From Dehalogenimonas alkenigignens (lineage in GTDB: Bacteria; Chloroflexota; Dehalococcoidia; Dehalococcoidales; Dehalococcoidaceae): 64,000 nucleotides of DNA. How positions within the stretch are numbered: position 1 is the first letter of the stretch; the number at the start of each line of letters is the position of its first letter. The notes under the pieces were generated by a model that saw only the letters and a list, made by a program, of their open reading frames with translations, had not been told where the DNA came from and ran no database searches. The stretch is from NCBI RefSeq assembly GCF_001466665.1, contig NZ_KQ758903.1, positions 431,684-495,683 on the forward strand. The letters run 5' to 3'. Positions 1-64,000 of the stretch are shown one piece after another. A program made the translations under genes and the position numbers.

Positions 1-416
1 TCGCCTGAGGGACAGGCGGACAGGGCGATGAGCCCCTCGCGGTATCTGGCTAAAACTTCTTTGTCCACCCGCGGCTTGTAATAGTAGCCTTCGGTGTTGG
101 CGATGGACACCAGCTGCAGCAGGTTCTGGTAGCCGGCCTTGTTCCTGGCCAGCAGCACCAGGTGGCGGTGGTTCTTGTCCGCCGCTGTTTTATCCAGCCG
201 GGAACCGGGGGCGACATAGATCTCGCAGCCGATGATGGGCTTGATGCCCTGGGCTTTGCACTCTTTATAGAACTTCAAGGCGCCGTACATGGCGCCGTGG
301 TCGGTGATCCCGAGGGCGGTCATGCCCAGCTCTTTGGCCCGCGCCACCAGATCCTTGACGCGGCACATGCCGTCCAGCAGGCTGAATTCGGTATGAACGT
401 GAAGGTGGGTAAACAT
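1..416 (-). CDS. dnaE: DNA polymerase III alpha subunit, N-terminal part (cut by window edge)
   Basis: Replicative DNA polymerase catalytic subunit. Only the first ~138 codons are in the window, read leftward from an ATG at 416. The translation begins MFTHLHVHTEFSLLDG and continues with GITDHGAMYG, the two metal-binding motifs of the N-terminal PHP domain of bacterial DnaE, then a GYYYKPRVD segment typical of the same family. The reading frame is intact to the edge. Reading on the opposite strand (162-554) is a shadow. The family assignment is firm; the rest of the polymerase lies outside the window. Confidence 0.93.
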   Translation of the reverse strand, partial: MFTHLHVHTEFSLLDGMCRVKDLVARAKELGMTALGITDHGAMYGALKFYKECKAQGIKPIIGCEIYVAPGSRLDKTAADKNHRHLVLLARNKAGYQNLLQLVSIANTEGYYYKPRVDKEVLARYREGLIALSACPSG

Positions 417-501
417 CGGAAACTCGGCGCCCATTATACCATCGGCGGCGGGACGCGTCCCGCCCGACGGGCAGATCTCCAGCTTCCGCGGTCTAAAAAT
501 T

Positions 502-530
502 TTGTTGCCGCGTACAAAAAGTGGTATAAG
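502..530 (+). promoter_or_regulatory. Candidate sigma70 promoter of radC
   Basis: TTGTTG at 502-507 and TATAAG at 525-530 are separated by 17 nt. Transcription would start near 537, only about four bases before the radC ATG at 541, so the message would be leaderless or nearly so; no Shine-Dalgarno sequence precedes that ATG. Confidence 0.5.
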
Positions 531-540
531 TTCCGCAGCT

Positions 541-1269
541 ATGGGCGACGATAAAAACAGCCGCGGCGACGGCCACCGCGGCCGGCTGCGGGAACGGTTC
601 AAAAAGGGCGGCCTATCCGCCCTGGCCGACTACGAGGCCGTTGAACTGCTGCTGACCCTCGGCCAGCCCCGCAGCGACTGCAAACCAGCCGCCAAGGAAG
701 CCCTCAAGCGTTTCAAGACACTCCGGGGCGTCCTTGAGGCATCGCCCGAGGAATTACAGCAGGTCCCGGGCATCGGGCCCAATAACTGCGTCGCCATCCG
801 CCTCATCGCCGAGGTCTCTCGGGAATTACTGAAAGAGAAAGCCGTCGGCGAGCCCTGCGTCGGCGCGCCGGAGCAGGTGCTGGACTACCTGAACGCCTCG
901 ATGGGCGGCCTTAAAAAAGAGGTCTTCAAGGTCATCTACCTGGACAACCAGAACCGCGTCATCGAGGCGGCCGACATGTTCCACGGCACGGTCAACGCTT
1001 CCGCGGTGTGGGTGCGGGAGGTCATCGAGGGGGCGCTCAAGCGGCAGGCGGCGGCTATGATCTTCGTCCACAACCACCCGTCAGGGTCGACGACCCCCAG
1101 CCCTCAGGACCGTGACATCACCCGCGACCTGGTGCTGGCGGCCTCGGCGGTGGGCATCCGCGCGTTGGACCACATCATCGTCGGCGGCGACAAGCACTAC
1201 AGCATGGCCGCCGAAGGCATTTTCGACCGCTATGTTGCGGAGTTCCAGGGGCTGCGGGGTCGGCGGTAA
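541..1269 (+). CDS. radC: RadC family JAB/MPN domain protein
   Basis: 242-residue protein of the RadC/YicR family, historically linked to DNA repair and recombination though the biochemical role is unsettled. An N-terminal helix-hairpin-helix part (LQQVPGIGPNNCVAIRL) is followed by a C-terminal JAB1/MPN metalloprotease-like domain with the FVHNHPSGSTTPSPQD motif, whose two His and later Asp are the expected metal ligands. I chose the ATG at 541 rather than an upstream frame opening at 502, because a promoter-like element occupies 502-530 and the family normally begins close to the RERF segment. Monocistronic, with an independent promoter downstream for the next gene. Confidence 0.9.
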   Translation: MGDDKNSRGDGHRGRLRERFKKGGLSALADYEAVELLLTLGQPRSDCKPAAKEALKRFKTLRGVLEASPEELQQVPGIGPNNCVAIRLIAEVSRELLKEKAVGEPCVGAPEQVLDYLNASMGGLKKEVFKVIYLDNQNRVIEAADMFHGTVNASAVWVREVIEGALKRQAAAMIFVHNHPSGSTTPSPQDRDITRDLVLAASAVGIRALDHIIVGGDKHYSMAAEGIFDRYVAEFQGLRGRR

Positions 1270-1309
1270 CTGCCTCCTCCTTTGTAACAGGGGGAGAGGG
1301 GCCGAATAA

Positions 1310-1338
1310 TTGAACGCTTGCCCAATGAGTGGCATAAT
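1310..1338 (+). promoter_or_regulatory. Candidate sigma70 promoter of the YmdB-type gene
   Basis: TTGAAC at 1310-1315, 17-nt spacer, CATAAT at 1333-1338. It is followed by a leader of about 40 nt to the ATG at 1384. Confidence 0.45.
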
Positions 1339-1383
1339 AGAGCGTTTTCGGATACTATCCGTAGAGGGCGTTTTTAAGGACTC

Positions 1384-2154
1384 ATGAAGATTCTGGCCAT
1401 CGGCGATATCATCGGCAAGCCCGGGCGGCGGGCGGTCAAAGAACTGCTGCCGGCCTTGAAGCTGGGGCTGGGGATAGACTTCGTCATCGCCAACGGCGAG
1501 AACGCCGCCGGCGGCAAGGGGCTGACCCCGGAGACCGCCGAGGAACTATTTTCCTGCGGCGTCGACGTCATCACCTCCGGCAACCATATCTGGGCGCAGC
1601 AGGAGATTTACCCGATGCTGGAAGGCTCCGCCCCGGTGCTGCGGCCATTGAACTACCCGCCGGGAGTGCCGGGCAAGGGATTCGTCACCGTCAAGGGGGT
1701 GATGGTGGTCAGCCTGATGGGCCGGACCTTTATCAATACCATTGACTGCCCCTTCCGCGCCATGGATGCCCTCCTGTCAAGCCTTGACAGGAAGCCGGGC
1801 CACATCATCGTTGACTTCCACGCCGAGGCCACCTCGGAGAAGCAGGCCATGGGCTGGCACCTGGACGGCAAAGTGTCCGCCGTGGTCGGCACCCACACCC
1901 ACGTCGGCACCGTCGACGCCCGCGTCCTGCCCGGCGGCACCGCCTGCGTCTCCGATATCGGTATGGTCGGGCCGTGGCACTCCATCATCGGCGATGACAA
2001 GGACGAAGTGCTGTCCCGCTTCCTGACCGGCCTGCACCAGCGGCTGTCGGTGGCCAAAGGGGCGCGAATCACCTTCAATTCGGTGCTCATCACCACCGAT
2101 TCAAACGGCAGGGCCATCGCCATCGAGAGAGTCGACCGGGAAGCAGCGATATGA
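1384..2154 (+). CDS. ymdB: YmdB family metallophosphoesterase
   Basis: 256 residues, the usual length for the TIGR00282/YmdB family of calcineurin-like phosphodiesterases, which act on 2',3'-cyclic nucleotides in Bacillus. Metal-binding motifs appear in order: GDIIGKPGR at the N-terminus, ANGENAAGGKG, SGNHIWAQ, DFHAEATSEKQAMG and VVGTHTHVGT. In many bacteria the gene sits next to rny (RNase Y), which is in this window but 32 kb away. The following PHP gene starts 93 bases after this stop, so the two probably share a transcript. Cytoplasmic; substrate here is inferred from the family. Confidence 0.9.
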   Translation: MKILAIGDIIGKPGRRAVKELLPALKLGLGIDFVIANGENAAGGKGLTPETAEELFSCGVDVITSGNHIWAQQEIYPMLEGSAPVLRPLNYPPGVPGKGFVTVKGVMVVSLMGRTFINTIDCPFRAMDALLSSLDRKPGHIIVDFHAEATSEKQAMGWHLDGKVSAVVGTHTHVGTVDARVLPGGTACVSDIGMVGPWHSIIGDDKDEVLSRFLTGLHQRLSVAKGARITFNSVLITTDSNGRAIAIERVDREAAI

Positions 2155-2200
2155 TTGACGTTCAAAGCAACCTCGCGAGGCCGTGTCGGGATTGCGCCCT

Positions 2201-2238
2201 CACCTTCATTCCCTCTCCCGTCGAAGGAGAGGAAGGTT
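2201..2238. repeat. Hairpin-forming intergenic repeat
   Basis: CCTCTCC (2212-2218) and GGAGAGG (2226-2232) form a perfect 7-bp stem with loop CGTCGAA, extended imperfectly by ACCTTC/GAAGGT on either side. The right arm lies just upstream of the chosen start of the PHP gene and may supply part of its ribosome-binding site. It resembles short dispersed intergenic palindromes. Confidence 0.45.
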
Positions 2239-2247
2239 GGAGGAAGA

Positions 2248-3081
2248 GTGGTTAGCCGCGTCGACCTGCACCTCCATTCGACAGCCTCCGACGGCGTCCT
2301 CACCCCCGCCCAGGTGGTGCGCAAGGCGGGCTATTTGAAGCTAAAGTATATGGCCCTGACCGACCATGATTCCATCGACGGCATCGCCGAAGCCCTGGCC
2401 GAGGCGGAGAATTTCCCCGGGCTGACCGTCATCCCCGGGGTGGAAATGTCCACCGATGTAGCCGCCGGCGACGTCCATATTCTCGGTTATTTCATCGACT
2501 GGCAGAACCCGGAGCTCAAGCGCCGGCTGACCATTATGAGAGCCTCTCGCGAGGACCGCGGCCAGGCCATCGTCGAAAGGCTGGGAGAGCTGGGCATGCC
2601 GCTGGACTGGGAAAGGGTCAAGGAGATCGCCGGCGAGGCCGTCATCGGCCGGCCGCACATCGCCCAGGCCATGGTAGAGAAGGGTTACATCAGCTATATC
2701 GGCGAGGCCTTCGACAAATACATCTCACGCGGCGGGCCGGGTTATGTTGAACGCATCAAGCTGGCCCCGGCCGAAGCGGTCGCCCTAATCCGCTCCGTCG
2801 GCGGCGTGCCGGTGATGGCCCACCCGCTGACCCTGCCCGGCTATGAGAAACTCATCGAGGAACTGATCCCGGCGGGACTGGCCGGCATCGAGGTTTTCTA
2901 CTCCAGCTTCAAGGACTGGGAAGTTGAGCGGTTGAAAATGCTGGCCGACCGCCTGGGACTGGTGGCTACCGGAGGCACCGACTATCACGGCCTGGACCCG
3001 GCCACCGAAACGATGATCGGCGGCCAGCCGGTGCCGCTGGCGGCGGTCGAGGGCCTGATCTCGCGGCGGCAGGCCGGGTGA
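2248..3081 (+). CDS. PHP domain phosphoesterase (RNase AM/YciV-like)
   Basis: 277-residue PHP-domain hydrolase (COG0613 type). Metal-binding motifs: VDLHLHSTASDG at the N-terminus, LTDHDSIDG, PGVEMST, VMAHPLTL, and the C-terminal GGTDYHG. Relatives hydrolyse 3',5'-bisphosphonucleotides or trim RNA 5' ends; which applies here cannot be read from sequence. The GTG at 2248 is preferred because it follows GGAGGA and gives a normal N-terminus. The upstream extension of the frame to 2155 reads through a hairpin repeat and yields a low-complexity peptide. It likely belongs to the ymdB transcript, and plsY starts 32 nt after its end. Confidence 0.85.
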   Translation: MVSRVDLHLHSTASDGVLTPAQVVRKAGYLKLKYMALTDHDSIDGIAEALAEAENFPGLTVIPGVEMSTDVAAGDVHILGYFIDWQNPELKRRLTIMRASREDRGQAIVERLGELGMPLDWERVKEIAGEAVIGRPHIAQAMVEKGYISYIGEAFDKYISRGGPGYVERIKLAPAEAVALIRSVGGVPVMAHPLTLPGYEKLIEELIPAGLAGIEVFYSSFKDWEVERLKMLADRLGLVATGGTDYHGLDPATETMIGGQPVPLAAVEGLISRRQAG

Positions 3082-3112
3082 CCGTCGGCGTATCGTCAGG
3101 GAGATTGAGCTA

Positions 3113-3799
3113 ATGTTTATTCTGCTTCTGATAGGGGCTTACCTGGTCGGCAGCATACCGTTGGCCTACCTGGTGGCAAAATGGGCCCGCGGCGTTGATT
3201 TGAGAAAGCACGGCTCCGGCAACGTCGGCAGTTCCAACGTGCTGGCCGCCACCTCCAAGCGCTGGACGATACCAGTGCTCATTTTCGACCTGGGCAAGGG
3301 CATTCTGGCGGTGCTGATAGCCCGCTGGTCCGGCCTGGACATCCCCTACCAGTTCGCCGTTGGCCTGGCTGCGGTGGCCGGACACAACTGGCCGGTCTTC
3401 CTGGGCTTTCGCGGCGGGCGGGGCATCCTGACCAGCCTGGGCGTCATCCTGGCTTTCTCGCCGCTGCTGGGGCTGGCGGCAGCGGTCATCGCTTTTTCGT
3501 TCGCCCCGTTCAAGCAGCTTTCACTCGGCGTATTCATCGGCTTGCTGCTGCTGCCTTTCCTGGCCTACTACCTGGCCGATTTCTTCGACATTACCGAGCC
3601 CGGGACGATGGCTGCGGGCTTTTGCGCCCTCACTCTGCTGGCTTATATCCGCCGTCTGCTGGCCGGCGGCCGCAGCGATCTGGCCAAGGACCTTTCGATG
3701 AGCGAAGTCCTGTTGAACCGCCTGGTCTTCGACCGGGACATCCGCAACCGCAAGCTGTGGCTGTCAAGGACGGAGAATGCCGGGAAGGCTTTCAGTTAG
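3113..3799 (+). CDS. plsY: Glycerol-3-phosphate acyltransferase PlsY
   Basis: Polytopic inner-membrane enzyme that transfers an acyl group from acyl-phosphate to glycerol-3-phosphate, the first step of phospholipid synthesis. 228 residues with about five to six hydrophobic segments. The three PlsY signatures are present in order: GSGNVGSSNV after the first transmembrane helix, IFDLGKG, and GHNWPVFLGFRGGRGI. A hydrophilic tail follows the last helix, slightly longer than the typical ~200-residue enzyme. Good start at ATG 3113. Probably the last or middle gene of a short rightward operon before the thiolase pair. Confidence 0.92.
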   Translation: MFILLLIGAYLVGSIPLAYLVAKWARGVDLRKHGSGNVGSSNVLAATSKRWTIPVLIFDLGKGILAVLIARWSGLDIPYQFAVGLAAVAGHNWPVFLGFRGGRGILTSLGVILAFSPLLGLAAAVIAFSFAPFKQLSLGVFIGLLLLPFLAYYLADFFDITEPGTMAAGFCALTLLAYIRRLLAGGRSDLAKDLSMSEVLLNRLVFDRDIRNRKLWLSRTENAGKAFS

Positions 3800-3832
3800 A
3801 AAACCCGAAAATAGAATCAGCGACGGGGTAGT

Positions 3833-5011
3833 ATGCGTAAAGTAGCCGTCATCGGCGTCGGGCAGACCAGGTTCTCCGGCGCCCAGGGAAAAAGCCTGTC
3901 CGAGTTGTTCGCCGAAGCCGCCTTCGAGGCGCTGGCCGACGCCCATATTGAATCGAAATCCGTCCAGGCGCTGTTCGTCGGCAACGCCCTGGGCGACTTC
4001 GCCGAAGGCCAGGGAATGACCCCGGCCTTCATCGCCGACTACATCGGCGCCTGGAACGTGCCCGCCAACCGCTACGACGGCGCCTGCGCCTCGGCATCGG
4101 TGGCCATCCGCGACGCCTTCCTGCTGGTGGCCGCCGGCGTCTACGACATCGTCATCGCCGGCGGCGTCGAAAGGGCTGCCAGCTTGGGTACCCCACTGGC
4201 CACCCGCACCTTCGCCATGTTCTCGGACTCCAGGTACGAGTTCCCGGCCGGGATGACCTTTCCCGGCGTTTTCGCCCTTTTGGCCCACCGCTACGCCGCG
4301 GTCTACGGCTTGCCGATCGAAAAGCTGAAAGAGCAGATGGCGCAGGTGTCGGTGCAGTCTTACAACCATGGGATGTTCAATCCGAAGGCCCACCTCAAGA
4401 AATCGGTCACCATCCCCGACGTGCTGAAAAGCTTCACTGTGGCCACGCCCATCCAGCTCCATGACTGCTGCCCTTTCTCCGACGGCGCGGCGGCCGTTGT
4501 CGTTGCCTCGGAAGAGGCGGCGAAGACACTGTCGCCGCGGCCGGTCTTCATCGCCGGCGCCGGACAGGCGTCCTCGGGTCCGCTGGCTTCGCAGGGAGCC
4601 TATCTCCCCAGGCTCAAGGCGCGGGAACTGTCGGCCCGGCAGGCTTATGCGATGGCCGGCATAACTCCGGCCGATATCGACGTCTGCGAGCTGCACGACT
4701 GCTTCTCCATCGCCGGCATCATCGCCGCCGAAGGCCTGGGCTTTTTCGAGCAGGGTAAAGCCGGCGAGGCGTGGCTCAAGGGCGAGGCGGACATCGGCGG
4801 CAAGGTGGCCATCAACCCGTCCGGCGGCCTCAAGAGCAAAGGCCACCCCATCGGCGCCACCGGGGCCGCCCAGGTTTATGAGGTCGTCCGCCAGCTCAGG
4901 GGCGAGGTCGAGCCGGAGCGGCAGGTGCCGGAGGCCAGAATCGGCATGACCGATACTCTGGGCGGCGACGGCGGCACCATGGTCAGCCTGATCTTCAAGA
5001 GGGGCTGGTGA
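3833..5011 (+). CDS. Thiolase family protein (archaeal acetoacetyl-CoA thiolase/SCP2 type)
   Basis: 392 residues of the thiolase fold, closest by eye to the archaeal-type acetyl-CoA acetyltransferase/SCP2-thiolase group. The nucleophilic Cys is C85 in YDGACASAS. The C-terminal half has ELHDCFSIAG and NPSGGLKSKGHPIGATG, which supply the catalytic His residues. It is followed after one base by a DUF35 OB-fold protein. In archaea this pair forms a channelling complex with HMG-CoA synthase, but no such synthase gene is in the window. Condensation or cleavage of short acyl-CoA is the likely chemistry; the pathway is open. Confidence 0.85.
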   Translation: MRKVAVIGVGQTRFSGAQGKSLSELFAEAAFEALADAHIESKSVQALFVGNALGDFAEGQGMTPAFIADYIGAWNVPANRYDGACASASVAIRDAFLLVAAGVYDIVIAGGVERAASLGTPLATRTFAMFSDSRYEFPAGMTFPGVFALLAHRYAAVYGLPIEKLKEQMAQVSVQSYNHGMFNPKAHLKKSVTIPDVLKSFTVATPIQLHDCCPFSDGAAAVVVASEEAAKTLSPRPVFIAGAGQASSGPLASQGAYLPRLKARELSARQAYAMAGITPADIDVCELHDCFSIAGIIAAEGLGFFEQGKAGEAWLKGEADIGGKVAINPSGGLKSKGHPIGATGAAQVYEVVRQLRGEVEPERQVPEARIGMTDTLGGDGGTMVSLIFKRGW

Positions 5012-5012
5012 G

Positions 5013-5420
5013 ATGACAATAAAGTTAACAAACAGCGATTTCGACGCCGCTCTCCGTGAAGGGAAGCTGATGGGACTTAAATGCGGCTGCGGGGGCATCC
5101 TCTGCCCACCGCGGGGCGTTTGCCCGCGCTGCGCCAGCACCGACCTCGAGGTCATCCAGCTTTCGGGCAAGGGGAAGATCGCCAGCTATACCACCCTCTT
5201 CGTGGCGGCTGAAGGCCGTGACCAGGAACTGCCCTACGCCCTGGCGCTGGTCGCCCTTGATGAAGGGCCGTATCTTGTCGGCCGGATTGAAACAGCCTGC
5301 CCGGATAAGCTCACCATGAGCATCATCGGCCAGCCGGTGACCGTGGGGCACGGCATTTTCAAAGGCGACAAGTATTCCGCCGGAGACGCGGCCTACCCGG
5401 CGTTTAGGCTCGTCGAGTAA
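5013..5420 (+). CDS. DUF35 zinc-ribbon/OB-fold protein, thiolase partner
   Basis: 135 residues. An N-terminal rubredoxin-like zinc ribbon (LKCGCGGILCPPRGVCPRC, ~residues 24-42) is followed by an OB-fold (SYTTLFVA through AYPAFRLVE). This is the Zn-ribbon OB-fold DUF35 family, which bridges thiolase and HMG-CoA synthase in archaea and binds CoA intermediates. The start is one base after the thiolase stop, so the two are translated together and probably form a complex. Cytoplasmic. Confidence 0.87.
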   Translation: MTIKLTNSDFDAALREGKLMGLKCGCGGILCPPRGVCPRCASTDLEVIQLSGKGKIASYTTLFVAAEGRDQELPYALALVALDEGPYLVGRIETACPDKLTMSIIGQPVTVGHGIFKGDKYSAGDAAYPAFRLVE

Positions 5421-5438
5421 AAATTCTCAAAATTCGGC

Positions 5439-5472
5439 CCGTTCACCCTGAGCCTGCCGAAGGGGTGAACGG
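5439..5472. repeat. Intergenic inverted repeat between convergent genes
   Basis: CCGTTCACCC (5439-5448) pairs with GGGTGAACGG (5463-5472). It sits between the DUF35 gene and convergent queD and could terminate both transcripts, though no U-tract follows. The sequence resembles a dispersed intergenic palindrome seen in many genomes. Confidence 0.45.
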
Positions 5473-5501
5473 AATGACAGGCTCGCCGCGAACGGCTCCT
5501 G

Positions 5502-5867
5502 TTAGTCCTCGGTGTACTCGGCGGAAGACTCCGGCGACTCCCAGACGGTAACCGCCTTCAGCGACGCGCCGCCGATCTCGGGCTTGATTTCCTCATAGAT
5601 CGTCCGGGCGATGTTCTCCGCCGAGGGATTGATCTTGTTAAACGGCGGCACATCGTTCAGCAGGCTGTGGTCGTAGCGGGCGAGTATCGGCTTTAAAGCC
5701 GACTTGACGTCGCCGAAGTCGCAGGCTAAGCCGACGGAGTCCAATTCCTTCGACGACAGCTTCACCGCCACCCGGTACCGGTGGCCGTGGAGGTTTTCGC
5801 ATTTGCCCTGGTAGCCCCGGAGGTAGTGGGCGGCGTCAAAGTGGCTTTCGACGGCGACAATATACAT
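5502..5867 (-). CDS. queD: 6-carboxytetrahydropterin synthase / PTPS family (QueD-like)
   Basis: 121-residue enzyme of the 6-pyruvoyl-tetrahydropterin synthase fold, expected to convert dihydroneopterin triphosphate toward queuosine precursor. Zinc ligands are H14, H27 and H29 (DAAHYL and LHGHRY), with catalytic C23 just before. The later DHSLLND and NPSAENIAR segments are also family-typical. A GAGG ribosome-binding site precedes the ATG at 5867. It lies 24 nt downstream of folP-folK on the same strand, so one transcript carries several pterin enzymes. QueD versus a folate-route PTPS cannot be fully separated by sequence alone. Confidence 0.87.
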   Translation of the reverse strand: MYIVAVESHFDAAHYLRGYQGKCENLHGHRYRVAVKLSSKELDSVGLACDFGDVKSALKPILARYDHSLLNDVPPFNKINPSAENIARTIYEEIKPEIGGASLKAVTVWESPESSAEYTED

Positions 5868-5891
5868 ATTCAGGCCTCGGCTTTCTCCGGG

Positions 5892-7289
5892 TCAATCCGG
5901 AGTATTTTCCGGGTATGGCGCCACGCCCCGAATCTGACCCAGAGCAGACAGCATCTCGGCCGCGGTCCGCCCGGTCGCCGGGTGTTTTAATTCAGGATCC
6001 AGGTCGTTAAGAGGCACCAGGTTGAACGCCCGCTGCGCCAGGCGGGGATGGGGAAGGGTAAGCGCCGGGGTATCCAGGACCTGATCGCCGTACAGCAGGA
6101 TGTCGATGTCGATAACCCGCGGCTGGCCGGGACCGGCGGCGGCGCGGCCGAGCATACGCTCGAGATTCTTTACATAATCTAGCAGATCGGATGGCGAGAG
6201 CGTTGTCTGCGCTTCTATCGCCATATTCAGAAACCTCGGCTGCGGCGCCACATTCCACGGCTCGGTCTCATAAACCGGCGAAAGCTGATTGACATGCAGA
6301 TCCCGGCTGACAGCTTCTGCGGCAAGCGCCAGATTCCGCTTCCTGTCGCCCAAATTGGATCCGAGACCGAGATAGACGGTAACGCCCCGGGCCACGGCGT
6401 CGGCCATCCTGGCCGCCTGAACGTTCTCTTTGACATCGTGGACGCGGACGATGTCGGCGCCGTTCATTATTCCGATGGCCGTCGTCGCCACCGTGCCGAA
6501 AAGCCGTTCTTGAGGCGGCGCGTCGCCCAGCACCTTGCCGATGGTGGATTTGCGTGACGTGCCGAGGAGTACCGGTCTGCCGAACGCCCTGAGTTCATCC
6601 AGGCGCCGCAGCGCCTCGACGTTCTGTTCGACCGTCTTGCCGAAGCCGAAGCCCGGATCGAGAATGATGTTCTCGCGGGCGACGCCGGCTTCAGCGGCCC
6701 GGCCGATAGCCCAGCGCAGGCTGTCGAGGACGGCGGTCATAATGTCAGCGGCGGGAGCATCGCGCTGCGAACTCGAAATCACGATGGGCAGCCCGCGGCG
6801 GGCGGCGACATCGGCCAGGCGGGCATCGCGCTTCAGGCCCCAGACGTCGTTGAGGAGCGAGGCGCCGGCCGTGACCGCCGCCTCGGCGACCTCGGCTTTA
6901 TAGCTGTCGATACTGACGGGGAGGTCGATCGCCGCCTTCAGGCGCTCGATGACCGGGACGACCCGCGAGATTTCTTCGGCGGCGGAGACCTCCGGAGCCC
7001 CGGGGCGGGTGGACTCGCCGCCGACGTCGATGATGTCGGCGCCCTCGGCCGCCATGCGCTCAGCCTGAGCGATGGCGGCCCCGATGTCGCCGCCCAGGCC
7101 GTCGCCGGAGAATGAGTCCGGGGTGACGTTCAGGATGCCCATGACATAGGTGCGGCGCCCCCAGCGGAACGTCCGGCTGCCGATGCGGGTAGGCTGCGCC
7201 AGCGGAATGTTGAAGCTCACCTCATAATGATAGCCATGCGGCTGACCGCGGGCAAGCGATCGGCCGGGACGAGGCGTTTTGAACTCCAA
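5892..7289 (-). CDS. folP: Bifunctional dihydropteroate synthase / HPPK (FolP-FolK fusion)
   Basis: 465-residue fusion of two consecutive folate enzymes. The N-terminal dihydropteroate synthase begins GRRTYVMGILNVTPDSFSGD (~residue 44) and includes DIIDVGGESTRPGA, LLNDVWG and DPGFGFGKT. The C-terminal 6-hydroxymethyldihydropterin pyrophosphokinase starts at VYLGLGSNLGDR (~305) and includes VYETEPW, RFLNMAIE and RVIDIDILLYGD. In most bacteria FolK is a separate protein or the fusion order differs. The annotated start is the ATG at 7289; a GTG near 7220 (VSFNIPLAQPT) would give a more typical DHPS N-terminus, so the first ~23 residues are uncertain. Confidence 0.9.
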   Translation of the reverse strand: MEFKTPRPGRSLARGQPHGYHYEVSFNIPLAQPTRIGSRTFRWGRRTYVMGILNVTPDSFSGDGLGGDIGAAIAQAERMAAEGADIIDVGGESTRPGAPEVSAAEEISRVVPVIERLKAAIDLPVSIDSYKAEVAEAAVTAGASLLNDVWGLKRDARLADVAARRGLPIVISSSQRDAPAADIMTAVLDSLRWAIGRAAEAGVARENIILDPGFGFGKTVEQNVEALRRLDELRAFGRPVLLGTSRKSTIGKVLGDAPPQERLFGTVATTAIGIMNGADIVRVHDVKENVQAARMADAVARGVTVYLGLGSNLGDRKRNLALAAEAVSRDLHVNQLSPVYETEPWNVAPQPRFLNMAIEAQTTLSPSDLLDYVKNLERMLGRAAAGPGQPRVIDIDILLYGDQVLDTPALTLPHPRLAQRAFNLVPLNDLDPELKHPATGRTAAEMLSALGQIRGVAPYPENTPD

Positions 7290-7345
7290 ATTAGCACTCG
7301 GAGTAATAGTTTGCTAATTTCTTGACACTTTATGTCTAGTAGCAA

Positions 7346-7374
7346 TTGACAACTCCGCAACCTCGGAGTATCAT
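7346..7374 (+). promoter_or_regulatory. tat operon promoter with embedded inverted repeat
   Basis: TTGACA (7346-7351), 17-nt spacer and TATCAT (7369-7374). The spacer holds a perfect inverted repeat, ACTCCG (7352-7357) and CGGAGT (7364-7369), which looks like an operator. The 9-mer CTCGGAGTA occurs here (7362-7370) and again at 7297-7305. An AAGGAGG ribosome-binding site precedes tatA at 7422. Confidence 0.6.
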
Positions 7375-7421
7375 CTATTTACATGTGTCTTTTTAACCTT
7401 TTTTAGTTCAAGGAGGTAGCC

Positions 7422-7751
7422 ATGCCCTTCAGACTCGGCCCGTTGGAACTGGTAATCATTCTGGTGATCGTGCTTCTGATCTTCGGTGTCGGCAAGCTGC
7501 CGCAGATCGGCAAATCGCTCGGCGAAGGTCTAAAGTCTTTCAAGCAGGGCGTCTCCGAAGACAGTGAAGAAGCCGCCAAGGAAAAAGAAGAGAATAAGAC
7601 CGAGCCTAAAGCGGAACAAAGCGCCGCCGAGGCGCCCAAGTCTGAAACCGGCGCTATGGACGAGCCGGCCAAAGTCAGCGAGGAAGATCTGGAAGCCTTC
7701 AAGAAGTGGCAGGCTGAACAGTCAGGCAAGACTGCTTCCAAAGCCAAATAG
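7422..7751 (+). CDS. tatA: Sec-independent protein translocase TatA (first paralogue)
   Basis: 109 residues with one N-terminal membrane helix (LELVIILVIVLLIFG) followed by the TatA hinge and amphipathic helix FGVGKLPQIGKSLGEGLKSF, then a long charged tail rich in Glu, Lys and Ala. TatA oligomers form the protein-conducting part of the twin-arginine pathway in the cytoplasmic membrane. A strong AAGGAGG site lies upstream. First gene of a four-gene tat operon (7422-9066). Its clearest local clients are RdhA and ApbE, both with twin-arginine signals. Confidence 0.93.
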   Translation: MPFRLGPLELVIILVIVLLIFGVGKLPQIGKSLGEGLKSFKQGVSEDSEEAAKEKEENKTEPKAEQSAAEAPKSETGAMDEPAKVSEEDLEAFKKWQAEQSGKTASKAK

Positions 7752-7795
7752 GCGCCACGGGCCCGCCGCGGCAAAGGTAGTGTAAAGGCAATCAT

Positions 7796-8032
7796 ATGAG
7801 ATTCGGACCACTGGAAATCATTATCATCATCGCCATTGTTTTAATCATTACCGGAGCGGCGTTCGCGCCGTCACTGGGCCGGAACCTGGGCAAAGGCGTC
7901 AAACAACTGCGCCAGGCGGTCGGCGGGGATGACAAGAAGACCAAAGTGATAAAAACCCTGTCGGACGGCGCGACGGCCGTGGAGGTCAAGCGGCGGGTTG
8001 CCGAACAAAAAAGTTCCGCCAAATCCGGTTGA
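7796..8032 (+). CDS. tatA: TatA/TatE-like translocase subunit (second paralogue)
   Basis: 78 residues: a single membrane helix (PLEIIIIIAIVLIITG), then an amphipathic segment SLGRNLGKGVKQLRQAV and a basic tail. The canonical Phe-Gly hinge of TatA is replaced by Thr-Gly (ITGAAFAPSLG) and the usual KLP segment is missing, so this copy has diverged from the first. It lies 44 nt downstream of tatA on the same strand. A specialised component or a regulatory TatA is possible; the family call is good, the subtype is not. Confidence 0.85.
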   Translation: MRFGPLEIIIIIAIVLIITGAAFAPSLGRNLGKGVKQLRQAVGGDDKKTKVIKTLSDGATAVEVKRRVAEQKSSAKSG

Positions 8033-8084
8033 CCCGGATGCGGCGAGCCAGTACTTACAATACTCTGACAAGCAAGGTGGCTGA

Positions 8085-8288
8085 ATGAATTTCTTCGGCA
8101 TGGGCACTTTCGAGATCATCACGATCCTCGTGATTGCCACCCTCATTTTCGGGCCTAACAAGATACCTGAATTCGCCCGCAAAGCCGGCGAATTCCTGCG
8201 CAGCTTCCGTAAAATCACCGGCGAGATGACCAAGGAGTTCACCAAGGCCATCGACAGCTCGCCGACCAAACCGCCGACCAAAAAATAG
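8085..8288 (+). CDS. TatA/TatB-like translocase subunit (third paralogue)
   Basis: 67 residues with one N-terminal membrane helix ending in IFGPNKIPEFARKAGEFLRS, then RKITGEMTKEF. The FGPxKxPE pattern with a Glu after the hinge proline is more TatB-like than the other two copies, although the C-terminal tail is short for TatB. It is 28 nt upstream of tatC, the usual place for tatB. In the Tat system TatB and TatC form the receptor for twin-arginine signals. Confidence 0.85.
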   Translation: MNFFGMGTFEIITILVIATLIFGPNKIPEFARKAGEFLRSFRKITGEMTKEFTKAIDSSPTKPPTKK

Positions 8289-8316
8289 TCTTCGCCGAGG
8301 ATTTTACTGAGACCGC

Positions 8317-9066
8317 ATGATCAACGCTAACGAAAAACGCCTGCCCATCACCGAACACTTCACCGAGATGCGGCAGCGCTTCCTCCGCTCCATCCTGGGC
8401 ATCGTCGCCGGCACTCTCATCGCCATGTTCTTCGGCGATCAAATTATCGAAATCCTGCTGGCCCCCGTCCCCGACACCCTCCGGCCCAATGTGCAGGCCA
8501 TTGACACGCTGGAGTACTTGAGCGTTTATTTCCGGACGGCCTTGACCGCCGGCCTGGTGCTGTCCATGCCCTGGCTGCTGTACCAATTTTTCGCCTTCCT
8601 GATGCCCGCCTTCACCCCGCGTGAGAAGCGGGCTATTCTCGTTGGCTTTCCATTCATCGTCGGCCTGTTCCTGGCCGGGGTAGCCTTCGCTTACTTCCTG
8701 GCCCTGCCTATCACCATTCAATTCCTCTTCGAGTTCGGCAGCGACGTGGTTAATGTCGCCCCCCGCATCAGCACCTACATCGACCTGGTGCTGCGGCTGC
8801 TGGTGGCCATCGGCCTGGCCTTCGAAATGCCGGTCATCCTGGGCGCCCTGTCTGTTGCCGGCATCGTCACCTCGAAGTGGCTGGCCGGCAAACGCAAGAT
8901 CTGGTTTGTACTGGCCTTCGTCATCTCCGCCTTCATCACCCCGACGCTGGACCCCATCACCCAGTCGCTCATCGCCGCGCCGCTGATTGTCCTCTACGAA
9001 ATCAGCATCTGGCTGACCAGGCTCATCGGCCGGCGCAAACCGTCATCGGTACCGGCCGTCGCCTGA
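8317..9066 (+). CDS. tatC: Sec-independent protein translocase TatC
   Basis: 249 residues with six predicted membrane helices. The N-terminal cytoplasmic segment LPITEHFTEMRQRFLRSI is the TatC signal-recognition region, and FLMPAFTPREKR is a conserved loop. TatC is the membrane receptor for twin-arginine signal peptides. It closes the tat operon and is followed by a new promoter at 9068. Its position beside rdhA and the Tat-signalled ApbE suggests dedication to respiratory enzyme export. Confidence 0.95.
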   Translation: MINANEKRLPITEHFTEMRQRFLRSILGIVAGTLIAMFFGDQIIEILLAPVPDTLRPNVQAIDTLEYLSVYFRTALTAGLVLSMPWLLYQFFAFLMPAFTPREKRAILVGFPFIVGLFLAGVAFAYFLALPITIQFLFEFGSDVVNVAPRISTYIDLVLRLLVAIGLAFEMPVILGALSVAGIVTSKWLAGKRKIWFVLAFVISAFITPTLDPITQSLIAAPLIVLYEISIWLTRLIGRRKPSSVPAVA

Positions 9067-9067
9067 G

Positions 9068-9096
9068 TTGCCGCCCTTCGTCGGCAGGCATATAAT
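9068..9096 (+). promoter_or_regulatory. Promoter of the first NosR-like gene
   Basis: TTGCCG (9068-9073), 17-nt spacer, TATAAT (9091-9096), directly after the tatC stop. This suggests that the gene at 9209 is transcribed separately from the tat genes, with a leader of about 105 nt. Confidence 0.6.
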
Positions 9097-9208
9097 GATG
9101 CCCGTTCTTTAGGGTAAGCGCCTGTTACTGATGAATGAATTATGTCTCCCTCTTCAATTGAATCCGGGCGCCGCCGGATGATGCCGGCCGGCAGGGCCGC
9201 CTGGAGTC

Positions 9209-10432
9209 ATGGTGCCGGATAATTTCTTCCGGCGGCACCGTTCCCGGATCATCTTCGGTTTAGCTTTGGCGCTGCTTTTGGGCGCCGCCGCTTACGGTCG
9301 GGCCAGCCAGGGTCTTGCCGGGTATGAAAATTTCCTCCCGGAACTGGCGCCGGAGGCCGCTGCTTTCAACATCGTCCGGTCTTCCGGCACCACCGTGGTT
9401 TACCAGACCGCCGACGCTTCAGGGACCGCCACCGGTTACATCACCGCCGCCGAAGGGCCCGGCTACGGCGGCCCGATGCATGTCCTGGTCGCCTGGACCA
9501 CCGACGGCGTGATTACCGCGGTTAGTGTCCCGGACCATCATGAAGACCTGCCGTGGTGGAACGTCCTGGTAAAGAGGGATTTCTTCGGCCAGTACGTCGG
9601 GCGCAGCTTTACCGAACCCATTCAGTTGTTCGAAGACATCGACGCCATGACGGGTTCGACCGTATCCTGCAACGGCGTCTCCATCGGCGTGCGCACCGGG
9701 CGGCTGGCGCTGGCGGAATACCTGGGCCAGCCTTACGACGGGCCGCCGGATCCCATCCGCATCGGCTGGCCGGAAATCCTGGTCGGCGCGGGCTTGCTGG
9801 GAGTAGTGGCCGTCCGGACGCTGCCGGGCATCCGCCGCCACAACTGGCCGAGGGTTTTCACGTTGATGTACGGCTTCGCCGTGCTCGGTGTCTGGTTGTC
9901 TATCCCGCTGTCGCTGACCAATATCGCCGCCTGGCTGATCGGCTACTCGCCGCACCTGCAAACGTTCTTCGTCATTTATATCGTCGTTTTCGGCTTCATC
10001 GGCCTGGCGGCTCTATTCGGTAAAAACTACTACTGCTTCTGGCTTTGCCCCTACGTCGCCGTCCAGGAACTGATCCATCTGACGTTCCGGGGCAAAGTTC
10101 GTCCCAATCCGGGCTTATTCAAACGGCTCAAAAATACCCGGTTCGCGCTGCTGTTCGTGGCGCTGTTCCTGGTGCTGGCTATGCGCAACCCGTCGGTTTC
10201 GGTGTTTGAACCGTGGAATGTCCTTTTCAGCTTCAAGGGCACCCCCGACCAGTGGGTACTGATGGTTTTGGCCCTGGTTTCGGCGGTGTTTATCTACAAC
10301 TTCTGGTGTCATTACCTGTGCCCGGTGGGGGCGGTTCTGGAACTGGTGATAAAAATTCGCAAGGGGATCATCGGACTATGGCCGGGACGGATCAAAAGGG
10401 AAGATCTCAAAAACGCGCCGACGCCTTCGTAA
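9209..10432 (+). CDS. NosR/RdhC-like membrane protein: FMN-binding domain plus NapH-type Fe-S motifs (copy 1)
   Basis: 407 residues. An N-terminal membrane anchor (~15-30) precedes an extracytoplasmic FMN-binding domain (~45-170) with GYGGPM and the flavinylation motif DAMTGSTVS; T151 is the expected covalent FMN site. Several membrane helices follow, with two cytoplasm-facing Cys motifs, CFWLCP and CHYLCP, as in NapH/NosR/PceC proteins. Such proteins carry electrons across the membrane. It is a paralogue of the protein at 12598-13791, with the same domain order and FMN residue number. RdhA lies between the two, on the other strand. An electron-donor role for RdhA is inferred. Confidence 0.88.
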   Translation: MVPDNFFRRHRSRIIFGLALALLLGAAAYGRASQGLAGYENFLPELAPEAAAFNIVRSSGTTVVYQTADASGTATGYITAAEGPGYGGPMHVLVAWTTDGVITAVSVPDHHEDLPWWNVLVKRDFFGQYVGRSFTEPIQLFEDIDAMTGSTVSCNGVSIGVRTGRLALAEYLGQPYDGPPDPIRIGWPEILVGAGLLGVVAVRTLPGIRRHNWPRVFTLMYGFAVLGVWLSIPLSLTNIAAWLIGYSPHLQTFFVIYIVVFGFIGLAALFGKNYYCFWLCPYVAVQELIHLTFRGKVRPNPGLFKRLKNTRFALLFVALFLVLAMRNPSVSVFEPWNVLFSFKGTPDQWVLMVLALVSAVFIYNFWCHYLCPVGAVLELVIKIRKGIIGLWPGRIKREDLKNAPTPS

Positions 10433-10503
10433 CCGTTATGGTTTTCATCGGCGCGCTGATGGCGCTGGCGGTGATTTTCAGCAAGCTGGCGGCGCTGGAG
10501 TAG
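10378..10503 (+). CDS. Possible 41-residue single-helix membrane peptide overlapping the NosR-like gene
   Basis: Out-of-frame ATG at 10378 overlaps the last 55 bases of the preceding gene and encodes a 41-residue protein: a charged N-terminus rich in Lys and Arg, then one hydrophobic helix (VTVMVFIGALMALAVIF) and a short tail ending KLAALE. The C-terminal helix of the GltD-like protein downstream of the second NosR-like gene ends in a similar way (VLLKAFE). It could therefore be a small subunit or the remnant of a larger partner. No clear ribosome-binding site; translational coupling would be needed. Confidence 0.4.
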   Translation: MAGTDQKGRSQKRADAFVTVMVFIGALMALAVIFSKLAALE

Positions 10504-10553
10504 GACGCGAGCTCGTGTAGGCCGAATTGTTTCGATAAAAGGCTGTTAGAACA

Positions 10554-10580
10554 GAGGACCTGCCCACTGGGCAGGTCCTC
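10554..10580. terminator. Strong hairpin between convergent NosR-like and rdhA genes
   Basis: GAGGACCTGCCC (10554-10565) and GGGCAGGTCCTC (10569-10580) form a perfect 12-bp stem with a 3-nt loop. It sits between two convergent genes and so probably ends both transcripts, although a clear U-tract is missing on either side. Confidence 0.65.
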
Positions 10581-10602
10581 CAATAAAAAGAGCTAACTGG
10601 TT

Positions 10603-12195
10603 CTAAATCTTGCGACCGCCACCTCGCAAAGTATTAATACCATAAATCGGAGTTTTCGATTGATTACTCCAGAAAGCATCCAAGTTTTCTTGAACATCTG
10701 GGCCGTCGATACCATAATCAAATTTAGGATACCCGAAGACACCATCCATGTCCTTGAAGAAACCATTGAACAGTGAGGTATTCGCGACAGTGGTCTTGAT
10801 TACTTCATGAATGACGGACTCAGTTCCATTTGCGAAAACACAGCGGGAACCACAGGCGAAGGAGCCGCATTTATTGATAGCCACAGATAGATTACAGTCG
10901 GCAGGGGAGAACCACCAGTGCTTCATGAAGCCAGGTTCATTAATACTCTGATATTCGTTTTTGTTCACTTTCGCTAGTTCCGGGTGTTTCGCATCGAAAG
11001 CTGACCGCCCCATCCACCGGTTCCAAGGCCCGATAGCTTCCCAAGTTGGGTCTCTAACGATGGGGCCAGTGGGATCACCCATGCGGCTGATGGCGCTGCC
11101 GGGACACATCTCGGCGCATTTCATACAATCAAAACAGAATTTGTGAATACCCGCTTCAATAGGATTGGTCGGTGCTAGCGGTAGATCGGTAACGATTGTA
11201 GCCGCAACTCCAAGTGAGGACCCGAACACAGGCGAGATGGAGGAGTACCAACGACCAACCTCACTAATACCACCCAAGACAGCAAAGGCGACGTTTTCGG
11301 AGAAGTTGTTGGTGTAGTCAAGAGGGCCATGCGCCAAATAACCCAATCCAGATATCCAACCCTGAAGTTGCCGCTGAATAATCCTACCATGCCCATAACG
11401 TCGGTCGGAGAAGTTGTTGTTGATAGAGTCATTGCTCATTTGGAGAGTATAGTTAATCGCCCATTTGGCTTTGTTAGGTAATACCCTCTTCCCTGCGCGG
11501 GGCGACTTAGAAGTCCCGGTCTCGCCTGTCTCATAACCGACAGGTACATCTTCCCAGAGATACGGTTTGCCATCATGGAAGTCGTGGGAGAAGATAAACT
11601 TGCTCATTGTGTCGTCAAGCTCGTGAAATGCGACGTCACATGCTCCATTCAGAAGTAAACCGGCTTTAATCATCTGGGCGTTTTCTTCAGGTGTGCCCTC
11701 CCAACGTGGAATACCCCTTTTATCAGGAGTCGTTACTACAGGGGGCAGGAATCCATTGGGTGAATCTTGCGAACTGGCATAGCCAAAAGTGCCCCGGTAA
11801 GCCATATTCCGGATACCACCCCAGCCTTTAGGCTGCGTTAACCCCTGTTTATCATATTCGGCTTTCTCTTTTGCGAACCGGTCGGCCGTTCCAGCGCCAT
11901 CACGATCATCTAACCATGCTTTAACCTCGGGGGTTCCTTGCCAGGAGCATTGAATCATATGACGTTGGTCAGTCCGAGTCAGTTTGCTATAGTCGTGATC
12001 TGCGGTCATGTCATATTGTGCACGCTCCTTGACCCACCAAGGGAAATTGTGGATAGGTCCCGGTTTTGATGCAATCAATTCATCTAAATCGTTGAACGCA
12101 GGCGCTGCCAGACTGGCGGCTCCCAGCCCGGCGCCGGCAATGCCGAGACCCTTCATGAATTCGCGGCGACTCAGGGTACCATGGAACTTGCTCAT
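10603..12195 (-). CDS. rdhA: Reductive dehalogenase catalytic subunit RdhA
   Basis: 530 residues; corrinoid/Fe-S enzyme that removes halogen from organohalides as the terminal respiratory step outside the cytoplasm. The Tat signal is LSRREFMKGLGIAG (residues 8-21) followed by a hydrophobic stretch. The first cluster motif is CFDCMKCAEMCP (C354, C357, C360, C364). The second is unusual: C434, C443, C448 and C452, giving C-x8-C-x4-C-x3-C where C-x2-C-x3-C is expected for the last three. AAGGAG lies 6 nt before the ATG. No rdhB anchor gene adjoins it. The gene is visibly A+T-richer than its neighbours, which suggests lateral acquisition. Substrate not predictable. Confidence 0.95.
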   Translation of the reverse strand: MSKFHGTLSRREFMKGLGIAGAGLGAASLAAPAFNDLDELIASKPGPIHNFPWWVKERAQYDMTADHDYSKLTRTDQRHMIQCSWQGTPEVKAWLDDRDGAGTADRFAKEKAEYDKQGLTQPKGWGGIRNMAYRGTFGYASSQDSPNGFLPPVVTTPDKRGIPRWEGTPEENAQMIKAGLLLNGACDVAFHELDDTMSKFIFSHDFHDGKPYLWEDVPVGYETGETGTSKSPRAGKRVLPNKAKWAINYTLQMSNDSINNNFSDRRYGHGRIIQRQLQGWISGLGYLAHGPLDYTNNFSENVAFAVLGGISEVGRWYSSISPVFGSSLGVAATIVTDLPLAPTNPIEAGIHKFCFDCMKCAEMCPGSAISRMGDPTGPIVRDPTWEAIGPWNRWMGRSAFDAKHPELAKVNKNEYQSINEPGFMKHWWFSPADCNLSVAINKCGSFACGSRCVFANGTESVIHEVIKTTVANTSLFNGFFKDMDGVFGYPKFDYGIDGPDVQENLDAFWSNQSKTPIYGINTLRGGGRKI

Positions 12196-12307
12196 TCTTA
12201 CTCCTTTTGTGTATTTTGTATCAATCCACTAATTTGAGGTCACCTTCGAGTTCCCATTCTTTTCTTCTTCGGTTCTTACCTCCCTTAGCAATTATTCCTA
12301 ACCTCCG

Positions 12308-12464
12308 GTTATAGGTTGTTAACTTCCACCAGTATGACTAATAATTCTTTAAAAAACATCGTACCTTGGTATTAGTACCAGTAAGCATTTATGCGTATTT
12401 TTCATTAAGAATTGTGGGTACCGCCCTAAATATTCCAGTGTTTGAATATCCAACTGGTACTAAT
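12308..12464 (-). promoter_or_regulatory. rdhA upstream region with repeated AYYAGT operator-like sites
   Basis: Part of a 402-nt gap between rdhA and the divergent gene. Read toward rdhA it holds ATTAGTACCAGT (12464-12453), its exact inverse ACTGGTACTAAT (12382-12371) and ATTAGT-CAT-ACTGGT (12343-12329). All are built from the hexamer AYYAGT or its complement. A possible -10, TATAAC, lies at 12313-12308, with no convincing -35, as expected for an activated promoter. The set looks like binding sites for an rdh regulator, but no regulator gene is nearby. Confidence 0.5.
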
Positions 12465-12488
12465 CATTCATCTTTATTCTTCGAGGTG

Positions 12489-12517
12489 TTGACACCGCAT
12501 CCCGCCGGATTTATAAT
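12489..12517 (+). promoter_or_regulatory. Consensus sigma70 promoter of the second NosR-like operon
   Basis: Exact consensus TTGACA (12489-12494), 17-nt spacer and exact TATAAT (12512-12517), pointing to the gene at 12598. Such a perfect promoter suggests strong constitutive expression, in contrast to the divergent rdhA. Confidence 0.8.
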
Positions 12518-12597
12518 CTGCCGACACAAGATTTTGCATTAGAAATAATAACCTTAACTATGGGCGGTGGCGGCTGGGCAAGGAAGCGAGGGCCGAA

Positions 12598-13791
12598 TTG
12601 ACACAGGGCAGTTTCTGGCAGCTCCACGGTAAAAAAGTCCTTATTATCGGTGCCGTCGTCAGTCTGCTGGGAGCCTGGACTTTCGGCCAGCTTAACATCA
12701 AGACCGATGTTGACAGCTATCTGCCGGAGGTGATGCCGGAAGCCGCCAGCTTTGAGCTCATCACCAGCAAAGCCGCTGACGGGCAGTACCTGTACTCGGC
12801 TGCTAACGGCGCCGGTCCAATCGGCTACGTCACCGCCGGAGAAGGGCAGGGCTACGGCGGGCCGATCATCGTTCTGGTTGCTTGGACTCTGGATGGTAAA
12901 ATCACCAATATCCAGGTTCCCCAGCATGAGGAAACCCCGGCCTGGTACAACCGCCTTTACACCGCCCAGTATTTTACTCAATATATCGGGCGGGAGTTTC
13001 TTGACCCGTTCACACTCGACGAGGACATCAACGCCGCCTCCGGGGCCACCCGCTCCTCCCACGGCGTCGCCGAGGGCGTTTATGAAGGCCGCCTGCTGCT
13101 GGCGGAACACCTCGGCCAGCCGTTTGTCGGCCCCAAGCAGCCAATCCAACTCGGCGCCCCTGAGATCGTCCTGCTGCTGGGACTGGCACTGGTGGTCATC
13201 TTCAGGATGGTGCCGGGGCTGCGGCAAAAACGCTGGCCGCGCTATGTCATGCTGGTTTACGGGTTGGTGTTTTTCGGCATCTGGCTCTCGGCGATGCTGT
13301 CGCTGATTAACTTCCTCGTCTTCCCCATCGGGTTCGCCCCTTCGCCGGCCACCAACCCGCTGCTGTACGTCATGGTCTTCGGCATCTTGGGTCTGGCCGC
13401 CATATTCGGCAAGAATTTCTGGTGCTTCTGGGTCTGCCCGTACTGCGCCCTGCAGGAAGGCGCCCATTTCCTGGGCGGCAGCCAGGTGCGGCCGATCTCC
13501 CGGCGCCAGCTGCTTTTACGCAATACCCGTTACATCATTCTCTGGGCGCTGGTGATGTTTGTTTTCATCTCCCGCCAGCCGCAGATTTCGGTCATCGAAC
13601 CCTGGAATACCGTTTTCAGCCTGGAAGGCAATCTGTCGCAGTGGCTGCTGGTGATCGCCACCCTGGGCGTCAGCCTGTTTATCTATGACTTCTGGTGTCA
13701 TTTCCTGTGCCCGGTAGGCGCCACCATGGATATCGTGCTTAAAATCCGCACCTGGACGGTCAACGCCATCGGACGGTTCACCGCCCGCTGA
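12598..13791 (+). CDS. NosR/RdhC-like membrane protein: FMN-binding domain plus NapH-type Fe-S motifs (copy 2)
   Basis: 397 residues with an N-terminal anchor, an extracytoplasmic FMN-binding domain (GYGGPI and flavinylation motif DINAASGATRSS, expected FMN on T151), then membrane helices with CFWVCP and CHFLCP. It aligns along its whole length with the protein at 9209-10432. The best start is TTG 12598, after an AGGG-type site; no ATG is available in frame. It is followed at 22 nt by an oxidoreductase gene and then apbE, the enzyme that attaches FMN to this motif, so the operon is functionally coherent. Membrane electron carrier; the terminal acceptor is inferred to be an exported enzyme such as RdhA. 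Confidence 0.88.
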   Translation: MTQGSFWQLHGKKVLIIGAVVSLLGAWTFGQLNIKTDVDSYLPEVMPEAASFELITSKAADGQYLYSAANGAGPIGYVTAGEGQGYGGPIIVLVAWTLDGKITNIQVPQHEETPAWYNRLYTAQYFTQYIGREFLDPFTLDEDINAASGATRSSHGVAEGVYEGRLLLAEHLGQPFVGPKQPIQLGAPEIVLLLGLALVVIFRMVPGLRQKRWPRYVMLVYGLVFFGIWLSAMLSLINFLVFPIGFAPSPATNPLLYVMVFGILGLAAIFGKNFWCFWVCPYCALQEGAHFLGGSQVRPISRRQLLLRNTRYIILWALVMFVFISRQPQISVIEPWNTVFSLEGNLSQWLLVIATLGVSLFIYDFWCHFLCPVGATMDIVLKIRTWTVNAIGRFTAR

Positions 13792-13813
13792 TCCCGGGGA
13801 GGACGGAGTAAAA

Positions 13814-15628
13814 TTGGCTAAAAATGACAGAAAAAACGTCCCGGTAGTCCCGGCTGAGGCTGTTGGACGCAGGCTCAAAAACTTCGGCGCCAACGAAGAG
13901 TTCAAGTGGTCCGAGGTCAAGTGCACCGCCTGCGCCCGCTGCAGCCGCGCCTGCCCGGTGGAGGCCATCACCGTCAGCCGTACCGACACTCTTAAAAAGC
14001 GTCTGCGCGCCGCTCCCTGCTCCCAGGCGTGCCCCGCCGGCCTCGACGTCTCCCGGTACGTCCGTTTCATCGCCGAAGGCAAGTATGATGAAGCCGCGGC
14101 GGTGATTCGGGAGCGGGCGCCGTTCCCTTACGTGCTGGGGCATATCTGCAAACGCCCATGCGAGTCCAGATGCCAGCGCGACGAATATGAAGGCTCCCTC
14201 CAGATCCGGGCCTTGAAGCGCATCGCCGCTGAAAACGATAAAGGCCTGTGGCGGAAAAACCTGAAAATCGCCCCGCCAACCGGTAAACAGGCCGCGGTCA
14301 TCGGCTCCGGCCCGGCCGGCCTGTCAGCCGCCTATTTTCTGACGCTGCTCGGTCATAAAGTCACCGTCTTTGAAGCCCTGCCGGACAAGGGCGGCAAGAT
14401 GCTTTCCAGCATTCCCGAATACCAGCTGCCCAAGACGGTGATGCGCCAGGAAATCGAGATTATCGAAAGCCTCGGCGTGGACATCCGCACCGGAAGCCGC
14501 GTCGATTCGGTTGAAAACCTCTTCAAGCAGGGCTTCGACACCGCGGTGCTGGCCATCGGCGTCCTCGGCTGGGGCAAGTCTTTGAAACTGCCCATTCCTG
14601 GCTCCGGCGACGAAGGCGTCATTGATGGCGAAGGTATAATGGACGCCGATTTGCCGCAGATTCTGGAGATCGGCAGACCCGCCAAATTAGCCCGGCGCAT
14701 AAACATCCTCGGCGGCGGCAGCCTGGCTTTCCGAATTGCGCTGGCCGCGGCCCGCGCCGGCGCCAAAGAAGTCCATATATTCGGCCAGGAGCATATCGGC
14801 GACCGGGAAGCCGATTCGTGGGAAGTCGATGAGGCGCTGGCCGAAGGCGTCGTCGTCCATTCCTCGTCGCTGTTTTATCGTGTCACCAGTGAAAATGGCA
14901 AAGTCACCGGCGTGACGGGCCAGAAGATCCGGGCTTTCGGATACGACCGGGACGGCCAGCTCCACTGGGACCCGCTGCCGGGCACCGAAGAGCATTACCC
15001 GGCTGACAAAGTGATCTCGGCCCTGGGCAAAACCGGCGACCGGCCTGCCGGCGACCTTGAGGTCTGCCGGAACGGCGTTTTTGCCATCGGCGACGCCGTG
15101 AACGAGCAGCGCTCAGTGATAGAATCAATCGCCGCCGGCCGCTGGGCGGCATCCATGGCGGATAAATACCTGGGCGGCGACGGCAACCTGGACCAGTCGC
15201 TGGCTCCGCCGGAATCTCCAAGGGCGCTAACCCCGATCCGGGAGGTGAAAAGGCGACAGCCGTCACCGGTTGAAGTCAAGCACGTGCGCATTGCCGACGG
15301 TTCGCTGGCCGCCTCGGAACAGACATTGACCGCCGGGCCGGCAATGGCAGATGCCGCCCGCTGCTTGAAATGCGACCTCTGCTACGATCTGAGCGATTAC
15401 CAGCTGGATGCCCGCGCCTGCGTTTTCTGCGGCCGCTGCATCGAGAGCTGCATGTGGAATGCCATCGTACCCGGCGGCGGCTATGCCTCAACCAGGAAAC
15501 GCGCCGAAGAAGCCGAAACCAAAGAACAGGCTGCCCGCCGCAGACCCCTGGCGTATGTGCTTACTATACTGGTTGCCGCCGGAGCGGTGCTGATCGCCGC
15601 CGTGGTGTTGCTCAAGGCGTTTGAGTAG
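13814..15628 (+). CDS. Membrane-anchored GltD-like FAD/NAD(P) oxidoreductase with ferredoxin domains
   Basis: 604 residues. Order: a ferredoxin-type motif CTACARCSRACP (C37-C47); GltD-like N-terminal Fe-S region (C69, C73, C112, C116, C120); FAD site VIGSGPAGLSAAYFL (~163-177); a second nucleotide-binding motif ILGGGSLAFRIALAAARAG; FAD-closing GVFAIGDAVNEQRS; C-terminal ferredoxin motifs CLKCDLC and CVFCGRCIESC; and one C-terminal membrane helix (~575-600). It resembles the glutamate synthase small subunit and NfnB family, but is tethered to the membrane and has no glutamate synthase partner. TTG start with GGAGGACGGAG upstream. It probably links cytoplasmic NAD(P)H or ferredoxin to the NosR-like protein. 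Confidence 0.87.
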   Translation: MAKNDRKNVPVVPAEAVGRRLKNFGANEEFKWSEVKCTACARCSRACPVEAITVSRTDTLKKRLRAAPCSQACPAGLDVSRYVRFIAEGKYDEAAAVIRERAPFPYVLGHICKRPCESRCQRDEYEGSLQIRALKRIAAENDKGLWRKNLKIAPPTGKQAAVIGSGPAGLSAAYFLTLLGHKVTVFEALPDKGGKMLSSIPEYQLPKTVMRQEIEIIESLGVDIRTGSRVDSVENLFKQGFDTAVLAIGVLGWGKSLKLPIPGSGDEGVIDGEGIMDADLPQILEIGRPAKLARRINILGGGSLAFRIALAAARAGAKEVHIFGQEHIGDREADSWEVDEALAEGVVVHSSSLFYRVTSENGKVTGVTGQKIRAFGYDRDGQLHWDPLPGTEEHYPADKVISALGKTGDRPAGDLEVCRNGVFAIGDAVNEQRSVIESIAAGRWAASMADKYLGGDGNLDQSLAPPESPRALTPIREVKRRQPSPVEVKHVRIADGSLAASEQTLTAGPAMADAARCLKCDLCYDLSDYQLDARACVFCGRCIESCMWNAIVPGGGYASTRKRAEEAETKEQAARRRPLAYVLTILVAAGAVLIAAVVLLKAFE

Positions 15629-15652
15629 TCAGCCGATGTCAAAGGAACAAAT

Positions 15653-16687
15653 ATGAACAAGCCGCTTTCCCGACGGGATTTTATACGCCTCAGCGCCGTC
15701 GGCGCCGGGGTGATCGCCCTGGGCGGTCTCGGCGTCAGGGAACTGATTCAAGCCGGCGCCGCCCGGGAGGTCAGCGAAACCAGGGCTCTCCTGGGCACCT
15801 TCATCAGCATAAAAATCATCGAAACCGAAGAGGCTCCGGCCAAAGCGGCCATCTCCGATGCTTTCGCCGAAATCGAACGGCTCTCGGCCATCCTGTCGCG
15901 CCATGACCCGGCCAGCGAGCTTTCAATCCTCAACCGCGCCGGATTCATCGAATCGGCCTCTCCGGAACTGCTGGGCGTGGTGCAGAAAGCAGGCACCTTC
16001 GCCGAAATCACCGGCGGAGCCTTCGATGTCTCCGTGCTGCCCCTGCTCGATCTGTACGCCATGAGTTTCGCCGACGGCGGCGGCCCGCCCGTCGAGCGCG
16101 ACATTCAGGCAGCCAGAGAGAAGGTGGGGTACTCTTTGATAGAGATTAACGGCCGCCGCGTATCGCTGGCGGCGCCGGGCATGGGCATCACCCTTGACGG
16201 CATCGCCAAGGGCTTTGTCGTCGACCAGGCTGCCGCCCTGCTGCGCGCCCGCGGCTTGACCCAGGTACTGGTTGAGGCCGGCGGCGATATGGCCCTCCGG
16301 GGCATGAGGGAGGACGGCCAGCCCTGGAAGATCGGCCTGACCCATCCCAGGGCTATGGCCGGCTACTATGAGGTTTTTTCGACCTCCAACGACTGCCTGG
16401 CGACATCCGGGGATTATGAAAACGCCTTCACCCCTGATTATTCCTGGCATCATATTATAGATCCCCGGATCGGGCACTCACCCAGAGAGGTGGCCTCGGC
16501 CACGGTCATCGGGCCTGACACAACCTACGCCGATGCTATGGCCACCGCCGCCATGGTGCTCGGCGTTTCCGACTCGCTGGCGCTGTTTGAAAAACTGCCG
16601 GGAGTTCAGGCGCTGCTGATCGATAAAAACATGAAGAGACATTTTACCAGCGGTTTCTATAACCTGGCCAGGGCAGCCGCGTCCTGA
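15653..16687 (+). CDS. apbE: FAD:protein FMN transferase ApbE with twin-arginine signal
   Basis: 344 residues. It transfers FMN from FAD to a Thr or Ser in RnfG/NqrC/NosR-type domains outside the cytoplasm. The N-terminus LSRRDFIRLSAVGAGVIALGG (residues 5-25) is a Tat signal. Catalytic-domain features: LLGTFISI, the Gly-rich LVEAGGDMALRG, THPRA, TSGDYENAF and the C-terminal DAMATAAMVLG metal/FAD site. The two substrates are visible nearby: the DINAASGAT and DAMTGST motifs of the NosR-like proteins. Third gene of the operon from 12598. Export by Tat is unusual enough to note, since many ApbE proteins are Sec lipoproteins. Confidence 0.93.
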   Translation: MNKPLSRRDFIRLSAVGAGVIALGGLGVRELIQAGAAREVSETRALLGTFISIKIIETEEAPAKAAISDAFAEIERLSAILSRHDPASELSILNRAGFIESASPELLGVVQKAGTFAEITGGAFDVSVLPLLDLYAMSFADGGGPPVERDIQAAREKVGYSLIEINGRRVSLAAPGMGITLDGIAKGFVVDQAAALLRARGLTQVLVEAGGDMALRGMREDGQPWKIGLTHPRAMAGYYEVFSTSNDCLATSGDYENAFTPDYSWHHIIDPRIGHSPREVASATVIGPDTTYADAMATAAMVLGVSDSLALFEKLPGVQALLIDKNMKRHFTSGFYNLARAAAS

Positions 16688-16707
16688 ATTAAAAGGGGGA
16701 AGTGGCC

Positions 16708-17013
16708 ATGGCAGACAGCACTTTAATTAAAAGCCTGTTAGTAACCTCCCCGATAATAGGCGCCGCTGTCATCAGCCTGGTGTTCAGCGTCAGCGTGGCT
16801 TTAAATCCTGAACCGACCGCTACCTTCTCACCGCCGACTCCAACGACTACCCGCCCCCCGGCTACAACCACCCGGCCTCCCACCACCACCCCGCCTCCGG
16901 CGACGACGACCGCGCCGCCGGTGTCCACTCCGCCGCCAGCCAGCACTAACCCGCCGACGACGCCTCCCCCAACGACCACGCCAGGCGTAACAGTGCCGCC
17001 AGTCGATTTTTAA
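16708..17013 (+). CDS. Membrane-anchored Pro/Thr-rich protein of unknown function
   Basis: 101 residues. One N-terminal hydrophobic helix (SLLVTSPIIGAAVISLVFSV) is followed by a ~65-residue low-complexity tail made almost only of Pro and Thr in TTTRPP- and TTTPPP-like units, ending VPPVDF. GGGGGAAG precedes the ATG at 16708. Last gene of the NosR-like/GltD-like/ApbE operon, 20 nt after apbE. Such tails are usually extended and often glycosylated, so it could be a spacer or tether holding a redox protein near the S-layer. No known family recognised. Confidence 0.7.
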   Translation: MADSTLIKSLLVTSPIIGAAVISLVFSVSVALNPEPTATFSPPTPTTTRPPATTTRPPTTTPPPATTTAPPVSTPPPASTNPPTTPPPTTTPGVTVPPVDF

Positions 17014-17051
17014 TCATCTTGTTCTTTAGGTTGATTGATCTCGCCGGTCTG

Positions 17052-18932
17052 CTACTCCAGCTTGCGCGCCGGCACCCGGACGTTCTCCTGGCGCCTGGTG
17101 ATGCCTTCCTGGTCCAGCCTGGTCAGAAAAGGGATGGAGTATTTCCGGGAAAAACCGGTGAGGGCGGCCATGTCCTGGATGGCGATCTGGCCTTTTGACT
17201 TGAGGACGTCGATGACCTTTTGCCGGGTGGCGCGGTACTGGGCGGCCGTCATCAGGATGCCCTCCGGCAGTTCGACCACCCTGCCCTGCTCCAGCATATA
17301 GCGCAGCACCGGAGAGGCCTCCGGCACCGATTGCAGCAGCTCGGTCCGGGTCGGCGGCGCGGCCGGGTCCTTGTCCGCCGCCGCCAGGATGCGCTTTTCC
17401 ATCTCTTCCTGGCTGCCGGACAGCGCCGGCTTGTGGGTCGAAAGAGCCAGCACGTCGCCGGCGCGGATGATCTTCTTCTGGCTGGCGAGTTCGTCAACCA
17501 GGGCGGCGAACAGTTCCGGCGGCAGCGGCAGTTTGGCCGCCGCCTCGGCCTGCGGCAGGCCTTTTTTCAAAGGCTCAGCCTGATGTACCGCGGCCAGGCT
17601 GCTGATCAACCGTTTTTGCTGTTCCTGCCAGAAGGCCCCGCCGATAAGGTATTCGCCTTTCAGCAGGATATCGCCTTTCTTGGTTATTGCCTCGATCGTT
17701 CGGCCTAGAGCCGCCTCATTCAGGGCGGCCGCTCTTAAAAAGCCCCGCCGTAAAGCAAAATGAGTCTTGGAAAGCTCGGTGCGGATGATGGAATCGGCAT
17801 CGAGCCTCCGGCGGGCGGCCAGGCGCGCCAGCCGGTCGGCCGCATTTTTAAGCTGGTAGCGCTCCGCCGCGGGATCAAGGATCCTGCCGCCGCCGATGGT
17901 TTCAGCCGGGGAGCTTTTCCTCAGGATGAAGCGCTCGCCGATGGTGGCCGCGGCTTCGCGGTCGAGCCTGAGTTGCACCAGCGCCGGGGCGCCGGGAATT
18001 ACCTCCCTACCTTCCAGGGCGATGACCCGCGCCGGCAGCTCCGCCGTCTCGAAGAAAAGCGATACTTCGGCGCCGGTCTTAAGGGGCTGCTTCACCGTTG
18101 GCAGCAGCGTCAGGTCGGCATCAAGGTAGCGCGACAGCGGCGTCTCCTGACCCTGCCGGACGATGATATCGCCGCGTTCCAGCTCGTCTTTTTTAACTCC
18201 AGACAGGTTCAAAGCGACGCGGGAGCCCGGGGCCGCCCGCTGGAGATGTTCCTTGTAGCTCTCGATGCCGCGGACGTGGGCGGAAAGCCCCCTGGGCAGG
18301 ATAGTCAGCGCGTCGCCGACCGAAAGATGCCCGCCGTGGAGGGTGCCGGTGATGACCGTGCCGGAGCCTTTGATGTTGAACACCCGGTCGATGGGCAGGC
18401 GCGGCTTGCCGGCGTCTTCCTGTCTGACATAGCGGGCGAGGTTTTCGATCGCCGCTTTGAGGCTGTCGATGCCGGCGCCGGTCCTGGCCGAAACCTCGAT
18501 TATGGGGGCTTGTTCCAGGGAGGTGCCGCCAAGATGGCTGGCAATATCGGCCTTGACCATATCCCGCCAGTCGGCCTCGGCCAGGTCCATCTTGTTCAGG
18601 ACGACCAGGCCTCGATTGATTCCCAGTAAATCGATGATTTGAAGATGCTCTTCCGTTTGAGGCATCCAGCCGTCGTCCGCGGCCACGATGAGCATGACGG
18701 CGTCGATGCCGGTAAGGCCGGGGATGACGTTGCGGACGAAGTGCTGGTGGCCGGGAACATCCACCAGGCCCACCTTCTCGCCGGACGGTAAAGCGAACCA
18801 GGCGAAGCCAAGGTCAATGGTCATGCCGCGCTCTTTTTCCTCCGGCAGCCGGTCAGGGTCGATGGAGGTCAGCGCCTTGACGATGCTCGACTTGCCGTGG
18901 TCGATATGGCCGGCGGTGCCTAAGGTGAGCAA
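17052..18932 (-). CDS. selB: Selenocysteine-specific elongation factor SelB
   Basis: 626 residues. It delivers Sec-tRNA to UGA codons marked by a SECIS hairpin. GTPase motifs: GHIDHGKSSIVKAL at residue ~8, DVPGHQHFVRN and NKMDL, followed by EF-Tu-like domains. The C-terminal ~250 residues form the winged-helix region that binds SECIS RNA (for example DVLKSKGQIAIQDMAALTGF). It is last in a selC-selD-selA-selB order on the minus strand, 39 nt after selA. The presence of the full set predicts selenoproteins in this genome, at least SelD here. Confidence 0.95.
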   Translation of the reverse strand: MLTLGTAGHIDHGKSSIVKALTSIDPDRLPEEKERGMTIDLGFAWFALPSGEKVGLVDVPGHQHFVRNVIPGLTGIDAVMLIVAADDGWMPQTEEHLQIIDLLGINRGLVVLNKMDLAEADWRDMVKADIASHLGGTSLEQAPIIEVSARTGAGIDSLKAAIENLARYVRQEDAGKPRLPIDRVFNIKGSGTVITGTLHGGHLSVGDALTILPRGLSAHVRGIESYKEHLQRAAPGSRVALNLSGVKKDELERGDIIVRQGQETPLSRYLDADLTLLPTVKQPLKTGAEVSLFFETAELPARVIALEGREVIPGAPALVQLRLDREAAATIGERFILRKSSPAETIGGGRILDPAAERYQLKNAADRLARLAARRRLDADSIIRTELSKTHFALRRGFLRAAALNEAALGRTIEAITKKGDILLKGEYLIGGAFWQEQQKRLISSLAAVHQAEPLKKGLPQAEAAAKLPLPPELFAALVDELASQKKIIRAGDVLALSTHKPALSGSQEEMEKRILAAADKDPAAPPTRTELLQSVPEASPVLRYMLEQGRVVELPEGILMTAAQYRATRQKVIDVLKSKGQIAIQDMAALTGFSRKYSIPFLTRLDQEGITRRQENVRVPARKLE

Positions 18933-18971
18933 TCAACCGTCCTCAGTGCGGGCTTTGTTCCCCATAAATCA

Positions 18972-20363
18972 TCAAGAACAGGTTTTAGAATTTCCCGCCG
19001 CCGCCATCGCCATAACCAGTTCATCATCCTGCGCCGGGAAAACCGTCCGCAGGTCGATGACGAATCTGCCTTCGTGGACTCTGCCCAGCACCGGCGGCGA
19101 GCCCAGCCGCAGCCGGCGGCAGAAATCGTCCATCGAGCCTTTGACCTCGACGGCGACAAGGCGCGTCGGCAGGGTCTCGTCCGGCAGCGATCCGCCGCCG
19201 GCCAGGCTCTCGCCGTCGACGACCTCGGCGGAGAAACCGGCCCCGGCCAGTTTTTCGACCAGGTCATCGCCGCGGCGGGCCAGGCTTTCCAGCGTCTCGG
19301 CCATCATGCGGTAGACCGGCAGTTCGGCGGTCTGCCCCTTGAGGTACTGGAGAATGGTCGCCGTAAGGGCTATGGCGGCGTATTTGTCGATCCTGAGGGC
19401 TCTCAGCAGGGGATTCTTGCGCAGGCGGTCGATATACGCCTTTTTGCCCAGGATGATGCCGGACTGGGGTCCGCCCAGCAGCTTATCGCCTGAGACGCAG
19501 ACGATGTCACAGCCGGCGGCCAGAGCCTCAGCGACGGTCGGCTCGTGACTCATCCCGAAGGCCGCGGTATCGGCCAGGGCGCCGCTGCCCAGGTCGTAGA
19601 CCAGCGGCAGGTCGAACTGCCTGGCCAGCTCTTTAAGTTCCGGCAGCGCGGCGTCGTGGGAAAAGCCGCGGATAGCAAAGTTGGAGCGGTGGACGGCAAG
19701 GAGCATGGCTGTTTGATCGGAAACCGCCGCTTCGAAGTCCCGGATGAAGGTCTGGTTGGTGGTGCCCACCTCGCGCAGGACGGCGCCTGAGGCGGCCATA
19801 ACCTCCGGCACCCGGAAGCCGCCCCCGATCTGCACCAGTTCGCCGCGGGAAACGATGACCTCCCGGCCCCTGGCCAGGGTGGACAGGACGAGTAAAACCG
19901 CCGCGGCGTTGTTGTTGACCACCAGGGCGCTCTCGGCGCCGGTGGCCATTTCCAGCAGCTTTTCCATGGATTGGGCGCGCACACCTCGTTCGCCCGTCGC
20001 CAGATCGAGTTCAAGGGCGCAGTAGCCGCCCAGCAGCTTCGAGAGCGCCTCGACGGCTGCCGGGGGCAGCGGGGCGCGGCCGAGATTGGTATGTAGAATG
20101 ATGCCGGTGGCATTGATTACCGGCTCCAGTAAGCCGGGCCATGCGGCAGCCAGGTGATAACTTACCATCTCGACGACAGCCTCAAAAGGCGGCACCGCGC
20201 CGCCGGCGGCGGCGTGCTGCCTGATGCGGTCGACGACATCCCGGACCGTGGCCGCGACCACCGGATGGGAATAGCGCCCGATAGCCGGCGCCAGCGCCGG
20301 GTCGGAAAGAACCTTCTCGACCGAAGGGATTTTCCGCAGTTCGCTCTGATTTTCGTTGGGCAT
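18972..20363 (-). CDS. selA: L-seryl-tRNA(Sec) selenium transferase SelA
   Basis: 463 residues, typical for bacterial SelA. A PLP enzyme that converts seryl-tRNA(Sec) to selenocysteinyl-tRNA(Sec) using selenophosphate. Family features: INATGIILHTNLGRAPLP, LVVNNNAAAVLLVL, VYDLGSGAL and SGDKLLGGPQSGII, whose Lys carries PLP. Starts 9 nt downstream of the selD stop, so it is clearly in an operon with selD. Confidence 0.95.
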   Translation of the reverse strand: MPNENQSELRKIPSVEKVLSDPALAPAIGRYSHPVVAATVRDVVDRIRQHAAAGGAVPPFEAVVEMVSYHLAAAWPGLLEPVINATGIILHTNLGRAPLPPAAVEALSKLLGGYCALELDLATGERGVRAQSMEKLLEMATGAESALVVNNNAAAVLLVLSTLARGREVIVSRGELVQIGGGFRVPEVMAASGAVLREVGTTNQTFIRDFEAAVSDQTAMLLAVHRSNFAIRGFSHDAALPELKELARQFDLPLVYDLGSGALADTAAFGMSHEPTVAEALAAGCDIVCVSGDKLLGGPQSGIILGKKAYIDRLRKNPLLRALRIDKYAAIALTATILQYLKGQTAELPVYRMMAETLESLARRGDDLVEKLAGAGFSAEVVDGESLAGGGSLPDETLPTRLVAVEVKGSMDDFCRRLRLGSPPVLGRVHEGRFVIDLRTVFPAQDDELVMAMAAAGNSKTCS

Positions 20364-20372
20364 TTTCTGCCT

Positions 20373-21413
20373 CTATTCTGCGACGATTATTCGCCCTTTG
20401 GGTTCGGCGACGACCTCGCCGATGATGGCGGCGGCCGGGAAACCTCTGGCTTTGATGTTATTAACCATCTCATCAGCGATGCCCGCAGGCGCGGCGATCA
20501 GCAGTCCGCCCGAGGTCTGCGGGTCGAACAATACGTCCAGCATCCATTCCTCCGCCGGAAATTGAATGTCAAGCAGTCCCTGGCGGTATTCCCGGTTGGA
20601 GTAAGCCCCCCCGGGCACCAGCCCGGCTTTGGCCCAGCCCTCGACGCCGGGCATCAGCGGAATCGCTTTCCAGTTCATTTTATACCCGATTCCGCCCTGG
20701 GTCACCATCTCCGCGGCATGACCCAGGAGCCCAAAACCGGTGATGTCGGTGGCGGCATTGGCGCCCAGTTCATTCACCGCCTCGGCGGCGGCCTTGTTCA
20801 GGGTGGACATCTGAGCGATAACCGCGGTCGTCGCCGCCTCGTCGAGTCGCCCGCCCTTGAGGGCGGTGAGCAGGATGCCGGTACCCAGCGGCTTGGTGAG
20901 AATCAGTTTATCCCCCGGCTTGGCTCCGCCCTTGGTCAGCACCCTTTTGGGATCGATAACGCCGGTGACGGAAAGGCCGAATTTGATCTCGTCGTCCTTG
21001 ACCGAATGGCCGCCGACCAGGGCGCATCCGGCCTCATCGAGCTTTGACACCGCGCCTTCGAGGATCAAGCGCAGTGTCTCGATCTCTATCTTGCCGGTGG
21101 GAAAGCCGACGAAACTCATGGCCGTCACCGGCCTGCCGCCCATGGCGTAGACGTCGGACAGCGAGTTGGCGGCCGCCACCTGCCCGAAGGCAAAGGGGTC
21201 ATCCACCACCGGAGTGATGACGTCTATCGTCTGGACGATGGCGATATCAGGCGTGAGCCGATAGACCCCGGCATCGTCTGGAGATTCCAGGCCCACCAGC
21301 ACCTCAGGGTAGGACTTGAGCGGCAAGCCGCACAGCGCTTTAGCTAGGTCACCCGGACCTATCTTGGCCGCTCAGCCGGAGTACGCGGAGTATTCGGTCA
21401 GGCGTTTAGCCAT
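20373..21413 (-). CDS. selD: Selenide, water dikinase SelD containing selenocysteine (UGA at codon 14)
   Basis: 346 residues when the in-frame TGA at 21374-21372 is read as Sec. It makes selenophosphate from selenide and ATP. From the ATG at 21413 the N-terminus reads MAKRLTEYSAYSG-Sec-AAKIGPG, and the Sec sits where SelD has its catalytic Cys/Sec before the essential Lys. A SECIS-like hairpin lies 10 nt after the TGA. A caller that treats TGA as stop would begin near 21326 and lose the active site. Later SelD features include DVYAMGGRPVTAMSF, LVGGHSVKDDEIKFG and DITGFGLLGHAAEM. GGGGGTG precedes the ATG. Confidence 0.95.
21345..21361 (-). promoter_or_regulatory. Bacterial SECIS hairpin of selD
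   Basis: On the transcript, 10 nt after the UGA, TAGGTC-CGGGT-GACCTA forms a perfect 6-bp stem with a 5-nt loop containing GGU. Position and loop agree with bacterial SECIS elements recognised by SelB. Confidence 0.8.
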
Positions 21414-21657
21414 GCGTCCCACCCCCTTTCGGCCGGCAACCCGCGGTTTGCCGTGAAACTCGAAGCGCGAAATCCTTTTTACTCAGAGACTCGTTGGCTT
21501 CGATGTAGTTCGCTCCAACCGAACCAGCCGACCTGACCACCTGCCGTACCAATTCTGTGACCGCGGGGTCTTGAGGCAATTTGCGAGAAGTTTCGATCAC
21601 AGCGGCGGCAAAAGCTTCAGTCCTTTGCTCGAGATCATATTTCTTCTCCATTTTCAA
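21406..21657 (-). pseudogene. Four-helix-bundle (23S rRNA intervening-sequence type) protein, C-terminally truncated
   Basis: 83 codons. The first ~68 residues match the small four-helix-bundle/IVS protein family (AAVIETSRKLPQDPAVTEL, then VRSAGSVGANYIEANES and SKKDFALRVSR). The usual C-terminal helices (family ~115-125 residues) are absent, replaced by a short unrelated tail that runs into the selD start with an 8-nt overlap. It is preceded by copy A of a dispersed repeat. Probably a decayed mobile-type gene lodged between tRNA-Sec and selD; translation may still couple to selD. Confidence 0.7.
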
Positions 21658-21662
21658 TCAGG

Positions 21663-21710
21663 TCATTCGTATTTGTTTCGTATTTCGATATTCGAATTTC
21701 GGATTTTTAC
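21663..21710. repeat. Dispersed repeat, copy A
   Basis: Contains TTTCGATATTCGAATTTCGG within a longer TTTCG/ATTCG-rich stretch. The same core recurs at 24790-24830, 34465-34500 and 45002-45040, always outside or at the ends of genes. This copy lies between tRNA-Sec and the truncated four-helix-bundle gene. Confidence 0.7.
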
Positions 21711-21713
21711 TTG

Positions 21714-21808
21714 TGGCGGAGGGGAAGGGAATCGAACCCCCCGCGGCGGTTTGCGCCGCCGCCTACGGTTTTGAAGACCGCGAGGCCCACCAGAGCCTTT
21801 CCGCCTCC
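21714..21808 (-). tRNA. selC: tRNA-Sec (anticodon UCA)
   Basis: 95-nt tRNA ending in encoded GCCA. The anticodon loop CTTCAAA (anticodon TCA) sits on a CGGT/ACCG stem. A long variable arm has a GCGGCGG/CCGCCGC stem, the T loop is TTCGATT, and there is a short D stem AGGC/GCCT. These are the features of bacterial tRNA-Sec, and the gene lies upstream of selD, selA and selB. The acceptor stem starts GGAGG opposite CCTCC; the sixth position seems mismatched (C against C) or bulged. Confidence 0.93.
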
Positions 21809-21820
21809 GACTAAAGCGGC

Positions 21821-21826
21821 ATTATA
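21821..21826 (-). promoter_or_regulatory. Extended -10 element of the selC promoter
   Basis: Reading leftward, TGCTATAAT is an extended -10 with consensus TATAAT at 21826-21821. Transcription would begin about 6 nt before the tRNA 5' end at 21808. The -35 is weak, as is common with extended -10 promoters. Confidence 0.6.
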
Positions 21827-21875
21827 GCATAACGCCGTCAACCGGCAGCAATCGGAAGGCCGGCGCCGGCGTAAA

Positions 21876-21909
21876 AAAAGGGCGTCCTTCGCCTGAAGGA
21901 CGCCCTTTT
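21876..21909 (-). terminator. Rho-independent terminator after livK
   Basis: AAAAGGGCGTCCTTC (21876-21890) pairs perfectly with GAAGGACGCCCTTTT (21895-21909) around a 4-nt loop. The A-run at 21873-21879 gives the U-tract on the minus strand. It ends the Liv transcript. Confidence 0.85.
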
Positions 21910-21926
21910 GATTCGCGAGCGGTGAC

Positions 21927-23111
21927 TTACTGGTTGATCAGCTTGATCTGCTCGTACTTATAGGTGGCGCCGCTCTGGACGACCTTCCACTGTTCAAAGG
22001 TCGCGGTGGTGCGGTCGCCGTACTGGTCGAAGGTGATGGTGCCGGAGACGCCGGCGTAGTTCTTGCCCAGCCGCAGGATCTCGGCGGAGATCTTGGCGGC
22101 ATCGGTCGTGCCGACGTTCTGCATGGCGGCGATGGCCAGTTTGGTGGCGTCATACACGGTGTCGTTGTAGGTGCCGGGGTCGCGGTTGTATTCCGCCTTG
22201 TACTGGGCGGCGTAGGTGGCGGCCAGGGCCAGGCCGGCCGGAGCTACCGGGTTGGTGCCGGTGACCACCTTGGCCATGAAGGCCGCGGCCTGGGCGTCGG
22301 CGATGGTTTTATCGACCTTGACGCCTTCGGAGGTGATCCACTTGGCGGAATCCAGGCCGACCTGAGCGGCCTGCTTGAAGATGATGACGGCGTCATCCTC
22401 GTAGCCGGCGTGGATGACCACGTCCGGGTTCTTGGATTTCACCGCCTGGAGGTCGGAGAGGTAATCCAGTTTGGTCGGGTCATATTTGACGGTGCTGACG
22501 ACCGTCGCTTTGCCCGCCAGCAGGCCGGTAACTGTATCGGCGATGCCGACGCCGTACTGGGTGTTCTGGACGACGATGGCCACGTTCTTGTAGCCGGCGT
22601 CAATCACCAGCTGGGCCATGGCTTTGCCCTGGAGGGTGTCGGAAGGGGCGGTGCGGATGAAGTACTGGCGCCAGGCCTGATTGGTGATGGCCGGTGAGGT
22701 GGCCGAGGGCGAGATCAGGAGGACCTTGTTCTGGGCAGCCCATTCGCCGGAGGCCAGCACCGCGCCGGAGATCATGGGGCCGATGATGACCTTGCAGCCG
22801 TTGACCGTGCCCAATTTCTTGACCGCTTCGAATCCGGCGGTGGGATCGGTCTTGCCGTCTTCAACGATGAGATTGATCCTGGCGCCGTCGATGCCTCCGG
22901 CGGCGTTAGCCTGTTTGACCGCCAGGCGGATGCCGTCGGCCAGTGAGGAGCCGATGCCGGACAGCGCGCCGGTCAGGTCCATGACCGCCCCCAGATTGAC
23001 ATCCGGTTTGGAGGTGGTGCCGGTGGGATTGGTGGTGCTGTCATCGCCGCAGGCGGCGAAGGTGAATACCATCACCAGCGACAGGACCAGGACGAGTAAC
23101 CTTTTGAGCAT
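21927..23111 (-). CDS. livK: Branched-chain amino acid ABC transporter, substrate-binding lipoprotein
   Basis: 394 residues. Lipoprotein signal MLKRLLVLVLSLVMVFTFAAC with the lipidated Cys at 21, then a Ser/Thr-rich linker and a periplasmic-binding-protein type I domain (LGAVMDLTGALSGIGSSLADG, VIIGPMISGAVLASGEWAAQ). It binds a branched-chain amino acid or related ligand and delivers it to LivH/LivM. The exact ligand cannot be read from sequence. It has its own promoter and terminator, although the other four liv genes lie immediately upstream on the same strand. Confidence 0.9.
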   Translation of the reverse strand: MLKRLLVLVLSLVMVFTFAACGDDSTTNPTGTTSKPDVNLGAVMDLTGALSGIGSSLADGIRLAVKQANAAGGIDGARINLIVEDGKTDPTAGFEAVKKLGTVNGCKVIIGPMISGAVLASGEWAAQNKVLLISPSATSPAITNQAWRQYFIRTAPSDTLQGKAMAQLVIDAGYKNVAIVVQNTQYGVGIADTVTGLLAGKATVVSTVKYDPTKLDYLSDLQAVKSKNPDVVIHAGYEDDAVIIFKQAAQVGLDSAKWITSEGVKVDKTIADAQAAAFMAKVVTGTNPVAPAGLALAATYAAQYKAEYNRDPGTYNDTVYDATKLAIAAMQNVGTTDAAKISAEILRLGKNYAGVSGTITFDQYGDRTTATFEQWKVVQSGATYKYEQIKLINQ

Positions 23112-23147
23112 GAAATCCCCCTTTCAAAATTAGAATAGTGACGTTTG

Positions 23148-23177
23148 ATGATACACGCTGGCATCGCGTAGTGTCAA
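23148..23177 (-). promoter_or_regulatory. Promoter of livK
   Basis: Reading leftward: TTGACA (23177-23172), 18-nt spacer, TATCAT (23153-23148). It allows the binding protein to be made in excess over the permease, as is usual. Confidence 0.65.
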
Positions 23178-23219
23178 GAATGCTAATTAATGTCTAACGG
23201 ATTCAACCCCGGCCACCGT

Positions 23220-23936
23220 TCAGCCGCTCAAGCCCAGGTAGCGCTTGCGCGCCTCCTCGTTCTCCAGGATGGTCGCCGCTTCGCCTTCCAGAGCCAGGCG
23301 CCCGCCGACCAGAACGTAGGCGCGCCGGGCGAAGCCCAGGATGCGGCGGGTGTCCTGCTCGATGGTGATCAGCGCCGTACCCTGTTCGTTGATCAAGCGC
23401 AGCTTCTCCAGAATGCCCTCCGCCGCTTTATGGGACAGCGAGGCCAGCGGTTCGTCCAGCAGCAGCACCCGCGGATTGGCCATCATCGCCCGGGCGATAG
23501 CCAGCATCTGCCGCTCGCCGCCGGAAAGCGAACCGGCGTAGAATTTCTTGCGCCGCTCCAGTTCCGGGAAAAGCTGGTACATCCGGGCGATGTCTGACTT
23601 GATGCCGCCGTCGCGGCGGACGAAGGCGCCCATCTCCAGGTTCTCCTGCACGGTCAGGTTGCGGAAGACGTTGTCGGTCTGCGGCACGTAGCCCAGGCCC
23701 ATGGTGATGGTGCGGTCGGACGACAGGCCGGTAATATCCAGGCTGTCGAAAACGATGCGACCTTCGAACAGGCGGGCAAAGCCGAGCAGGCTTTTCAGCA
23801 GCGTCGATTTGCCCGAGCCGTTGGGTCCGATGATGGCGACGTTGCCGCCGTTCTCGAGACGAAGCGATACCCCGTTGACGATATGGACATCGCCGTAGCC
23901 GGCGACGATCCCGGACGCGGTCAGGATGTCGTTCAT
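23220..23936 (-). CDS. livF: Branched-chain amino acid ABC transporter ATP-binding protein LivF
   Basis: 238 residues, the short ATPase of the Liv system. Walker A GPNGSGKST, Q-loop region GYVPQTDNVF, signature LSGGERQMLAIARAM and Walker B RVLLLDEP are all intact. It couples ATP hydrolysis to import through LivH/LivM. Starts 4 nt inside the livG stop, so it is translationally coupled to it. Confidence 0.92.
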   Translation of the reverse strand: MNDILTASGIVAGYGDVHIVNGVSLRLENGGNVAIIGPNGSGKSTLLKSLLGFARLFEGRIVFDSLDITGLSSDRTITMGLGYVPQTDNVFRNLTVQENLEMGAFVRRDGGIKSDIARMYQLFPELERRKKFYAGSLSGGERQMLAIARAMMANPRVLLLDEPLASLSHKAAEGILEKLRLINEQGTALITIEQDTRRILGFARRAYVLVGGRLALEGEAATILENEEARKRYLGLSG

Positions 23937-24718
23937 CTGGCGCCTCCGGCGGCTGAGGCGCCGATATAGACCTCAAAGAAGATGGGGTCGTTGATGACCT
24001 TCTCCGGCTCGCCCTGGAGGACGATTTTGCCGCGGTCCATAACGTAAACCCAGTCGGTATAGGAGATGAGCAGCTCCAGCCGGTGCTCGATGATGAGGAA
24101 ACTCATGTCCTTTTCACGCTTAAGCTTGTCCAGCTCGGCAAAGATCTGCCTGCCCAGCACCGGATTGACGCCGGCCGCCGGTTCGTCCAGCAGCAGCAGC
24201 TCCGGCTCGGCCATGAGCGACCGGCCGATCTCCAGCAGTTTTTGCTGGCCGCCGGACATTTCCCCGGCCTTGGCGAAAGTCAGGTGCGACAGGTTTAGTA
24301 GCTCTAAAAGCTGCATGGCGCGGATGGCCAGCCGTTCCTCGTCCTGGTGCCACTTGCCCCGCCGGAGGAGCGAGTTCCACAGGTGGTCGCCCGGCTGGTT
24401 GCGGGCGGCGATGATCATATTGTCCAGAACCGTCATCTTCGGGAACAGCCTGGGGAACTGGAAAGCGTTGCCCATCCCCAGGTCGAATATCTGGTGGGGC
24501 GCCATTTTTTCGATATGGCGGCCGGCGAAAGTGACGCGCCCGCCGTCCGAAGGCCGCAGGCCGTAAATCGAGGACAGGAGCGTCGTCTTGCCGCAGCCGT
24601 TGGGGCCGACCAGACCGACGAACCGGCCTCGGCCGACCTCCAGCGAGGCCCCGTCCACGGCGCACAACCCGCCGTAGTTTTTAACCAGGTTCTCAACTTT
24701 GAGAAGCGGTTCAGCCAC
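23933..24718 (-). CDS. livG: Branched-chain amino acid ABC transporter ATP-binding protein LivG
   Basis: 261 residues from the GTG at 24718, which follows GGAGG at 5 nt. An upstream ATG at 24793 would add 25 residues that read through a dispersed repeat and are not family-like. Walker A GPNGCGKTT, signature MSGGQQKLLEIGRSL, Walker B LLLLDEPAAGVNP and the LivG-specific C-terminus (VYVMDRGKIVLQGEP) are present. Paired with LivF as the ATPase dimer. The insertion of a repeat between livM and livG did not break the operon order. Confidence 0.9.
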   Translation of the reverse strand: MAEPLLKVENLVKNYGGLCAVDGASLEVGRGRFVGLVGPNGCGKTTLLSSIYGLRPSDGGRVTFAGRHIEKMAPHQIFDLGMGNAFQFPRLFPKMTVLDNMIIAARNQPGDHLWNSLLRRGKWHQDEERLAIRAMQLLELLNLSHLTFAKAGEMSGGQQKLLEIGRSLMAEPELLLLDEPAAGVNPVLGRQIFAELDKLKREKDMSFLIIEHRLELLISYTDWVYVMDRGKIVLQGEPEKVINDPIFFEVYIGASAAGGAR

Positions 24719-24789
24719 GCCGGCCTCCGCGTCCCAAACCCGCCGCGCCAGGCGCCAAATTCGAAACGGGCGTCGAGTTCGGGTCATCC

Positions 24790-24830
24790 GCATTAGTTTC
24801 GGATTTCGATATTCGGATTTCGGATTTTAT
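24790..24830. repeat. Dispersed repeat, copy B
   Basis: TTTCGGATTTCGATATTCGG followed by ATTTCGG, in the junction between livM and livG. The last codons of livM lie at its edge. Confidence 0.7.
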
Positions 24831-25759
24831 TTTGAAGAGGGGTTCAGCCACCGCATGGCCCTCCTCGTGCCGAGCGTATTGATCTTGCTCTCCTTGAACA
24901 AACCGCTGGGGCGGTACATCAGGATGACGATGATAATCAAGCCAAACAGGATGTTTTGCAGATTGGTGGGGTCGACCGGCAGGTCGACATAGTCCTTCAG
25001 GATGATGGTGCCCCGCTCGAAAAGCTGCACCGCCGCCGCCCCGACGATGACGCCGATATTGGAACCGGGGCCGCCCAGAATGACCATCATCCAGATGGTG
25101 AAGGTGATGATCGGCAGGAAGGACTCCGGCGAGATATAGCCGACGAAATTGGCGAACAGCGCCCCGCCCAGGCCGGCCATGGCCGAGCCGATCATGAACA
25201 CCTGGGCCTTGTATTTGATGCGGTTCTTGCCGATGGCGTCGGCGGCGATCTCGTCCTCCCGGAGGGCGCGCATAATGCGCCCGAAGGGCGAGTTGGCCAG
25301 CAGCTGCATGAAGAAGAAGCACGCCGCTAAAATCCCCGCGACCAGGGCCAGGTTGAGCAGCAGCCCGAGCGAGAAATTGCCCGCGGCGAAGGACGGCGCG
25401 ATGTTCATCCCCCAGACGCCGTTGGCCAGCCAGTCTTCGGCCTTGATGAAAATGCGCAGGATCTCGCCGAAGGTGAGGGTGACGATAGCCAGGTAGTCTT
25501 CGCGGAGGCGGATAGCCGGCAGGGACACCAGCAGGCCGAAGAGTGAGGCGATGCCGGCGGACAGCAGCATCGCCAGCGGCCAGGGCACTCCGGCCTGGAC
25601 CAGCAGGGCGAAGCTGTAGGCGCCGATCATGAAATACGCCACCTTGCCGAAGCTGGCCAGCCCGGTGTAGCCGTATTCAGCGTTGAGCGACAGGGCGACG
25701 ATGGCAAAAATGCCGATGTAAACCAGCGCGTTCAGGCCGTATATCAGTATCGGATCCAT
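24827..25759 (-). CDS. livM: Branched-chain amino acid ABC transporter permease LivM
   Basis: 310 residues with eight or more predicted helices. LivM family features: LSLNAEYGYTGLASFGKVAYF near the N-terminus, LPAIRLREDYLAIVTLTFGE and ALREDEIAADAIGKNRIKYK, which contacts the ATPases. It forms the channel with LivH. The stop lies inside the edge of repeat copy B. The start is one base after the livH stop, so the two are coupled. Confidence 0.92.
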   Translation of the reverse strand: MDPILIYGLNALVYIGIFAIVALSLNAEYGYTGLASFGKVAYFMIGAYSFALLVQAGVPWPLAMLLSAGIASLFGLLVSLPAIRLREDYLAIVTLTFGEILRIFIKAEDWLANGVWGMNIAPSFAAGNFSLGLLLNLALVAGILAACFFFMQLLANSPFGRIMRALREDEIAADAIGKNRIKYKAQVFMIGSAMAGLGGALFANFVGYISPESFLPIITFTIWMMVILGGPGSNIGVIVGAAAVQLFERGTIILKDYVDLPVDPTNLQNILFGLIIIVILMYRPSGLFKESKINTLGTRRAMRWLNPSSK

Positions 25760-25760
25760 G

Positions 25761-26642
25761 CTAATTGCCCTTGAAAGCCTTGGCCAGGCCCTGAGGCCTG
25801 AAAATAAGGACGGCGATCAGAATGATGAACGGGATGGCCATGCGGTATTCGGTGGATAGTCCGGCCTCGGCCAGCAGCACCACGCCGACGTTCTCCGCCA
25901 GGCCGATGATGAGAGCCGCCGCCATGGCGCCGTAAAAACTGCCGATGCCGCCGAGCATGGCCACAGCGAAAGTCGGCAGCAGGATGTCCCAGCCGAGGTA
26001 CGGCGACAGCCTCGTCTCCACGCCGCGGAACAGCCCGGCCACTCCGGCCAGGCCGGCGGAGACGAACCAGGTGATTACGAGGACACGGGTGGTGTTGATA
26101 CCTGACGATAAGGCCAGGCGGGGGTTGGAGGCGGTGGCGCGGATGGCTTTGCCGATGCGGGTGCGGGTCAGCATGAAATGCAGCCCGATACCGACGGCGA
26201 CGGCGGTGATGATCAGGATAATCCAGTTCAGGGTTACCCGGAGCGGGCCGATATCATATGCCGGCCAGACGATGGACAGGGTCAGCGGCGAAAAGCCCCA
26301 GATCTCGCCGATGGTGTGGCGCAGGATAAAGCCTAAAGCCATGGAAGCCACCATCAGGTGGATCAGGCTGGCGCCCCGGTCGGTCAGCGGCTTGAAAATG
26401 CCGCGGTAGGACAGGTAGCCGACGATGCCCGCGACCAGAAAGGCCGCCGCGAAAGCCACTGGCAGCGGCGCGCCGAGCTGTTCCGTCACCCAGAAGCCGA
26501 TAAAGCCGCCCAGCGACATGATCTCGGCGTGAGCGAAGTTTGGAAACTTGGCCAGGCCGTACACCAGCGTCAGCGCTACGGCTGAGATGAGGTACAGGCT
26601 GCCGGTAACCGCCGAATTAAATAGAATCTGTGCCCAGTTCAA
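25761..26642 (-). CDS. livH: Branched-chain amino acid ABC transporter permease LivH
   Basis: 293 residues from a TTG at 26642. The frame can be opened at ATG 26702, but the extra 20 residues (with two Cys and charged residues) are not typical of LivH, whose first helix should start near NWAQILFNSAVTGSLYLISA. Eight predicted helices, with VYGLAKFPNFAHAEIMSLGG and RATASNPRLALSSGINTTR, the ATPase-coupling loop. First gene of the liv cluster. Confidence 0.88.
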   Translation of the reverse strand: MNWAQILFNSAVTGSLYLISAVALTLVYGLAKFPNFAHAEIMSLGGFIGFWVTEQLGAPLPVAFAAAFLVAGIVGYLSYRGIFKPLTDRGASLIHLMVASMALGFILRHTIGEIWGFSPLTLSIVWPAYDIGPLRVTLNWIILIITAVAVGIGLHFMLTRTRIGKAIRATASNPRLALSSGINTTRVLVITWFVSAGLAGVAGLFRGVETRLSPYLGWDILLPTFAVAMLGGIGSFYGAMAAALIIGLAENVGVVLLAEAGLSTEYRMAIPFIILIAVLIFRPQGLAKAFKGN

Positions 26643-26783
26643 GTAGCCGCCACGCTTACAAAAATACGCGTCAATATAACAGAATATCGCCTGGACTGGC
26701 AAACAAGTGTAAGATTATCACCTATATCATGATTCGCCTGAGCCACGCCCGCGGGGAGCGGCGAGGCCGGGGGCGATGCCGGT

Positions 26784-27050
26784 TTAGTGCCGGCGGGTGA
26801 TGGCCAGCCAGGCGGCGGCGCCCAACGCGATGGCCGGCAGCATGGTGATGGTGATGAAGACATAAGACGCCGGCGGGTCAAGCTGGTCGCGCTGATCCAG
26901 CACCACCCACAGGCCGGTCAGCAGCAGGATGCCGCCGACGCCGCCCACGAACCGGTCGTACATGGTGACCCGGGCGCCGTGTTTCCGGAAGTAATACTCC
27001 AGGAAAGCGTATCCGGCGACCATGATGAAGAAGAAAAGAACGAAAATCAT
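26784..27050 (-). CDS. Small hypothetical membrane protein
   Basis: 88 residues with three predicted helices: an N-terminal MIFVLFFFIMVAGYAFLEYYF, a middle VGGVGGILLLTGLWVVL and a C-terminal VFITITMLPAIALGAAAWLA. No family recognised. It lies between the liv operon and a divergent FmdB-type gene. A TTGATT/TACTAT promoter-like pair occurs upstream on its strand near 27093-27120. Confidence 0.6.
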   Translation of the reverse strand: MIFVLFFFIMVAGYAFLEYYFRKHGARVTMYDRFVGGVGGILLLTGLWVVLDQRDQLDPPASYVFITITMLPAIALGAAAWLAITRRH

Positions 27051-27149
27051 CTCTTTTACCCCGCTTTCTGCGACTTTCCCGGCAACAAATTGTATAGTAT
27101 CATATCGCGGGCAGGAATCAACAACCGGGCGCGTCCGGAACGTTTGAAA

Positions 27150-27179
27150 TTGACGCCGCGGCCGATTTGGGGTTAGAAT
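27150..27179 (+). promoter_or_regulatory. Promoter of the FmdB-type gene
   Basis: TTGACG (27150-27155), 18-nt spacer, TAGAAT (27174-27179), about 25 nt before the coding start region. Confidence 0.55.
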
Positions 27180-27210
27180 ACATAATATCCTTGAAGAGGG
27201 AAAGTGAACA

Positions 27211-27429
27211 ATGCCTATCTACGAATACCGCTGTATGGACTGCCGCAAGAAGTTTGACCTGCTCCGCCCGATGAGCCAGTCGACAGAACCCGCCGAATGC
27301 CCCACCTGCAAAGGCCAGGCCAGGCGCATCGCCTCCACCTTCATGGCTAAAGGCTCCGGCGGCCAGAGTATCGGCGGCGGCGGCGGCTGCTCCAGCTGTT
27401 CTTCTTCCTCCTGCGGCTCCTGCCATTAG
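27211..27429 (+). CDS. FmdB family zinc-ribbon protein
   Basis: 72 residues. An N-terminal MPIYEYRCMDCRKKFDLL and CPTCKGQARRI form the paired CxxC zinc ribbon of the FmdB/CxxC_CxxC_SSSS family, followed by a Gly-rich, then Cys/Ser-rich tail (CSSCSSSSCGSCH). The family is widespread and poorly understood; it was named for a putative regulator of formamidase. Monocistronic with its own promoter and terminator. Confidence 0.9.
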   Translation: MPIYEYRCMDCRKKFDLLRPMSQSTEPAECPTCKGQARRIASTFMAKGSGGQSIGGGGGCSSCSSSSCGSCH

Positions 27430-27452
27430 TTCGAAAGGGTTCACTGCCACTC

Positions 27453-27482
27453 AAAGCGGCCTCTTGTCGAGGCCGCTTTTTT
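27453..27482 (+). terminator. Rho-independent terminator of the FmdB-type gene
   Basis: AAAGCGGCCTC (27453-27463) pairs with GAGGCCGCTTT (27469-27479), followed by a T-run. Confidence 0.85.
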
Positions 27483-27633
27483 ATTACCGGCTTCCGCCCG
27501 CCCTGGCCTGGTCGGCATCGACGGTCATCGTGGCGGTGAACGCCCGGCGGCTGAAGTTCGGCCCCCGGAGGTAACTGCTTCGGCGGCTGAGCGTTATAAT
27601 AATCATGAATATTCTGTTTCCATGGGAGGCGTT

Positions 27634-28044
27634 ATGAAATCCTGGTTGAAAGTGGTTATTCCTGCCCTGCTGGTGGTGGCGGTCGCCGCCGGCTGCGGCG
27701 GCCTCAGCCCTGCCCTGGGTGAGAAATTCACCCTCAAGGCCGGCCAATCGGCGGTCATCGAAGGGGAAGACCTGAAAATCCGCTTCGATGCCGTGGAATC
27801 GGACTCGCGCTGTCCTTCGGATGTTGTCTGCGTCCGCGCCGGCGAGGCGGTCATCAGGGTCACCGCCACCCAGGCCGGTCAAAACGCGACGCTGACGATG
27901 GTGGAGGAGGGCTTGACTTCAGGTCTTAACGTGGTAGATTATAAGAACTACCATATAGAGTTCAGGCTGACGCCTTACCCCGTTTCGACGGTTGAACTTA
28001 AACAGGGCGACTATCGGCTGGAACTCAAAATAACGAAGTCCTGA
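27634..28044 (+). CDS. Hypothetical lipoprotein
   Basis: 136 residues. Signal peptide MKSWLKVVIPALLVVAVAAGC with lipidated Cys 21, then a compact beta-rich domain (VIEGEDLKIRFDAVESDSRC) and two further Cys in SDSRCPSDVVC that may form a disulphide. GGGAGG lies 5 nt before the ATG at 27634. No family recognised with confidence. It forms a two-gene unit with the following small protein. Confidence 0.7.
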   Translation: MKSWLKVVIPALLVVAVAAGCGGLSPALGEKFTLKAGQSAVIEGEDLKIRFDAVESDSRCPSDVVCVRAGEAVIRVTATQAGQNATLTMVEEGLTSGLNVVDYKNYHIEFRLTPYPVSTVELKQGDYRLELKITKS

Positions 28045-28057
28045 GGAGGAGGCGCCC

Positions 28058-28360
28058 ATGAAATATCTCGTCACCGGCCACCAGGTCATCCCCGGCGCCG
28101 GCCACTCGGATCAGGTCAATTATCTCCGCGCCGCCAAAGCCTGGGTCAAACGCCATCAGGATGACGGCCTTCTGGAAGCCGCCTTCAGCTTTTCCGACGG
28201 CGGCGGCATGTTTATCATGAACGCGTCAAGTCATGCTGACCTGATGCGCCTGATGCTGACCTTTCCCCTGGCGCCGATGACCCAGTGGCAGGTCAAGCCG
28301 CTGATGGACTTCGAGGAATCCTCGGACATCATCATCGAGACGCTCAAGCCGTTCTCCTAG
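28058..28360 (+). CDS. Small ferredoxin-like-fold protein (muconolactone-isomerase-like)
   Basis: 100 residues. MKYLVTGHQVIPGAGHSDQV, FSDGGGMFIMNASSHADLMR and TQWQVKPLMDFEESSDII give the alternating pattern of small dimeric alpha/beta-barrel proteins such as muconolactone isomerase or DUF3303. A degradation role is not supported by context. GAGGAGG lies upstream, 13 nt after the lipoprotein gene. Confidence 0.6.
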   Translation: MKYLVTGHQVIPGAGHSDQVNYLRAAKAWVKRHQDDGLLEAAFSFSDGGGMFIMNASSHADLMRLMLTFPLAPMTQWQVKPLMDFEESSDIIIETLKPFS

Positions 28361-28379
28361 TCCCTTCGAGCCAGTCACC

Positions 28380-28410
28380 AAGCCCTCCCGGCGGGAGGGC
28401 TTCTTTTTTT
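28380..28410 (+). terminator. Rho-independent terminator
   Basis: AAGCCCTCCC (28380-28389) pairs with GGGAGGGCTT (28393-28402), followed by CTTTTTTT. It ends the two-gene unit from 27634. Confidence 0.85.
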
Positions 28411-28443
28411 CTGCCATTTTGCAGACTTTATTGCCGATTTTGC

Positions 28444-28472
28444 TTGATATGGCGCCGAGGTTGGGTTATACT
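28444..28472 (+). promoter_or_regulatory. Promoter of the zinc-ribbon/comF/hpf/ogt group
   Basis: TTGATA (28444-28449), 17-nt spacer, TATACT (28467-28472). Confidence 0.65.
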
Positions 28473-28510
28473 TCTTCACCGTTAAGGTTTATGGTTGGGA
28501 GGTAGCTTCT

Positions 28511-28735
28511 GTGGACGGTTCGACTTTCCCCAAATGCCAGGCATGCAAAACCGGTGACCTGGTGCCCCTGTCGGACTTCGGCAACCAGGGCGCCCCGATC
28601 CATTACAAGGCCTGGGTCTGCACCAATCCCGAATGCGGCTACAACTTAAAGATCCGCAACGGCGACGTCTATATCAACGAACCCATCGGCAGCGGCGTCA
28701 ATAACCACCGCCAGCGCAATCCGGCCAACTTTTAA
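28511..28735 (+). CDS. Small zinc-ribbon protein
   Basis: 74 residues from GTG 28511, with GGGAGG upstream. Two Cys pairs, CQACKTGDL near the N-terminus and CTNPECGYNLKIRNGD, form a zinc ribbon. The tail NNHRQRNPANF is basic. No named family recognised. First gene of a tight rightward group (comF, hpf, ogt). Confidence 0.65.
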   Translation: MDGSTFPKCQACKTGDLVPLSDFGNQGAPIHYKAWVCTNPECGYNLKIRNGDVYINEPIGSGVNNHRQRNPANF

Positions 28736-28746
28736 CCGGGCTCCCG

Positions 28747-29436
28747 ATGTTCGGCCGTCTTCTGGGCAGCCGCGACCGGCTGCTGGACGTGTTCTTCCCG
28801 CGCTACTGTCTCGGCTGCGGCCGGGAAGGCGCCTATTTTTGCGCCCGCTGCCGGGAGACGCTGCCTTTCCAGGCGGCGCCCTTCTGCCCCGCCTGCGGCA
28901 AGAGCCTGGACCATCACCCTGACTGCGACCTGCTGGCTCCCGAACTCCGGGAACTGCGGTCGGTCTTCCGGTTCGAAGGGCCGCTCAAAAAGGCGGTTCA
29001 CCAGCTCAAGTACAACAACCTCCGGGACATCGCCGGGGTGCTTGGCGCCTTCATGGCCGATTTCCTCAAGTCCAATTCGATCGCCGGCGACGCCCTGGTG
29101 CCGGTGCCATTGCACCGGTCCCGCCTCCGGGAGCGCGGCTACAACCAGTCCGAACTGCTGGCCGTGGCCGTCCACCGCCTGACCGGCCTGCCGGTTTTTG
29201 TCGACGCTTTAAAGAAGATCCGCCCCACGCCGCCGCAGGCTGACAGCGCCTCCATAGAAGAGCGCCGCCGTGCGGTGGTTGACGCCTTCCGGTGTTATAA
29301 TACGCTCAAAGGCCGCCGCGTCATCCTCATTGACGACGTGGCGACATCGGGGGCGACCCTTTCCGCCTGCGCCGCGGCCGCCGCCGCCGCCGGCGCCGCC
29401 GAGGTGAGGGCGCTGACCCTGGCCCGGGAAATTTAA
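28747..29436 (+). CDS. comF: ComF family protein / phosphoribosyltransferase-like
   Basis: 229 residues. An N-terminal four-Cys zinc finger (CLGCGREGAYFCARC) plus a second pair (CPACGKSL) precede a type I PRTase fold with the phosphoribosyl-binding motif VILIDDVATSGAT. ComF proteins act in natural DNA uptake in other bacteria. The window also encodes ComEC and ComEA, so a transformation pathway is plausible. 11 nt after the zinc-ribbon gene. Confidence 0.88.
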   Translation: MFGRLLGSRDRLLDVFFPRYCLGCGREGAYFCARCRETLPFQAAPFCPACGKSLDHHPDCDLLAPELRELRSVFRFEGPLKKAVHQLKYNNLRDIAGVLGAFMADFLKSNSIAGDALVPVPLHRSRLRERGYNQSELLAVAVHRLTGLPVFVDALKKIRPTPPQADSASIEERRRAVVDAFRCYNTLKGRRVILIDDVATSGATLSACAAAAAAAGAAEVRALTLAREI

Positions 29437-29458
29437 CGAAAGGTTCGAGGTGACGCCT

Positions 29459-30010
29459 ATGGAAACGATCATCACCGCCAAGAATCTGACCCTTGATGAG
29501 GCCGCCCGCAAGCAGATCGAGCGCAAGTTCAGCAAGATCGGCCGGCACCTGCCGCAGGCGCGGGAGCTGCGCCTTGACCTGTTCGAAGAATCCACCAAAG
29601 CGGCTAAAGACCGCTTTGTCGCCCGCGGCTTTCTGGACGTGCTGGGGCCGGTCATGACCTCGGAATGCCGCGCCGCCAACCTGATTACCGCCGTTGACCA
29701 GCTGGTAGGCGTCATGGAGCGCCAGGCCCAGGATTTCAAGAATAAGAACCAGGGTTTCGACCGGGAGAGCCAGCGCTTCGCCCCGGCCGGGCACCCCGGC
29801 ACCAGGCCGCCACCGCCGCCAGCCCCAAACGGCGTCGCCATCGACGCCGAGCGCGTCAGGCCGGAGCCGATGAGCCTGTCGCAGGCTGTTGACAGCATCA
29901 ACGACACCAAGGACGACTTCCTGCTGTTCCGCAATCCCGGCGGCGGCGTCAATCTGCTGCTCCGGCGCGAAGAAGGCGGCCTGAAATTGATCGAGATCGA
30001 AACCGGCTGA
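29459..30010 (+). CDS. hpf: Ribosome hibernation promoting factor (long form)
   Basis: 183 residues. The N-terminal S30AE domain (METIITAKNLTLDEAARKQI, then KFSKIGRHLPQARELRLDL) binds the 30S subunit. The C-terminal domain (MSLSQAVDSINDTKDDFLLF) is the dimerisation domain of long-form HPF. A Pro/Arg linker joins them. ATG 29459 chosen over GTG 29450 because GAGGTG then sits at proper spacing. It silences ribosomes in stationary phase. Follows comF by 22 nt. Confidence 0.9.
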   Translation: METIITAKNLTLDEAARKQIERKFSKIGRHLPQARELRLDLFEESTKAAKDRFVARGFLDVLGPVMTSECRAANLITAVDQLVGVMERQAQDFKNKNQGFDRESQRFAPAGHPGTRPPPPPAPNGVAIDAERVRPEPMSLSQAVDSINDTKDDFLLFRNPGGGVNLLLRREEGGLKLIEIETG

Positions 30011-30033
30011 CCGGGCGATCGCGGGAGAATCTG

Positions 30034-30549
30034 ATGAAACCAACCTCACACCATCGCAAATACGGCCTGGTCGAGACCGGCGCCGGCTGGGTCGGCATCG
30101 AGGTCACCGAAAAAGGCGTCAAGCGGCTGACGCTGCCGGCCGAAGGCCGCCAGGCGGCTCTGGCTGAACTGGGCGTCGAGGAAAAGGACCTGACGCTTGA
30201 ATCCGGCGGCGGCGGCCTGGCTGACCGGCTGAAGCACTTCTTCATGGGCGAACCGGTGGTGTTCAAGGAAGGCCTCGACCTGACCGGAGCCACCGAGTTC
30301 CAGCAGCAGGTCTACCGCGCCGCCTGCGGCATCCCCTTCGGCGAGACAAAGAGCTACGGCGAACTGGCGGCGGCCATCGGCAAACCGGGCGCCGCCCGCG
30401 CCGTCGGCCAGGCGCTGGGGGCCAACCCGCTGCCCATCCTCATCCCCTGCCACCGGGTGGTGGCGGCGGATGGCGGGCTGGGCGGCTTTTCCGGCGGCGT
30501 CGAGACCAAGCAGCAGCTGCTGGAGATGGAGAAGAAGGGCAAGAAGTAG
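30034..30549 (+). CDS. ogt: Methylated-DNA--[protein]-cysteine S-methyltransferase
   Basis: 171 residues. It repairs O6-methylguanine by suicidal alkyl transfer to C139 in ILIPCHRVVAADG. Typical upstream motifs: PFGETKSYGELAAAIGKPGAARAVG and the Asn of NPLPILIPCH. The 3' end (30481-30539) is repeated at 34084-34142 with one mismatch, on the far side of a 3.5-kb segment. A strong terminator follows. Confidence 0.93.
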   Translation: MKPTSHHRKYGLVETGAGWVGIEVTEKGVKRLTLPAEGRQAALAELGVEEKDLTLESGGGGLADRLKHFFMGEPVVFKEGLDLTGATEFQQQVYRAACGIPFGETKSYGELAAAIGKPGAARAVGQALGANPLPILIPCHRVVAADGGLGGFSGGVETKQQLLEMEKKGKK

Positions 30550-30580
30550 GCTCCATCACCGGCTTGGTGTAACTTTCTGT

Positions 30581-30610
30581 TGAAGAGCCCGGTTGTCGCC
30601 GGGCTCTTCA
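30581..30610 (+). terminator. Rho-independent terminator after ogt
   Basis: TGAAGAGCCCGG (30581-30592) pairs with CCGGGCTCTTCA (30599-30610) around a 6-nt loop. The stem is perfect over 12 bp, but the following sequence is only A/T-rich rather than a T-run. Confidence 0.7.
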
Positions 30611-30693
30611 ACTATTTATATGGAGGAATAATCATGAATCGAGTTAATAAACAACAACGCTGCACAACATAAAAAATATCGCGCAAGCGCCTA

Positions 30694-30723
30694 TTGATAA
30701 TGTTAATCCCTTGTATCAATAAT
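30694..30723 (+). promoter_or_regulatory. Promoter of the membrane-protein islet, with inverted repeat
   Basis: TTGATA (30694-30699), 18-nt spacer, AATAAT (30718-30723). TTGATA is also mirrored by TATCAA at 30714-30719, so an operator may overlap the -10. The leader to the ATG at 30829 is about 100 nt. Confidence 0.45.
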
Positions 30724-30828
30724 CTTAGCGTACCAATCTCCGGTATGTGCGCCGATCCCGCCCCAGCGCAACCAGCCACACTTCGGCAATCGCGCCGCGA
30801 CCCACTCCCGAAAAGAGGTAGGGGAACC

Positions 30829-31560
30829 ATGACCGAAGAAAAGGTACTTTATGACTCCGGCGCTGGATTGAAAATCACCGACGAACGCATACGCATCGGT
30901 CCTGAGTCGTTTGATTGGGCTTCGGTCAAGAACGCTAGGATAACCACCAGCCGCACTTACGACAGGTTGACCGCGGCCGGTGTTTTTCTCCTCGCCGCCA
31001 GTTTTTTCGTTTTCATCCTTATGGCGATGATGTATTCCGTCGCCTCATCCGATTCAGGTCAATCCTTGACTGAACTCACACCCTGGGGGTATGCCCCGGT
31101 AATCGGCTTCCTGACCGGGGCGTTTCTTACCGTAATCCCCCAGGTCATGAAACATACAACCGCAAAGAAAACTTTGTCGCTCACTGAATTCAGTGGCAAA
31201 ACGACCGTCATCAATGAGAACCTGAAAGTACCCCAGATGACCCAGGCCGCGGCGATAATTAATCAAAACGTCGGTCTGCGCATGGCAATGGACTCGGACA
31301 TGCCGGCAATATACCGCAAAGCTCACTTCAAAAGTATGTTCACCACGATGCTTTTAGCCATTCTGCCCAGCACCATTTCCATCTGGGGACTCGGCCATCT
31401 GTACCTCGGCAAAACTGTCTATGGCCTTCTATGGCTGGGCGCCTCTTTGATTATCTGGTTCGTAATCCCCAATGGGCCCTATTCCGCCTTAAGCGCACTC
31501 GTTTTGTCAATAACGCATATTGTGCATGCTCACTACTGTGCGAAGAAAATGGGGGTCTAG
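30829..31560 (+). CDS. Membrane protein with bPH-like N-terminus and TM2-like C-terminus
   Basis: 243 residues from the ATG at 30829 (AGAGGTAGGGG upstream; the longer frame from 30694 overlaps the promoter). The N-terminal ~45 residues are soluble and resemble small PH-like segments (SGAGLKITDERIRIGPESFD), followed by two helices, a soluble mid-part, and a C-terminal pair with GLGHLYLGKTVYGLLWLGAS, a TM2-domain-like turn. Function unknown. First gene of a lower-G+C islet flanked by ogt repeats. Confidence 0.7.
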   Translation: MTEEKVLYDSGAGLKITDERIRIGPESFDWASVKNARITTSRTYDRLTAAGVFLLAASFFVFILMAMMYSVASSDSGQSLTELTPWGYAPVIGFLTGAFLTVIPQVMKHTTAKKTLSLTEFSGKTTVINENLKVPQMTQAAAIINQNVGLRMAMDSDMPAIYRKAHFKSMFTTMLLAILPSTISIWGLGHLYLGKTVYGLLWLGASLIIWFVIPNGPYSALSALVLSITHIVHAHYCAKKMGV

Positions 31561-31588
31561 TTCCGAACGGTAGGCGCAGGAGGCAAAC

Positions 31589-33556
31589 GTGAGAAATAGT
31601 TCGACTGACCGGGTTTCGGTTTCTAACGATTCCGCCGCATTAAGGGACCCTCAACCGCTGATTTTCGGCGGTATTATAATGCTCTCCGTTGTATTCGGTC
31701 TCCAGGCGATCCGGGTACTCTTGCCAACGCTGATCTGGTACGTCGGCAACCACCTGCACCGCAGTTCCATCGAATCAGGTTTGATTGGGCTGGCAACTTT
31801 TATCCTGGCCTTCGCCGCCGTTCCGTTGCTGCGCGCCAAGAACCGTCTGCCGATACTGGCCGCCGTGGCGGCCAGTATCGGCGTCACCCGGGTTTTGATG
31901 CAACTATGGGATGAGCCTTCACTCAATTTGGTATTTTCTATCGCAGGTTCGGCTCTGTTCGTGACCTTTCTCCCCGTCGCATTCGGTTACCTTCACCTCC
32001 GTTTCGAATCCGCGCCGCGCATTTTCGTCATCGGGGTGCTCTCGGGTTTTCTTCTGGATACTCTTATTAGCGGTGTTTTCCTGTCATACGATATCGCTTG
32101 GCAATTGAGCGTCGGCCCGGTTCTGATGTCGTTGGCGCTGCTGGCGCTGCTGCTGGGTTTACTGTCTGCCGCGGTAATCCATCAGTTTCGGTATATACGG
32201 ACAAACGATGAGGCTTCCTGGCCCGGCGGCCTCGGCTGGATCGCTGTCGGTCCCTTTCTCTTTCTGCAGCTGGAAATATTCCAGAATGTGCCCCGGATTG
32301 CCGCTGCTTCCGGTTGGCCTTTGCCGAACGCATTTTTGATCTCAGCCATAAGCCAGGTCCTGGCCATTGCGTTAATCCTTTTCGTCATGCGATTCGCCAT
32401 CTCCTTGCGGTGGCCGCTGGCCGCTGCCTCAAGCCTGCTGCTTGCCGTCATCTCCTGGCTGCTGCTGCGTGACAGTGCTTCGTTTCCGGCAGTCGCTTAC
32501 GGACTGTTGTTTTTCTTCGGCCAAATCATCCTTAATTTCCTGTTTGCCCTGGCCGTTGCCGGCATCACCCGCAACCGCGCAGGCATCGGGATAGCCAACG
32601 GAGTCGGCATGATTCTGTTTGTGGCTCTCTTCTTCGGCTTCTACGCCACCTTCGACATGAGCCTGCCGTATCCAAATGAGCTGTTAGGCCCGGCTGCGGC
32701 TATGATGATCGGAGCAGGCGCTCTGGCTTCTTCACTTTCCATTGTCAGTATGCCAAAGTCTTCCCCTTCGATCTGGAGAGTCCCTGCCGCTCTGGCTGTG
32801 TTGTTAACTATCCCTTTGGTTTCAGTCGCCGCCTGGCAAACCCCGTCCCCGGCGGAGGGACACGGTTTCCCGATCAAAATCATGAACTACAATCTGGCCT
32901 CCGGCTTCAGCCGCGGCGGCGACCTTAACCTGGAGAATATAGCCTTGGTAATCGAGGAAAGCCATGCCGACATCGTCGCCCTCCAGGAGGTGTCCCGCGG
33001 CTGGCTGATCAGCGGGCGGGTTGATATGCTGACCTGGCTTTCTCAGCGTCTGGATATGCCTTACGTTTCGGGACCGACAATGCCGTTGTGGGGCAACGCC
33101 ATATTGAGCAAATACCCTATCATCAGTTATGCCAATTACGACCTGCAGCCGCGCACTCTCAATCTGCTCCGGGGGTTCACAAGGGCAACCATCGACATTG
33201 GCGGCAACCAGCGGCTTGATGTCATTACCACCCACCTCCACCAGATTAACGAGGACTCGGCAATCCGCCTGGAACAGGTGGAAAATATCATCCAGGTTTG
33301 GAACCACGCTCCCCGGACAGTCTTCCTGGGAGACCTTAACGCCGACCCGGAAGATCCGGAGATGGAGTTGTTGAGGCAGGCCGGGTTTATCGATTGCGCC
33401 GCCTTTGTATCAGCCTCTCCCGCCACCACCACCGTTGACCAGCGGCGGTTGGACTATATCTGGATTTCGCCCGACCTGAAAGTAACCGAAGTGTCGGTGC
33501 CCTTCACTCCGGCATCGGACCACCTGCCGGTTATCGCTTCAATCTCCAGCCGTTGA
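31589..33556 (+). CDS. Polytopic membrane protein fused to endonuclease/exonuclease/phosphatase domain
   Basis: 655 residues from GTG 31589 (AGGAGG upstream). About twelve hydrophobic helices (residues ~30-415) are followed by an EEP-fold domain (~425-655) with catalytic motifs IKIMNYNLASGF, DIVALQEVSRGW, THLHQ, FLGDLNADPEDPE and the C-terminal SDHLPVIA. Mg and His/Asp positions are intact, so activity is likely. The EEP domain would face one side of the membrane; substrates in the superfamily include phospholipids, nucleic acids and phosphoesters, and none can be assigned here. Confidence 0.8.
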   Translation: MRNSSTDRVSVSNDSAALRDPQPLIFGGIIMLSVVFGLQAIRVLLPTLIWYVGNHLHRSSIESGLIGLATFILAFAAVPLLRAKNRLPILAAVAASIGVTRVLMQLWDEPSLNLVFSIAGSALFVTFLPVAFGYLHLRFESAPRIFVIGVLSGFLLDTLISGVFLSYDIAWQLSVGPVLMSLALLALLLGLLSAAVIHQFRYIRTNDEASWPGGLGWIAVGPFLFLQLEIFQNVPRIAAASGWPLPNAFLISAISQVLAIALILFVMRFAISLRWPLAAASSLLLAVISWLLLRDSASFPAVAYGLLFFFGQIILNFLFALAVAGITRNRAGIGIANGVGMILFVALFFGFYATFDMSLPYPNELLGPAAAMMIGAGALASSLSIVSMPKSSPSIWRVPAALAVLLTIPLVSVAAWQTPSPAEGHGFPIKIMNYNLASGFSRGGDLNLENIALVIEESHADIVALQEVSRGWLISGRVDMLTWLSQRLDMPYVSGPTMPLWGNAILSKYPIISYANYDLQPRTLNLLRGFTRATIDIGGNQRLDVITTHLHQINEDSAIRLEQVENIIQVWNHAPRTVFLGDLNADPEDPEMELLRQAGFIDCAAFVSASPATTTVDQRRLDYIWISPDLKVTEVSVPFTPASDHLPVIASISSR

Positions 33557-33603
33557 ATCACAGGAGGCTGTAACATTAATTCCACTCATCAAGGTGACAA
33601 ATA

Positions 33604-33690
33604 TTGAAGATACCGGATAAACAAAACACTAAATTAGGGCTCGCGCACGAACATTACTGGGTCGATAAATCCGAGCCCGGGAGATCATAA
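33604..33690 (+). CDS. Possible 28-residue small ORF coupled to next gene
   Basis: TTG at 33604 lies 7 nt after AAGGTG and opens a 28-codon frame (LKIPDKQNTKLGLAHEHYWV...) whose stop overlaps the next start as TAATG. Charged and soluble. It may be a translational leader for the membrane protein at 33690 rather than a functional peptide. Confidence 0.25.
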   Translation: MKIPDKQNTKLGLAHEHYWVDKSEPGRS

Positions 33691-34031
33691 TGTTGTTTTT
33701 GGTTGTTTGGGCTATCCCGATTATCGCGTTGGTGATCCTGTCTCAGGTTATCAAATCCGCAAGGACGTTAATATGGATAGGAGCCGTTTCGTACGTCCTG
33801 TCCTCCGCCTGGCTTCTGTGGGCGACGATTGATGCTGAGGACCAGGGCGGAATAGCCTTTTTATTCTATCTGCCGTTAGTTATCGCTGCCTTAGGAGTAC
33901 TTATCAGCGGGATTATGAAGGCTGATTTACCAAAAAACCGGAAAACGTTTTCAGTCGTCCTGGCGGTCCTTCTGCTGCCGGTGACGTATATATTAATTTC
34001 CTGGATTGCTTTCACCGTACGCTGGGGTTAG
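33690..34031 (+). CDS. Small hypothetical membrane protein
   Basis: 113 residues with four predicted helices (MLFLVVWAIPIIALVIL, LIWIGAVSYVLSSAWLL, IAFLFYLPLVIAALGVLI, FSVVLAVLLLPVTYILIS). No family recognised. Last gene of the lower-G+C islet before the repeated ogt fragment. Confidence 0.6.
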   Translation: MLFLVVWAIPIIALVILSQVIKSARTLIWIGAVSYVLSSAWLLWATIDAEDQGGIAFLFYLPLVIAALGVLISGIMKADLPKNRKTFSVVLAVLLLPVTYILISWIAFTVRWG

Positions 34032-34054
34032 GTTTAATTGACCTGACTATAATC

Positions 34055-34255
34055 CTCTGCCATCAGGTGGTAGCGGATGGGGGGGCGGCTTTTCCGGCGG
34101 CGTCGAGACCAAGCAGAAGCTGCTGGAGATGGAGAAGAAGGGTCAACGAGAAGCTGGGTGACAACCCGGAACTTCGTTTGAGAACCAAAGTCAAGCGGCT
34201 TATGGGCTACGACCCGGTGGAGCGGAGATCCGCTCCTGTCGGCGACCGGTGAAGG
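34055..34255 (+). pseudogene. ogt 3'-end remnant and adjoining gene fragment
   Basis: 34084-34142 repeats the last coding part of ogt (30481-30539) with one mismatch; similarity continues more weakly upstream to about 34055. The encoded peptide would be GGFSGGVETKQKLLEMEKKG. Downstream, codons giving NEKLGDNPELRLRTKVKR and MGYDPVERRSAPVGDR look like the end of another gene but in a different frame. No start or complete domain. Interpreted as a duplication scar bounding the 30550-34054 segment. Confidence 0.75.
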
Positions 34256-34426
34256 AATTCGTTTATGACTTCCAGCTATTGGTTTTCACCCGCCGCCGCC
34301 ATAACCAAAGCTTTGGCGGCATTCGATAACGAAACGAATATCCACGTTCGGGTCAAAGCTGCCGCCGCCTTCGAAATAGGAGAGTTTACAGGAAAACAAA
34401 AACCATCCGCCGCCTCAGGCCATAAA

Positions 34427-34452
34427 AAAGGAGGAGCTTTCGCCCCTCCTTT
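34427..34452 (-). terminator. Rho-independent terminator of rny
   Basis: AAAGGAGG (34427-34434) pairs with CCTCCTTT (34445-34452). The A-run 34424-34429 gives UUUUUU on the minus-strand transcript. Confidence 0.75.
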
Positions 34453-34464
34453 GAAAACCGCCTC

Positions 34465-34500
34465 TGTCTCGGATTTCGATATTCGGATTTCGGATTTCGT
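34465..34500. repeat. Dispersed repeat, copy C
   Basis: TCGGATTTCGATATTCGG followed by ATTTCGG, immediately after the rny stop. Confidence 0.7.
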
Positions 34501-34501
34501 T

Positions 34502-36043
34502 CTACCTGGCGTAGTCCGTCGCCCGGGTTTCGCGGAGGACGGTGACCTTGATCTGGCCGGGGTATTCCAGCCCTTCTTCGATCTTCTTGACGATGTCGCG
34601 GGCCAGGCGCATCGAGCCCAGGTCGTCCACCTCCTCGGGCTTGACCAGGATCCTGACCTCGCGGCCGGCCTGGATGGCATAGGAGCGGTCGACGCCCTTG
34701 AAGCTGTTGGCGATCTCTTCGAGCGCCTTCAGGCGTTTAATGTAATTTTCCAGCGATTCGCGGCGGGCGCCGGGCCGGGCGCTTGAGATGGCGTCGGCGG
34801 CGGATACCAGGAAGCCCCAGATGGAGGTCTCCGTCTGGTCGAAATGGTGCTCGGCGACGCCCTTGACCACGTCCGGGTTCTTGTCCCACTGCTTGACCAG
34901 ATCGGCGCCGATGGCGGCGTGGGTGCCTTCCACCTCGCGGTCGACGGCCTTGCCGATATCGTGCAGGAAGCCGGCGCGGCGGGCGACGTTGACGTTGATG
35001 CCCAGGTCGGCGGCCATCATCCCGGCCAGCTGGGCGACTTCGACGGAATGCTGCAGCACGTTCTGGCCGTAGCTGGTGCGGTACTTGAGGCGGCCCATGA
35101 TCTTGACCAGTTCCGGCCGCAGGCCGTGGACGCCGGCGGCGTAGGCCGCCTGTTCGCCGGCCGACTGGATGGCGGCGTCAACCTCTTCTTTAGCTTTGGT
35201 CACCACTTCCTCGATGCGCGCCGGGTGGATGCGCCCGTCAAGGACCAGTTTACTGAGCACCAGCCGGGCAATTTCCCGGCGCACCGGGTCGAAGCTGGAG
35301 ATGGTTACCGCCTCCGGCGTATCGTCGATGATGAGGTCGACGCCGGTGGCCTGCTCCAGGGCGCGGATATTGCGCCCCTCGCGCCCGATAAGGCGGCCCT
35401 TCATCTCGTCCGAGGGTATGGGCACCACCGATACCGTCGTCTCGGCGACGATGTCTGAGGCGGTGCGCTGGATGGCGTGGATAATGATGTTGCGGGCCTT
35501 TTCGTCCGCCTCTTCCTTGATGCGCTGCTCCCATTGCCGGATGCGGCGGGCGGTCTCAACCTGCATCTCGGATTCGACCATCTCGATGAGCTGGTCTTTG
35601 GCTTGCTGGGTGGTCAGGCCGGCCACCTCTTCCAGCTTGAGCTGCTCCTGGCCGCGCAGAGCCTCAACCTTCTCCATTTCCTCGTCGATGGACTTCTCTT
35701 TCTTCAGCAGGTCGCGCTCCCGGGTATCCAGGTTTTCCAGCTTGCGCTCCAGCGTTTCCACTTTCTGGGTGACCCGGTTTTCCTGTTTGGCCAGTTCGGT
35801 GCGCCGCTCGCGGAGCTCGTTCTCGTTGGCCATGCGCATTTTTTCGGCCTCTTCCCGGGCTGACTGGACGATGCTTTTAGCCTCGGTCTGGGCTTCGGCG
35901 ACGGTATGCGCCGCCTTGCGCTGGGCGACTCTCAGCTTGCGGCTGTAGACCAGCTGCCGGGACAAGTAGATGAAGACAGAACCGGCGGCCGTGCCGATGA
36001 GAAAGGCGAATAGTACCGTCAGTGGATTGGCGAACTCATTCAT
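34502..36043 (-). CDS. rny: Ribonuclease Y
   Basis: 513 residues, standard length. N-terminal membrane helix ([20 protein letters not shown]), a long Lys/Glu/Arg coiled coil (~30-170), a KH RNA-binding domain with [20 protein letters not shown] (~215-235), and an HD phosphohydrolase domain with [14 protein letters not shown] and GVAEHHFDQ. It is the membrane-bound endonuclease that initiates mRNA decay in bacteria lacking RNase E. Its promoter overlaps the 3' end of recX. Confidence 0.95.
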
Positions 36044-36101
36044 ATCTTAACCCCCGATTCGTGATTTTGGTCGGCAGCCGTCGGCTGGGGGACAACGGCT
36101 A

Positions 36102-36130
36102 ATACTAAAGTCTGCTTCAAATAGTGTCAA
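36102..36130 (-). promoter_or_regulatory. Promoter of rny
   Basis: Reading leftward: TTGACA (36130-36125), 17-nt spacer, TAGTAT (36107-36102). It overlaps the end of recX. Confidence 0.65.
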
Positions 36131-36662
36131 CCCTGCTTGTCAGGCCTTCTTCTTCCAGCCGCGCCAGCGTCGTTTCGATGACCGCCCAGCCGAAGCCGCG
36201 CCGCCGCAGGAAATCCGCCAGTTTCCGCCGGGATTCATCAGCGGGCAGCGCCTTCAGGCGGGACAGGCGCGGCAGTGCCGCCCGGTAGGCCGCCCCGGCG
36301 TCATCGGCATCCGCCAGGGCGTTCCCGGCGGTCTCCGGATCGACGCCCCGGGACAGTAATTCCCGCTTGATCATATACGCCGAACGCGGGCTGCCGGAGG
36401 CGCGGTGTTCGCTCCAGGCGCGGGCAAAGGCGCTGTCATCAACCAGGCCGGCGGCTTTGAGGAGGTTCATAACGGCTTCAATTTCCGTTTCGCTGAAGCC
36501 GCGGCGGCTCAAGCGCTGGCGCATCTCGGCCTCGCTGCGGGCGCGGTACGCTAAAAGCTTCAAAGCCGCCTGGTAGCAGGCTTCCGCCGGAGACAACCCG
36601 GGGCTGGCGGCGCTTTCAGCCTCAGCCCGGACGATTTTACCGGCGCGCCGGAAATCTGGCAC
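36117..36662 (-). CDS. recX: Regulatory protein RecX
   Basis: 181 residues. Repeated three-helix units typical of RecX: YQAALKLLAYRARSEAEMRQ, RGFSETEIEAVMNLLKAAGL, WSEHRASGSPRSAYMIKREL and the C-terminal LADFLRRRGFGWAVIETTL. It modulates RecA filaments. It lies 96 nt downstream of recA on the same strand, its usual partner. Confidence 0.9.
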   Translation of the reverse strand: MPDFRRAGKIVRAEAESAASPGLSPAEACYQAALKLLAYRARSEAEMRQRLSRRGFSETEIEAVMNLLKAAGLVDDSAFARAWSEHRASGSPRSAYMIKRELLSRGVDPETAGNALADADDAGAAYRAALPRLSRLKALPADESRRKLADFLRRRGFGWAVIETTLARLEEEGLTSRVDTI

Positions 36663-36758
36663 CCTGAACCCCTTTCAAAAGACGTATCGGGCGGGACAAC
36701 TGCCCACGCCCGATGCGGCCCAAGGGGCTTGCCGGCGCCGAAGTTAATCTCCAGAAGA

Positions 36759-37781
36759 TTACTCGGTGTCGATAAAGCTGGCGTTGGCGCTCGCTGCGGC
36801 GCGGACATCCGATTCGACGGCATCGGCCGTCTCCGGGTGCGCGGCCAGAAACGTCCTGACCGCCTCCCGTCCCTGCCCCAGGCGAACATCACCATAAGAG
36901 AAGAAAGCGCCGGATTTCTTAATGACCCCGGATTCGACGCCGAGGTCGATAAGATTGCCCTCGCGGGAGATGCCGGAATCGAACAGGATGTCGAATTCGG
37001 CGCTCCTGAACGGCGGCGCTACTTTGTTCTTAACCACCTTGACCTTGACGTGGGTGCCGATGGCGGAGTTGCCGGATTTCAGTGTCTCCACCCGCCGCAC
37101 ATCCAGCCTAACCGAGGAGTAGAACTTGAGCGCCCGGCCGCCGGGAGTGACTTCCGGATTGCCGAAGACGATGCCCACTTTTTCCCGAAGCTGGTTGATA
37201 AAGATCACCGCGGTTCCGGTGTTGCCGATGGAGGCGGTCAGTTTCCTGAGCGCCTGGCTCATCAGCCGGGCCTGCAGGCCGACGTGGGAATCACCCATAT
37301 CGCCTTCAAGTTCGGCTTTGGGCACCAGGGCGGCCACCGAATCGATGACCACAAGGTCGGCGCCGCCGGAGCGGACCAGCTTTTCGCAGATATCGAGGGC
37401 TTCTTCCCCGGTGTCGGGCTGGGCGATGTAGAGTTCGTCAAGATTGATGCCGCAGGTCTTGGCGTACTTGGGGTCGAAGGCATGCTCCACGTCGATGTAG
37501 AAAGCCTTGCCGCCCTGCCTCTGACACTGAGCGATGATGTGCTGCGCCAGAGTCGTCTTGCCTGACCCTTCGGGACCGAAGATCTCGGTCACCCGGCCGC
37601 GGGGAATGCCCCCCACGCCCAGGGCCAGGTCCAGCGACAGCGAGCCGGTGGGGATAACTTCCACCGCCACGGTGGAAGCCGCCTCCGACAGCTTCATGAT
37701 GGCGCCCTTGCCGAACTGCTTCTCGATCAGCCCAACGGCTGCTTCCAGTGCTCTTTGCTTCTCTAAGTCAATGTTCGCCAT
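36759..37781 (-). CDS. recA: Recombinase RecA
   Basis: 340 residues. Walker [13 protein letters not shown], Walker [15 protein letters not shown], and the L2 loop region [19 protein letters not shown] are present. Central protein of homologous recombination and SOS induction. Expressed from a promoter at 37881-37909 that carries an SOS-box-like palindrome. dinB lies just upstream on the same strand. Confidence 0.97.
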
Positions 37782-37880
37782 GTTCTGCCTTTCATTGTAG
37801 CATATGTTCTAACTCAATGTCAGTAAGTGAACTCGGCCAACCGGCTGCCGCAGATCGGCCGGGATCCTTGAGCCGCGCCT

Positions 37881-37909
37881 ATCATAGCACATAAGTACTA
37901 GACTTTCAA
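37881..37909 (-). promoter_or_regulatory. recA promoter with candidate LexA (SOS) box
   Basis: Reading leftward: TTGAAA (37909-37904), 17-nt spacer, TATGAT (37886-37881). The spacer carries TAGTAC-TTAT-GTGCTA, an inverted repeat (TAGYAC-N4-GTRCTA) placed where a repressor would block polymerase. It resembles cyanobacterial-type LexA boxes (AGTAC-N4-GTWCT) more than the Bacillus GAAC-N4-GTTC type. Confidence 0.6.
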
Positions 37910-37946
37910 AGGGTAAAACGGGGAAAAGCGGCAGAAGGGAAATGGT

Positions 37947-39167
37947 TCAGGAATCGCCGGCCGCGGGCGGCTCAGCCCGGCGCCCTAAAGCCAGCGTCCG
38001 CCCTGTCTGGATAGCCCCGAAACCGTACTTCTTCCGAATGCGGTCCAGGGCGCGGTCGATAGACGATAGGCGCGCCGCGCCGCCGTTGTCGAGCGGCATC
38101 TGGCCTTCGCCGCCGGACAGCTTAGCCAGGCCGACGCCCAATAGCCTCACCGGCTGGCGGCTCCCGGCCAGCGCCGCGCCCAGCAGCTTGAGCGCCTCAC
38201 CGAAAATGACTTCGTTTGAGTCGGTGCCGAATCCGAGCGTCCGTTGGCGGGTGATAGCCGAGAAATCAGCCCATCGGACCCGGATGTGGACTACTGAAGC
38301 CTTCTGGCCGTAGCGCCGCAGGCGCGCCCCGATTTGCTCCGAAAGGTAGCGGAGGGTGGCTTCCAGGAACTGCCGGTCGCGGGAATCGGCGTCGAAGGTA
38401 CGCTCGGCCGAAATGGACCTGGCTTCGGCCGGAGGTTGGACGCGGCTGCGGTCTATCCCCTGAGCATGAAGCTTCAACATCTCGCCGTAGGCGCCGAATC
38501 GCGAAGTAAGCGAATCGAGGGGTATACTGGCCAGTTCCCCGAGCGTCCTGATACCTAGGGCGTTCAACACCTTTTCGGTCTTCTCGCCGACGCCGGGCAT
38601 GCGGCCGATTGGCAGCGGGGCCATGAAGGCCGCCTCGCCGCCCGGCGGCACTTCCACCAGACCGTCGGGCTTGGCGGTCTTGGAAGCTACCTTGGCGGCG
38701 ATCTTGCTGCCGGCGATGCCGATAGAAGCGGCGATGCCGATCTCATCCCGGATGCGCCGCCGGATCTTCGTGCCCATCCCGGCGAGAGAGCCGTGCAGGC
38801 TCTCGAACCCGGTGACGTCGAGCCAGGCCTCATCGAGGCCGCCGGGCTCCAGAAAAGGCGAGAAATCAGCCAGAATGGCCATGAACCTTTTCGACGCCTC
38901 GCCGTAGCGTTCCCAGCGGCCGGGAACAAAGAGACAGTTCGGGCAGAGGCGGTGCGCCTGCGATAGCGGCATGCCGGCATGGATGCCGTAACGCCGCGCC
39001 TCGTATGAAGCGGCGGTGACCACGCCCCGGCCTTTGCCCGGGACGCCGCCGACAGCTACCGGCTTGCCGCGCAGCGACGGGTCGAAAACCTGTTCCACCG
39101 AAACGAAGAAGGCGTCCAGGTCGATGTGCATGATGCGCCGCGGCTTTTCGACGGGCGGCTGAGCCAT
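37947..39167 (-). CDS. dinB: DNA polymerase IV (DinB)
   Basis: 406 residues from the ATG at 39167, which overlaps the stop of the upstream DUF951 gene as ATGA. Y-family motifs: MHIDLDAFFVSVEQ (metal-binding Asp), ASYEARRYGIHAGMP, LDEAWLDVTG, SIGIAGSKIAAKVASKTAKP and GVGEKTEKVLNALGI (helix-hairpin-helix). In the core metal motif, the usual SIDEAYLD is GLDEAWLD. Error-prone translesion synthesis, upstream of recA. Confidence 0.93.
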   Translation of the reverse strand: MAQPPVEKPRRIMHIDLDAFFVSVEQVFDPSLRGKPVAVGGVPGKGRGVVTAASYEARRYGIHAGMPLSQAHRLCPNCLFVPGRWERYGEASKRFMAILADFSPFLEPGGLDEAWLDVTGFESLHGSLAGMGTKIRRRIRDEIGIAASIGIAGSKIAAKVASKTAKPDGLVEVPPGGEAAFMAPLPIGRMPGVGEKTEKVLNALGIRTLGELASIPLDSLTSRFGAYGEMLKLHAQGIDRSRVQPPAEARSISAERTFDADSRDRQFLEATLRYLSEQIGARLRRYGQKASVVHIRVRWADFSAITRQRTLGFGTDSNEVIFGEALKLLGAALAGSRQPVRLLGVGLAKLSGGEGQMPLDNGGAARLSSIDRALDRIRKKYGFGAIQTGRTLALGRRAEPPAAGDS

Positions 39168-39358
39168 CACTCGCCCCTGGAGATGAAATTTTTGAGCCGT
39201 TTTTCGAGGTCGGACCGGGGGATGAGAAGGCGGCGGTCGCAGGTGAGGCAGACGATGCCGATGTCCGCCCCGATACGGTAAACCTTCCACTCGTAGCCGC
39301 CGCAGGGGTGGGCTTTCCTCAGGCGCAGGATGTCGTTGAGCTTGAAATCGACCATCAA
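39167..39358 (-). CDS. DUF951 family protein
   Basis: 63 residues: VDFKLNDILRLRKAHPCGGY, then EWKVYRIGADIGIVCLTCDR and a basic LIPRSDLEKRLKNF tail. This is the small DUF951 family of Firmicutes and Chloroflexota with three conserved Cys, likely nucleic-acid binding. Its stop overlaps the dinB start. Confidence 0.88.
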   Translation of the reverse strand: MMVDFKLNDILRLRKAHPCGGYEWKVYRIGADIGIVCLTCDRRLLIPRSDLEKRLKNFISRGE

Positions 39359-39391
39359 ACAGCCTTACAAAAGGGCAGCCGGCTGGTAGAG

Positions 39392-40186
39392 CTAGGCTGC
39401 CAGGTACTGGTTTATCTCGTCGCGGAGAAGGAGGGCGGCGGCGCGCGCCGCCTGGGAGTAGTCCGTTCCTGAAGAAGCGTAGATGACCTGCCGGGATACG
39501 CTGATGACCGCCAAACCGCCGCCGCTGGAACCGTACTTGACCGCCAGTTCCAGCGAACCTCCCTGAGCGCCCACGCCCGGTATCAGCAGCGGCAGGGTCG
39601 GATGGGCGTCCCGGATAGCCTTGAGCTCCGACGGTTGGGTAGCCCCGGCCACCAGGCCGAGGTTGCCGTACCTGTTCCAGGTTTCGACCTTATCGGCGAC
39701 GATCTGGTACAGGGGCTTGCCGTTAGATTCGATCGACTGGAAATCGGCGGCGCCGGGATTGCTGGTGCGGCACAGGACGAAGACCGCTTTGTCACGGTAC
39801 TCGAAGAATGGCTCAATCGAATCGCGGCCGAGATAAGGATTGACGGTGACGGCGTCGGCGCCCAGTTCATCGAAAGCGGCGCGGGCATAAGCCCTGGCGG
39901 TGTTGCCGATATCGCCGCGCTTGGCATCCAGGATAACCGGGATATTGCGCGGGACCGCTTCTATGACGTCCTTCAGGACGCTCCACCCGCTCGAACCGAG
40001 AGCTTCGAAGAAAGCGATGTTGGGCTTGTAGGCGCATACCAGGTCATAGGTCGCGCCGATGATCTCCCGGCAGAAATCAGTCACCGAGGCGCCGGCCGGC
40101 AGTTTCTCAGGTTCCGGGTCCAGGCCGATGCAAAGGCAGCTGCGGTTGTGCCGGGCGGCTCCGTTGAGCTTGGTAAGACAATTCAC
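39392..40186 (-). CDS. pyrF: Orotidine 5'-phosphate decarboxylase (type 2)
   Basis: 264 residues, last step of de novo UMP synthesis. The catalytic motif is VILDAKRGDIGNTARAYA (Asp-x-Lys-x-x-Asp), preceded by YKPNIAFFEALGS, which marks the longer type 2 enzymes; the phosphate-binding ends are LIPGVGAQGG and SRQVIYAS. The promoter of rpsT lies divergently upstream. Confidence 0.93.
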   Translation of the reverse strand: MNCLTKLNGAARHNRSCLCIGLDPEPEKLPAGASVTDFCREIIGATYDLVCAYKPNIAFFEALGSSGWSVLKDVIEAVPRNIPVILDAKRGDIGNTARAYARAAFDELGADAVTVNPYLGRDSIEPFFEYRDKAVFVLCRTSNPGAADFQSIESNGKPLYQIVADKVETWNRYGNLGLVAGATQPSELKAIRDAHPTLPLLIPGVGAQGGSLELAVKYGSSGGGLAVISVSRQVIYASSGTDYSQAARAAALLLRDEINQYLAA

Positions 40187-40278
40187 CGCATCATGGTAAC
40201 AGGATGCCCGGAGGCTGGCAAGAAGGCTGCGGGCGAGGATGCTGTCCCGCCGCCGATTCAGCCATTGGAAACCTCAGG

Positions 40279-40307
40279 TTGCGCCCGGATGCGGCTTGGC
40301 GTATAAT
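40279..40307 (+). promoter_or_regulatory. Promoter of rpsT
   Basis: TTGCGC (40279-40284), 17-nt spacer, TATAAT (40302-40307); the leader to the start codon is about 32 nt. Confidence 0.65.
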
Positions 40308-40345
40308 CTACAGCTTGTTGCCAGCAAATTAACAGGAGGCGTCCC

Positions 40346-40609
40346 TTGGCCAATATCAAGAGTTCTAAAAAAGACATCATCACTTCCGCTAAAAAAGCGG
40401 AACGCAACAAAGCCGCCACCAGCGCCCTGAAGACCGCGGTGCGTAAAACTGAGAAGTCTATCGCCGCCAAAGACCCGGCCATGAAAGAAGCGGTAACCGC
40501 CGGCCAGAGCGCCCTCGATATCGCCGCTAAAAAAGGCATCATTCACCCCAACGCCGCCGCCCGCAAAAAGAGCCGCCTGACCAAAAAAGCCAACGCCGCC
40601 GCAAAATAA
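40346..40609 (+). CDS. rpsT: 30S ribosomal protein S20
   Basis: 87 residues, Lys/Ala-rich helical protein that binds the 5' domain of 16S rRNA. It opens ANIKSSKKDIITSAKKAERN and ends HPNAAARKKSRLTKKANAA, both S20-typical. TTG start with AGGAGG at 7 nt upstream. Monocistronic with a clear terminator. Confidence 0.95.
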   Translation: MANIKSSKKDIITSAKKAERNKAATSALKTAVRKTEKSIAAKDPAMKEAVTAGQSALDIAAKKGIIHPNAAARKKSRLTKKANAAAK

Positions 40610-40633
40610 CAGCCGCCGTTCGGCCGTTAACAG

Positions 40634-40661
40634 AAAGAGGAGGACAGCCCTCCTCTTTTTT
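40634..40661 (+). terminator. Rho-independent terminator of rpsT
   Basis: AAAGAGGAGG (40634-40643) pairs with CCTCCTCTTT (40649-40658), then a T-run. It may also end nadD from the other side. Confidence 0.85.
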
Positions 40662-40685
40662 ATTCCCGGAATCCGGCGGCTCCGA

Positions 40686-41285
40686 TTAATCCCGGTAAAG
40701 GCCGTGATCGGCGATATATGCGGCAACCGGCGCCGCCACCAGCGCGGATATCGCCTGGTCCCGCCTCACCCTCTCCCGGATGGATGTGGCGGATATATCT
40801 ATCTCGGGTTCGGTCATGACCACGGTCCTGGCCGCCAGACCGGGTACGGCTTTATCCAGAGCATTCAGGTCCGGTCTCGGGGACCCTATCCTCGGCGCCG
40901 CGGCCAGACATGCGGATTTGATAATACGGTCGGGGTGATGCCATGACGGCAGGGAAATCAGATTATCCCAGCCCAGGATAAAATACAATTCATCTTTAGG
41001 ATACAGTCGCCTGAGTTCTTCCAGTGTTTGCCAGGTATAAGAAGGACCCGGGCGTTTGATTTCAATATCGCTGACCCCGGCATACGGCACATCGGCGGCC
41101 GCCAGCCGGGTCATCGCCAGCCGGTGGCGGGCGGGGGTGACCTTCATCGCCGCTTTCACCCAGGGCTGTCCGGCAGGTATGAATATCACCTCGTCAAGGT
41201 CAAGTATCCGCCGCGCCGCCTCAGCCAGAACAAGGTGCCCCAGGTGCGGCGGGTCGAAGGTGCCGCCCAGAAGGCCCCTTCTCAC
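40686..41285 (-). CDS. nadD: Nicotinate-nucleotide adenylyltransferase
   Basis: 199 residues. The nucleotidyltransferase motif GGTFDPPHLGHLVLAEAA is at the N-terminus; VIFIPAGQPWVKAAM and the C-terminal SATSIRERVRRD complete the NadD signature. It makes deamido-NAD from nicotinate mononucleotide. Its start overlaps the obg stop by 4 nt, a common obg-nadD arrangement. Confidence 0.95.
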   Translation of the reverse strand: MRRGLLGGTFDPPHLGHLVLAEAARRILDLDEVIFIPAGQPWVKAAMKVTPARHRLAMTRLAAADVPYAGVSDIEIKRPGPSYTWQTLEELRRLYPKDELYFILGWDNLISLPSWHHPDRIIKSACLAAAPRIGSPRPDLNALDKAVPGLAARTVVMTEPEIDISATSIRERVRRDQAISALVAAPVAAYIADHGLYRD

Positions 41286-42532
41286 CAGTACAACTCCAGC
41301 TTGCCGATGATCAGTTTTTCACCCGGCTTGATCTTGGCGGCGCGAACGGCGCGGCCCACGCCCCAGCGCCAGAGCTCGGCCAGGACCTGCCGCCGGACCT
41401 CTGGGTCGTTGGTGTCAGATCCGGCTACCAGCCGTTCAAATTCATCAGATTCGACCCGATAGCCGTCGGCGTCCCGTGTGACCGTAACTTTTTCCCGCTG
41501 CGGCGCCGGGCGGAAGACTTTGATCGGCGCTTCGGCGGCGTCGGCTGAAACGGGCTGCTGCAGCATCGCGTCGAGTTCGGCCAGAAGACCTTCGATGCCT
41601 TCCCCGGATTGAGCCGAGACGAATATCGCCCTGTGCCCGGCGGCCTTGAACAGTTCTTTCAACGCCGGTAGCCGTGCCTTGACCGCCGGCAGATCTATTT
41701 TGTTGACGGCAACAAGTTGGGCTTTCCTGACCAGCAGCGGGTCGAAAAGCAGCAGTTCGGTGTTGATCTTGACCATATCGTTGACCGGTTCCGGCGACGA
41801 ACCGTCCAACAGGTGAACCAGCACGCGGGTGCGGGCTACATGCCGCAGGAACTGGTGCCCCAGGCCCTTGCCCAGATGAGCTCCCTCGATGAGCCCGGGC
41901 ACGTCGGCGACCACCCAGCGCCGGCCGCCGGCGTCGATGACACCGAGCGAAGGTTCGAGTGTGGTAAAGGGGTAGTCGGCCACCTTGGGGCGGGCCGCGG
42001 AGATTGCCGCCAGCAGCGAAGATTTACCGGCGTTCGGCAAACCGATGATGCCGGCATCAGCGATCAATTTCAGTTCGAGCGATAACACCTTTGTCTCGCC
42101 AGGCGCTCCGGCCTGCGCCAGGCGGGGCGCCTGGTTGGTCGAGGAGGCAAAGTGGGAATTGCCCAGGCCGCCCTTGCCGCCGTGGGCGGCGACAATGCGT
42201 TCTCCGTGTTGCGAAAGATCCGCCAGTACGTCGCCGGTATCCCTGTCGCGGATTACAGTGCCTATCGGCAGTTTGACAATCACGTCGGCGCCGCTTTTAC
42301 CTGATTTCCTCTGCCCGGCGCCGCGGCCGCCGTCGGCCGCCGCATAGTGGCGCTGGTGGCGGTATTTCATCAGGCTGCCGATATCTTTATCGGCTTCAAG
42401 AATGACATCGCCGCCCCTGCCGCCGTCACCCCCGTCGGGACCGCCGCGGGGCACGAACTTCTCGCGTCGGAAACTGACGGCGCCTCTGCCGCCGTTACCG
42501 CTCTTGATTTCTATTTCCGCCTGATCTATCAA
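41282..42532 (-). CDS. obg: GTPase Obg/CgtA
   Basis: 416 residues from TTG 42532 (AAGGAT 6 nt upstream). The Gly-rich Obg fold (SGNGGRGAVSFRREKFVPRG) is followed by a G domain with Walker A GLPNAGKSS, DVPGLIEGAH and VNKIDLP, and an OCT domain (VTRDADGYRVESDEFERLV). Late 50S ribosome assembly factor. Upstream gene of the obg-nadD pair. Confidence 0.95.
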   Translation of the reverse strand: MIDQAEIEIKSGNGGRGAVSFRREKFVPRGGPDGGDGGRGGDVILEADKDIGSLMKYRHQRHYAAADGGRGAGQRKSGKSGADVIVKLPIGTVIRDRDTGDVLADLSQHGERIVAAHGGKGGLGNSHFASSTNQAPRLAQAGAPGETKVLSLELKLIADAGIIGLPNAGKSSLLAAISAARPKVADYPFTTLEPSLGVIDAGGRRWVVADVPGLIEGAHLGKGLGHQFLRHVARTRVLVHLLDGSSPEPVNDMVKINTELLLFDPLLVRKAQLVAVNKIDLPAVKARLPALKELFKAAGHRAIFVSAQSGEGIEGLLAELDAMLQQPVSADAAEAPIKVFRPAPQREKVTVTRDADGYRVESDEFERLVAGSDTNDPEVRRQVLAELWRWGVGRAVRAAKIKPGEKLIIGKLELYW

Positions 42533-42816
42533 TTTCTATCCTTATCTAACAAACAACATATTCAGATTCAGTATATCAAAATAAGAAGTGTTTAACAGTT
42601 GTAATAATAGGGATGCTAACAACCGGCTTATCTTTCGCCAGATTTACAACTGCTTCAATCGTTAGAGCCGCCGCCGGGTATCTAATAAAGCGGCAAGTTA
42701 TCTAACACTTGCCGAGAGTTCCATCGAAATTTCGCTGAAGTTATCGAAAATAGCGCCGCGATGACTTTCAGGAAAAACCTTGAAGACCGGGTGCAGCCGT
42801 CCCGCCAAGGGTTTAT
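42533..42816. other. Intergenic region with one hairpin, no gene
   Basis: Gap between obg and the DUF2277 gene. CGGCAAGT (42691-42698) pairs with ACTTGCCG (42707-42714) around an 8-nt loop. The left part should hold the obg promoter (TATACT on the minus strand near 42567-42572, with a weak -35). I see no coding frame or other structure. Confidence 0.5.
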
Positions 42817-43089
42817 CTAACGCGAGGGGAACCGGAGAGCTGCCCGGACCCGGGCCCGCCTCGCTTCCGCCGCCCGGTCGCGGGGCGGGGCTTTGGTCGT
42901 CAGAGAACCCAGCAGCCGTGCCGTGGTTTCGGCAACCTCGCCGACCGCCTGGTCGAAGGCAGCCTGGTTGGCGGCTGAAGGTTCAGTGAAGCCGGAGACT
43001 TTCCTGACGTATTGCCGGGCGGCCGCCCGGATTTCGGCGTCGCTGGACGGCGGCTCATAGTTGAAAAGCGGCCTGATGCTGCGGCACAT
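42817..43089 (-). CDS. DUF2277 domain-containing protein
   Basis: 90 residues matching the DUF2277 pattern: MCRSIRPLFNYEPPSSDAEI, then AARQYVRKVSGFTEPSAANQ and ETTARLLGSL, ending in an Arg-rich tail. Small cytoplasmic protein of unknown function common in Actinobacteria and Chloroflexota. Confidence 0.88.
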   Translation of the reverse strand: MCRSIRPLFNYEPPSSDAEIRAAARQYVRKVSGFTEPSAANQAAFDQAVGEVAETTARLLGSLTTKAPPRDRAAEARRARVRAALRFPSR

Positions 43090-43134
43090 TTTGCCTCCTT
43101 GACGGCGACGGTCAGCGGAAAACCGCCGGAACGT

Positions 43135-43830
43135 CTAGTCGCGCCTGCCGCCGGTTAGGATCAGGACGTAATACAGTAGCTGGCCTACCGCCGCCAGCAG
43201 CGCCGCCACATAAGTCAGGGCCGCCGCCGATAATACGGCGCTGGCGCCGCTGGACTCGGTGACAGATGCCAGCCCGGTATTGCGGAGCATTGACCTGGCG
43301 CGGGCGGAAGCGTCGAACTCGACCGGCAGAGTGATCATGGTGAAAACCACCGCGGCGCCGAACAGGGCGACGCCGATCCAGGCTATATCGAGCCCGAAGC
43401 CGGTGCCCATGGCGTAAAGAATAATGCCGACAAACACCAGGATGCCCCCGAGGTTGGAACCGAGGCCGGCCACCGGGGCCAGGGCGTTTCTGACCTGGAG
43501 CGGGGCGTATGCCGTGGCGTGCTGAACGGCATGGCCGACCTCATGGGCGACGATGCCCAGGGCGGCCACCGAGGCCTTGTTGGCTACATCGGGCGAGAGC
43601 CGCAGGACGCGGACCCGGGGGTCATAATGGTCGGACAACTTGCCCTTGGACAGCTCGACCTGCACGTTCTGCAGATTGTTTTGGTCCAGGAGCCATCGGG
43701 CGGCATTGAGACCGGTCATGTTGCGGTCATTGGGAATTTTGGAATACTTGCCGAAAGTTGAAGACACCCGCCACTGGGCGTAAAGCATGAACAGCAGCGG
43801 GGGTATGAAAAGGATTAACCACAGTTCCAT
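43135..43830 (-). CDS. Membrane zinc metallopeptidase (YugP type)
   Basis: 231 residues. HEVGHAVQHATAY is the HExxH-type zinc motif of the neutral zinc metallopeptidase/YugP family, placed after an N-terminal helix (MELWLILFIPPLLFMLYAQW). Two to three helices follow, and LPVEFDASARARSML carries the third zinc-ligand Glu. Probably acts in the membrane or on its surface; substrate unknown. Confidence 0.9.
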   Translation of the reverse strand: MELWLILFIPPLLFMLYAQWRVSSTFGKYSKIPNDRNMTGLNAARWLLDQNNLQNVQVELSKGKLSDHYDPRVRVLRLSPDVANKASVAALGIVAHEVGHAVQHATAYAPLQVRNALAPVAGLGSNLGGILVFVGIILYAMGTGFGLDIAWIGVALFGAAVVFTMITLPVEFDASARARSMLRNTGLASVTESSGASAVLSAAALTYVAALLAAVGQLLYYVLILTGGRRD

Positions 43831-43920
43831 TCCAAACCTCCATTACATAACGAGGAACAACCGAAGTATACCAGATTACGGCCGCCGCCTCAACGGGGAT
43901 GAGGTCCGGGAGTTTAAAAA

Positions 43921-44475
43921 CTAGCGCGAATCCGATGGGATTATCGAAAAAATGACGGCGTCGTGGATGCCGTCGGGAAGCGACAACTGGTTCCTCAAAA
44001 TACCCTCGCGCACCGCCCCCACCTTCTCCGCCACCCGTTGGCTGCCGCGGTTCTCCACCGCCGCCAGAATCTCGATGCGGTTGAATTTCAGAGTATCGAG
44101 CCCGAACCTCACCAGAAGCCTGGCGGCGCGGGTGGCGATGCCCTGTTTGCAGCGGCTACTGCGTATCCAGTAGCCCAAGTTGGCCACTTTATTGAGCCTG
44201 TCAAGGTGGTTCAGCCCGGCGCCGCCGATGTAGGACCCATCGCGGTTATCGATGATGGCAAATTCATAAGCTGTTTCATCGCGCCAGCATTCGGCGCTCA
44301 TTTTCAACCAGTTCTGGCTGTCGCCCACGCTGTATCCGGGGTGGGCCCACGGCATCCACCGGCTGAGCTCGGGCATCGATTCGATAACTGCGGCGTAGAC
44401 CGCCGCGGCCTGGATCCGCCGATTCGGCCAAAGGCTGATCAGGTCGTCTTTAAGTTCGAAATCTTCCATGGTCAC
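43921..44475 (-). CDS. GNAT family N-acetyltransferase (RimJ/RimL-like)
   Basis: 184 residues. Acetyl-CoA-binding region LGYWIRSSRCKQGIATRAAR followed by RIEILAAVENRGSQRVAEKV, which is the RimJ/RimL pattern for acetylating protein or small-molecule amines. Its start overlaps the dtd stop as ATGA, so the two form an operon. Substrate unknown. Confidence 0.87.
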   Translation of the reverse strand: MTMEDFELKDDLISLWPNRRIQAAAVYAAVIESMPELSRWMPWAHPGYSVGDSQNWLKMSAECWRDETAYEFAIIDNRDGSYIGGAGLNHLDRLNKVANLGYWIRSSRCKQGIATRAARLLVRFGLDTLKFNRIEILAAVENRGSQRVAEKVGAVREGILRNQLSLPDGIHDAVIFSIIPSDSR

Positions 44476-44933
44476 CCCCGCGCCCGCAGCCGCTCGCCGG
44501 AATCTATCATGATCGTCACCGGGCCGTCGTTGACCAGCTCTACGTGCATGTGCGCCTGGAATTTGCCCGTTTCGACTTTGACGCCGGTCTTCCTGGCCTC
44601 GGCTGCGAACTCGTTGAACATGAATTCGGCCACGTCCGGCGGTGCGGCGTCGGTAAAGCTGGGGCGGCGGCCTTTTCTGGTATCGGCGATCAGGGTGAAC
44701 TGGCTGACCAGCAGCAGCTCGCCTTTAACGTCGAGGAGCGAAAGGTTGAACTTTGAATCGGCGTCGGCGAAGATTCTCAGATTGACCATTTTGTTCACCA
44801 GGTAGTCGGTGTCGGCCTTTTGGTCGCCCGCCGCCACCCCGATGAAAGCCAGCAGGCCGCCGGAAATTTCTCCGGCGACCTCACCGCCGACGCTGACCCT
44901 GGCCCTGGAAACCCGCTGGATGAGCACTTTCAC
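44472..44933 (-). CDS. dtd: D-aminoacyl-tRNA deacylase
   Basis: 153 residues. It removes D-amino acids from mischarged tRNA. Catalytic SQFTL (in LLLVSQFTLIADTRKGRRPS) and the conserved GPVTIMIDS near the C-terminus are present; the N-terminus MKVLIQRVSRARVSVGGEVA is typical. First gene of a two-gene unit with the acetyltransferase. Confidence 0.94.
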   Translation of the reverse strand: MKVLIQRVSRARVSVGGEVAGEISGGLLAFIGVAAGDQKADTDYLVNKMVNLRIFADADSKFNLSLLDVKGELLLVSQFTLIADTRKGRRPSFTDAAPPDVAEFMFNEFAAEARKTGVKVETGKFQAHMHVELVNDGPVTIMIDSGERLRARG

Positions 44934-45001
44934 GCCCGCTATTCTAAGCTATCGGGCGGGGACCCTGCCAGTATAATTTTTAAAGTCTGTGACTTTCGAG
45001 T

Positions 45002-45040
45002 TTGTTTCAGATTTCGATATTCGGATTTCGGACTTGGGGG
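45002..45040. repeat. Dispersed repeat, copy D
   Basis: GTTTCAGATTTCGATATTCGG followed by ATTTCGG, in the gap upstream of dtd. Shares its core with copies A to C. Confidence 0.7.
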
Positions 45041-45099
45041 CCGCCGCGGCGAACGTGGGCGCTGGCGGGTAATGAAACACAACATAAAAAATTGACCCC

Positions 45100-45129
45100 T
45101 AGACGGAAGGCCTCCGGCGGGGGTACAAT
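45100..45129 (+). promoter_or_regulatory. Candidate promoter of the structured leader
   Basis: TAGACG (45100-45105), 18-nt spacer, TACAAT (45124-45129). The -35 is weak. Confidence 0.4.
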
Positions 45130-45135
45130 GATGCC

Positions 45136-45233
45136 GTGAAGCTCATTCTGAGGTTTTGCCCGCCGTGCGAGTAGTCAGCCCCCGGGAAGTTGGGTGCTGA
45201 AGCACTGTCGCGCCTGGCGCGGCGGTGCTTTTT
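45136..45233 (+). ncRNA. Terminator-bearing leader or small RNA upstream of the SWIM-type gene
   Basis: A ~98-nt transcript would end in a 14-bp stem with a 3-nt loop (45200-45230; arms AAGCACTGTCGCGC and GCGCGGCGGTGCTT) and TTTTT (45229-45233). The terminator lies before the gene at 45286, with no obvious second promoter between. It is therefore either an independent small RNA or an attenuator-type leader. The upstream part (45136-45199) has further G+C-rich pairing potential, but I do not recognise a known riboswitch. Confidence 0.5.
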
Positions 45234-45285
45234 AGTTATCTAGACCAGCCGTTCGTATCGAGAACCAGCAAGAGGAGGGTCAGAA

Positions 45286-45543
45286 ATGTATTCCAGCCTC
45301 ATCGGTAAGATCGAGAAAGCCAACCGCTACGCCCAGGAAAAAGACCGCATCACCTTTACCGACATGAGCGTCAAGTTCCGCGGCGAAAACGAAACCCATA
45401 TAACCGAACTTAAAAACGGCCAGTGGCACTGTAATTGCGACTTTTTCACCACCTGGGGCCGCTGTTCCCATACCATGGCGCTGGAAAAAGTCCTGGGCCC
45501 GATGCTTTCTGAGGAGTCCCGGGTGACGAACTTCCCGGCGTAA
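45286..45543 (+). CDS. Small SWIM-type zinc-finger protein
   Basis: 85 residues. ELKNGQWHCNCDFFTTWGRC followed by SHTMALEK gives the CxC...CxH pattern of SWIM zinc fingers, which bind nucleic acid or protein. The N-terminal half (IEKANRYAQEKDRITFTDMS) is charged. AGGAGGG lies before the ATG. It sits behind a terminator-like leader, so expression may be conditional. Function unknown. Confidence 0.75.
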   Translation: MYSSLIGKIEKANRYAQEKDRITFTDMSVKFRGENETHITELKNGQWHCNCDFFTTWGRCSHTMALEKVLGPMLSEESRVTNFPA

Positions 45544-45570
45544 ATTGTACCTGTCGGGCATCTGGAACGG

Positions 45571-46920
45571 TCAGGCCTTTGCTTCTCCGGCCTGCCAGAG
45601 TTCCAGCGTTTCCCCGACGGCGAAAAGAGAGCCGGTGACGCATACCAGGCCGCCGGCGCCGGCCATTTGAACGCCCAGCACCAGAGCCTCGGCGGTGGTT
45701 GAGGTATGGTTGACCCTTTTGCCCAACGCCTCAAAAGCCCGGCCCAGTATCCGCGGCTCCATGGCGCGCGGGTGGCGGGTGCGGGTGACGATGACCTCTT
45801 CGAACAACGGTGCCAGCACTTCCGCCATGCCGCCGACGTTTTTGTCGGCGGATGCCCCGATGACCAGTACCGCCGGGTGCGGCAGGAGATCCCGGCCGCC
45901 GAAATAGGCATCGAGCGAGGCGGCGAGTTCCGCCGCCGCCGCCGGATTGTGGGCGCCGTCGGCGATGATGAGCGGGCTTTTGTCCAGGACCTGAAACCGC
46001 CCCGGCCAAACGGTCTTTGCCAGCCCGAGCTCGATGGCTGTTTTATCGAGGCCAGCCACGCCCAGTCCGGCCAGCGTTTCCAGCGCCGCTACCGCCGCCG
46101 CGCAGTTGACCCGCTGGAAGGTGCCCAGAAGCGGCAGGCTGATGTCGTAGCGGCCGAGCCGGCCTGCCAGAGAAAACGCCTGCCGCCCGCCGCGGTACTC
46201 TGACGGCGCGGCCTGTTCCGGATCAACCCTGACCAGGTGGGCGCCCCTTTGCCGGCAGACATCCTCGATAACCCTTCTCGCCTCCGGAGCCTGGGGCGCC
46301 ATGATGACCGGAACGCCGGATTTGATGATGCCCGCCTTCTCGGAAGCGATCTGTCCCAGGGTGTCGCCCAGCACCTCGGTATGCTCCAGGGCGATGGTGG
46401 TGATGACGCACAGGTCGGGACGGGCGACGTTGGTGGCGTCCAGCCGGCCGCCCAGGCCGACCTCGATGACCTGCCAATCTACGTTGTGCGCGGCGAAAAA
46501 ATCGAAAGCCAGCGCCGTCATGATCTCGAAGGTGGTCAGCGCGCCGTAGCGGGCTTCGGCGTTGATGGCCTCGACTATTGGCTTCAGCCGTTCGATCCCG
46601 GCGATCAGTTCGTCCTCGCCGATGAACCTGTCGTTGATCTTAAAACGTTCGTAAGTTTCGATGAGGTGGGGAGAGGTATACAGCCCTGTCTGGTAGCCGG
46701 CTTCCCTGAGCACCGCAAAGATCATGGCCGCCGTGGAACCCTTGCCTTTACTGCCGGCGATGTGGACCGTTCTGGCTTTAAGGTGAGGCTCCCCGAGCCG
46801 CTCCAGCAGCAGCCGCACCCGGCGCAGGTCATAGCGGGCGTCGTCGCGCGGCCGCGGGACGGCTTCATAATCGACGAAACCGTAAAGCCAGAGCAGAGCG
46901 GCGTGGTATTCGGGTCGCAT
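45571..46920 (-). CDS. folC: Bifunctional folylpolyglutamate synthase / dihydrofolate synthase
   Basis: 449 residues. P-loop HIAGSKGKGSTAAMIFAVLR, the substrate region LYTSPHLIETYERFKIN, and the C-terminal Mur-ligase-like domain with IIADGAHNPAAAAELAASL. It adds glutamate to folates. Complements the folP-folK fusion earlier in the window. Standard length. Confidence 0.94.
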   Translation of the reverse strand: MRPEYHAALLWLYGFVDYEAVPRPRDDARYDLRRVRLLLERLGEPHLKARTVHIAGSKGKGSTAAMIFAVLREAGYQTGLYTSPHLIETYERFKINDRFIGEDELIAGIERLKPIVEAINAEARYGALTTFEIMTALAFDFFAAHNVDWQVIEVGLGGRLDATNVARPDLCVITTIALEHTEVLGDTLGQIASEKAGIIKSGVPVIMAPQAPEARRVIEDVCRQRGAHLVRVDPEQAAPSEYRGGRQAFSLAGRLGRYDISLPLLGTFQRVNCAAAVAALETLAGLGVAGLDKTAIELGLAKTVWPGRFQVLDKSPLIIADGAHNPAAAAELAASLDAYFGGRDLLPHPAVLVIGASADKNVGGMAEVLAPLFEEVIVTRTRHPRAMEPRILGRAFEALGKRVNHTSTTAEALVLGVQMAGAGGLVCVTGSLFAVGETLELWQAGEAKA

Positions 46921-46930
46921 GATTCAATAA

Positions 46931-46980
46931 TACCAGTAATCCGGAGGCTTGGAGAAACCCTCCTCTCCGGATTACCGGTA
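46931..46980. repeat. Long imperfect inverted repeat between folC and DUF2807 gene
   Basis: TACCAGTAATCCGGAG (46931-46946) pairs with CTCCGGATTACCGGTA (46965-46980) with one mismatch, around an 18-nt loop. No T-run follows on either strand, so a plain terminator is not clear. Confidence 0.55.
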
Positions 46981-46996
46981 TCAGATTATCGGGGGG

Positions 46997-47770
46997 TTAG
47001 CCCTTGCTGAAGGACGAGCCGCCGGTGACATTGACGTCGCCGATGGCCGGGTTGCCGAAATACCGCAGCGAGGAGGCGCCGGAGAGCTGGACATCCAGCC
47101 TGCCGGAGGCGTTCACCGTGCCGGATGAGGCGCCGGAGAAATTGACTTTGACGTCGGTGCCGGTGAAATCCCGCAGCGTGACATGGGAGGCGCCTGAGGC
47201 GGTAACCTCCAGGTTCCTGCCGAGGCCGGACAAATCGGCGTTGGAAGCGCCGCTTATATTGAGGCGGGCGTCGACGCATTCCAGGCTGCCTTTGACCCGC
47301 GACGCGCCTGAAGCTTCAATATAAACGTTGCCGCTCCTGAAATCAGCCAGGGTGATGCTGCTGGCTCCGGAAACCTTGAGATCAAGGTCATGGTTGAAAT
47401 TAAAACCGCTGACCGATGCTTCGGAGGCGCTGGATACCTCGAGGGCGTTCAGATCGGGCATGGTGATGCTGGCTTCCAGGTTGGCCACTGTATAACTGCC
47501 GCTTTTCAGGCGCACCTGCAGGGTATCGCCGTTAACTTCAAGGTCGAGATACTCGAAAATATTCTCGTTGGTGGTCACCGTCACGGAGAAAGCGCTGCCG
47601 CGGCTGATCTCCGCTTCAAAGGTGGAAGACACTTCCACCCGGCTGAAACCCGATAAATTAAAAGCTTTCGTCTCCACCGGGCCCCGGCCGATGATGCTGC
47701 CGAACGGGAAGCAGCCAGCGGCGGTCACCGCTAAAGACGCGGTCAACAGCAGGGTCAACATTTTTTTCAT
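46997..47770 (-). CDS. DUF2807 (head GIN domain) lipoprotein
   Basis: 257 residues from ATG 47770 (GGAGG upstream; further upstream codons are not needed). Lipoprotein signal MKKMLTLLLTASLAVTAAGC with lipidated Cys 20. The rest is a right-handed beta-repeat of the DUF2807 family with repeated SGAS units (LKVSGASSITL, IEASGASRVKG, LNISGASNADL). Outward-facing; adhesion or envelope roles are proposed for the family. Downstream of a paralogue on the same strand. Confidence 0.88.
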   Translation of the reverse strand: MKKMLTLLLTASLAVTAAGCFPFGSIIGRGPVETKAFNLSGFSRVEVSSTFEAEISRGSAFSVTVTTNENIFEYLDLEVNGDTLQVRLKSGSYTVANLEASITMPDLNALEVSSASEASVSGFNFNHDLDLKVSGASSITLADFRSGNVYIEASGASRVKGSLECVDARLNISGASNADLSGLGRNLEVTASGASHVTLRDFTGTDVKVNFSGASSGTVNASGRLDVQLSGASSLRYFGNPAIGDVNVTGGSSFSKG

Positions 47771-47895
47771 TTTCTTAGCCTCCGGTTCCAGTATAAACCG
47801 GATCCGGGCCCGGCGCATCGGAATCAAGGGGAGTTTTTTGACTCAACTTTCGGTCAGGCTGATCGCGGTTATCCATTGAGTTGAAACCCGGCGCC

Positions 47896-48537
47896 TTATT
47901 TCCGGCTGAAGGAGGAAGCGCCGGTAATCTTGATATTACCCATCTCTGGCGTGCCGAGCCAGCGCAGGCTGGAAGCTCCCGTAACGTCGGCATCAAGTTT
48001 CCCGGTCAAATTGAGGGTAGCTGTGGAAGCGCCGCCGAGTTTGACTTTAGCATCGCCGAGGCTCATCTTTTCCAGGTTGGCGTTGGAAGCCCCGGACAGT
48101 TCGACGGCCGCCGAATCCGCTTTGCCGGTAAGTTCGACATGAGATGCCGCCCCGGCCATGATTTCCAGAGTGCCGCAGGCAACATCCCCGGACAGCTTGG
48201 AGGCGCCGGCCAGCTCGACCTTGAACAGCCCGCCGCCGGCAAAACCGGTAATTTCGCCGCGGCTGGCGGCGGCGAACTCAACGGCTTGAAGCGACGGCAT
48301 GGCGATCAGGACTTTGGGGGTTGGCGACCCCTTGAACAGCAGTCCCAGGTGCCCCCAGCGGGCTTCCAGCCTGGCGGTCAGCCGGCCCGCGGCGACGGTC
48401 AATTTAATATCGTTCAGAACCTCTTCATCCGCTTCCACAGCAATCGAATAAGTATCCGCGCGCCTGATCTCTACTTTTAAGGCGTTGCGCGCCTCGACCT
48501 CGGTAAACCCGGAGAAATCGTATTCTTTTCGTGCCAT
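47896..48537 (-). CDS. DUF2807 (head GIN domain) protein without signal peptide
   Basis: 213 residues with the same SGAS beta-repeats (VELAGASKLSG, VELSGASNANL, KLGGASTATL) and a C-terminus nearly matching its neighbour (KITGASSFSRK versus NVTGGSSFSKG). It starts MARKEYDFSGFTEVEARNAL with no signal sequence or lipobox, so it should stay in the cytoplasm unless exported by another route. Probably a tandem duplicate that lost or never gained its export signal. Confidence 0.82.
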   Translation of the reverse strand: MARKEYDFSGFTEVEARNALKVEIRRADTYSIAVEADEEVLNDIKLTVAAGRLTARLEARWGHLGLLFKGSPTPKVLIAMPSLQAVEFAAASRGEITGFAGGGLFKVELAGASKLSGDVACGTLEIMAGAASHVELTGKADSAAVELSGASNANLEKMSLGDAKVKLGGASTATLNLTGKLDADVTGASSLRWLGTPEMGNIKITGASSFSRK

Positions 48538-48663
48538 ATGCCACCTCTCGCTACTTCTGTGGAAATTATAGCACTGGCTGCCAAGCGACGGTGAACTGGC
48601 CGGGCTTCCGCTTTACGTCAGGGCGGCCGCCTTGCTATTATCTCGCCGTCGACAGGGGGAAAT

Positions 48664-49011
48664 ATGCTGCAAACGGTTAACGCTTCAACTCTGATTGCGC
48701 TGCTTAAGACACTGCCGCTGGACCTGACTTTCATGGACGCCGCTGACCGCATCGTGTGGTTTTCGGCTCACCGCATCTTCAACCGGCCACCGGACATCAT
48801 CGGCAGGAACGTCAGGGAGTGCCATCAGCCGTCGAGTTGGGCGGCCATAGATAGAATGGTGGCGGACTTCAAGTCCGGCAGCCGCGACTCGGAGGAGCAC
48901 CTGGTGGAAAAGAGCGACGGGCGCCGGATCCGCATACGCTACCTGGCGGTCCGCAGCCCGTCCGGTGAATACCTCGGCCTCATGGAATTGGCTGAACTGA
49001 TTACGGGCTGA
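48664..49011 (+). CDS. Stand-alone PAS-domain protein
   Basis: 115 residues, one PAS fold like the C-terminal sensor of DUF438 proteins: LDLTFMDAADRIVWFSAHRI, then GRNVRECHQPSSWAAIDRM and IRYLAVRSPSGEYLGLMEL. The His in ECHQP is a possible heme or metal ligand in related sensors. No output domain, so it must work through a partner. AGGGGGAA precedes the ATG. Its end overlaps the convergent nuclease gene by 11 nt. Confidence 0.82.
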   Translation: MLQTVNASTLIALLKTLPLDLTFMDAADRIVWFSAHRIFNRPPDIIGRNVRECHQPSSWAAIDRMVADFKSGSRDSEEHLVEKSDGRRIRIRYLAVRSPSGEYLGLMELAELITG

Positions 49012-49666
49012 ACGCCGGGCACGCTCCGGAAAGGCAGCAGCCGCGGCACCGCGGTTTCTTTCGGCAGCTCTCCTTGCCGTGCCGGACGATCAAGGCGTGG
49101 TATTCGTTGAATGTGGCCGCCTCGCGCGGCAGGTTAGCCATGAACAACCGCTGCCAGGCGTCGTAAGTGTCCCTGTCAGGCTTGATGCCCAGGCGAGGAT
49201 ACAGGCGCCGGGTATAGGCGTCGATAACGAAGATTGGCCGCCCCAGGGCGTAGAGCAGGATGGAGTCCGCCGTCTCCGGCCCGATGCCGTGAACCCCGAG
49301 TAATTCCTCTCTCAAATCTTCGAAATCCCGCCTGTCCAGCCTCGACAGGTCGTCGCCGTAGGTCCCCAGCCACTCCACCATGGCTTTCAGCTTCCTGGCT
49401 TTGGCGTTGTAGTAGCCGGACGGGTAGATCAACGCGGCCAGGTCGGCGGCAGGCATGTCTCTGAGCGCCGCGGCTGAGAGTTTGCCGGCCGCTTTCAGGT
49501 TGCCAATGGCTTTCTCGACGTTAACCCAGGCGGAGGATTGGGTAAGCACTGCTCCGGTCATGACCTCGAAAGGCGTTTCCGCCGGCCACCACCGCTGAGG
49601 CCCGTAGCATTCCAGCAGCAAGCGGTAAACCGCTTTCAGCTTTTCCGCTGATGACGCGTCGCCCAT
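49001..49666 (-). CDS. Endonuclease III-related HhH-GPD DNA glycosylase with Fe-S cluster
   Basis: 221 residues of the HhH-GPD superfamily (COG2231-like). VLTQSSAWVNVEKAIGNLKA, the helix-hairpin-helix LLGVHGIGPETADSILLYAL, and the catalytic Asp in RPIFVIDAYTRRL. The C-terminal C-x5-C-x2-C-x5-C (CRKKPRCRGCCLSGAC) binds a 4Fe-4S cluster. Base-excision repair of damaged or mismatched bases. Its start overlaps a trmO remnant. Confidence 0.88.
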   Translation of the reverse strand: MGDASSAEKLKAVYRLLLECYGPQRWWPAETPFEVMTGAVLTQSSAWVNVEKAIGNLKAAGKLSAAALRDMPAADLAALIYPSGYYNAKARKLKAMVEWLGTYGDDLSRLDRRDFEDLREELLGVHGIGPETADSILLYALGRPIFVIDAYTRRLYPRLGIKPDRDTYDAWQRLFMANLPREAATFNEYHALIVRHGKESCRKKPRCRGCCLSGACPAFSP

Positions 49667-49824
49667 TCCGGGGCAAATACTCCTTCCAGCGGTGAGTCGT
49701 AGCCTGGAATGAAGGGCTTGATGTCCAGCACCGGCGTGCCGTCAATGGCATCCAGCCCGCGGACAACCAGAGTGGAGCCGCGCCGTTCTAACAGCCTGTC
49801 TTCGTGAAGGCGCCTCTTCTTCAT
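49636..49824 (-). pseudogene. C-terminal fragment of TrmO/UPF0066 tRNA methyltransferase
   Basis: 62 residues. STLVVRGLDAIDGTPVLDIK and PFIPGYDSP match the C-terminal part of TrmO (tRNA m6t6A37 methyltransferase). The N-terminal half that contains the AdoMet site is missing, and the upstream neighbour is an unrelated membrane protein. Its first codons overlap that gene's stop, so it may still be translated, but it cannot be an active enzyme. Confidence 0.75.
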
Positions 49825-50189
49825 CCCGCTCGCCGCCTGTCGCGTAAATATATCTTCAGCCCGATGAACAACAGCACAGCCCCTGGTATCCCCGCCATCA
49901 GGATTATCCCGAGGTCCTCCATCGGTCCGTCGCTGTTGCCGGCCAGGAATCTAACCAGAAAAGTCAGAAACAAGATGCCCCACATGGATGGCGCAAGCGC
50001 CGGATGGATCTCCCGCGCTGCGTAGCTAACGAGCAGCGCGCCGACAAGGAATAAAAATATCGTCAGAGCGCCCATTATAGAGTTGAGTGGGTCTGTGAAA
50101 TAGATGCCGTAGCCCAGCACCGGCCACACCAGCGCGAGGATAATTATCCCACCCGCCGCGGCCAGGATTATTCTATGAGTTTTTTTCAT
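49821..50189 (-). CDS. Hypothetical membrane protein
   Basis: 122 residues, four predicted helices (IILAAAGGIIILALVWPVLG, IMGALTIFLFLVGALLVSYA, SMWGILFLTFLVRFLAG, ILMAGIPGAVLLFIGLKIYL) with a basic C-terminus. No family recognised. Its start overlaps the end of the gene at 50173-50766, so the two membrane proteins are coupled. Confidence 0.6.
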   Translation of the reverse strand: MKKTHRIILAAAGGIIILALVWPVLGYGIYFTDPLNSIMGALTIFLFLVGALLVSYAAREIHPALAPSMWGILFLTFLVRFLAGNSDGPMEDLGIILMAGIPGAVLLFIGLKIYLRDRRRAG

Positions 50190-50766
50190 GTCCTACCGCC
50201 GCTGTTTGCATGCTCCCCATCGCCGCCCCCAGCACCCCGCCCCCGATAGTTCCTGCAACCGTATACCCTAACCAATGCTGAGGCGATAGTCCATAGTAGA
50301 GCGGAGTGGTGATTAACAATCCGAATCCGAACCCAATTCCACCGGACAGTATTAAAAGACCCACACTTCTTCTGAGTCCGGAACTTAGCCATATTCCAAT
50401 ACCTGCCCCAACGCCGCTTATAAATCCAAGGAGCAGGTTTAACACGTACGACTCGGGTGGATTTCCACTGAAACGATCCCCGATCACAAAGAAGAGCGGA
50501 AGCAGTAGAAGATACCTGGCCGCGAGGAAACCGAAGATACAGAACAAAACCATTTTTAATGCCCGTGGCGGATTTACTCCTAAGGCCATAGCCAAAGCCA
50601 ATCCACCTACTCCGGCCTGCGCCGCAAATCCAAATAGTGTTAAAAGAACATAAAAGCTGGTCCCGGGTAAAGGCGTTTGAATGCTTATCCCGTACAATAA
50701 TCCCCCCAGCCCGAAACCCGCCGCTCCGAATAACGCAAACTTGAGGATATTATTTTGCATTTCCAT
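50173..50766 (-). CDS. Hypothetical membrane protein
   Basis: 197 residues with about six helices and many Gly-rich stretches (FALFGAAGFGLGGLLYGISI, GFAAQAGVGGLALAMALG, GFISGVGAGIGIWLSSG). No family recognised. The gene is more A+T-rich than its surroundings. A TATAAT on the minus strand near 50780-50786 is a probable -10. Confidence 0.6.
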   Translation of the reverse strand: MEMQNNILKFALFGAAGFGLGGLLYGISIQTPLPGTSFYVLLTLFGFAAQAGVGGLALAMALGVNPPRALKMVLFCIFGFLAARYLLLLPLFFVIGDRFSGNPPESYVLNLLLGFISGVGAGIGIWLSSGLRRSVGLLILSGGIGFGFGLLITTPLYYGLSPQHWLGYTVAGTIGGGVLGAAMGSMQTAAVGHEKNS

Positions 50767-50818
50767 CGCTTCGCTGGAAATTATAACACCCGCCGCAATA
50801 CCGCCGGGTTACCGAATG

Positions 50819-50848
50819 CTGACAGCTGATGGCTTTTTACGCTATACT
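50819..50848 (+). promoter_or_regulatory. Promoter of rel
   Basis: CTGACA (50819-50824), 18-nt spacer, TATACT (50843-50848). It overlaps an upstream in-frame ATG (50829), which therefore cannot be the start used by this promoter. Confidence 0.55.
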
Positions 50849-50876
50849 TGGCCACTGGCCGTATTATGGTAAACAA

Positions 50877-53066
50877 GTGGAAGTAACCGCTCTTTTAGAG
50901 GCTACCGCCCGCTACCTGCCGTGGGAGAAGGTCGAGCAAATAAGATCGGCCTATGACTTCGCGGCTAAGGCCCACGAGGGCCAGACCCGGAAAAGCGGCG
51001 AACCGTTCATCGAACACCCCCTGTCCGTCGCTCTGATCCTGGCCGAACTTCAGCTCGACGCCACCGCCGTCAAAGCCGCCCTGCTCCATGATGTCCCGGA
51101 GGACTCGGCCATCCCGCTCACGAAGATCGAGGAGCTTTTCGGCAAGGACGTCGGCAAACTGGTGGACGGCGTCACCAAGCTGGCCAAGCTGTCGCTGGCC
51201 GCCCCCGGCGAGACCAGATTCTCCGGCAACACCACCTATGAGCGCCAGGCGGAAAACCTCCGTAAGATGCTGGTAGCCATGGCCGAGGACCTCAGGGTCG
51301 TCTTTATCAAGCTGGCCGACCGGCTGCACAACATGCGCACCCTGGACGCCATGCCGCCTGAGAAGCAGAAGGACACCGCCCGGGAAACCCTGGAAATCTA
51401 TGCCCCGCTGGCCCACCGCCTGGGCATCTGGGAGATCAAGTGGCAGCTGGAGGACCTGGCCTTCCGCTTCCTGGAGCCGCAGCATTACAAGAGCCTGGCG
51501 CGGCTGCTGGCCTCCAAGCGCGCCCAGCGCGAAGAGTTTATCGGCAAGGTCATTGACGTGCTGCGGTCGGAATTCGAAAAAGTCGGCATCAAGGCAGAGA
51601 TCACCGGCCGGGCCAAACATATCTACTCCCTGCACCAGAAGGCTGAAAAATACGCCGTTCAGGGGCGTCATTTCGATGAGATTTATGACCTGCTGGCTAT
51701 CCGCGTGCTGGTTGTCTCGGTAAACGAATGCTATACCGCCCTGGGCGCCGTCCACAACCTGTGGCACCCCATCCCCGGCTCTTTCGACGATTATATCGCC
51801 AATCCCAAGCCTAACGGCTACCAGTCGCTGCACACCGCCGTGCTGTCCATGTCCGCCACCCCGCTGGAGATCCAGATCCGGACCTATGAAATGCACCGGC
51901 TGGCGGAGTACGGCGTGGCCGCCCACTGGCGCTATAAGGAGGGCGACAAGGCCGCCCCCAAATCGGAAGACCGCATCTCCTGGCTGCGCCAGCTGGCCGA
52001 CTGGCACCGCGACCTGGCCGGCGCCGAGGAGTTTTTAGAGTCGGTCAAGACCGACATTTTCAATGACCAGGTTTTCGTCTTTACTCCCGGCGGCGAAATT
52101 AAAGACCTGCCCAAGGGGGCGACGCCGCTGGATTTCGCCTACCGCGTCCATACCGAGCTGGGCCACCGCTGCGTCGGCGCCAAGGTTAACGGCAAACTGG
52201 TCGGCCTGGACTACCGGCTCCGCAACGGCGAGGTGGTGGAGATCGTCACCACCAAGAAGGACAAAGGGCCGTCGCGTGACTGGCTCAATCCCAATCTGGG
52301 CTATGTCAAAACCAGCCACGCCATCACCAAAATCCGCCAGTGGTTCAAGAAACAGGAGCGGACCGAAAATATTGAAAAAGGCCGGGAACTGCTGGAGAAA
52401 GAGTTCCGCCACCTGGGACTTAAGATCCCCGATTTCAAAACCCTGGCTCACCAGAACAACTGCGAGAACATCGATGAATTTTTAGCCGCCGTCGGCTACG
52501 GCGGGCTGTCGGCGCACTCCATCGCCCTGTCGCAGGTGGCCGCCGCCGAGGCGCCGCACCCGGTTGAAGCCGCCGCGCCGGCCGCGCCGGCCAGGGCTGA
52601 CAGTTCAGGCGTGTCGGTTATGGGCATCGGCGACGTGCTGACCAAGATCGCCGGCTGCTGCCGGCCGCTGCCCGGCGAAGACATCATCGGCTATGTCACC
52701 CGCTCCCAGGGGGTGACCATCCACCGCGCCGACTGCCATAACGTGCTGAAAGAGGAAGAACCGGAGCGGCTGATCCGGGTGGAGTGGGGCCGCCAGGACC
52801 AGTTCTATCCCACCAGGCTGCAGGTGCTGGCCTGGGACAGGGTCGGCCTGGTGCGGGACATCTCAACGCTCATCGCGGATGAGAAAGTCAACATTTCCAA
52901 CATGACGGTGGCTGAAAGCCCGGACCGGGTGACCTCCATCACCCTGGACATTGAAACCAAAGGCCTGACCCAGCTGGCGCGGCTCATCTCCAAGATGGAA
53001 GGCGTCAAGGGCGTCACCTCAATCAACCGCCTGGGCGATGATTCCAAATCCCGGCCGTCGGCCTGA
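50877..53066 (+). CDS. rel: Bifunctional (p)ppGpp synthetase/hydrolase (Rel/SpoT)
   Basis: 729 residues from GTG 50877; the ATG at 50829 lies inside the promoter. Domain order: HD hydrolase (AYDFAAKAHEGQTRKSGEPF, LLHDVPED), RelA_SpoT synthetase (GRAKHIYSLHQKAEKYAVQG, FDDYIANPKPNGYQSLHTAV), TGS (VFVFTPGGEIKDLPKGATPL), a Cys-rich helical part and C-terminal ACT (LVRDISTLIADEKVNISNM). Both catalytic domains appear intact, so it likely makes and removes the stringent alarmone. Confidence 0.95.
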   Translation: MEVTALLEATARYLPWEKVEQIRSAYDFAAKAHEGQTRKSGEPFIEHPLSVALILAELQLDATAVKAALLHDVPEDSAIPLTKIEELFGKDVGKLVDGVTKLAKLSLAAPGETRFSGNTTYERQAENLRKMLVAMAEDLRVVFIKLADRLHNMRTLDAMPPEKQKDTARETLEIYAPLAHRLGIWEIKWQLEDLAFRFLEPQHYKSLARLLASKRAQREEFIGKVIDVLRSEFEKVGIKAEITGRAKHIYSLHQKAEKYAVQGRHFDEIYDLLAIRVLVVSVNECYTALGAVHNLWHPIPGSFDDYIANPKPNGYQSLHTAVLSMSATPLEIQIRTYEMHRLAEYGVAAHWRYKEGDKAAPKSEDRISWLRQLADWHRDLAGAEEFLESVKTDIFNDQVFVFTPGGEIKDLPKGATPLDFAYRVHTELGHRCVGAKVNGKLVGLDYRLRNGEVVEIVTTKKDKGPSRDWLNPNLGYVKTSHAITKIRQWFKKQERTENIEKGRELLEKEFRHLGLKIPDFKTLAHQNNCENIDEFLAAVGYGGLSAHSIALSQVAAAEAPHPVEAAAPAAPARADSSGVSVMGIGDVLTKIAGCCRPLPGEDIIGYVTRSQGVTIHRADCHNVLKEEEPERLIRVEWGRQDQFYPTRLQVLAWDRVGLVRDISTLIADEKVNISNMTVAESPDRVTSITLDIETKGLTQLARLISKMEGVKGVTSINRLGDDSKSRPSA

Positions 53067-53076
53067 GCGGCAGCAA

Positions 53077-53102
53077 AAAGCCCGCTTTTTAAAGCGGGCT
53101 TT
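53077..53102. terminator. Bidirectional terminator between rel and the NifU-like gene
   Basis: AAAGCCCGCTTT (53077-53088) pairs perfectly with AAAGCGGGCTTT (53091-53102). Confidence 0.8.
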
Positions 53103-53127
53103 CGCGTGATCGGTAATTCAGGCCGGT

Positions 53128-53352
53128 TCAGGCGGCCACCACCTCTTTGACTTCCGGAACTTCGCGCTTCAGAATGCGCTCGATGCCGTTTTTAAGGGTC
53201 ATCTGGGACATCGGGCAGCCGGCGCAGGCGCCGGTGAGTTTGACCTTGACGATGCCTTCTTTTTCTTTAACCTCGACCAGTTGAACGTCGCCGCCGTCAG
53301 CCTGCAGGGACGGGCGGATCTTGTCCAGGACTGTCTTGACCTTTTCCAGCAT
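53128..53352 (-). CDS. NifU C-terminal domain Fe-S scaffold
   Basis: 74 residues from the ATG at 53352 (GGGAG upstream; the longer frame adds a basic peptide not seen in the family). [20 protein letters not shown] and the scaffold motif [20 protein letters not shown] (CxxC) match the NifU-like/Nfu domain that carries 4Fe-4S clusters to target proteins, relevant to the many Fe-S proteins in this window. Confidence 0.9.
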
Positions 53353-53408
53353 GCGGGAAGCTCCCTTCAATTGGCGCGCCTCGGGGCGCCGCCGTACCTT
53401 CAAAATTA

Positions 53409-54527
<1,119 letters not shown>

Positions 54528-54585
54528 CTTCTCCAGGTTGCCGTTTAGAATCTACTCCCGCGCCAGCCGCTCCGCAAGAGCCAAA

Positions 54586-54628
54586 TAGTACTCTTTAAGA
54601 AGAACATTAGTACTCCCGCCCCCCCCCC
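54586..54628 (-). promoter_or_regulatory. Direct repeats and poly-C tract upstream of the HD-GYP gene
   Basis: TAGTACTC occurs at 54586-54593 and 54608-54615, exactly 22 bp apart (two helical turns), followed by ten consecutive C residues at 54619-54628. Read toward the HD-GYP gene, the nearer copy overlaps a possible -10 (TACTAT, 54591-54586) with no good -35. Suggests activator sites; the homopolymer may also vary in length. Confidence 0.4.
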
Positions 54629-54735
54629 GGAGTCATCTCCCTTACTAATTTCTGCTCCCGGGGGCACTATCGGGGGATGTACGCCGCCGATCTCCGGGAC
54701 GATAATGAAAAAAAGATCTGCCGGGAGGTGAAACG

Positions 54736-54957
54736 ATGTTTGAAGGAACTTATGCCTGCCCCCGCTGTAAGCATCCTCTCGGCGGTGATTGGCGGGGTGA
54801 TGCGGGGGAGCGCCTCGGCAATAATGCCGCTCCCCTCCAGGCGCTTCGAGCCTGCGCCGCCTGCGGCCTGTATCTCTGCCCTCCGCCTGACGAAAGCCGG
54901 TTCAGGGCTTACGGCCGGCGGCCGGCCGCAGGCATCGCCGCCGGGGCTAATACCTGA
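54736..54957 (+). CDS. Small zinc-ribbon protein
   Basis: 73 residues from ATG 54736, after a GGGAGGTG site. Two CxxC pairs (YACPRCKHPLGG and CAACGLYLCP) can bind one zinc. The linker is Gly/Asn-rich, and the tail basic. No family recognised; a terminator follows. Confidence 0.65.
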   Translation: MFEGTYACPRCKHPLGGDWRGDAGERLGNNAAPLQALRACAACGLYLCPPPDESRFRAYGRRPAAGIAAGANT

Positions 54958-54981
54958 AATATTTGCTCCTACGATAAACAA

Positions 54982-55011
54982 AAACCCGGGTGGCGCTAGC
55001 CATCCGGGTTT
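54982..55011 (+). terminator. Rho-independent terminator
   Basis: AAACCCGGGTGGC (54982-54994) pairs with GCCATCCGGGTTT (54999-55011) with one G-U, followed by TCTATTTT. Confidence 0.75.
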
Positions 55012-55046
55012 CTATTTTCGTTGAAGCCGGCGCGCTATTCGATTGA

Positions 55047-55154
55047 TCATCTTCGGCTGCTGCGGAGGCGGACCACGGCGTAGCGCGGCCTGGGCGCCAG
55101 CAGCGGCCATATTTCATAGAATACCCGGTCCCAGGCATTGAAAATGCGTCGCAT
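55047..55154 (-). CDS. 35-residue basic micropeptide with a strong ribosome-binding site
   Basis: ATG at 55154 is preceded at 6 nt by AGGAGGTG, close to the ideal Shine-Dalgarno. The peptide starts MRRIFNAWDRVFYEIWPLLA and ends in Arg/Ser (VRLRSSRR). Two Trp and a basic tail suggest an amphipathic membrane-associated peptide. A TATATT-like -10 on its strand lies near 55182-55187. No homologue recognised. Confidence 0.55.
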   Translation of the reverse strand: MRRIFNAWDRVFYEIWPLLAPRPRYAVVRLRSSRR

Positions 55155-55238
55155 GATTCACCTCCTTCCGGATTTTGAATAATATAACGGCGCACCGGCG
55201 CCTTTGGTTAGCCGGGGCGGATGGTTCCTTCGAAAAAG

Positions 55239-55267
55239 TTGGTAAGATGAGTGATTGATGATACAAT
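55239..55267 (+). promoter_or_regulatory. Promoter of the methyltransferase/ferredoxin pair
   Basis: TTGGTA (55239-55244), 17-nt spacer, TACAAT (55262-55267), about 45 nt before the start region. Confidence 0.55.
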
Positions 55268-55315
55268 TATTAGAAATATGATTCATAACCTTGACACCTG
55301 TAAAGGGCCGCGGTG

Positions 55316-55903
55316 ATGTCCTCTTTTTACGCCGCTGTCATTGACCGGGCGCTCCGCGGCCTGCGGCACGCCCTGCCGGAGCTCGCCGAAATACGGCCGG
55401 GGCAGAGGGTGCTGGATGTCTGCTGCGGCACCGGCGACCAGGCGGTGCACCTGGCACGGCTGGGCGCCGAGGTGGACGGCATTGACCTGGACCCGGCGAT
55501 GATCGCCGTCGCCGAGGCCCGTCGGCGGCGCTTCGACCGGGACACCCTCCGCTTTCAACTGGCCGATGCCGCGGCTTTACCTTTCGGCGCCGCTTTGTTC
55601 GACGCCGCCGCCATCTCGCTGGCGCTGCATGAAAAAACGTTCGACACGCGCCTGAAAGTCGTCTCCGAAATGAGGCGGGTGGTCAAGCCCGGCGGGGTCA
55701 TCGTCCTGGCTGATTTCGGCGTACCGGCGCGCCGGTTCTTCAGCTTCATTGAGAGCCTGGTGGGCGGCGAGCATTACGCTAACTTCAAGGACTACCAGTC
55801 CGGCGGCGGGCTATTGAAACTGGTTCATGGATTGAATTTGACCGTCGAGAACCGCGCCGCCGCCCTCGGCGGCGGCGTTGACCTGCTCAAAATCAGGAAC
55901 TGA
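55316..55903 (+). CDS. Class I SAM-dependent methyltransferase
   Basis: 195 residues. The AdoMet motif VLDVCCGTGDQAVHLARLGA, then GIDLDPAMIAVAE and the LADAAALPFG acidic loop are typical of the UbiE/COQ5-like methyltransferases. MRRVVKPGGVIVLADFG is motif post III. The substrate is unknown. The start may be GTG 55313 or ATG 55316. The ferredoxin gene follows at 10 nt. Confidence 0.87.
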   Translation: MSSFYAAVIDRALRGLRHALPELAEIRPGQRVLDVCCGTGDQAVHLARLGAEVDGIDLDPAMIAVAEARRRRFDRDTLRFQLADAAALPFGAALFDAAAISLALHEKTFDTRLKVVSEMRRVVKPGGVIVLADFGVPARRFFSFIESLVGGEHYANFKDYQSGGGLLKLVHGLNLTVENRAAALGGGVDLLKIRN

Positions 55904-55913
55904 AGGAAAAGAG

Positions 55914-56117
55914 ATGGAAGACAGAGTTAAGATAGACACGGACCTGTGCACCGGCTGCGGCGTCTGCGTGGCCATGTGCCCCCGCCAGATACTGGACATC
56001 GACGCGGAGACCGGCGTCTGCCGGGTCACCGACCAGAGTAAGTGCGATCTTTTGGGCGGCTGCGAGTTCCAGTGCCCCACCGGCGCCATCACGGTGCGCC
56101 AGCCCGCCGCCCGCTAG
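55914..56117 (+). CDS. 4Fe-4S ferredoxin
   Basis: 67 residues from ATG 55914 (AAGGAAAAG upstream). LCTGCGVCVAMCPRQILDID is a complete CxxCxxCxxxCP motif. The second set (CDLLGGCEFQCPTGAI) has three Cys, and its first spacing is wide, so the second cluster may be altered. Soluble electron carrier; transcribed with the methyltransferase. Confidence 0.88.
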   Translation: MEDRVKIDTDLCTGCGVCVAMCPRQILDIDAETGVCRVTDQSKCDLLGGCEFQCPTGAITVRQPAAR

Positions 56118-56127
56118 GGCTCCGCCG

Positions 56128-58494
56128 CTATTCCTGGAGCCACAGGGTGCGGCCGTCGGTCAGCAAGGTGACGGTGCCGTCTTCGTCGGTACGCAGTACG
56201 CCGCCCTCGACGCACTGCGCCCCGAGCGCTGCCAGGACTTCGCCGGCGGGATGTCCGTAGCTGTTGCGGCCCACCTGGATGACCGCCGCTTCCGGGCGGG
56301 TGACCGCCAGGAAGGCCGCGCCGGTCGAACCGCCTGAGCCGTGGTGCGCCGCCTTGAGCACCGTGATATCGGGCAGCAGTCGGCGGTAGATCAGCTCGAG
56401 TTCCGTCGCCGAGGGTATATCGGCGGCCAGCAGGAATGAAATATCGCCGTATTTCAGGCTGAGCGCCAGTGAAGCCTCGTTGGAGTCCGCAGCGGCCTGG
56501 CCGTAGGGGTTCAAAACCGCTATTTCCAGGCCGCCTGCCAGCCGGATGCGGTCGCCGGCCGCCGCCGTCGCCGCCGGGACTTTCTTCCGCTCCACCAGGC
56601 TCTGCCATTCCCGGTAGAGGTCGGTGTTTCCTTCAACACCGGTATGGACTATTTGCCCGACCTTGTAACGTCCCAGGACTTCGAGCAGCCCGGTCAGGTG
56701 GTCGGCGTCGGCGTGGGTCGATATTACCAGCTCGATCGTCCGGTTCCAGAACGGCATTTTTTTGCCCAGCTCCTGAACCAGCCGCTGCGGCGAAGGGCCG
56801 CCGTCTACCAGGATGTCCTGCCCGGCCGGAGTGCGGATGTAGATGGCGTCGCCCTGGCCGACATCCAGGAAACTGACTTCCAGGCGGCCTTCTCCGTTAT
56901 GCCAGGGCAGCGTCGAGCCGAGCGCGCCGATGATAATCAACACGGGCACGCCGAAGCGCGCCAGCCGGCCGAAGCTGACCGGAGGTCCCGGCTCCGGCTC
57001 ATCCTGGCGCCGCAGCCAGCGCGCCAGCGCCAGTGCGGCGGCGCCTGAAGCCAGATACCAGCCGGCTATTACCGCCCCGCTTACTGGCCCGGTCTCCAGC
57101 GCCGGGATAAGGGCGAACAGCTTCACCGTTCCGAGAAGATAACTTAACCCGAACCACCCCGCCGCGGCGAAAGGGACGGCGGCGGCCGGGTGAATCATGG
57201 CGGCGCCCCCGGCCAGCAGGGCGGAGAAGATGATCAGCGGCAGTGCCGGGGCGGCGGCCAGGGTGGCCGCGCCGCCGGCCAGGGCTACCAGGCCGAAGTA
57301 ATAGGCGGTCAGCGGCAGGACGCCTGACATAGCCGCGGCGGAAACCGCCAGCCCCTGGCCGGCGGCGTAAACCGCGCCGTAGAGCTTCGATTTCCGGCCG
57401 GGAAATTTGTCGGCCAGGCGCCGGGCCAGCGACGAGAACGGCGGCAGCAGCAGGATCAGCCCGGCCATCGCCCCGAAACTCATCTGGAATGACGCCGACC
57501 ACAGGAGTTGCGGATTGGCAGCTGTCATCAGCGCTGCCGCCAGGCACAGCGCCGGCGCCGCCGATTTCTGACGCCCAAATAACTCGGCCAGCAGAAAGAT
57601 CGAAGCCATGACGGCGGCGCGCACCACCGGCGGCGCCAGGCCGGTAAGGACGGCGAAACCCCAGACCGCCGCCATTGACAACCACACGTACCAGTAGCCG
57701 CGCCGCCCGAGGATGCCCCGGGTAGCCAGCAGGACGACACCGGCGATGATGGCCAGATTCTGTCCCGAGACGGCCAGCAGGTGGGCCGTGCCCGACACCG
57801 AGAAAGCCTTCTCGACATCTTCACCGATGCCCGAACGAATGCCCAGGGCCAGGCCTTGCGCCAGTGAAGCGTGGGGTTCCGGAATAGTGGCGGCGATGCC
57901 TGCGGCCAGTTTGTGCCGCCAGTCATAGATCAGCGAAAGCGCCGGGTGGCCGTGTCCAGGCTCGACAGAGACTACTTCGGGGTACAGGACGGTGGCAAAT
58001 ACCTCGTCGCGGGCCAGGTGAGCGCGCCAATCGAAGGCGTCGAAGACCGGCGGTTCGAGCAGCTTGCCGGTCACCGCGATGCGGTCGCCGTAATGATATT
58101 CCGGGAACGGCGGGAGGTAGACCATCACCGCGCCGGCAGGCAGGATCCGGCCGCCGTCCGTCCCGATGGCGATGCCGTCCAGCCGCAGCGCCTGGGATTT
58201 TTCTTTCGCTTCGGGATCGCGGCTGACGGTGCCTTCGATGGTATAGGCCTTACCGTCGATATAGCGGCTGACTTGGTTCCCGCCCGCGTCGATGGTGGCC
58301 GCCTGGTAGCAGAAGGCGCCGCCGGTTAACAGGATGATCGCAAGGCAGGCCAGCGCCGCCCGGCCCCGCCGCCGCCGCGCTCCGGCCACAACCAGCGGCA
58401 CGGCGGCGGCCAGAAACCACGCGGGAGAGGGTTCGATCCGGGATCCCAGCCAGATACCGGTAACCCACGCCAGCGACAGTATGACGAGAACCAC
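56128..58494 (-). CDS. comEC: ComEC/Rec2 DNA uptake channel
   Basis: 788 residues. N-terminal OB/DUF4131 part (~1-180), a competence domain of many helices with HLLAVSGQNLAIIAGVVLLA, and a C-terminal metallo-beta-lactamase-like domain with VISTHADADHLTGLLEVL and VLKAAHHGSGGS. It carries single-stranded DNA through the membrane during transformation. GTG start 3 nt after comEA. The order comEA-comEC is canonical. Confidence 0.93.
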   Translation of the reverse strand: MVLVILSLAWVTGIWLGSRIEPSPAWFLAAAVPLVVAGARRRRGRAALACLAIILLTGGAFCYQAATIDAGGNQVSRYIDGKAYTIEGTVSRDPEAKEKSQALRLDGIAIGTDGGRILPAGAVMVYLPPFPEYHYGDRIAVTGKLLEPPVFDAFDWRAHLARDEVFATVLYPEVVSVEPGHGHPALSLIYDWRHKLAAGIAATIPEPHASLAQGLALGIRSGIGEDVEKAFSVSGTAHLLAVSGQNLAIIAGVVLLATRGILGRRGYWYVWLSMAAVWGFAVLTGLAPPVVRAAVMASIFLLAELFGRQKSAAPALCLAAALMTAANPQLLWSASFQMSFGAMAGLILLLPPFSSLARRLADKFPGRKSKLYGAVYAAGQGLAVSAAAMSGVLPLTAYYFGLVALAGGAATLAAAPALPLIIFSALLAGGAAMIHPAAAVPFAAAGWFGLSYLLGTVKLFALIPALETGPVSGAVIAGWYLASGAAALALARWLRRQDEPEPGPPVSFGRLARFGVPVLIIIGALGSTLPWHNGEGRLEVSFLDVGQGDAIYIRTPAGQDILVDGGPSPQRLVQELGKKMPFWNRTIELVISTHADADHLTGLLEVLGRYKVGQIVHTGVEGNTDLYREWQSLVERKKVPAATAAAGDRIRLAGGLEIAVLNPYGQAAADSNEASLALSLKYGDISFLLAADIPSATELELIYRRLLPDITVLKAAHHGSGGSTGAAFLAVTRPEAAVIQVGRNSYGHPAGEVLAALGAQCVEGGVLRTDEDGTVTLLTDGRTLWLQE

Positions 58495-58497
58495 GGC

Positions 58498-58968
58498 TTA
58501 CTCCGACACCGTGATCAGGTCTTTGAGTGAATCGAAGGTCGCCTGGCCGAAACCCGGCACCTTGACCAGTTCCATGATGTTGACGAACGGGCCATGCTCG
58601 GTCCGGTAAGCGACGATGGCGGCGGCTTTGGAGTCGCCGATGCCGGGCAGGGCGGTGAGCAGCCACGGCTCGGCGGTATTGAGGTTTACTTTCTGGGGCG
58701 CCGGAACCGAGCCGCTGACCACCAGCTTGATCACCGAGCCGCCGCTCGCGCCGCCCGCCGCCTGGAGCAGGTTTTCGATGGTGTCGCCTGCTTTCAGGGG
58801 ATAGACGCCGGGCAGGGTGACGGAACCCTCGATGGCAACGCTGGCAAACGGCGGCGGCTGGGCGGTGGGGGTGTAGAGTTCGACCGTGTTCGGGTCGGCG
58901 CAGGCTGAAAGCCCGCCAACGGCAAAGAATATCGCCATGACTCCGAACCGCCGTAAACGTGTGTCCAT
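58498..58968 (-). CDS. comEA: ComEA-like DNA-binding lipoprotein
   Basis: 156 residues. Lipobox-like FFAVGGLSAC with Cys 23, an SLBB-like domain (VTLPGVYPLKAGDTIENLLQ), and C-terminal helix-hairpin-helix VNLNTAEPWLLTALPGIGDS. ComEA binds incoming double-stranded DNA outside the membrane. Here it is a lipoprotein rather than having a simple membrane anchor. Confidence 0.92.
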   Translation of the reverse strand: MDTRLRRFGVMAIFFAVGGLSACADPNTVELYTPTAQPPPFASVAIEGSVTLPGVYPLKAGDTIENLLQAAGGASGGSVIKLVVSGSVPAPQKVNLNTAEPWLLTALPGIGDSKAAAIVAYRTEHGPFVNIMELVKVPGFGQATFDSLKDLITVSE

Positions 58969-59041
58969 CGCTCGCCCCCGCAGGTATAAAATCGGCTTAG
59001 GCTATACCCGGGGCGGCGGCGGCGTCAAGTTTGGCGCCGGG

Positions 59042-59518
59042 TCAGTTCAGGCGGATTGTGGCTGTCTTCGACCCGCCGCCGGCGGCTGCCGCTGCCAGGT
59101 TGAGCTGTTCCAGGAAGGTCTCCCGGTCGCGCGGCGAGATGACGACGTCAAGCCCGCCGCGGCGGACGATCTCGACGATGCCCCGGCTGGAAGTGGCCAG
59201 CCGCAAGCCCCAGTAGACCCAGGCCTCGGCGCCTCGACCCGGGCGCGCCTCCCGGATGGTCGCCAGGGGTATGTCCACCTTAACCGGGCCGCCGAGGCGG
59301 ATGCGCAGGCGGTCGCTCATGATCTGGTATTTGCGCGGGACAATGAAATAGAACAGCGCCGCCTCCAGCACCGCGGTAGCGGCCATAATCCCCAGGATTT
59401 CCGGGATGAGAAACCCTAGCAGCAGGTCGGCCGACACCAGGAATATCAGCACGGCGGCCACCAGGCCGGCGGCCGACGGCGGCGTGTCCTCGTACAGAAG
59501 TTCAGGCGCCCCGTTCAT
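59042..59518 (-). CDS. Membrane protein with bPH-like domain
   Basis: 158 residues. Two N-terminal helices (LVAAVLIFLVSADLLLGFLI and MAATAVLEAALFYFIV) and a C-terminal beta-rich part (KYQIMSDRLRIRLGGPVKVD, GGLDVVISPRDRETFLEQL), which is the bacterial PH/YdbS-like fold. Function unknown. It is 3 nt downstream of the ychF-like gene. Confidence 0.65.
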   Translation of the reverse strand: MNGAPELLYEDTPPSAAGLVAAVLIFLVSADLLLGFLIPEILGIMAATAVLEAALFYFIVPRKYQIMSDRLRIRLGGPVKVDIPLATIREARPGRGAEAWVYWGLRLATSSRGIVEIVRRGGLDVVISPRDRETFLEQLNLAAAAAGGGSKTATIRLN

Positions 59519-59521
59519 GCC

Positions 59522-60601
59522 TCAGACGTTGAACAGGAAGTGGGCGATGTCGCCGTCCTTGACGGTGTAGGTCTTGCCCTCGAGCCGCAGCACCCCGGCT
59601 TTCTTGGCCTCCGCCATCGTCCCGGTGCGCATCAGATCGTCGTAGTGGACAACCTCGGCGCGGATAAAGCCGCGCTCGATATCGGAGTGGATCTTGCCCG
59701 CCGCGGCCTGGGCGTTCATGCCGGCGGTGATGCTCCAGGCGCGGACTTCATCGGGTCCGACAGTGAAGAATGAGATCAGGTCGAGCAGGGCGTAGGAAGC
59801 GCGGATGGTGCGCGCCAGGCCGGTCTCCTTGAGTCCGTAATCAGCGCGGAACTCGGCGGCGGATGCCTCGTCCATACCGGCCAGTTCGGCTTCCAGCTTG
59901 CCGCACAGGGCGATCAGCTTGCGCTTCCGGCCGGCGAACCGTTTCGAAAATTCGTCCTCTATTCTTGCGGCGCTCGGCAGGTCTTCCTCGCCGATGTTGA
60001 CCACGGTCAGTAAAGGCTTGGCTGACAGGAACTGGTAGCCGGAGAGGCTTTTCTCCTCCTCGGCGGATAGCTCCACGTCGCGCAGCGGGATGTCTTTCTC
60101 CAGCTCAGCCTTGAGGCGGAGCAGCAGTTCCTGTTCGGCTAAAATCTTGGGGCGGTCGGTTGCTTTGGCGGCTTTCATTGACTGCTCGATTTTACCCAGC
60201 CGCCGCTCGATGATGGCCAGGTCGGAGAAAGTCAGCTCCAGGTTCATCGCCTCGATGTCCCGCTCGGCGTCAACGGTCTCCTGCGGGTGGGGCACCGCGT
60301 CGTCTTTGAAAGCGCGGACAACGCTGACCAGTTCGTCCATCGCCGAAAGCTCGCGCAGCGCCTCGCCGGAAATATTCTTGACCGAAGCCCCCAGGTCGAG
60401 GTATTTCACCTCGGCGTAGGTCGTCTTCTGCGGTTTGAACATTTCGGACAGCCGGTCGATGCGCTCGTCCGGCACCTTGGCGATGCCGACGTGGACCGCC
60501 TCAGGCTTCGGCGCCGCGGCTTTGAGACCGCCGGCGGCCGCTTCGAAAACGGTGGTGCGGCCGCTCATGGGCAGGCCGATGATGCCAATGGATAAAGCCA
60601 T
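59522..60601 (-). CDS. YchF/OLA1-like P-loop NTPase with Arg in the P-loop
   Basis: 359 residues, YchF-like order: P-loop, coiled insertion (~100-180), and a C-terminal TGS-like domain (GPDEVRAWSITAGMNAQAAA and DLMRTGTMAEAKKAGVLRLE). The P-loop is GLPMSGRTTVF, so the invariant Lys is Arg 15. The specificity motif is VVNIGEE (NxxE), which in YchF favours ATP. Either an ATP-binding protein with weak hydrolysis or a structural homologue. Standard YchF sequences have GKS or GKT here. Confidence 0.85.
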   Translation of the reverse strand: MALSIGIIGLPMSGRTTVFEAAAGGLKAAAPKPEAVHVGIAKVPDERIDRLSEMFKPQKTTYAEVKYLDLGASVKNISGEALRELSAMDELVSVVRAFKDDAVPHPQETVDAERDIEAMNLELTFSDLAIIERRLGKIEQSMKAAKATDRPKILAEQELLLRLKAELEKDIPLRDVELSAEEEKSLSGYQFLSAKPLLTVVNIGEEDLPSAARIEDEFSKRFAGRKRKLIALCGKLEAELAGMDEASAAEFRADYGLKETGLARTIRASYALLDLISFFTVGPDEVRAWSITAGMNAQAAAGKIHSDIERGFIRAEVVHYDDLMRTGTMAEAKKAGVLRLEGKTYTVKDGDIAHFLFNV

Positions 60602-60682
60602 GAAACTTCCTTTACTAAAAAACTACCACGGATTTGTATCGATATACCATTAGATTGGAGTAAAAGGCTGGCTCTCTCTTTC

Positions 60683-61009
60683 TCATTGGTACCGGAGTTC
60701 GTTAAGCTCAGATTTTAAGTTTTCGAACTCTGACAATTGCTTTTTTGTGAAAACGACGGAGTTCTCATCTTTTACGGCGTCAAATATCCCCGACTTGCTT
60801 TCTTGGCCACCGATAAATGAAAACTGGATATAACCGTTCGTAAATGTCCCTGGAACTTTGAATTGAACGGCGGAAATTTGGCTTATGGCAATCTCTTTAT
60901 CGCCCTTTACACCTTGAGATACTAAAGCATTGAACCCACTTCGACGGATAACTAACATTTTGGGGTGGAGTTCCAAGCTACCGTTGAGACCCTTGGCTTG
61001 AGCGAGCAT
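60683..61009 (-). CDS. DUF4429-like protein
   Basis: 108 residues from ATG 61009 (AGGAGG at 4 nt). KEIAISQISAVQFKVPGTFT and NGYIQFSFIGGQESKSGIFD match the PH-like DUF4429 pattern, followed by a short Glu/Lys helix. The base composition is clearly more A+T-rich than both neighbours, which suggests recent arrival. Function unknown. Confidence 0.7.
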   Translation of the reverse strand: MLAQAKGLNGSLELHPKMLVIRRSGFNALVSQGVKGDKEIAISQISAVQFKVPGTFTNGYIQFSFIGGQESKSGIFDAVKDENSVVFTKKQLSEFENLKSELNELRYQ

Positions 61010-61046
61010 ATTGCCTCCTGGTTTGTTTTGGACAATGACTCCCAAT

Positions 61047-62036
61047 TTAGTACGGTACCGTTTCCCCTGAATCCGGAGGCAGGTCGCCTTTGGCGGCCTT
61101 AACCGGCCGCTCCGGCGGTTCGGCAGGGCGCCGGCTTGCCTCGGCCAATAGTGACAGCTGCGAAATATCCTTAAGCTGGGCGTTGTCAAAGAAGAGCTTG
61201 GTATGAGGGAACGGGATCTCGATTCCGGCTTCGTCGAAAGCCTTCTTCAGCCGGCGGCGCAGTTCGCCGGTCACCGGCCACTGCTTCATCGGGTGGACGT
61301 CGCCCAGCACCTTGATCTCGATGGCCGAATCGGCGAATTTATCGACCCGGAGCACCTGCGGCGCCGAGATGATCATCGGGGAAAACTCCGGGTCGCCAGC
61401 CAGCTCCCGGCCCACCCGGTTGATGACCGCCGCCGCCTTGTCGAGATCGGTCGAATAGGCCACCGGCACGTTCAGATTCACCCGTGCCCATTCGTGAGTG
61501 TAGTTGGATACGGTGGTGATCTGGCCGTTGGGAATGATGTGGACGATGCCGTCCAGGTCCCGGAGGATGGTGCGCCTCAGGTTGAGGTCCTCCACGCCGC
61601 CGGACACCCCGGCGATCTTGACCACGTCGCCGGTGTTGAACTGCCCTTCCAGCAGGATGAACAGGCCGTTCAGCGTGTCCTTGATGATGCTCTGGGCGCC
61701 GAAGCCGATGGCGATGCCCAGCACGCCGGCTGAGGCCAGCAGCGGCGCGATGTCGATATCCAGCTCGGCCAGGATCATGAATACCGTCAGGCCGAACATG
61801 AAGATGCCGATGGCGCCGGTCAGGACGCCTGAGAGCGTTTTGGCGCGCTTGATGCGTTCCTCGCGGGTTACCTGGTGGTGGGAATGCCGGAACTCCACGT
61901 AGCGCGCCAGGCCGCGGCTGATGGCCATTTTGACCAGCTGGTAGAATAGAAAGCTCAGGCTGATGATCAGAAGTAGTTGCAGCCCGTGGGCCCCTATCCA
62001 GTTGGAAACAGATTCGAAGATATTGCCCCAGTCCAT
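61047..62036 (-). CDS. mscS: Small-conductance mechanosensitive channel (MscS family)
   Basis: 329 residues. Three N-terminal helices, with the third (ASAGVLGIAIGFGAQSIIKD) forming the MscS pore. The beta domain contains FILLEGQFNTGDVVKI and VHIIPNGQITTVSNYTHEWA. The C-terminal ~50 residues are a charged Pro-rich tail. Releases solutes on hypo-osmotic shock. Confidence 0.93.
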   Translation of the reverse strand: MDWGNIFESVSNWIGAHGLQLLLIISLSFLFYQLVKMAISRGLARYVEFRHSHHQVTREERIKRAKTLSGVLTGAIGIFMFGLTVFMILAELDIDIAPLLASAGVLGIAIGFGAQSIIKDTLNGLFILLEGQFNTGDVVKIAGVSGGVEDLNLRRTILRDLDGIVHIIPNGQITTVSNYTHEWARVNLNVPVAYSTDLDKAAAVINRVGRELAGDPEFSPMIISAPQVLRVDKFADSAIEIKVLGDVHPMKQWPVTGELRRRLKKAFDEAGIEIPFPHTKLFFDNAQLKDISQLSLLAEASRRPAEPPERPVKAAKGDLPPDSGETVPY

Positions 62037-62137
62037 GATTTTTCCAGTATAAATCAGAGAGAAAAAAATAGGAAATCAGCGGCCCCGGCGCCGGCCGTTT
62101 GTCCGCCCGTAAATCCGGGAACGGAAGATCGGGGGGA

Positions 62138-63355
62138 TTACTCTTCCGTTTCCAGTTCGAAGGCCTTGTGCAGCGCTTTGACCGCCTCTTTGACCTTGCC
62201 TTCCTCGATAATCACGGTGATGCGGATCTCGGAAGTGGAGATGAGGTCAATGTTGATGCCGGCGTCATACAGCGCCCGGAACATCTTGGCGGCGTAGCCC
62301 GGCGTGTTCTGGATGCCGGTGCCGACGATGGAAATCTTGCCGATGTTGGCGTCGGCGGCGATGCTGGTCGCCCCCAGCTTTTCGGCGATCGGTTTAACCA
62401 CGTCCATGGCTTTTTTCAGGTCGGATTCGGCCAGGGTGAAGGTGATGTCGGTGATGCGGGCCACCGAGGCGTTCTGGACGATGGTGTCCACCGACACGCC
62501 GGCCTTGGCCAGCGGTTCGAACAGCGAAGCGGCGATGCCCGGCTTGTCAGGGATGCCCACCAGGGTGATCTTGGCCACGTCCAGGTCATGAGCGATGCCG
62601 CTCACTTTATTGCGGATTTCCATTTTTCCTCCGTGAATCAGCGTGCCGGGATTGTCGTTAAAGCTCGAAGCGACCAGAATGGGTATGTTATAAAGCTGGC
62701 CCAGTTCGACGGCGCGGGGGTGCATGATCTTGGCGCCGTAGGTCGCCAGCTCCAGCATCTCCTCGTAGGAGATCTCCTTCAAGCGCCGCGCTTCGGGCAC
62801 CACCCTCGGGTCGGCGGTATAGACGCCGTCGACGTCGGTGAATCGCTCGCAGATCTCCGCCCCCAGGATAGCGGCCAGGGCTACCGCCGAGGTGTCGGAA
62901 CCGCCGCGGCCGAGGGTGGTCACCTCCATGCTGTCGGTGATGCCCTGGAAGCCGGCGACAATGACGATGCGCCCCTTGTGCAGCTCGCGGTGGATGCGTT
63001 CCGGCTCGATGCCGGTGATGCGCGCCCGCGAGTGGGAGGCGTCGGTCTTGATGCCGGCCTGGGCGCCGGACAGGGAGATGGCCTCGTGGCCCATCTGCTT
63101 CAAAGCCATGGCCAGCAGCGTCGAGGATACGATCTCGCCGGTGGACATGAGGACGTCCAGTTCCCGAGGGTCGGGGTGCTCGGAAAGCTCCCGCGCCAGC
63201 TCGATCAGGTCGTCGGTGGCGTCGCCCATAGCCGAAACGACCACCACCACCTGGTTGCCCTTCTCTTTGGTGGCGATGATCCGCCGGGCCACGGCGCGGA
63301 TGCGCTCGGCGTTGGCCACCGACGTGCCGCCGTATTTCTGAACGATGATTGCCAT
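62138..63355 (-). CDS. lysC: Aspartate kinase
   Basis: 405 residues from ATG 63355 (GAGG upstream). The N-terminal kinase has VQKYGGTSVANAERIRAVA, GRGGSDTSAVALAAILGA and FTDVDGVYTADPRVV. Two C-terminal ACT domains (ITLVGIPDKPGIAASLFEPL; ISIVGTGIQNTPGYAAKMFR) give feedback control by lysine or threonine. First step of aspartate-family amino acid synthesis. Confidence 0.95.
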   Translation of the reverse strand: MAIIVQKYGGTSVANAERIRAVARRIIATKEKGNQVVVVVSAMGDATDDLIELARELSEHPDPRELDVLMSTGEIVSSTLLAMALKQMGHEAISLSGAQAGIKTDASHSRARITGIEPERIHRELHKGRIVIVAGFQGITDSMEVTTLGRGGSDTSAVALAAILGAEICERFTDVDGVYTADPRVVPEARRLKEISYEEMLELATYGAKIMHPRAVELGQLYNIPILVASSFNDNPGTLIHGGKMEIRNKVSGIAHDLDVAKITLVGIPDKPGIAASLFEPLAKAGVSVDTIVQNASVARITDITFTLAESDLKKAMDVVKPIAEKLGATSIAADANIGKISIVGTGIQNTPGYAAKMFRALYDAGINIDLISTSEIRITVIIEEGKVKEAVKALHKAFELETEE

Positions 63356-63384
63356 GCTGCCTCGCAAATGCCCCTTATATCGTC

Positions 63385-63406
63385 ATTCCCCGCGCTTGCG
63401 GGGAAT
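63385..63406. repeat. REP-like short palindrome
   Basis: ATTCCCCGC (63385-63393) and GCGGGGAAT (63398-63406) with loop GCTT, in the gap between lysC and the truncated gene. It looks like common intergenic palindromes of the TTCCCCGC type. It may terminate the gene at 63439. Confidence 0.5.
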
Positions 63407-63438
63407 CCATCGTCTTCCGATTCCTGGAGTTATCAGGC

Positions 63439-64000
63439 CTACCAGTAGATCTTGACCTCGGACACCACCCCCAGGCTCTCCCAGTAGTAGCTGCCCAGGG
63501 ACTCGCCCAGTTCGTTCAGCTCTTCCTTCATCGCCTGAAGCCGCTTGTGCCAGCTCATGAAATAGCTGTATTCCGGCTCTTTGAGCCTGGTGCGGCCGGC
63601 CAGTTCCGCCTCGTAGGCCGCGGCCTCGCGCTCATAAGCCTGGCGTTTTTCGTCGAACACCCGGAACTGCTCCAGGTAAGCCAGATAGTCATTATAAAGC
63701 GGCGAGCCGGCCGCCTCAAGCGGGATGACGCCGTAGTCCCGGCCGATGATGATATAAGCCACCTTGTCATAGCTGTGGTTTTCGCCCTCGCCCAGCGCTT
63801 GGCCACCGCTGGAATATGAAGAGGTGTCGTCGATGACCACCAGCCCCCGGTCGGTCGTCTGGAAGGCCGTCGCCGCATGCCCCACGCTCTCACCGATAAA
63901 ATCGATGGCCACCCAGGCCGCCCGGATGCCGGCCGCCTCGGCGGCGTTGTGCAGGTCGAGGGCGAAACCGCCGCACATGTAGCGGTCGGGCAGGTAGGCG
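63439..64000 (-). CDS. Hypothetical transglutaminase-like protein, cut by window edge
   Basis: At least 187 residues remain. CGGFALDLHNAAEAAGIRAA, a later GHAATAFQT and VVIDDTSSY give the Cys-His-Asp order of transglutaminase-like cysteine proteins. A long C-terminal coiled coil (~EQFRVFDEKRQAYEREAAAY) ends EVKIYW. The N-terminus, which would show a signal peptide, lies outside the window. Confidence 0.65.
   Translation of the reverse strand, partial: AYLPDRYMCGGFALDLHNAAEAAGIRAAWVAIDFIGESVGHAATAFQTTDRGLVVIDDTSSYSSGGQALGEGENHSYDKVAYIIIGRDYGVIPLEAAGSPLYNDYLAYLEQFRVFDEKRQAYEREAAAYEAELAGRTRLKEPEYSYFMSWHKRLQAMKEELNELGESLGSYYWESLGVVSEVKIYW

Follow-up and report, generated by a model that had tools for sequence, protein, structure and literature searches.

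The 64,000-nucleotide stretch of Dehalogenimonas alkenigignens DNA analysed here (the window) carries, after a Tat operon, a gene set for two RdhC-type flavoproteins (RdhC1 and RdhC2), a tail-anchored GltD-like flavoprotein and a Tat-signalled ApbE. We tentatively read this module as a conserved housekeeping unit for transmembrane flavin electron transfer in the Dehalococcoidales that would supply Tat-exported redox proteins at low flux, and not as an rdhA operon. A 41-aa single-helix gene overlapping the end of rdhC1 is new here. The features are as follows.

7422..7751, + strand: TatA/E (PF02416, 63.9 bits; TIGR01411, 67.8 bits)
7796..8032, + strand: second TatA-like subunit, 78 aa (ORF; TIGR01411, E 5e-9)
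8085..8288, + strand: third TatA/B-like subunit, 67 aa (ORF; TatA/E, 62 bits; TatB, 45 bits)
8317..9066, + strand: TatC (PF00902, 194 bits; TIGR00945, above cut-off)
9209..10432, + strand: RdhC1, with extracytoplasmic FMN domain (Thr151), six helices and two cytoplasmic CX3CP motifs, as assigned by Pfam, motifs, topology and tree
10378..10503, + strand: new small gene, 41 aa, one membrane helix, MAGTDQKGRSQKRADAFVTVMVFIGALMALAVIFSKLAALE; -1 frame relative to rdhC1, overlapping its end
10603..12195, - strand: rdhA, reductive dehalogenase with Tat signal, no rdhB (TIGR02486, 209 bits against a cut-off of 160)
12489..12517, + strand: perfect sigma-70 promoter TTGACA-17-TATAAT for rdhC2-gltD-apbE (12/12 match)
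12598..13791, + strand: RdhC2, the GltD-paired RdhC, with RnfG-like FMN domain (Pfam; residues 1-173 match RnfG, Z 14.7)
13814..15628, + strand: GltD-like flavoprotein with N- and C-terminal Fe-S domains, FAD domain and C-terminal tail helix 582-600 (domain models, topology)
15653..16687, + strand: ApbE, FAD:protein FMN transferase with Tat signal (PF02424, 242 bits)

Components of the module

All elements listed in an earlier note on this DNA were recovered with Pfam/NCBIfam-type models, motifs, topology and ORFs, including the upstream Tat translocase, which consists of three TatA/B-like genes and TatC. The FMN_bind domains, the FMN motifs and the sole ApbE also bear out, at the level of sequence, the note's proposal that these genes form a flavinylated module for electron transfer in the membrane, with an ApbE of its own. 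RdhC1 and RdhC2 each showed a Pfam FMN_bind domain and two Fer4_5 stretches; no other protein of the genome has FMN_bind. Their FMN motifs (DAMTGSTVS and NAASGATRS, each containing Thr151) conform to [ST]G[AS]TX[ST], and CX3CP motifs at 276 and 367 accompany six hydrophobic segments. The FMN domain is predicted to lie outside and the CX3CP motifs on inner loops that carry positive charge, a layout matching that of PceC, the FMN domain of which was measured outside (PMC5928378). Among RdhC2 proteins of other genomes, two (G064 and G093) deviate in the FMN motif before the Thr.

These traits are those of the RdhC/PceC family (Buttet et al. 2018, PMC5928378), characterized by an outer FMN domain with [DN]X2[ST]G[AS]TX[ST], six helices, two CX3CP motifs, a length of about 400 aa and no C-terminal ferredoxin domain. 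The pair had previously been called NosR-like; the FMN motifs and paired Cys motifs behind that name were found, but RdhC is the better one. NosR shares the FMN domain and the NapH-like membrane module with CX3CP motifs, whereas the RdhCs have no C-terminal ferredoxin part and comprise about 400 instead of 680-700 aa. We therefore rejected NosR membership, given a model score of 44-48 bits against a cut-off of 1000 and no C-terminal Fer4 after the helices. In the tree, RdhC1 and RdhC2 formed separate clades, apart from the rdhA-linked RdhCs. Unlike the described family, RdhC2 is tied to a membrane-anchored GltD and not to rdhAB, and a small overlapping helix gene is present. Since the rdhAB(C) cluster is a feature of genetic context and does not occur here (rdhA on the opposite strand, no rdhB, variable among genomes), RdhC1 and RdhC2 are RdhC-type proteins and no cognate C subunits of the adjacent rdhA.

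The membrane-tethered GltD-like flavoprotein with ferredoxin sets was found as claimed, with Fer4, Fer4_20, Pyr_redox_2 and a C-terminal Fe-S part, and its one C-terminal helix (582-600) agrees with a cytoplasmic entry protein tethered by a single helix. Its nearest solved relatives were A subunits of NfnABC/StnABC, and the GltD-type flavoprotein domain matched 9bov_A (hmmsearch E 6e-115; Z 25.9 over 280 residues, rmsd 3.9); the structure model was modest (pLDDT 68.5), with poorly modelled Fe-S ends that we left uninterpreted. As in these A subunits (GltD/NfnL), an FAD domain is combined with a GltD-type Fe-S domain and a C-terminal Fe-S part. Unlike them, the window's protein has an extra N-terminal ferredoxin domain, the C-terminal membrane helix, and FGQEH in place of the NADP-binding arginines (YRR), while the GGG-type nucleotide motif is kept. 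The NfnB or NfnC partner genes that go with an electron-bifurcating Nfn do not occur in its operon, where RdhC2 and ApbE are the neighbours. The Tat-signalled ApbE, likewise present as described (242 bits and Tat signal), is the sole copy in the genome; 15/15 genomes have one ApbE each, located in this gene set (in G051 on a separate contig).

Parts of the set have precedents. Earlier work (PMC5928378) described the RdhC family, with members from Dehalogenimonas, and noted a link of Tat and apbE in Dehalobacter, where apbE lies inside the Tat operon. Furthermore, a PF12801 multi-helix protein clustered with FMN_bind and ApbE identifies a NapH-like flavinylated system, a type set out in main-text passages of Meheust et al. 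2021 (PMC8238504) as a PF12801 membrane protein with N-terminal FMN_bind beside ApbE. Those passages make no mention of GltD, unlike the present set, in which a GltD-type cytosolic entry subunit would dock by its tail helix in a quinone-free host. The statement that this exact gene set had no description thus holds for the RdhC-GltD pairing, on which our literature search returned no paper, but not for its parts.

Gene order and the rdhA in the gap

The synteny comparison proposed in the earlier note returned the order Tat-RdhC2-GltD-ApbE in 8/8 Dehalogenimonas genomes, with rdhA being variable. In Dehalococcoides (3/3) the order was Tat-RdhC1-RdhC2-ApbE, with GltD elsewhere and unlinked to RdhC2. 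Two further families showed Tat-RdhC-GltD-ApbE (f13) and RdhC1-RdhC2-GltD-ApbE (f26), and the Tat linkage was strict across four families. Because published genome collinearity is low (<=35% with Dehalococcoides; PMC13390414), this conserved order stands out, and the architecture of the Tat-RdhC-GltD-ApbE set is well supported. No RdhC was detected outside the Dehalococcoidales in class and phylum samples at the E-values used, and a plasmid search gave only distant NosR/NapH-like matches. A contig scan found only two relatives, as its short patterns were drawn from one sequence.

The gene between the two paralogues (10603-12195, minus strand) is indeed an rdhA, as judged by TIGR02486 above cut-off, a Tat signal and an Fe-S motif. 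It corresponds to DEALK_04890 in a published table, which lists no rdhB for it either (PMC4918011); no rdhB anchor adjoins it in the sequence. The idea that the module is built around a reductive dehalogenase did not survive the comparison. The rdhA is a low-GC insert (GC3 0.51 against 0.74-0.84 in the flanking genes) on the opposite strand, splits RdhC1 from RdhC2-GltD-ApbE, has its body swapped relative to its nearest relative and varies between genomes; it is missing from the gap in G093 and in Dehalococcoides. The same sigma-70 promoter was found 67-80 nt upstream of rdhC2 in five genomes, and it is also kept in two genomes, G116 and G123, that have neither rdhA nor RdhC1 ahead of RdhC2. 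On the grounds of strand, GC, promoter and synteny, we rejected a dedicated rdhA operon. The rdhA appears to be a later passenger in the gap, whether or not it draws on the module. It occupied the gap in 5/6 genomes with RdhC1 and RdhC2 adjacent, with related rdhA types persisting at this site, so the two may be functionally tied; an rdhA beside an rdhC in Dehalogenimonas does not necessarily imply a functional pair.

The module could serve some Tat-exported partner other than RdhA and unrelated to it, such as FDH-N/OmeA, or else Hup maturation or thiol upkeep, so that the proximity of rdhA would be incidental. Consistent with this are the strict Tat linkage and two module carriers (G026 and G067) with no PF13486 match and no detectable rdhA. 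Both are, however, draft assemblies, at 87% and 93% completeness. Moreover, organohalide respirers make up most of the carriers, and where canonical RdhCs occur in these genomes they adjoin an rdhA read in the same direction. We consider such a partner unlikely.

A small gene overlapping the end of rdhC

The 41-aa protein encoded at the end of rdhC1 had no Pfam or NCBIfam match. Such a gene followed 18/19 non-RdhC2 rdhC genes, across two genera and two further families, and 0/14 RdhC2-type genes, with -1 frame, start and helix shared between the sites. The start lies inside the rdhC end (16 ATG, 2 GTG/TTG) behind a purine-rich stretch, and pN was below pS in all eight pairs. A background scan of 305 long frames for the helix frame gave 16 matches, and 16/16 were rdhC. 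The frame is short, matches no family model and has no product on record, as would suit a chance open frame, but the recurrence at 18 sites, its restriction to rdhC in the scan, the upstream purines and the pN/pS values make chance very improbable. A -1 ribosomal frameshift supplying the extra helix had been considered when some copies seemed to have no start near the stop codon, and was dropped once the start was found inside the rdhC end.

The tail of GltD resembled the small helix in hhalign (score 29 over 42 columns, against <=6 for RdhC helices; column shuffles 0/150), with a moderate probability of 54%, and membrane helices easily resemble one another. Free helix and GltD pairing were mutually exclusive: G067 has the helix without a full-length GltD, G013 a GltD without the helix. 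From these sequence patterns, each RdhC seems to pair with either a free helix or a GltD tail. We put forward, with some reserve, that RdhC may be a two-part unit of a six-helix flavoprotein and an obligatory seventh helix, provided by a 40-45 aa gene in the rdhC 3' end or by the tail of a GltD-type reductase, through which electrons would enter from the cytosol. On this view, RdhC2-GltD would be a conduit dedicated to carrying electrons across the membrane to exported proteins without quinones. RdhC proteomics may have overlooked the product of the small helix gene, a candidate for a missing subunit.

Proposed electron flow

The RdhC2-GltD pairing bears on two questions of organohalide respiration, the role of RdhC and the delivery of low-potential electrons to exported proteins in bacteria that lack quinones, and it offers a concrete candidate for the cytosolic electron donor of RdhC. 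From the sequence we infer FMN attachment, an RdhC-GltD complex and the following flow. ApbE exported by Tat would attach FMN to Thr151 of both RdhCs at the outer face. The tail helix of GltD would dock to RdhC2 in the membrane, filling the position occupied in RdhC1 by the free small helix. Reduced ferredoxin or a pyridine nucleotide would deliver electrons to GltD in the cytoplasm, and these would pass from its Fe-S clusters via the cytoplasmic CX3CP motifs of RdhC2 to the outer FMN, and from there, at low flux, to Tat-exported redox proteins. These electrons would most likely serve to activate RdhA and other exported corrinoid or Fe-S proteins by reduction, or to maintain them. The main respiratory current would be separate, and is thought to run from Hup via FDH-N/OmeA to RdhA. 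The low abundance of PceC, about 50-fold below PceA (PMC8905343), fits a low-flux role.

The same components and a plausible topology led the earlier reader to a main quinone-free respiratory chain, in which NAD(P)H or ferredoxin would feed exported RdhA through GltD and the RdhCs. Ferredoxin is low enough for RdhA, with Co(II)/Co(I) at about -350 to -370 mV (PMC5928378), and the frequent rdhA in the gap agrees with this route. In addition to the scarcity of PceC, however, the PceA2B2 structure works without PceC (PMC10624902), and the complex isolated from strain BRE15M of the same species consists of Hup, RdhA with its anchor, and FDH-N, according to work cited in PMC13390414. In the D. mccartyi complexome paper (PMC6005880), none of the terms FMN, flavin, NosR, glutamate synthase and ApbE occurs in the main text, and about 33/46 order members with a TIGR02486 match above cut-off have no full-length RdhC. 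The published data thus disfavour this unproven route, which we regard as improbable.

Electrons might also run inwards, from H2 via Hup, or from formate, to the outer FMN, with RdhC2 and GltD then reducing ferredoxin or NAD(P)+ for biosynthetic use. The nearest solved relatives of GltD being subunits of reversible transhydrogenases would suit such a flow, as would the outward-facing Hup and FDH-N (PMC13390414). We judge it a distant prospect, since outward electron flow is the published view for NapH, NosR and RdhC (PMC5928378), and cytoplasmic hydrogenases (PMC13390414) and NfnBA (PMC5736913), which are encoded too, could do the job without a membrane route.

Composition of the module

Profile searches with Pfam and NCBIfam models verified the parts of the module (Tat operon, RdhC1, RdhC2, a GltD-like flavoprotein and ApbE), which lies in a genome consisting of a single contig of 1,851,576 bases. 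RdhC1 (407 aa) and RdhC2 (397 aa) each contain an FMN_bind domain and two Fer4_5 stretches (Pfam). In both, Thr151 falls within a complete [DN]X2[ST]G[AS]TX[ST] motif and CX3CP occurs at positions 276 and 367. The FMN and paired Cys motifs reported in the earlier note were thus recovered, but its designation of the two proteins as NosR-like was not: the NosR model reached 44-48 bits, where the cut-off is 1000, and NosR identity was rejected. Judged by the sequence criteria of PMC5928378, in which Dehalogenimonas was already counted among the RdhC carriers, both are RdhC-type proteins. Hydropathy indicated six helices in each; because the loops are positively charged, both CX3CP motifs are predicted to lie inside and the FMN domain outside. 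The predicted FMN domain of RdhC2 aligned with RnfG (9eri_G: Z 14.7, 171 residues, rmsd 6.6; 7zc6_G: Z 12.2, rmsd 3.6). Two Dehalogenimonas RdhC2 sequences, DAAAGVTRS in G064 (locus L036) and DSVAGATRS in G093 (L038), deviate from the flavinylation motif while retaining the Thr.

The GltD-like protein carries an N-terminal ferredoxin motif (CX2CX2CX3CP), followed by a GltD-type Fe-S domain and an FAD domain, and its C-terminal part holds CX2C plus CX2CX2CX3C ahead of a single helix (582-600), in agreement with the membrane-tethered flavoprotein with at least two ferredoxin sets proposed before. All orthologs with a complete C-terminus share this tail helix, including the unlinked Dehalococcoides copies. 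Among solved structures, subunit A of NfnABC and that of StnABC come closest (9bov_A: Z 25.9, 280 residues, rmsd 3.9). While the GGG and FAD motifs are retained, the YRR motif of NADP-binding relatives is replaced by FGQEH, making NADPH a doubtful electron donor; NADH or ferredoxin would be better guesses.

Conservation of gene order

The comparison with other Dehalogenimonas suggested in the earlier note bore out a shared unit, with the order Tat, RdhC2, GltD, ApbE kept in 8/8 genomes. In six of them RdhC1 is placed after Tat and ahead of RdhC2; in G116 and G123 it is relocated. All three Dehalococcoides genomes have Tat, RdhC1, RdhC2, ApbE, with GltD at another locus. Among further Dehalococcoidales families, f13 (genome G013) shows Tat, RdhC, GltD, ApbE; f26 (G026) RdhC1, RdhC2, GltD, ApbE; and f20 (G067) Tat, RdhC, ApbE, full-length GltD not being found in G067. 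Each of 15/15 genomes has one ApbE, which belongs to the module gene set (on a separate contig in G051). Collinearity of Dehalogenimonas with Dehalococcoides genomes is put at 35% or less in PMC13390414, so the module order stands out against the genome background. In the RdhC tree, rooted by midpoint only and with several long branches, RdhC2 proteins (G013 included) formed one group (support 99/99) and RdhC1 another (84/90), with rdhA-linked RdhCs outside both.

rdhA in the RdhC1-RdhC2 gap

The rdhA in the gap encodes 530 aa, has no rdhB and is about 81% identical to a WBC-2 protein (81-82% to G064); PMC4918011 describes DEALK_04890 of D. alkenigignens IP3-3 with matching length, no rdhB and a WBC-2 counterpart at roughly that identity, and on this basis the window is assigned to D. 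alkenigignens. One rdhA occupies the gap in the window's genome (G000), G109 and G084, two in G064 and three in G102, and gene-order comparison found none there in G093 or Dehalococcoides. GC3 is 0.51 for the window rdhA versus 0.74-0.84 for neighbouring module genes. Identity to G109 is mostly 88-99% in the flanks, 49-75% in the rdhA body and 83-95% across 12101-12597 (rdhA signal peptide and upstream region), so the body was swapped relative to G109 and the start kept. A perfect TTGACA-17-TATAAT promoter precedes rdhC2 by 67-80 nt in five genomes, two of which have neither rdhA nor rdhC1 ahead of rdhC2. The earlier view of a module built around rdhA is not upheld by these comparisons; they point to a conserved module in which the unconserved rdhA is a passenger.

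In the alignment of 10503-12195 with locus L035 of G109 (7308-10341), the promoter and Tat-signal region are nearly unchanged and the rdhA body is exchanged; a radical SAM gene is inserted beside rdhA in G109. Transposase-like genes and the C-terminal remnant of an RdhA accompany rdhA in the gap of G084 (L045 6539-9305), which is therefore an insertion hot spot.

Across the order, 15/151 sampled genomes gave a full-length RdhC match and 46/151 an RDH match above cut-off; comparison of both tables left about 33 of the 46 without RdhC. Conversely, PF13486 was not matched in G026 (87% complete) or G067 (93% complete), both of them module-bearing draft genomes. With the caution that drafts call for, neither module nor rdhA appears to require the other.

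A small gene overlapping rdhC

Overlapping the end of rdhC1 is a further gene:

10378-10503, + strand, small single-helix ORF (41 aa) in the -1 frame to rdhC1, starting inside rdhC1

The same frame, start codon within the rdhC end and helix recur in 18/19 non-RdhC2 rdhC genes (12 RdhC1 from the two genera Dehalogenimonas and Dehalococcoides, one each from f26 and f20, and four rdhA-linked RdhCs) and in 0/14 RdhC2-type genes. The sole exception, one RdhC of strain 195 (L086 2346-4094), is an in-frame fusion with a Diphthami_syn_2 domain some 170 residues long. When 305 long frames were scanned as background, 16 matches were obtained, every one an rdhC end, and pN was below pS in 8/8 pairs tested. 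No Pfam or NCBIfam model matched the small protein. Locus-tag spacing has room for one tag, DEALK_04880, so the gene may already be annotated as an unnamed hypothetical.

In profile alignment, 42 columns of the small-protein profile matched the GltD tail (score 29, probability 54%); as controls, the six RdhC helices scored at most 6 and column shuffles of either kind gave 0/150. RdhC2, which occurs together with GltD, lacks the small gene that accompanies the other RdhCs. Two further genomes conform to this exclusion pattern: G067 carries the small gene but no full-length GltD, and G013 carries GltD but not the small gene. The most economical interpretation is that an RdhC requires one extra helix and that GltD supplies its own, which would dock it to RdhC2.

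Electron flow and downstream genes

We infer the direction, donor and acceptor of electron flow through the module. The earlier note had electrons passing through the GltD-like and NosR-like proteins to RdhA; as a main current this is disfavoured, since in Firmicutes PceA outnumbers PceC about 50-fold (PMC8905343) and the PceA2B2 complex lacks PceC (PMC10624902). The main text of the D. mccartyi complexome paper (PMC6005880) lacks the words FMN, flavin, NosR and ApbE, and PMC13390414 describes the BRE15M complex without RdhC. This low abundance and absence from described complexes fit a module that feeds exported redox proteins at low flux, for their activation or upkeep, better than one that carries the main respiratory current.

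After apbE, a 103-aa ORF (16702-17013) contains a single hydrophobic segment and ends in a Pro/Thr-rich tail; only its start is conserved in several relatives. Directly downstream of the module, 17052-21326 (minus strand) carries a SelB-like and putative SelA- and SelD-like ORFs, named after the published sel operon; SelB occupies the same place in five other Dehalogenimonas genomes.
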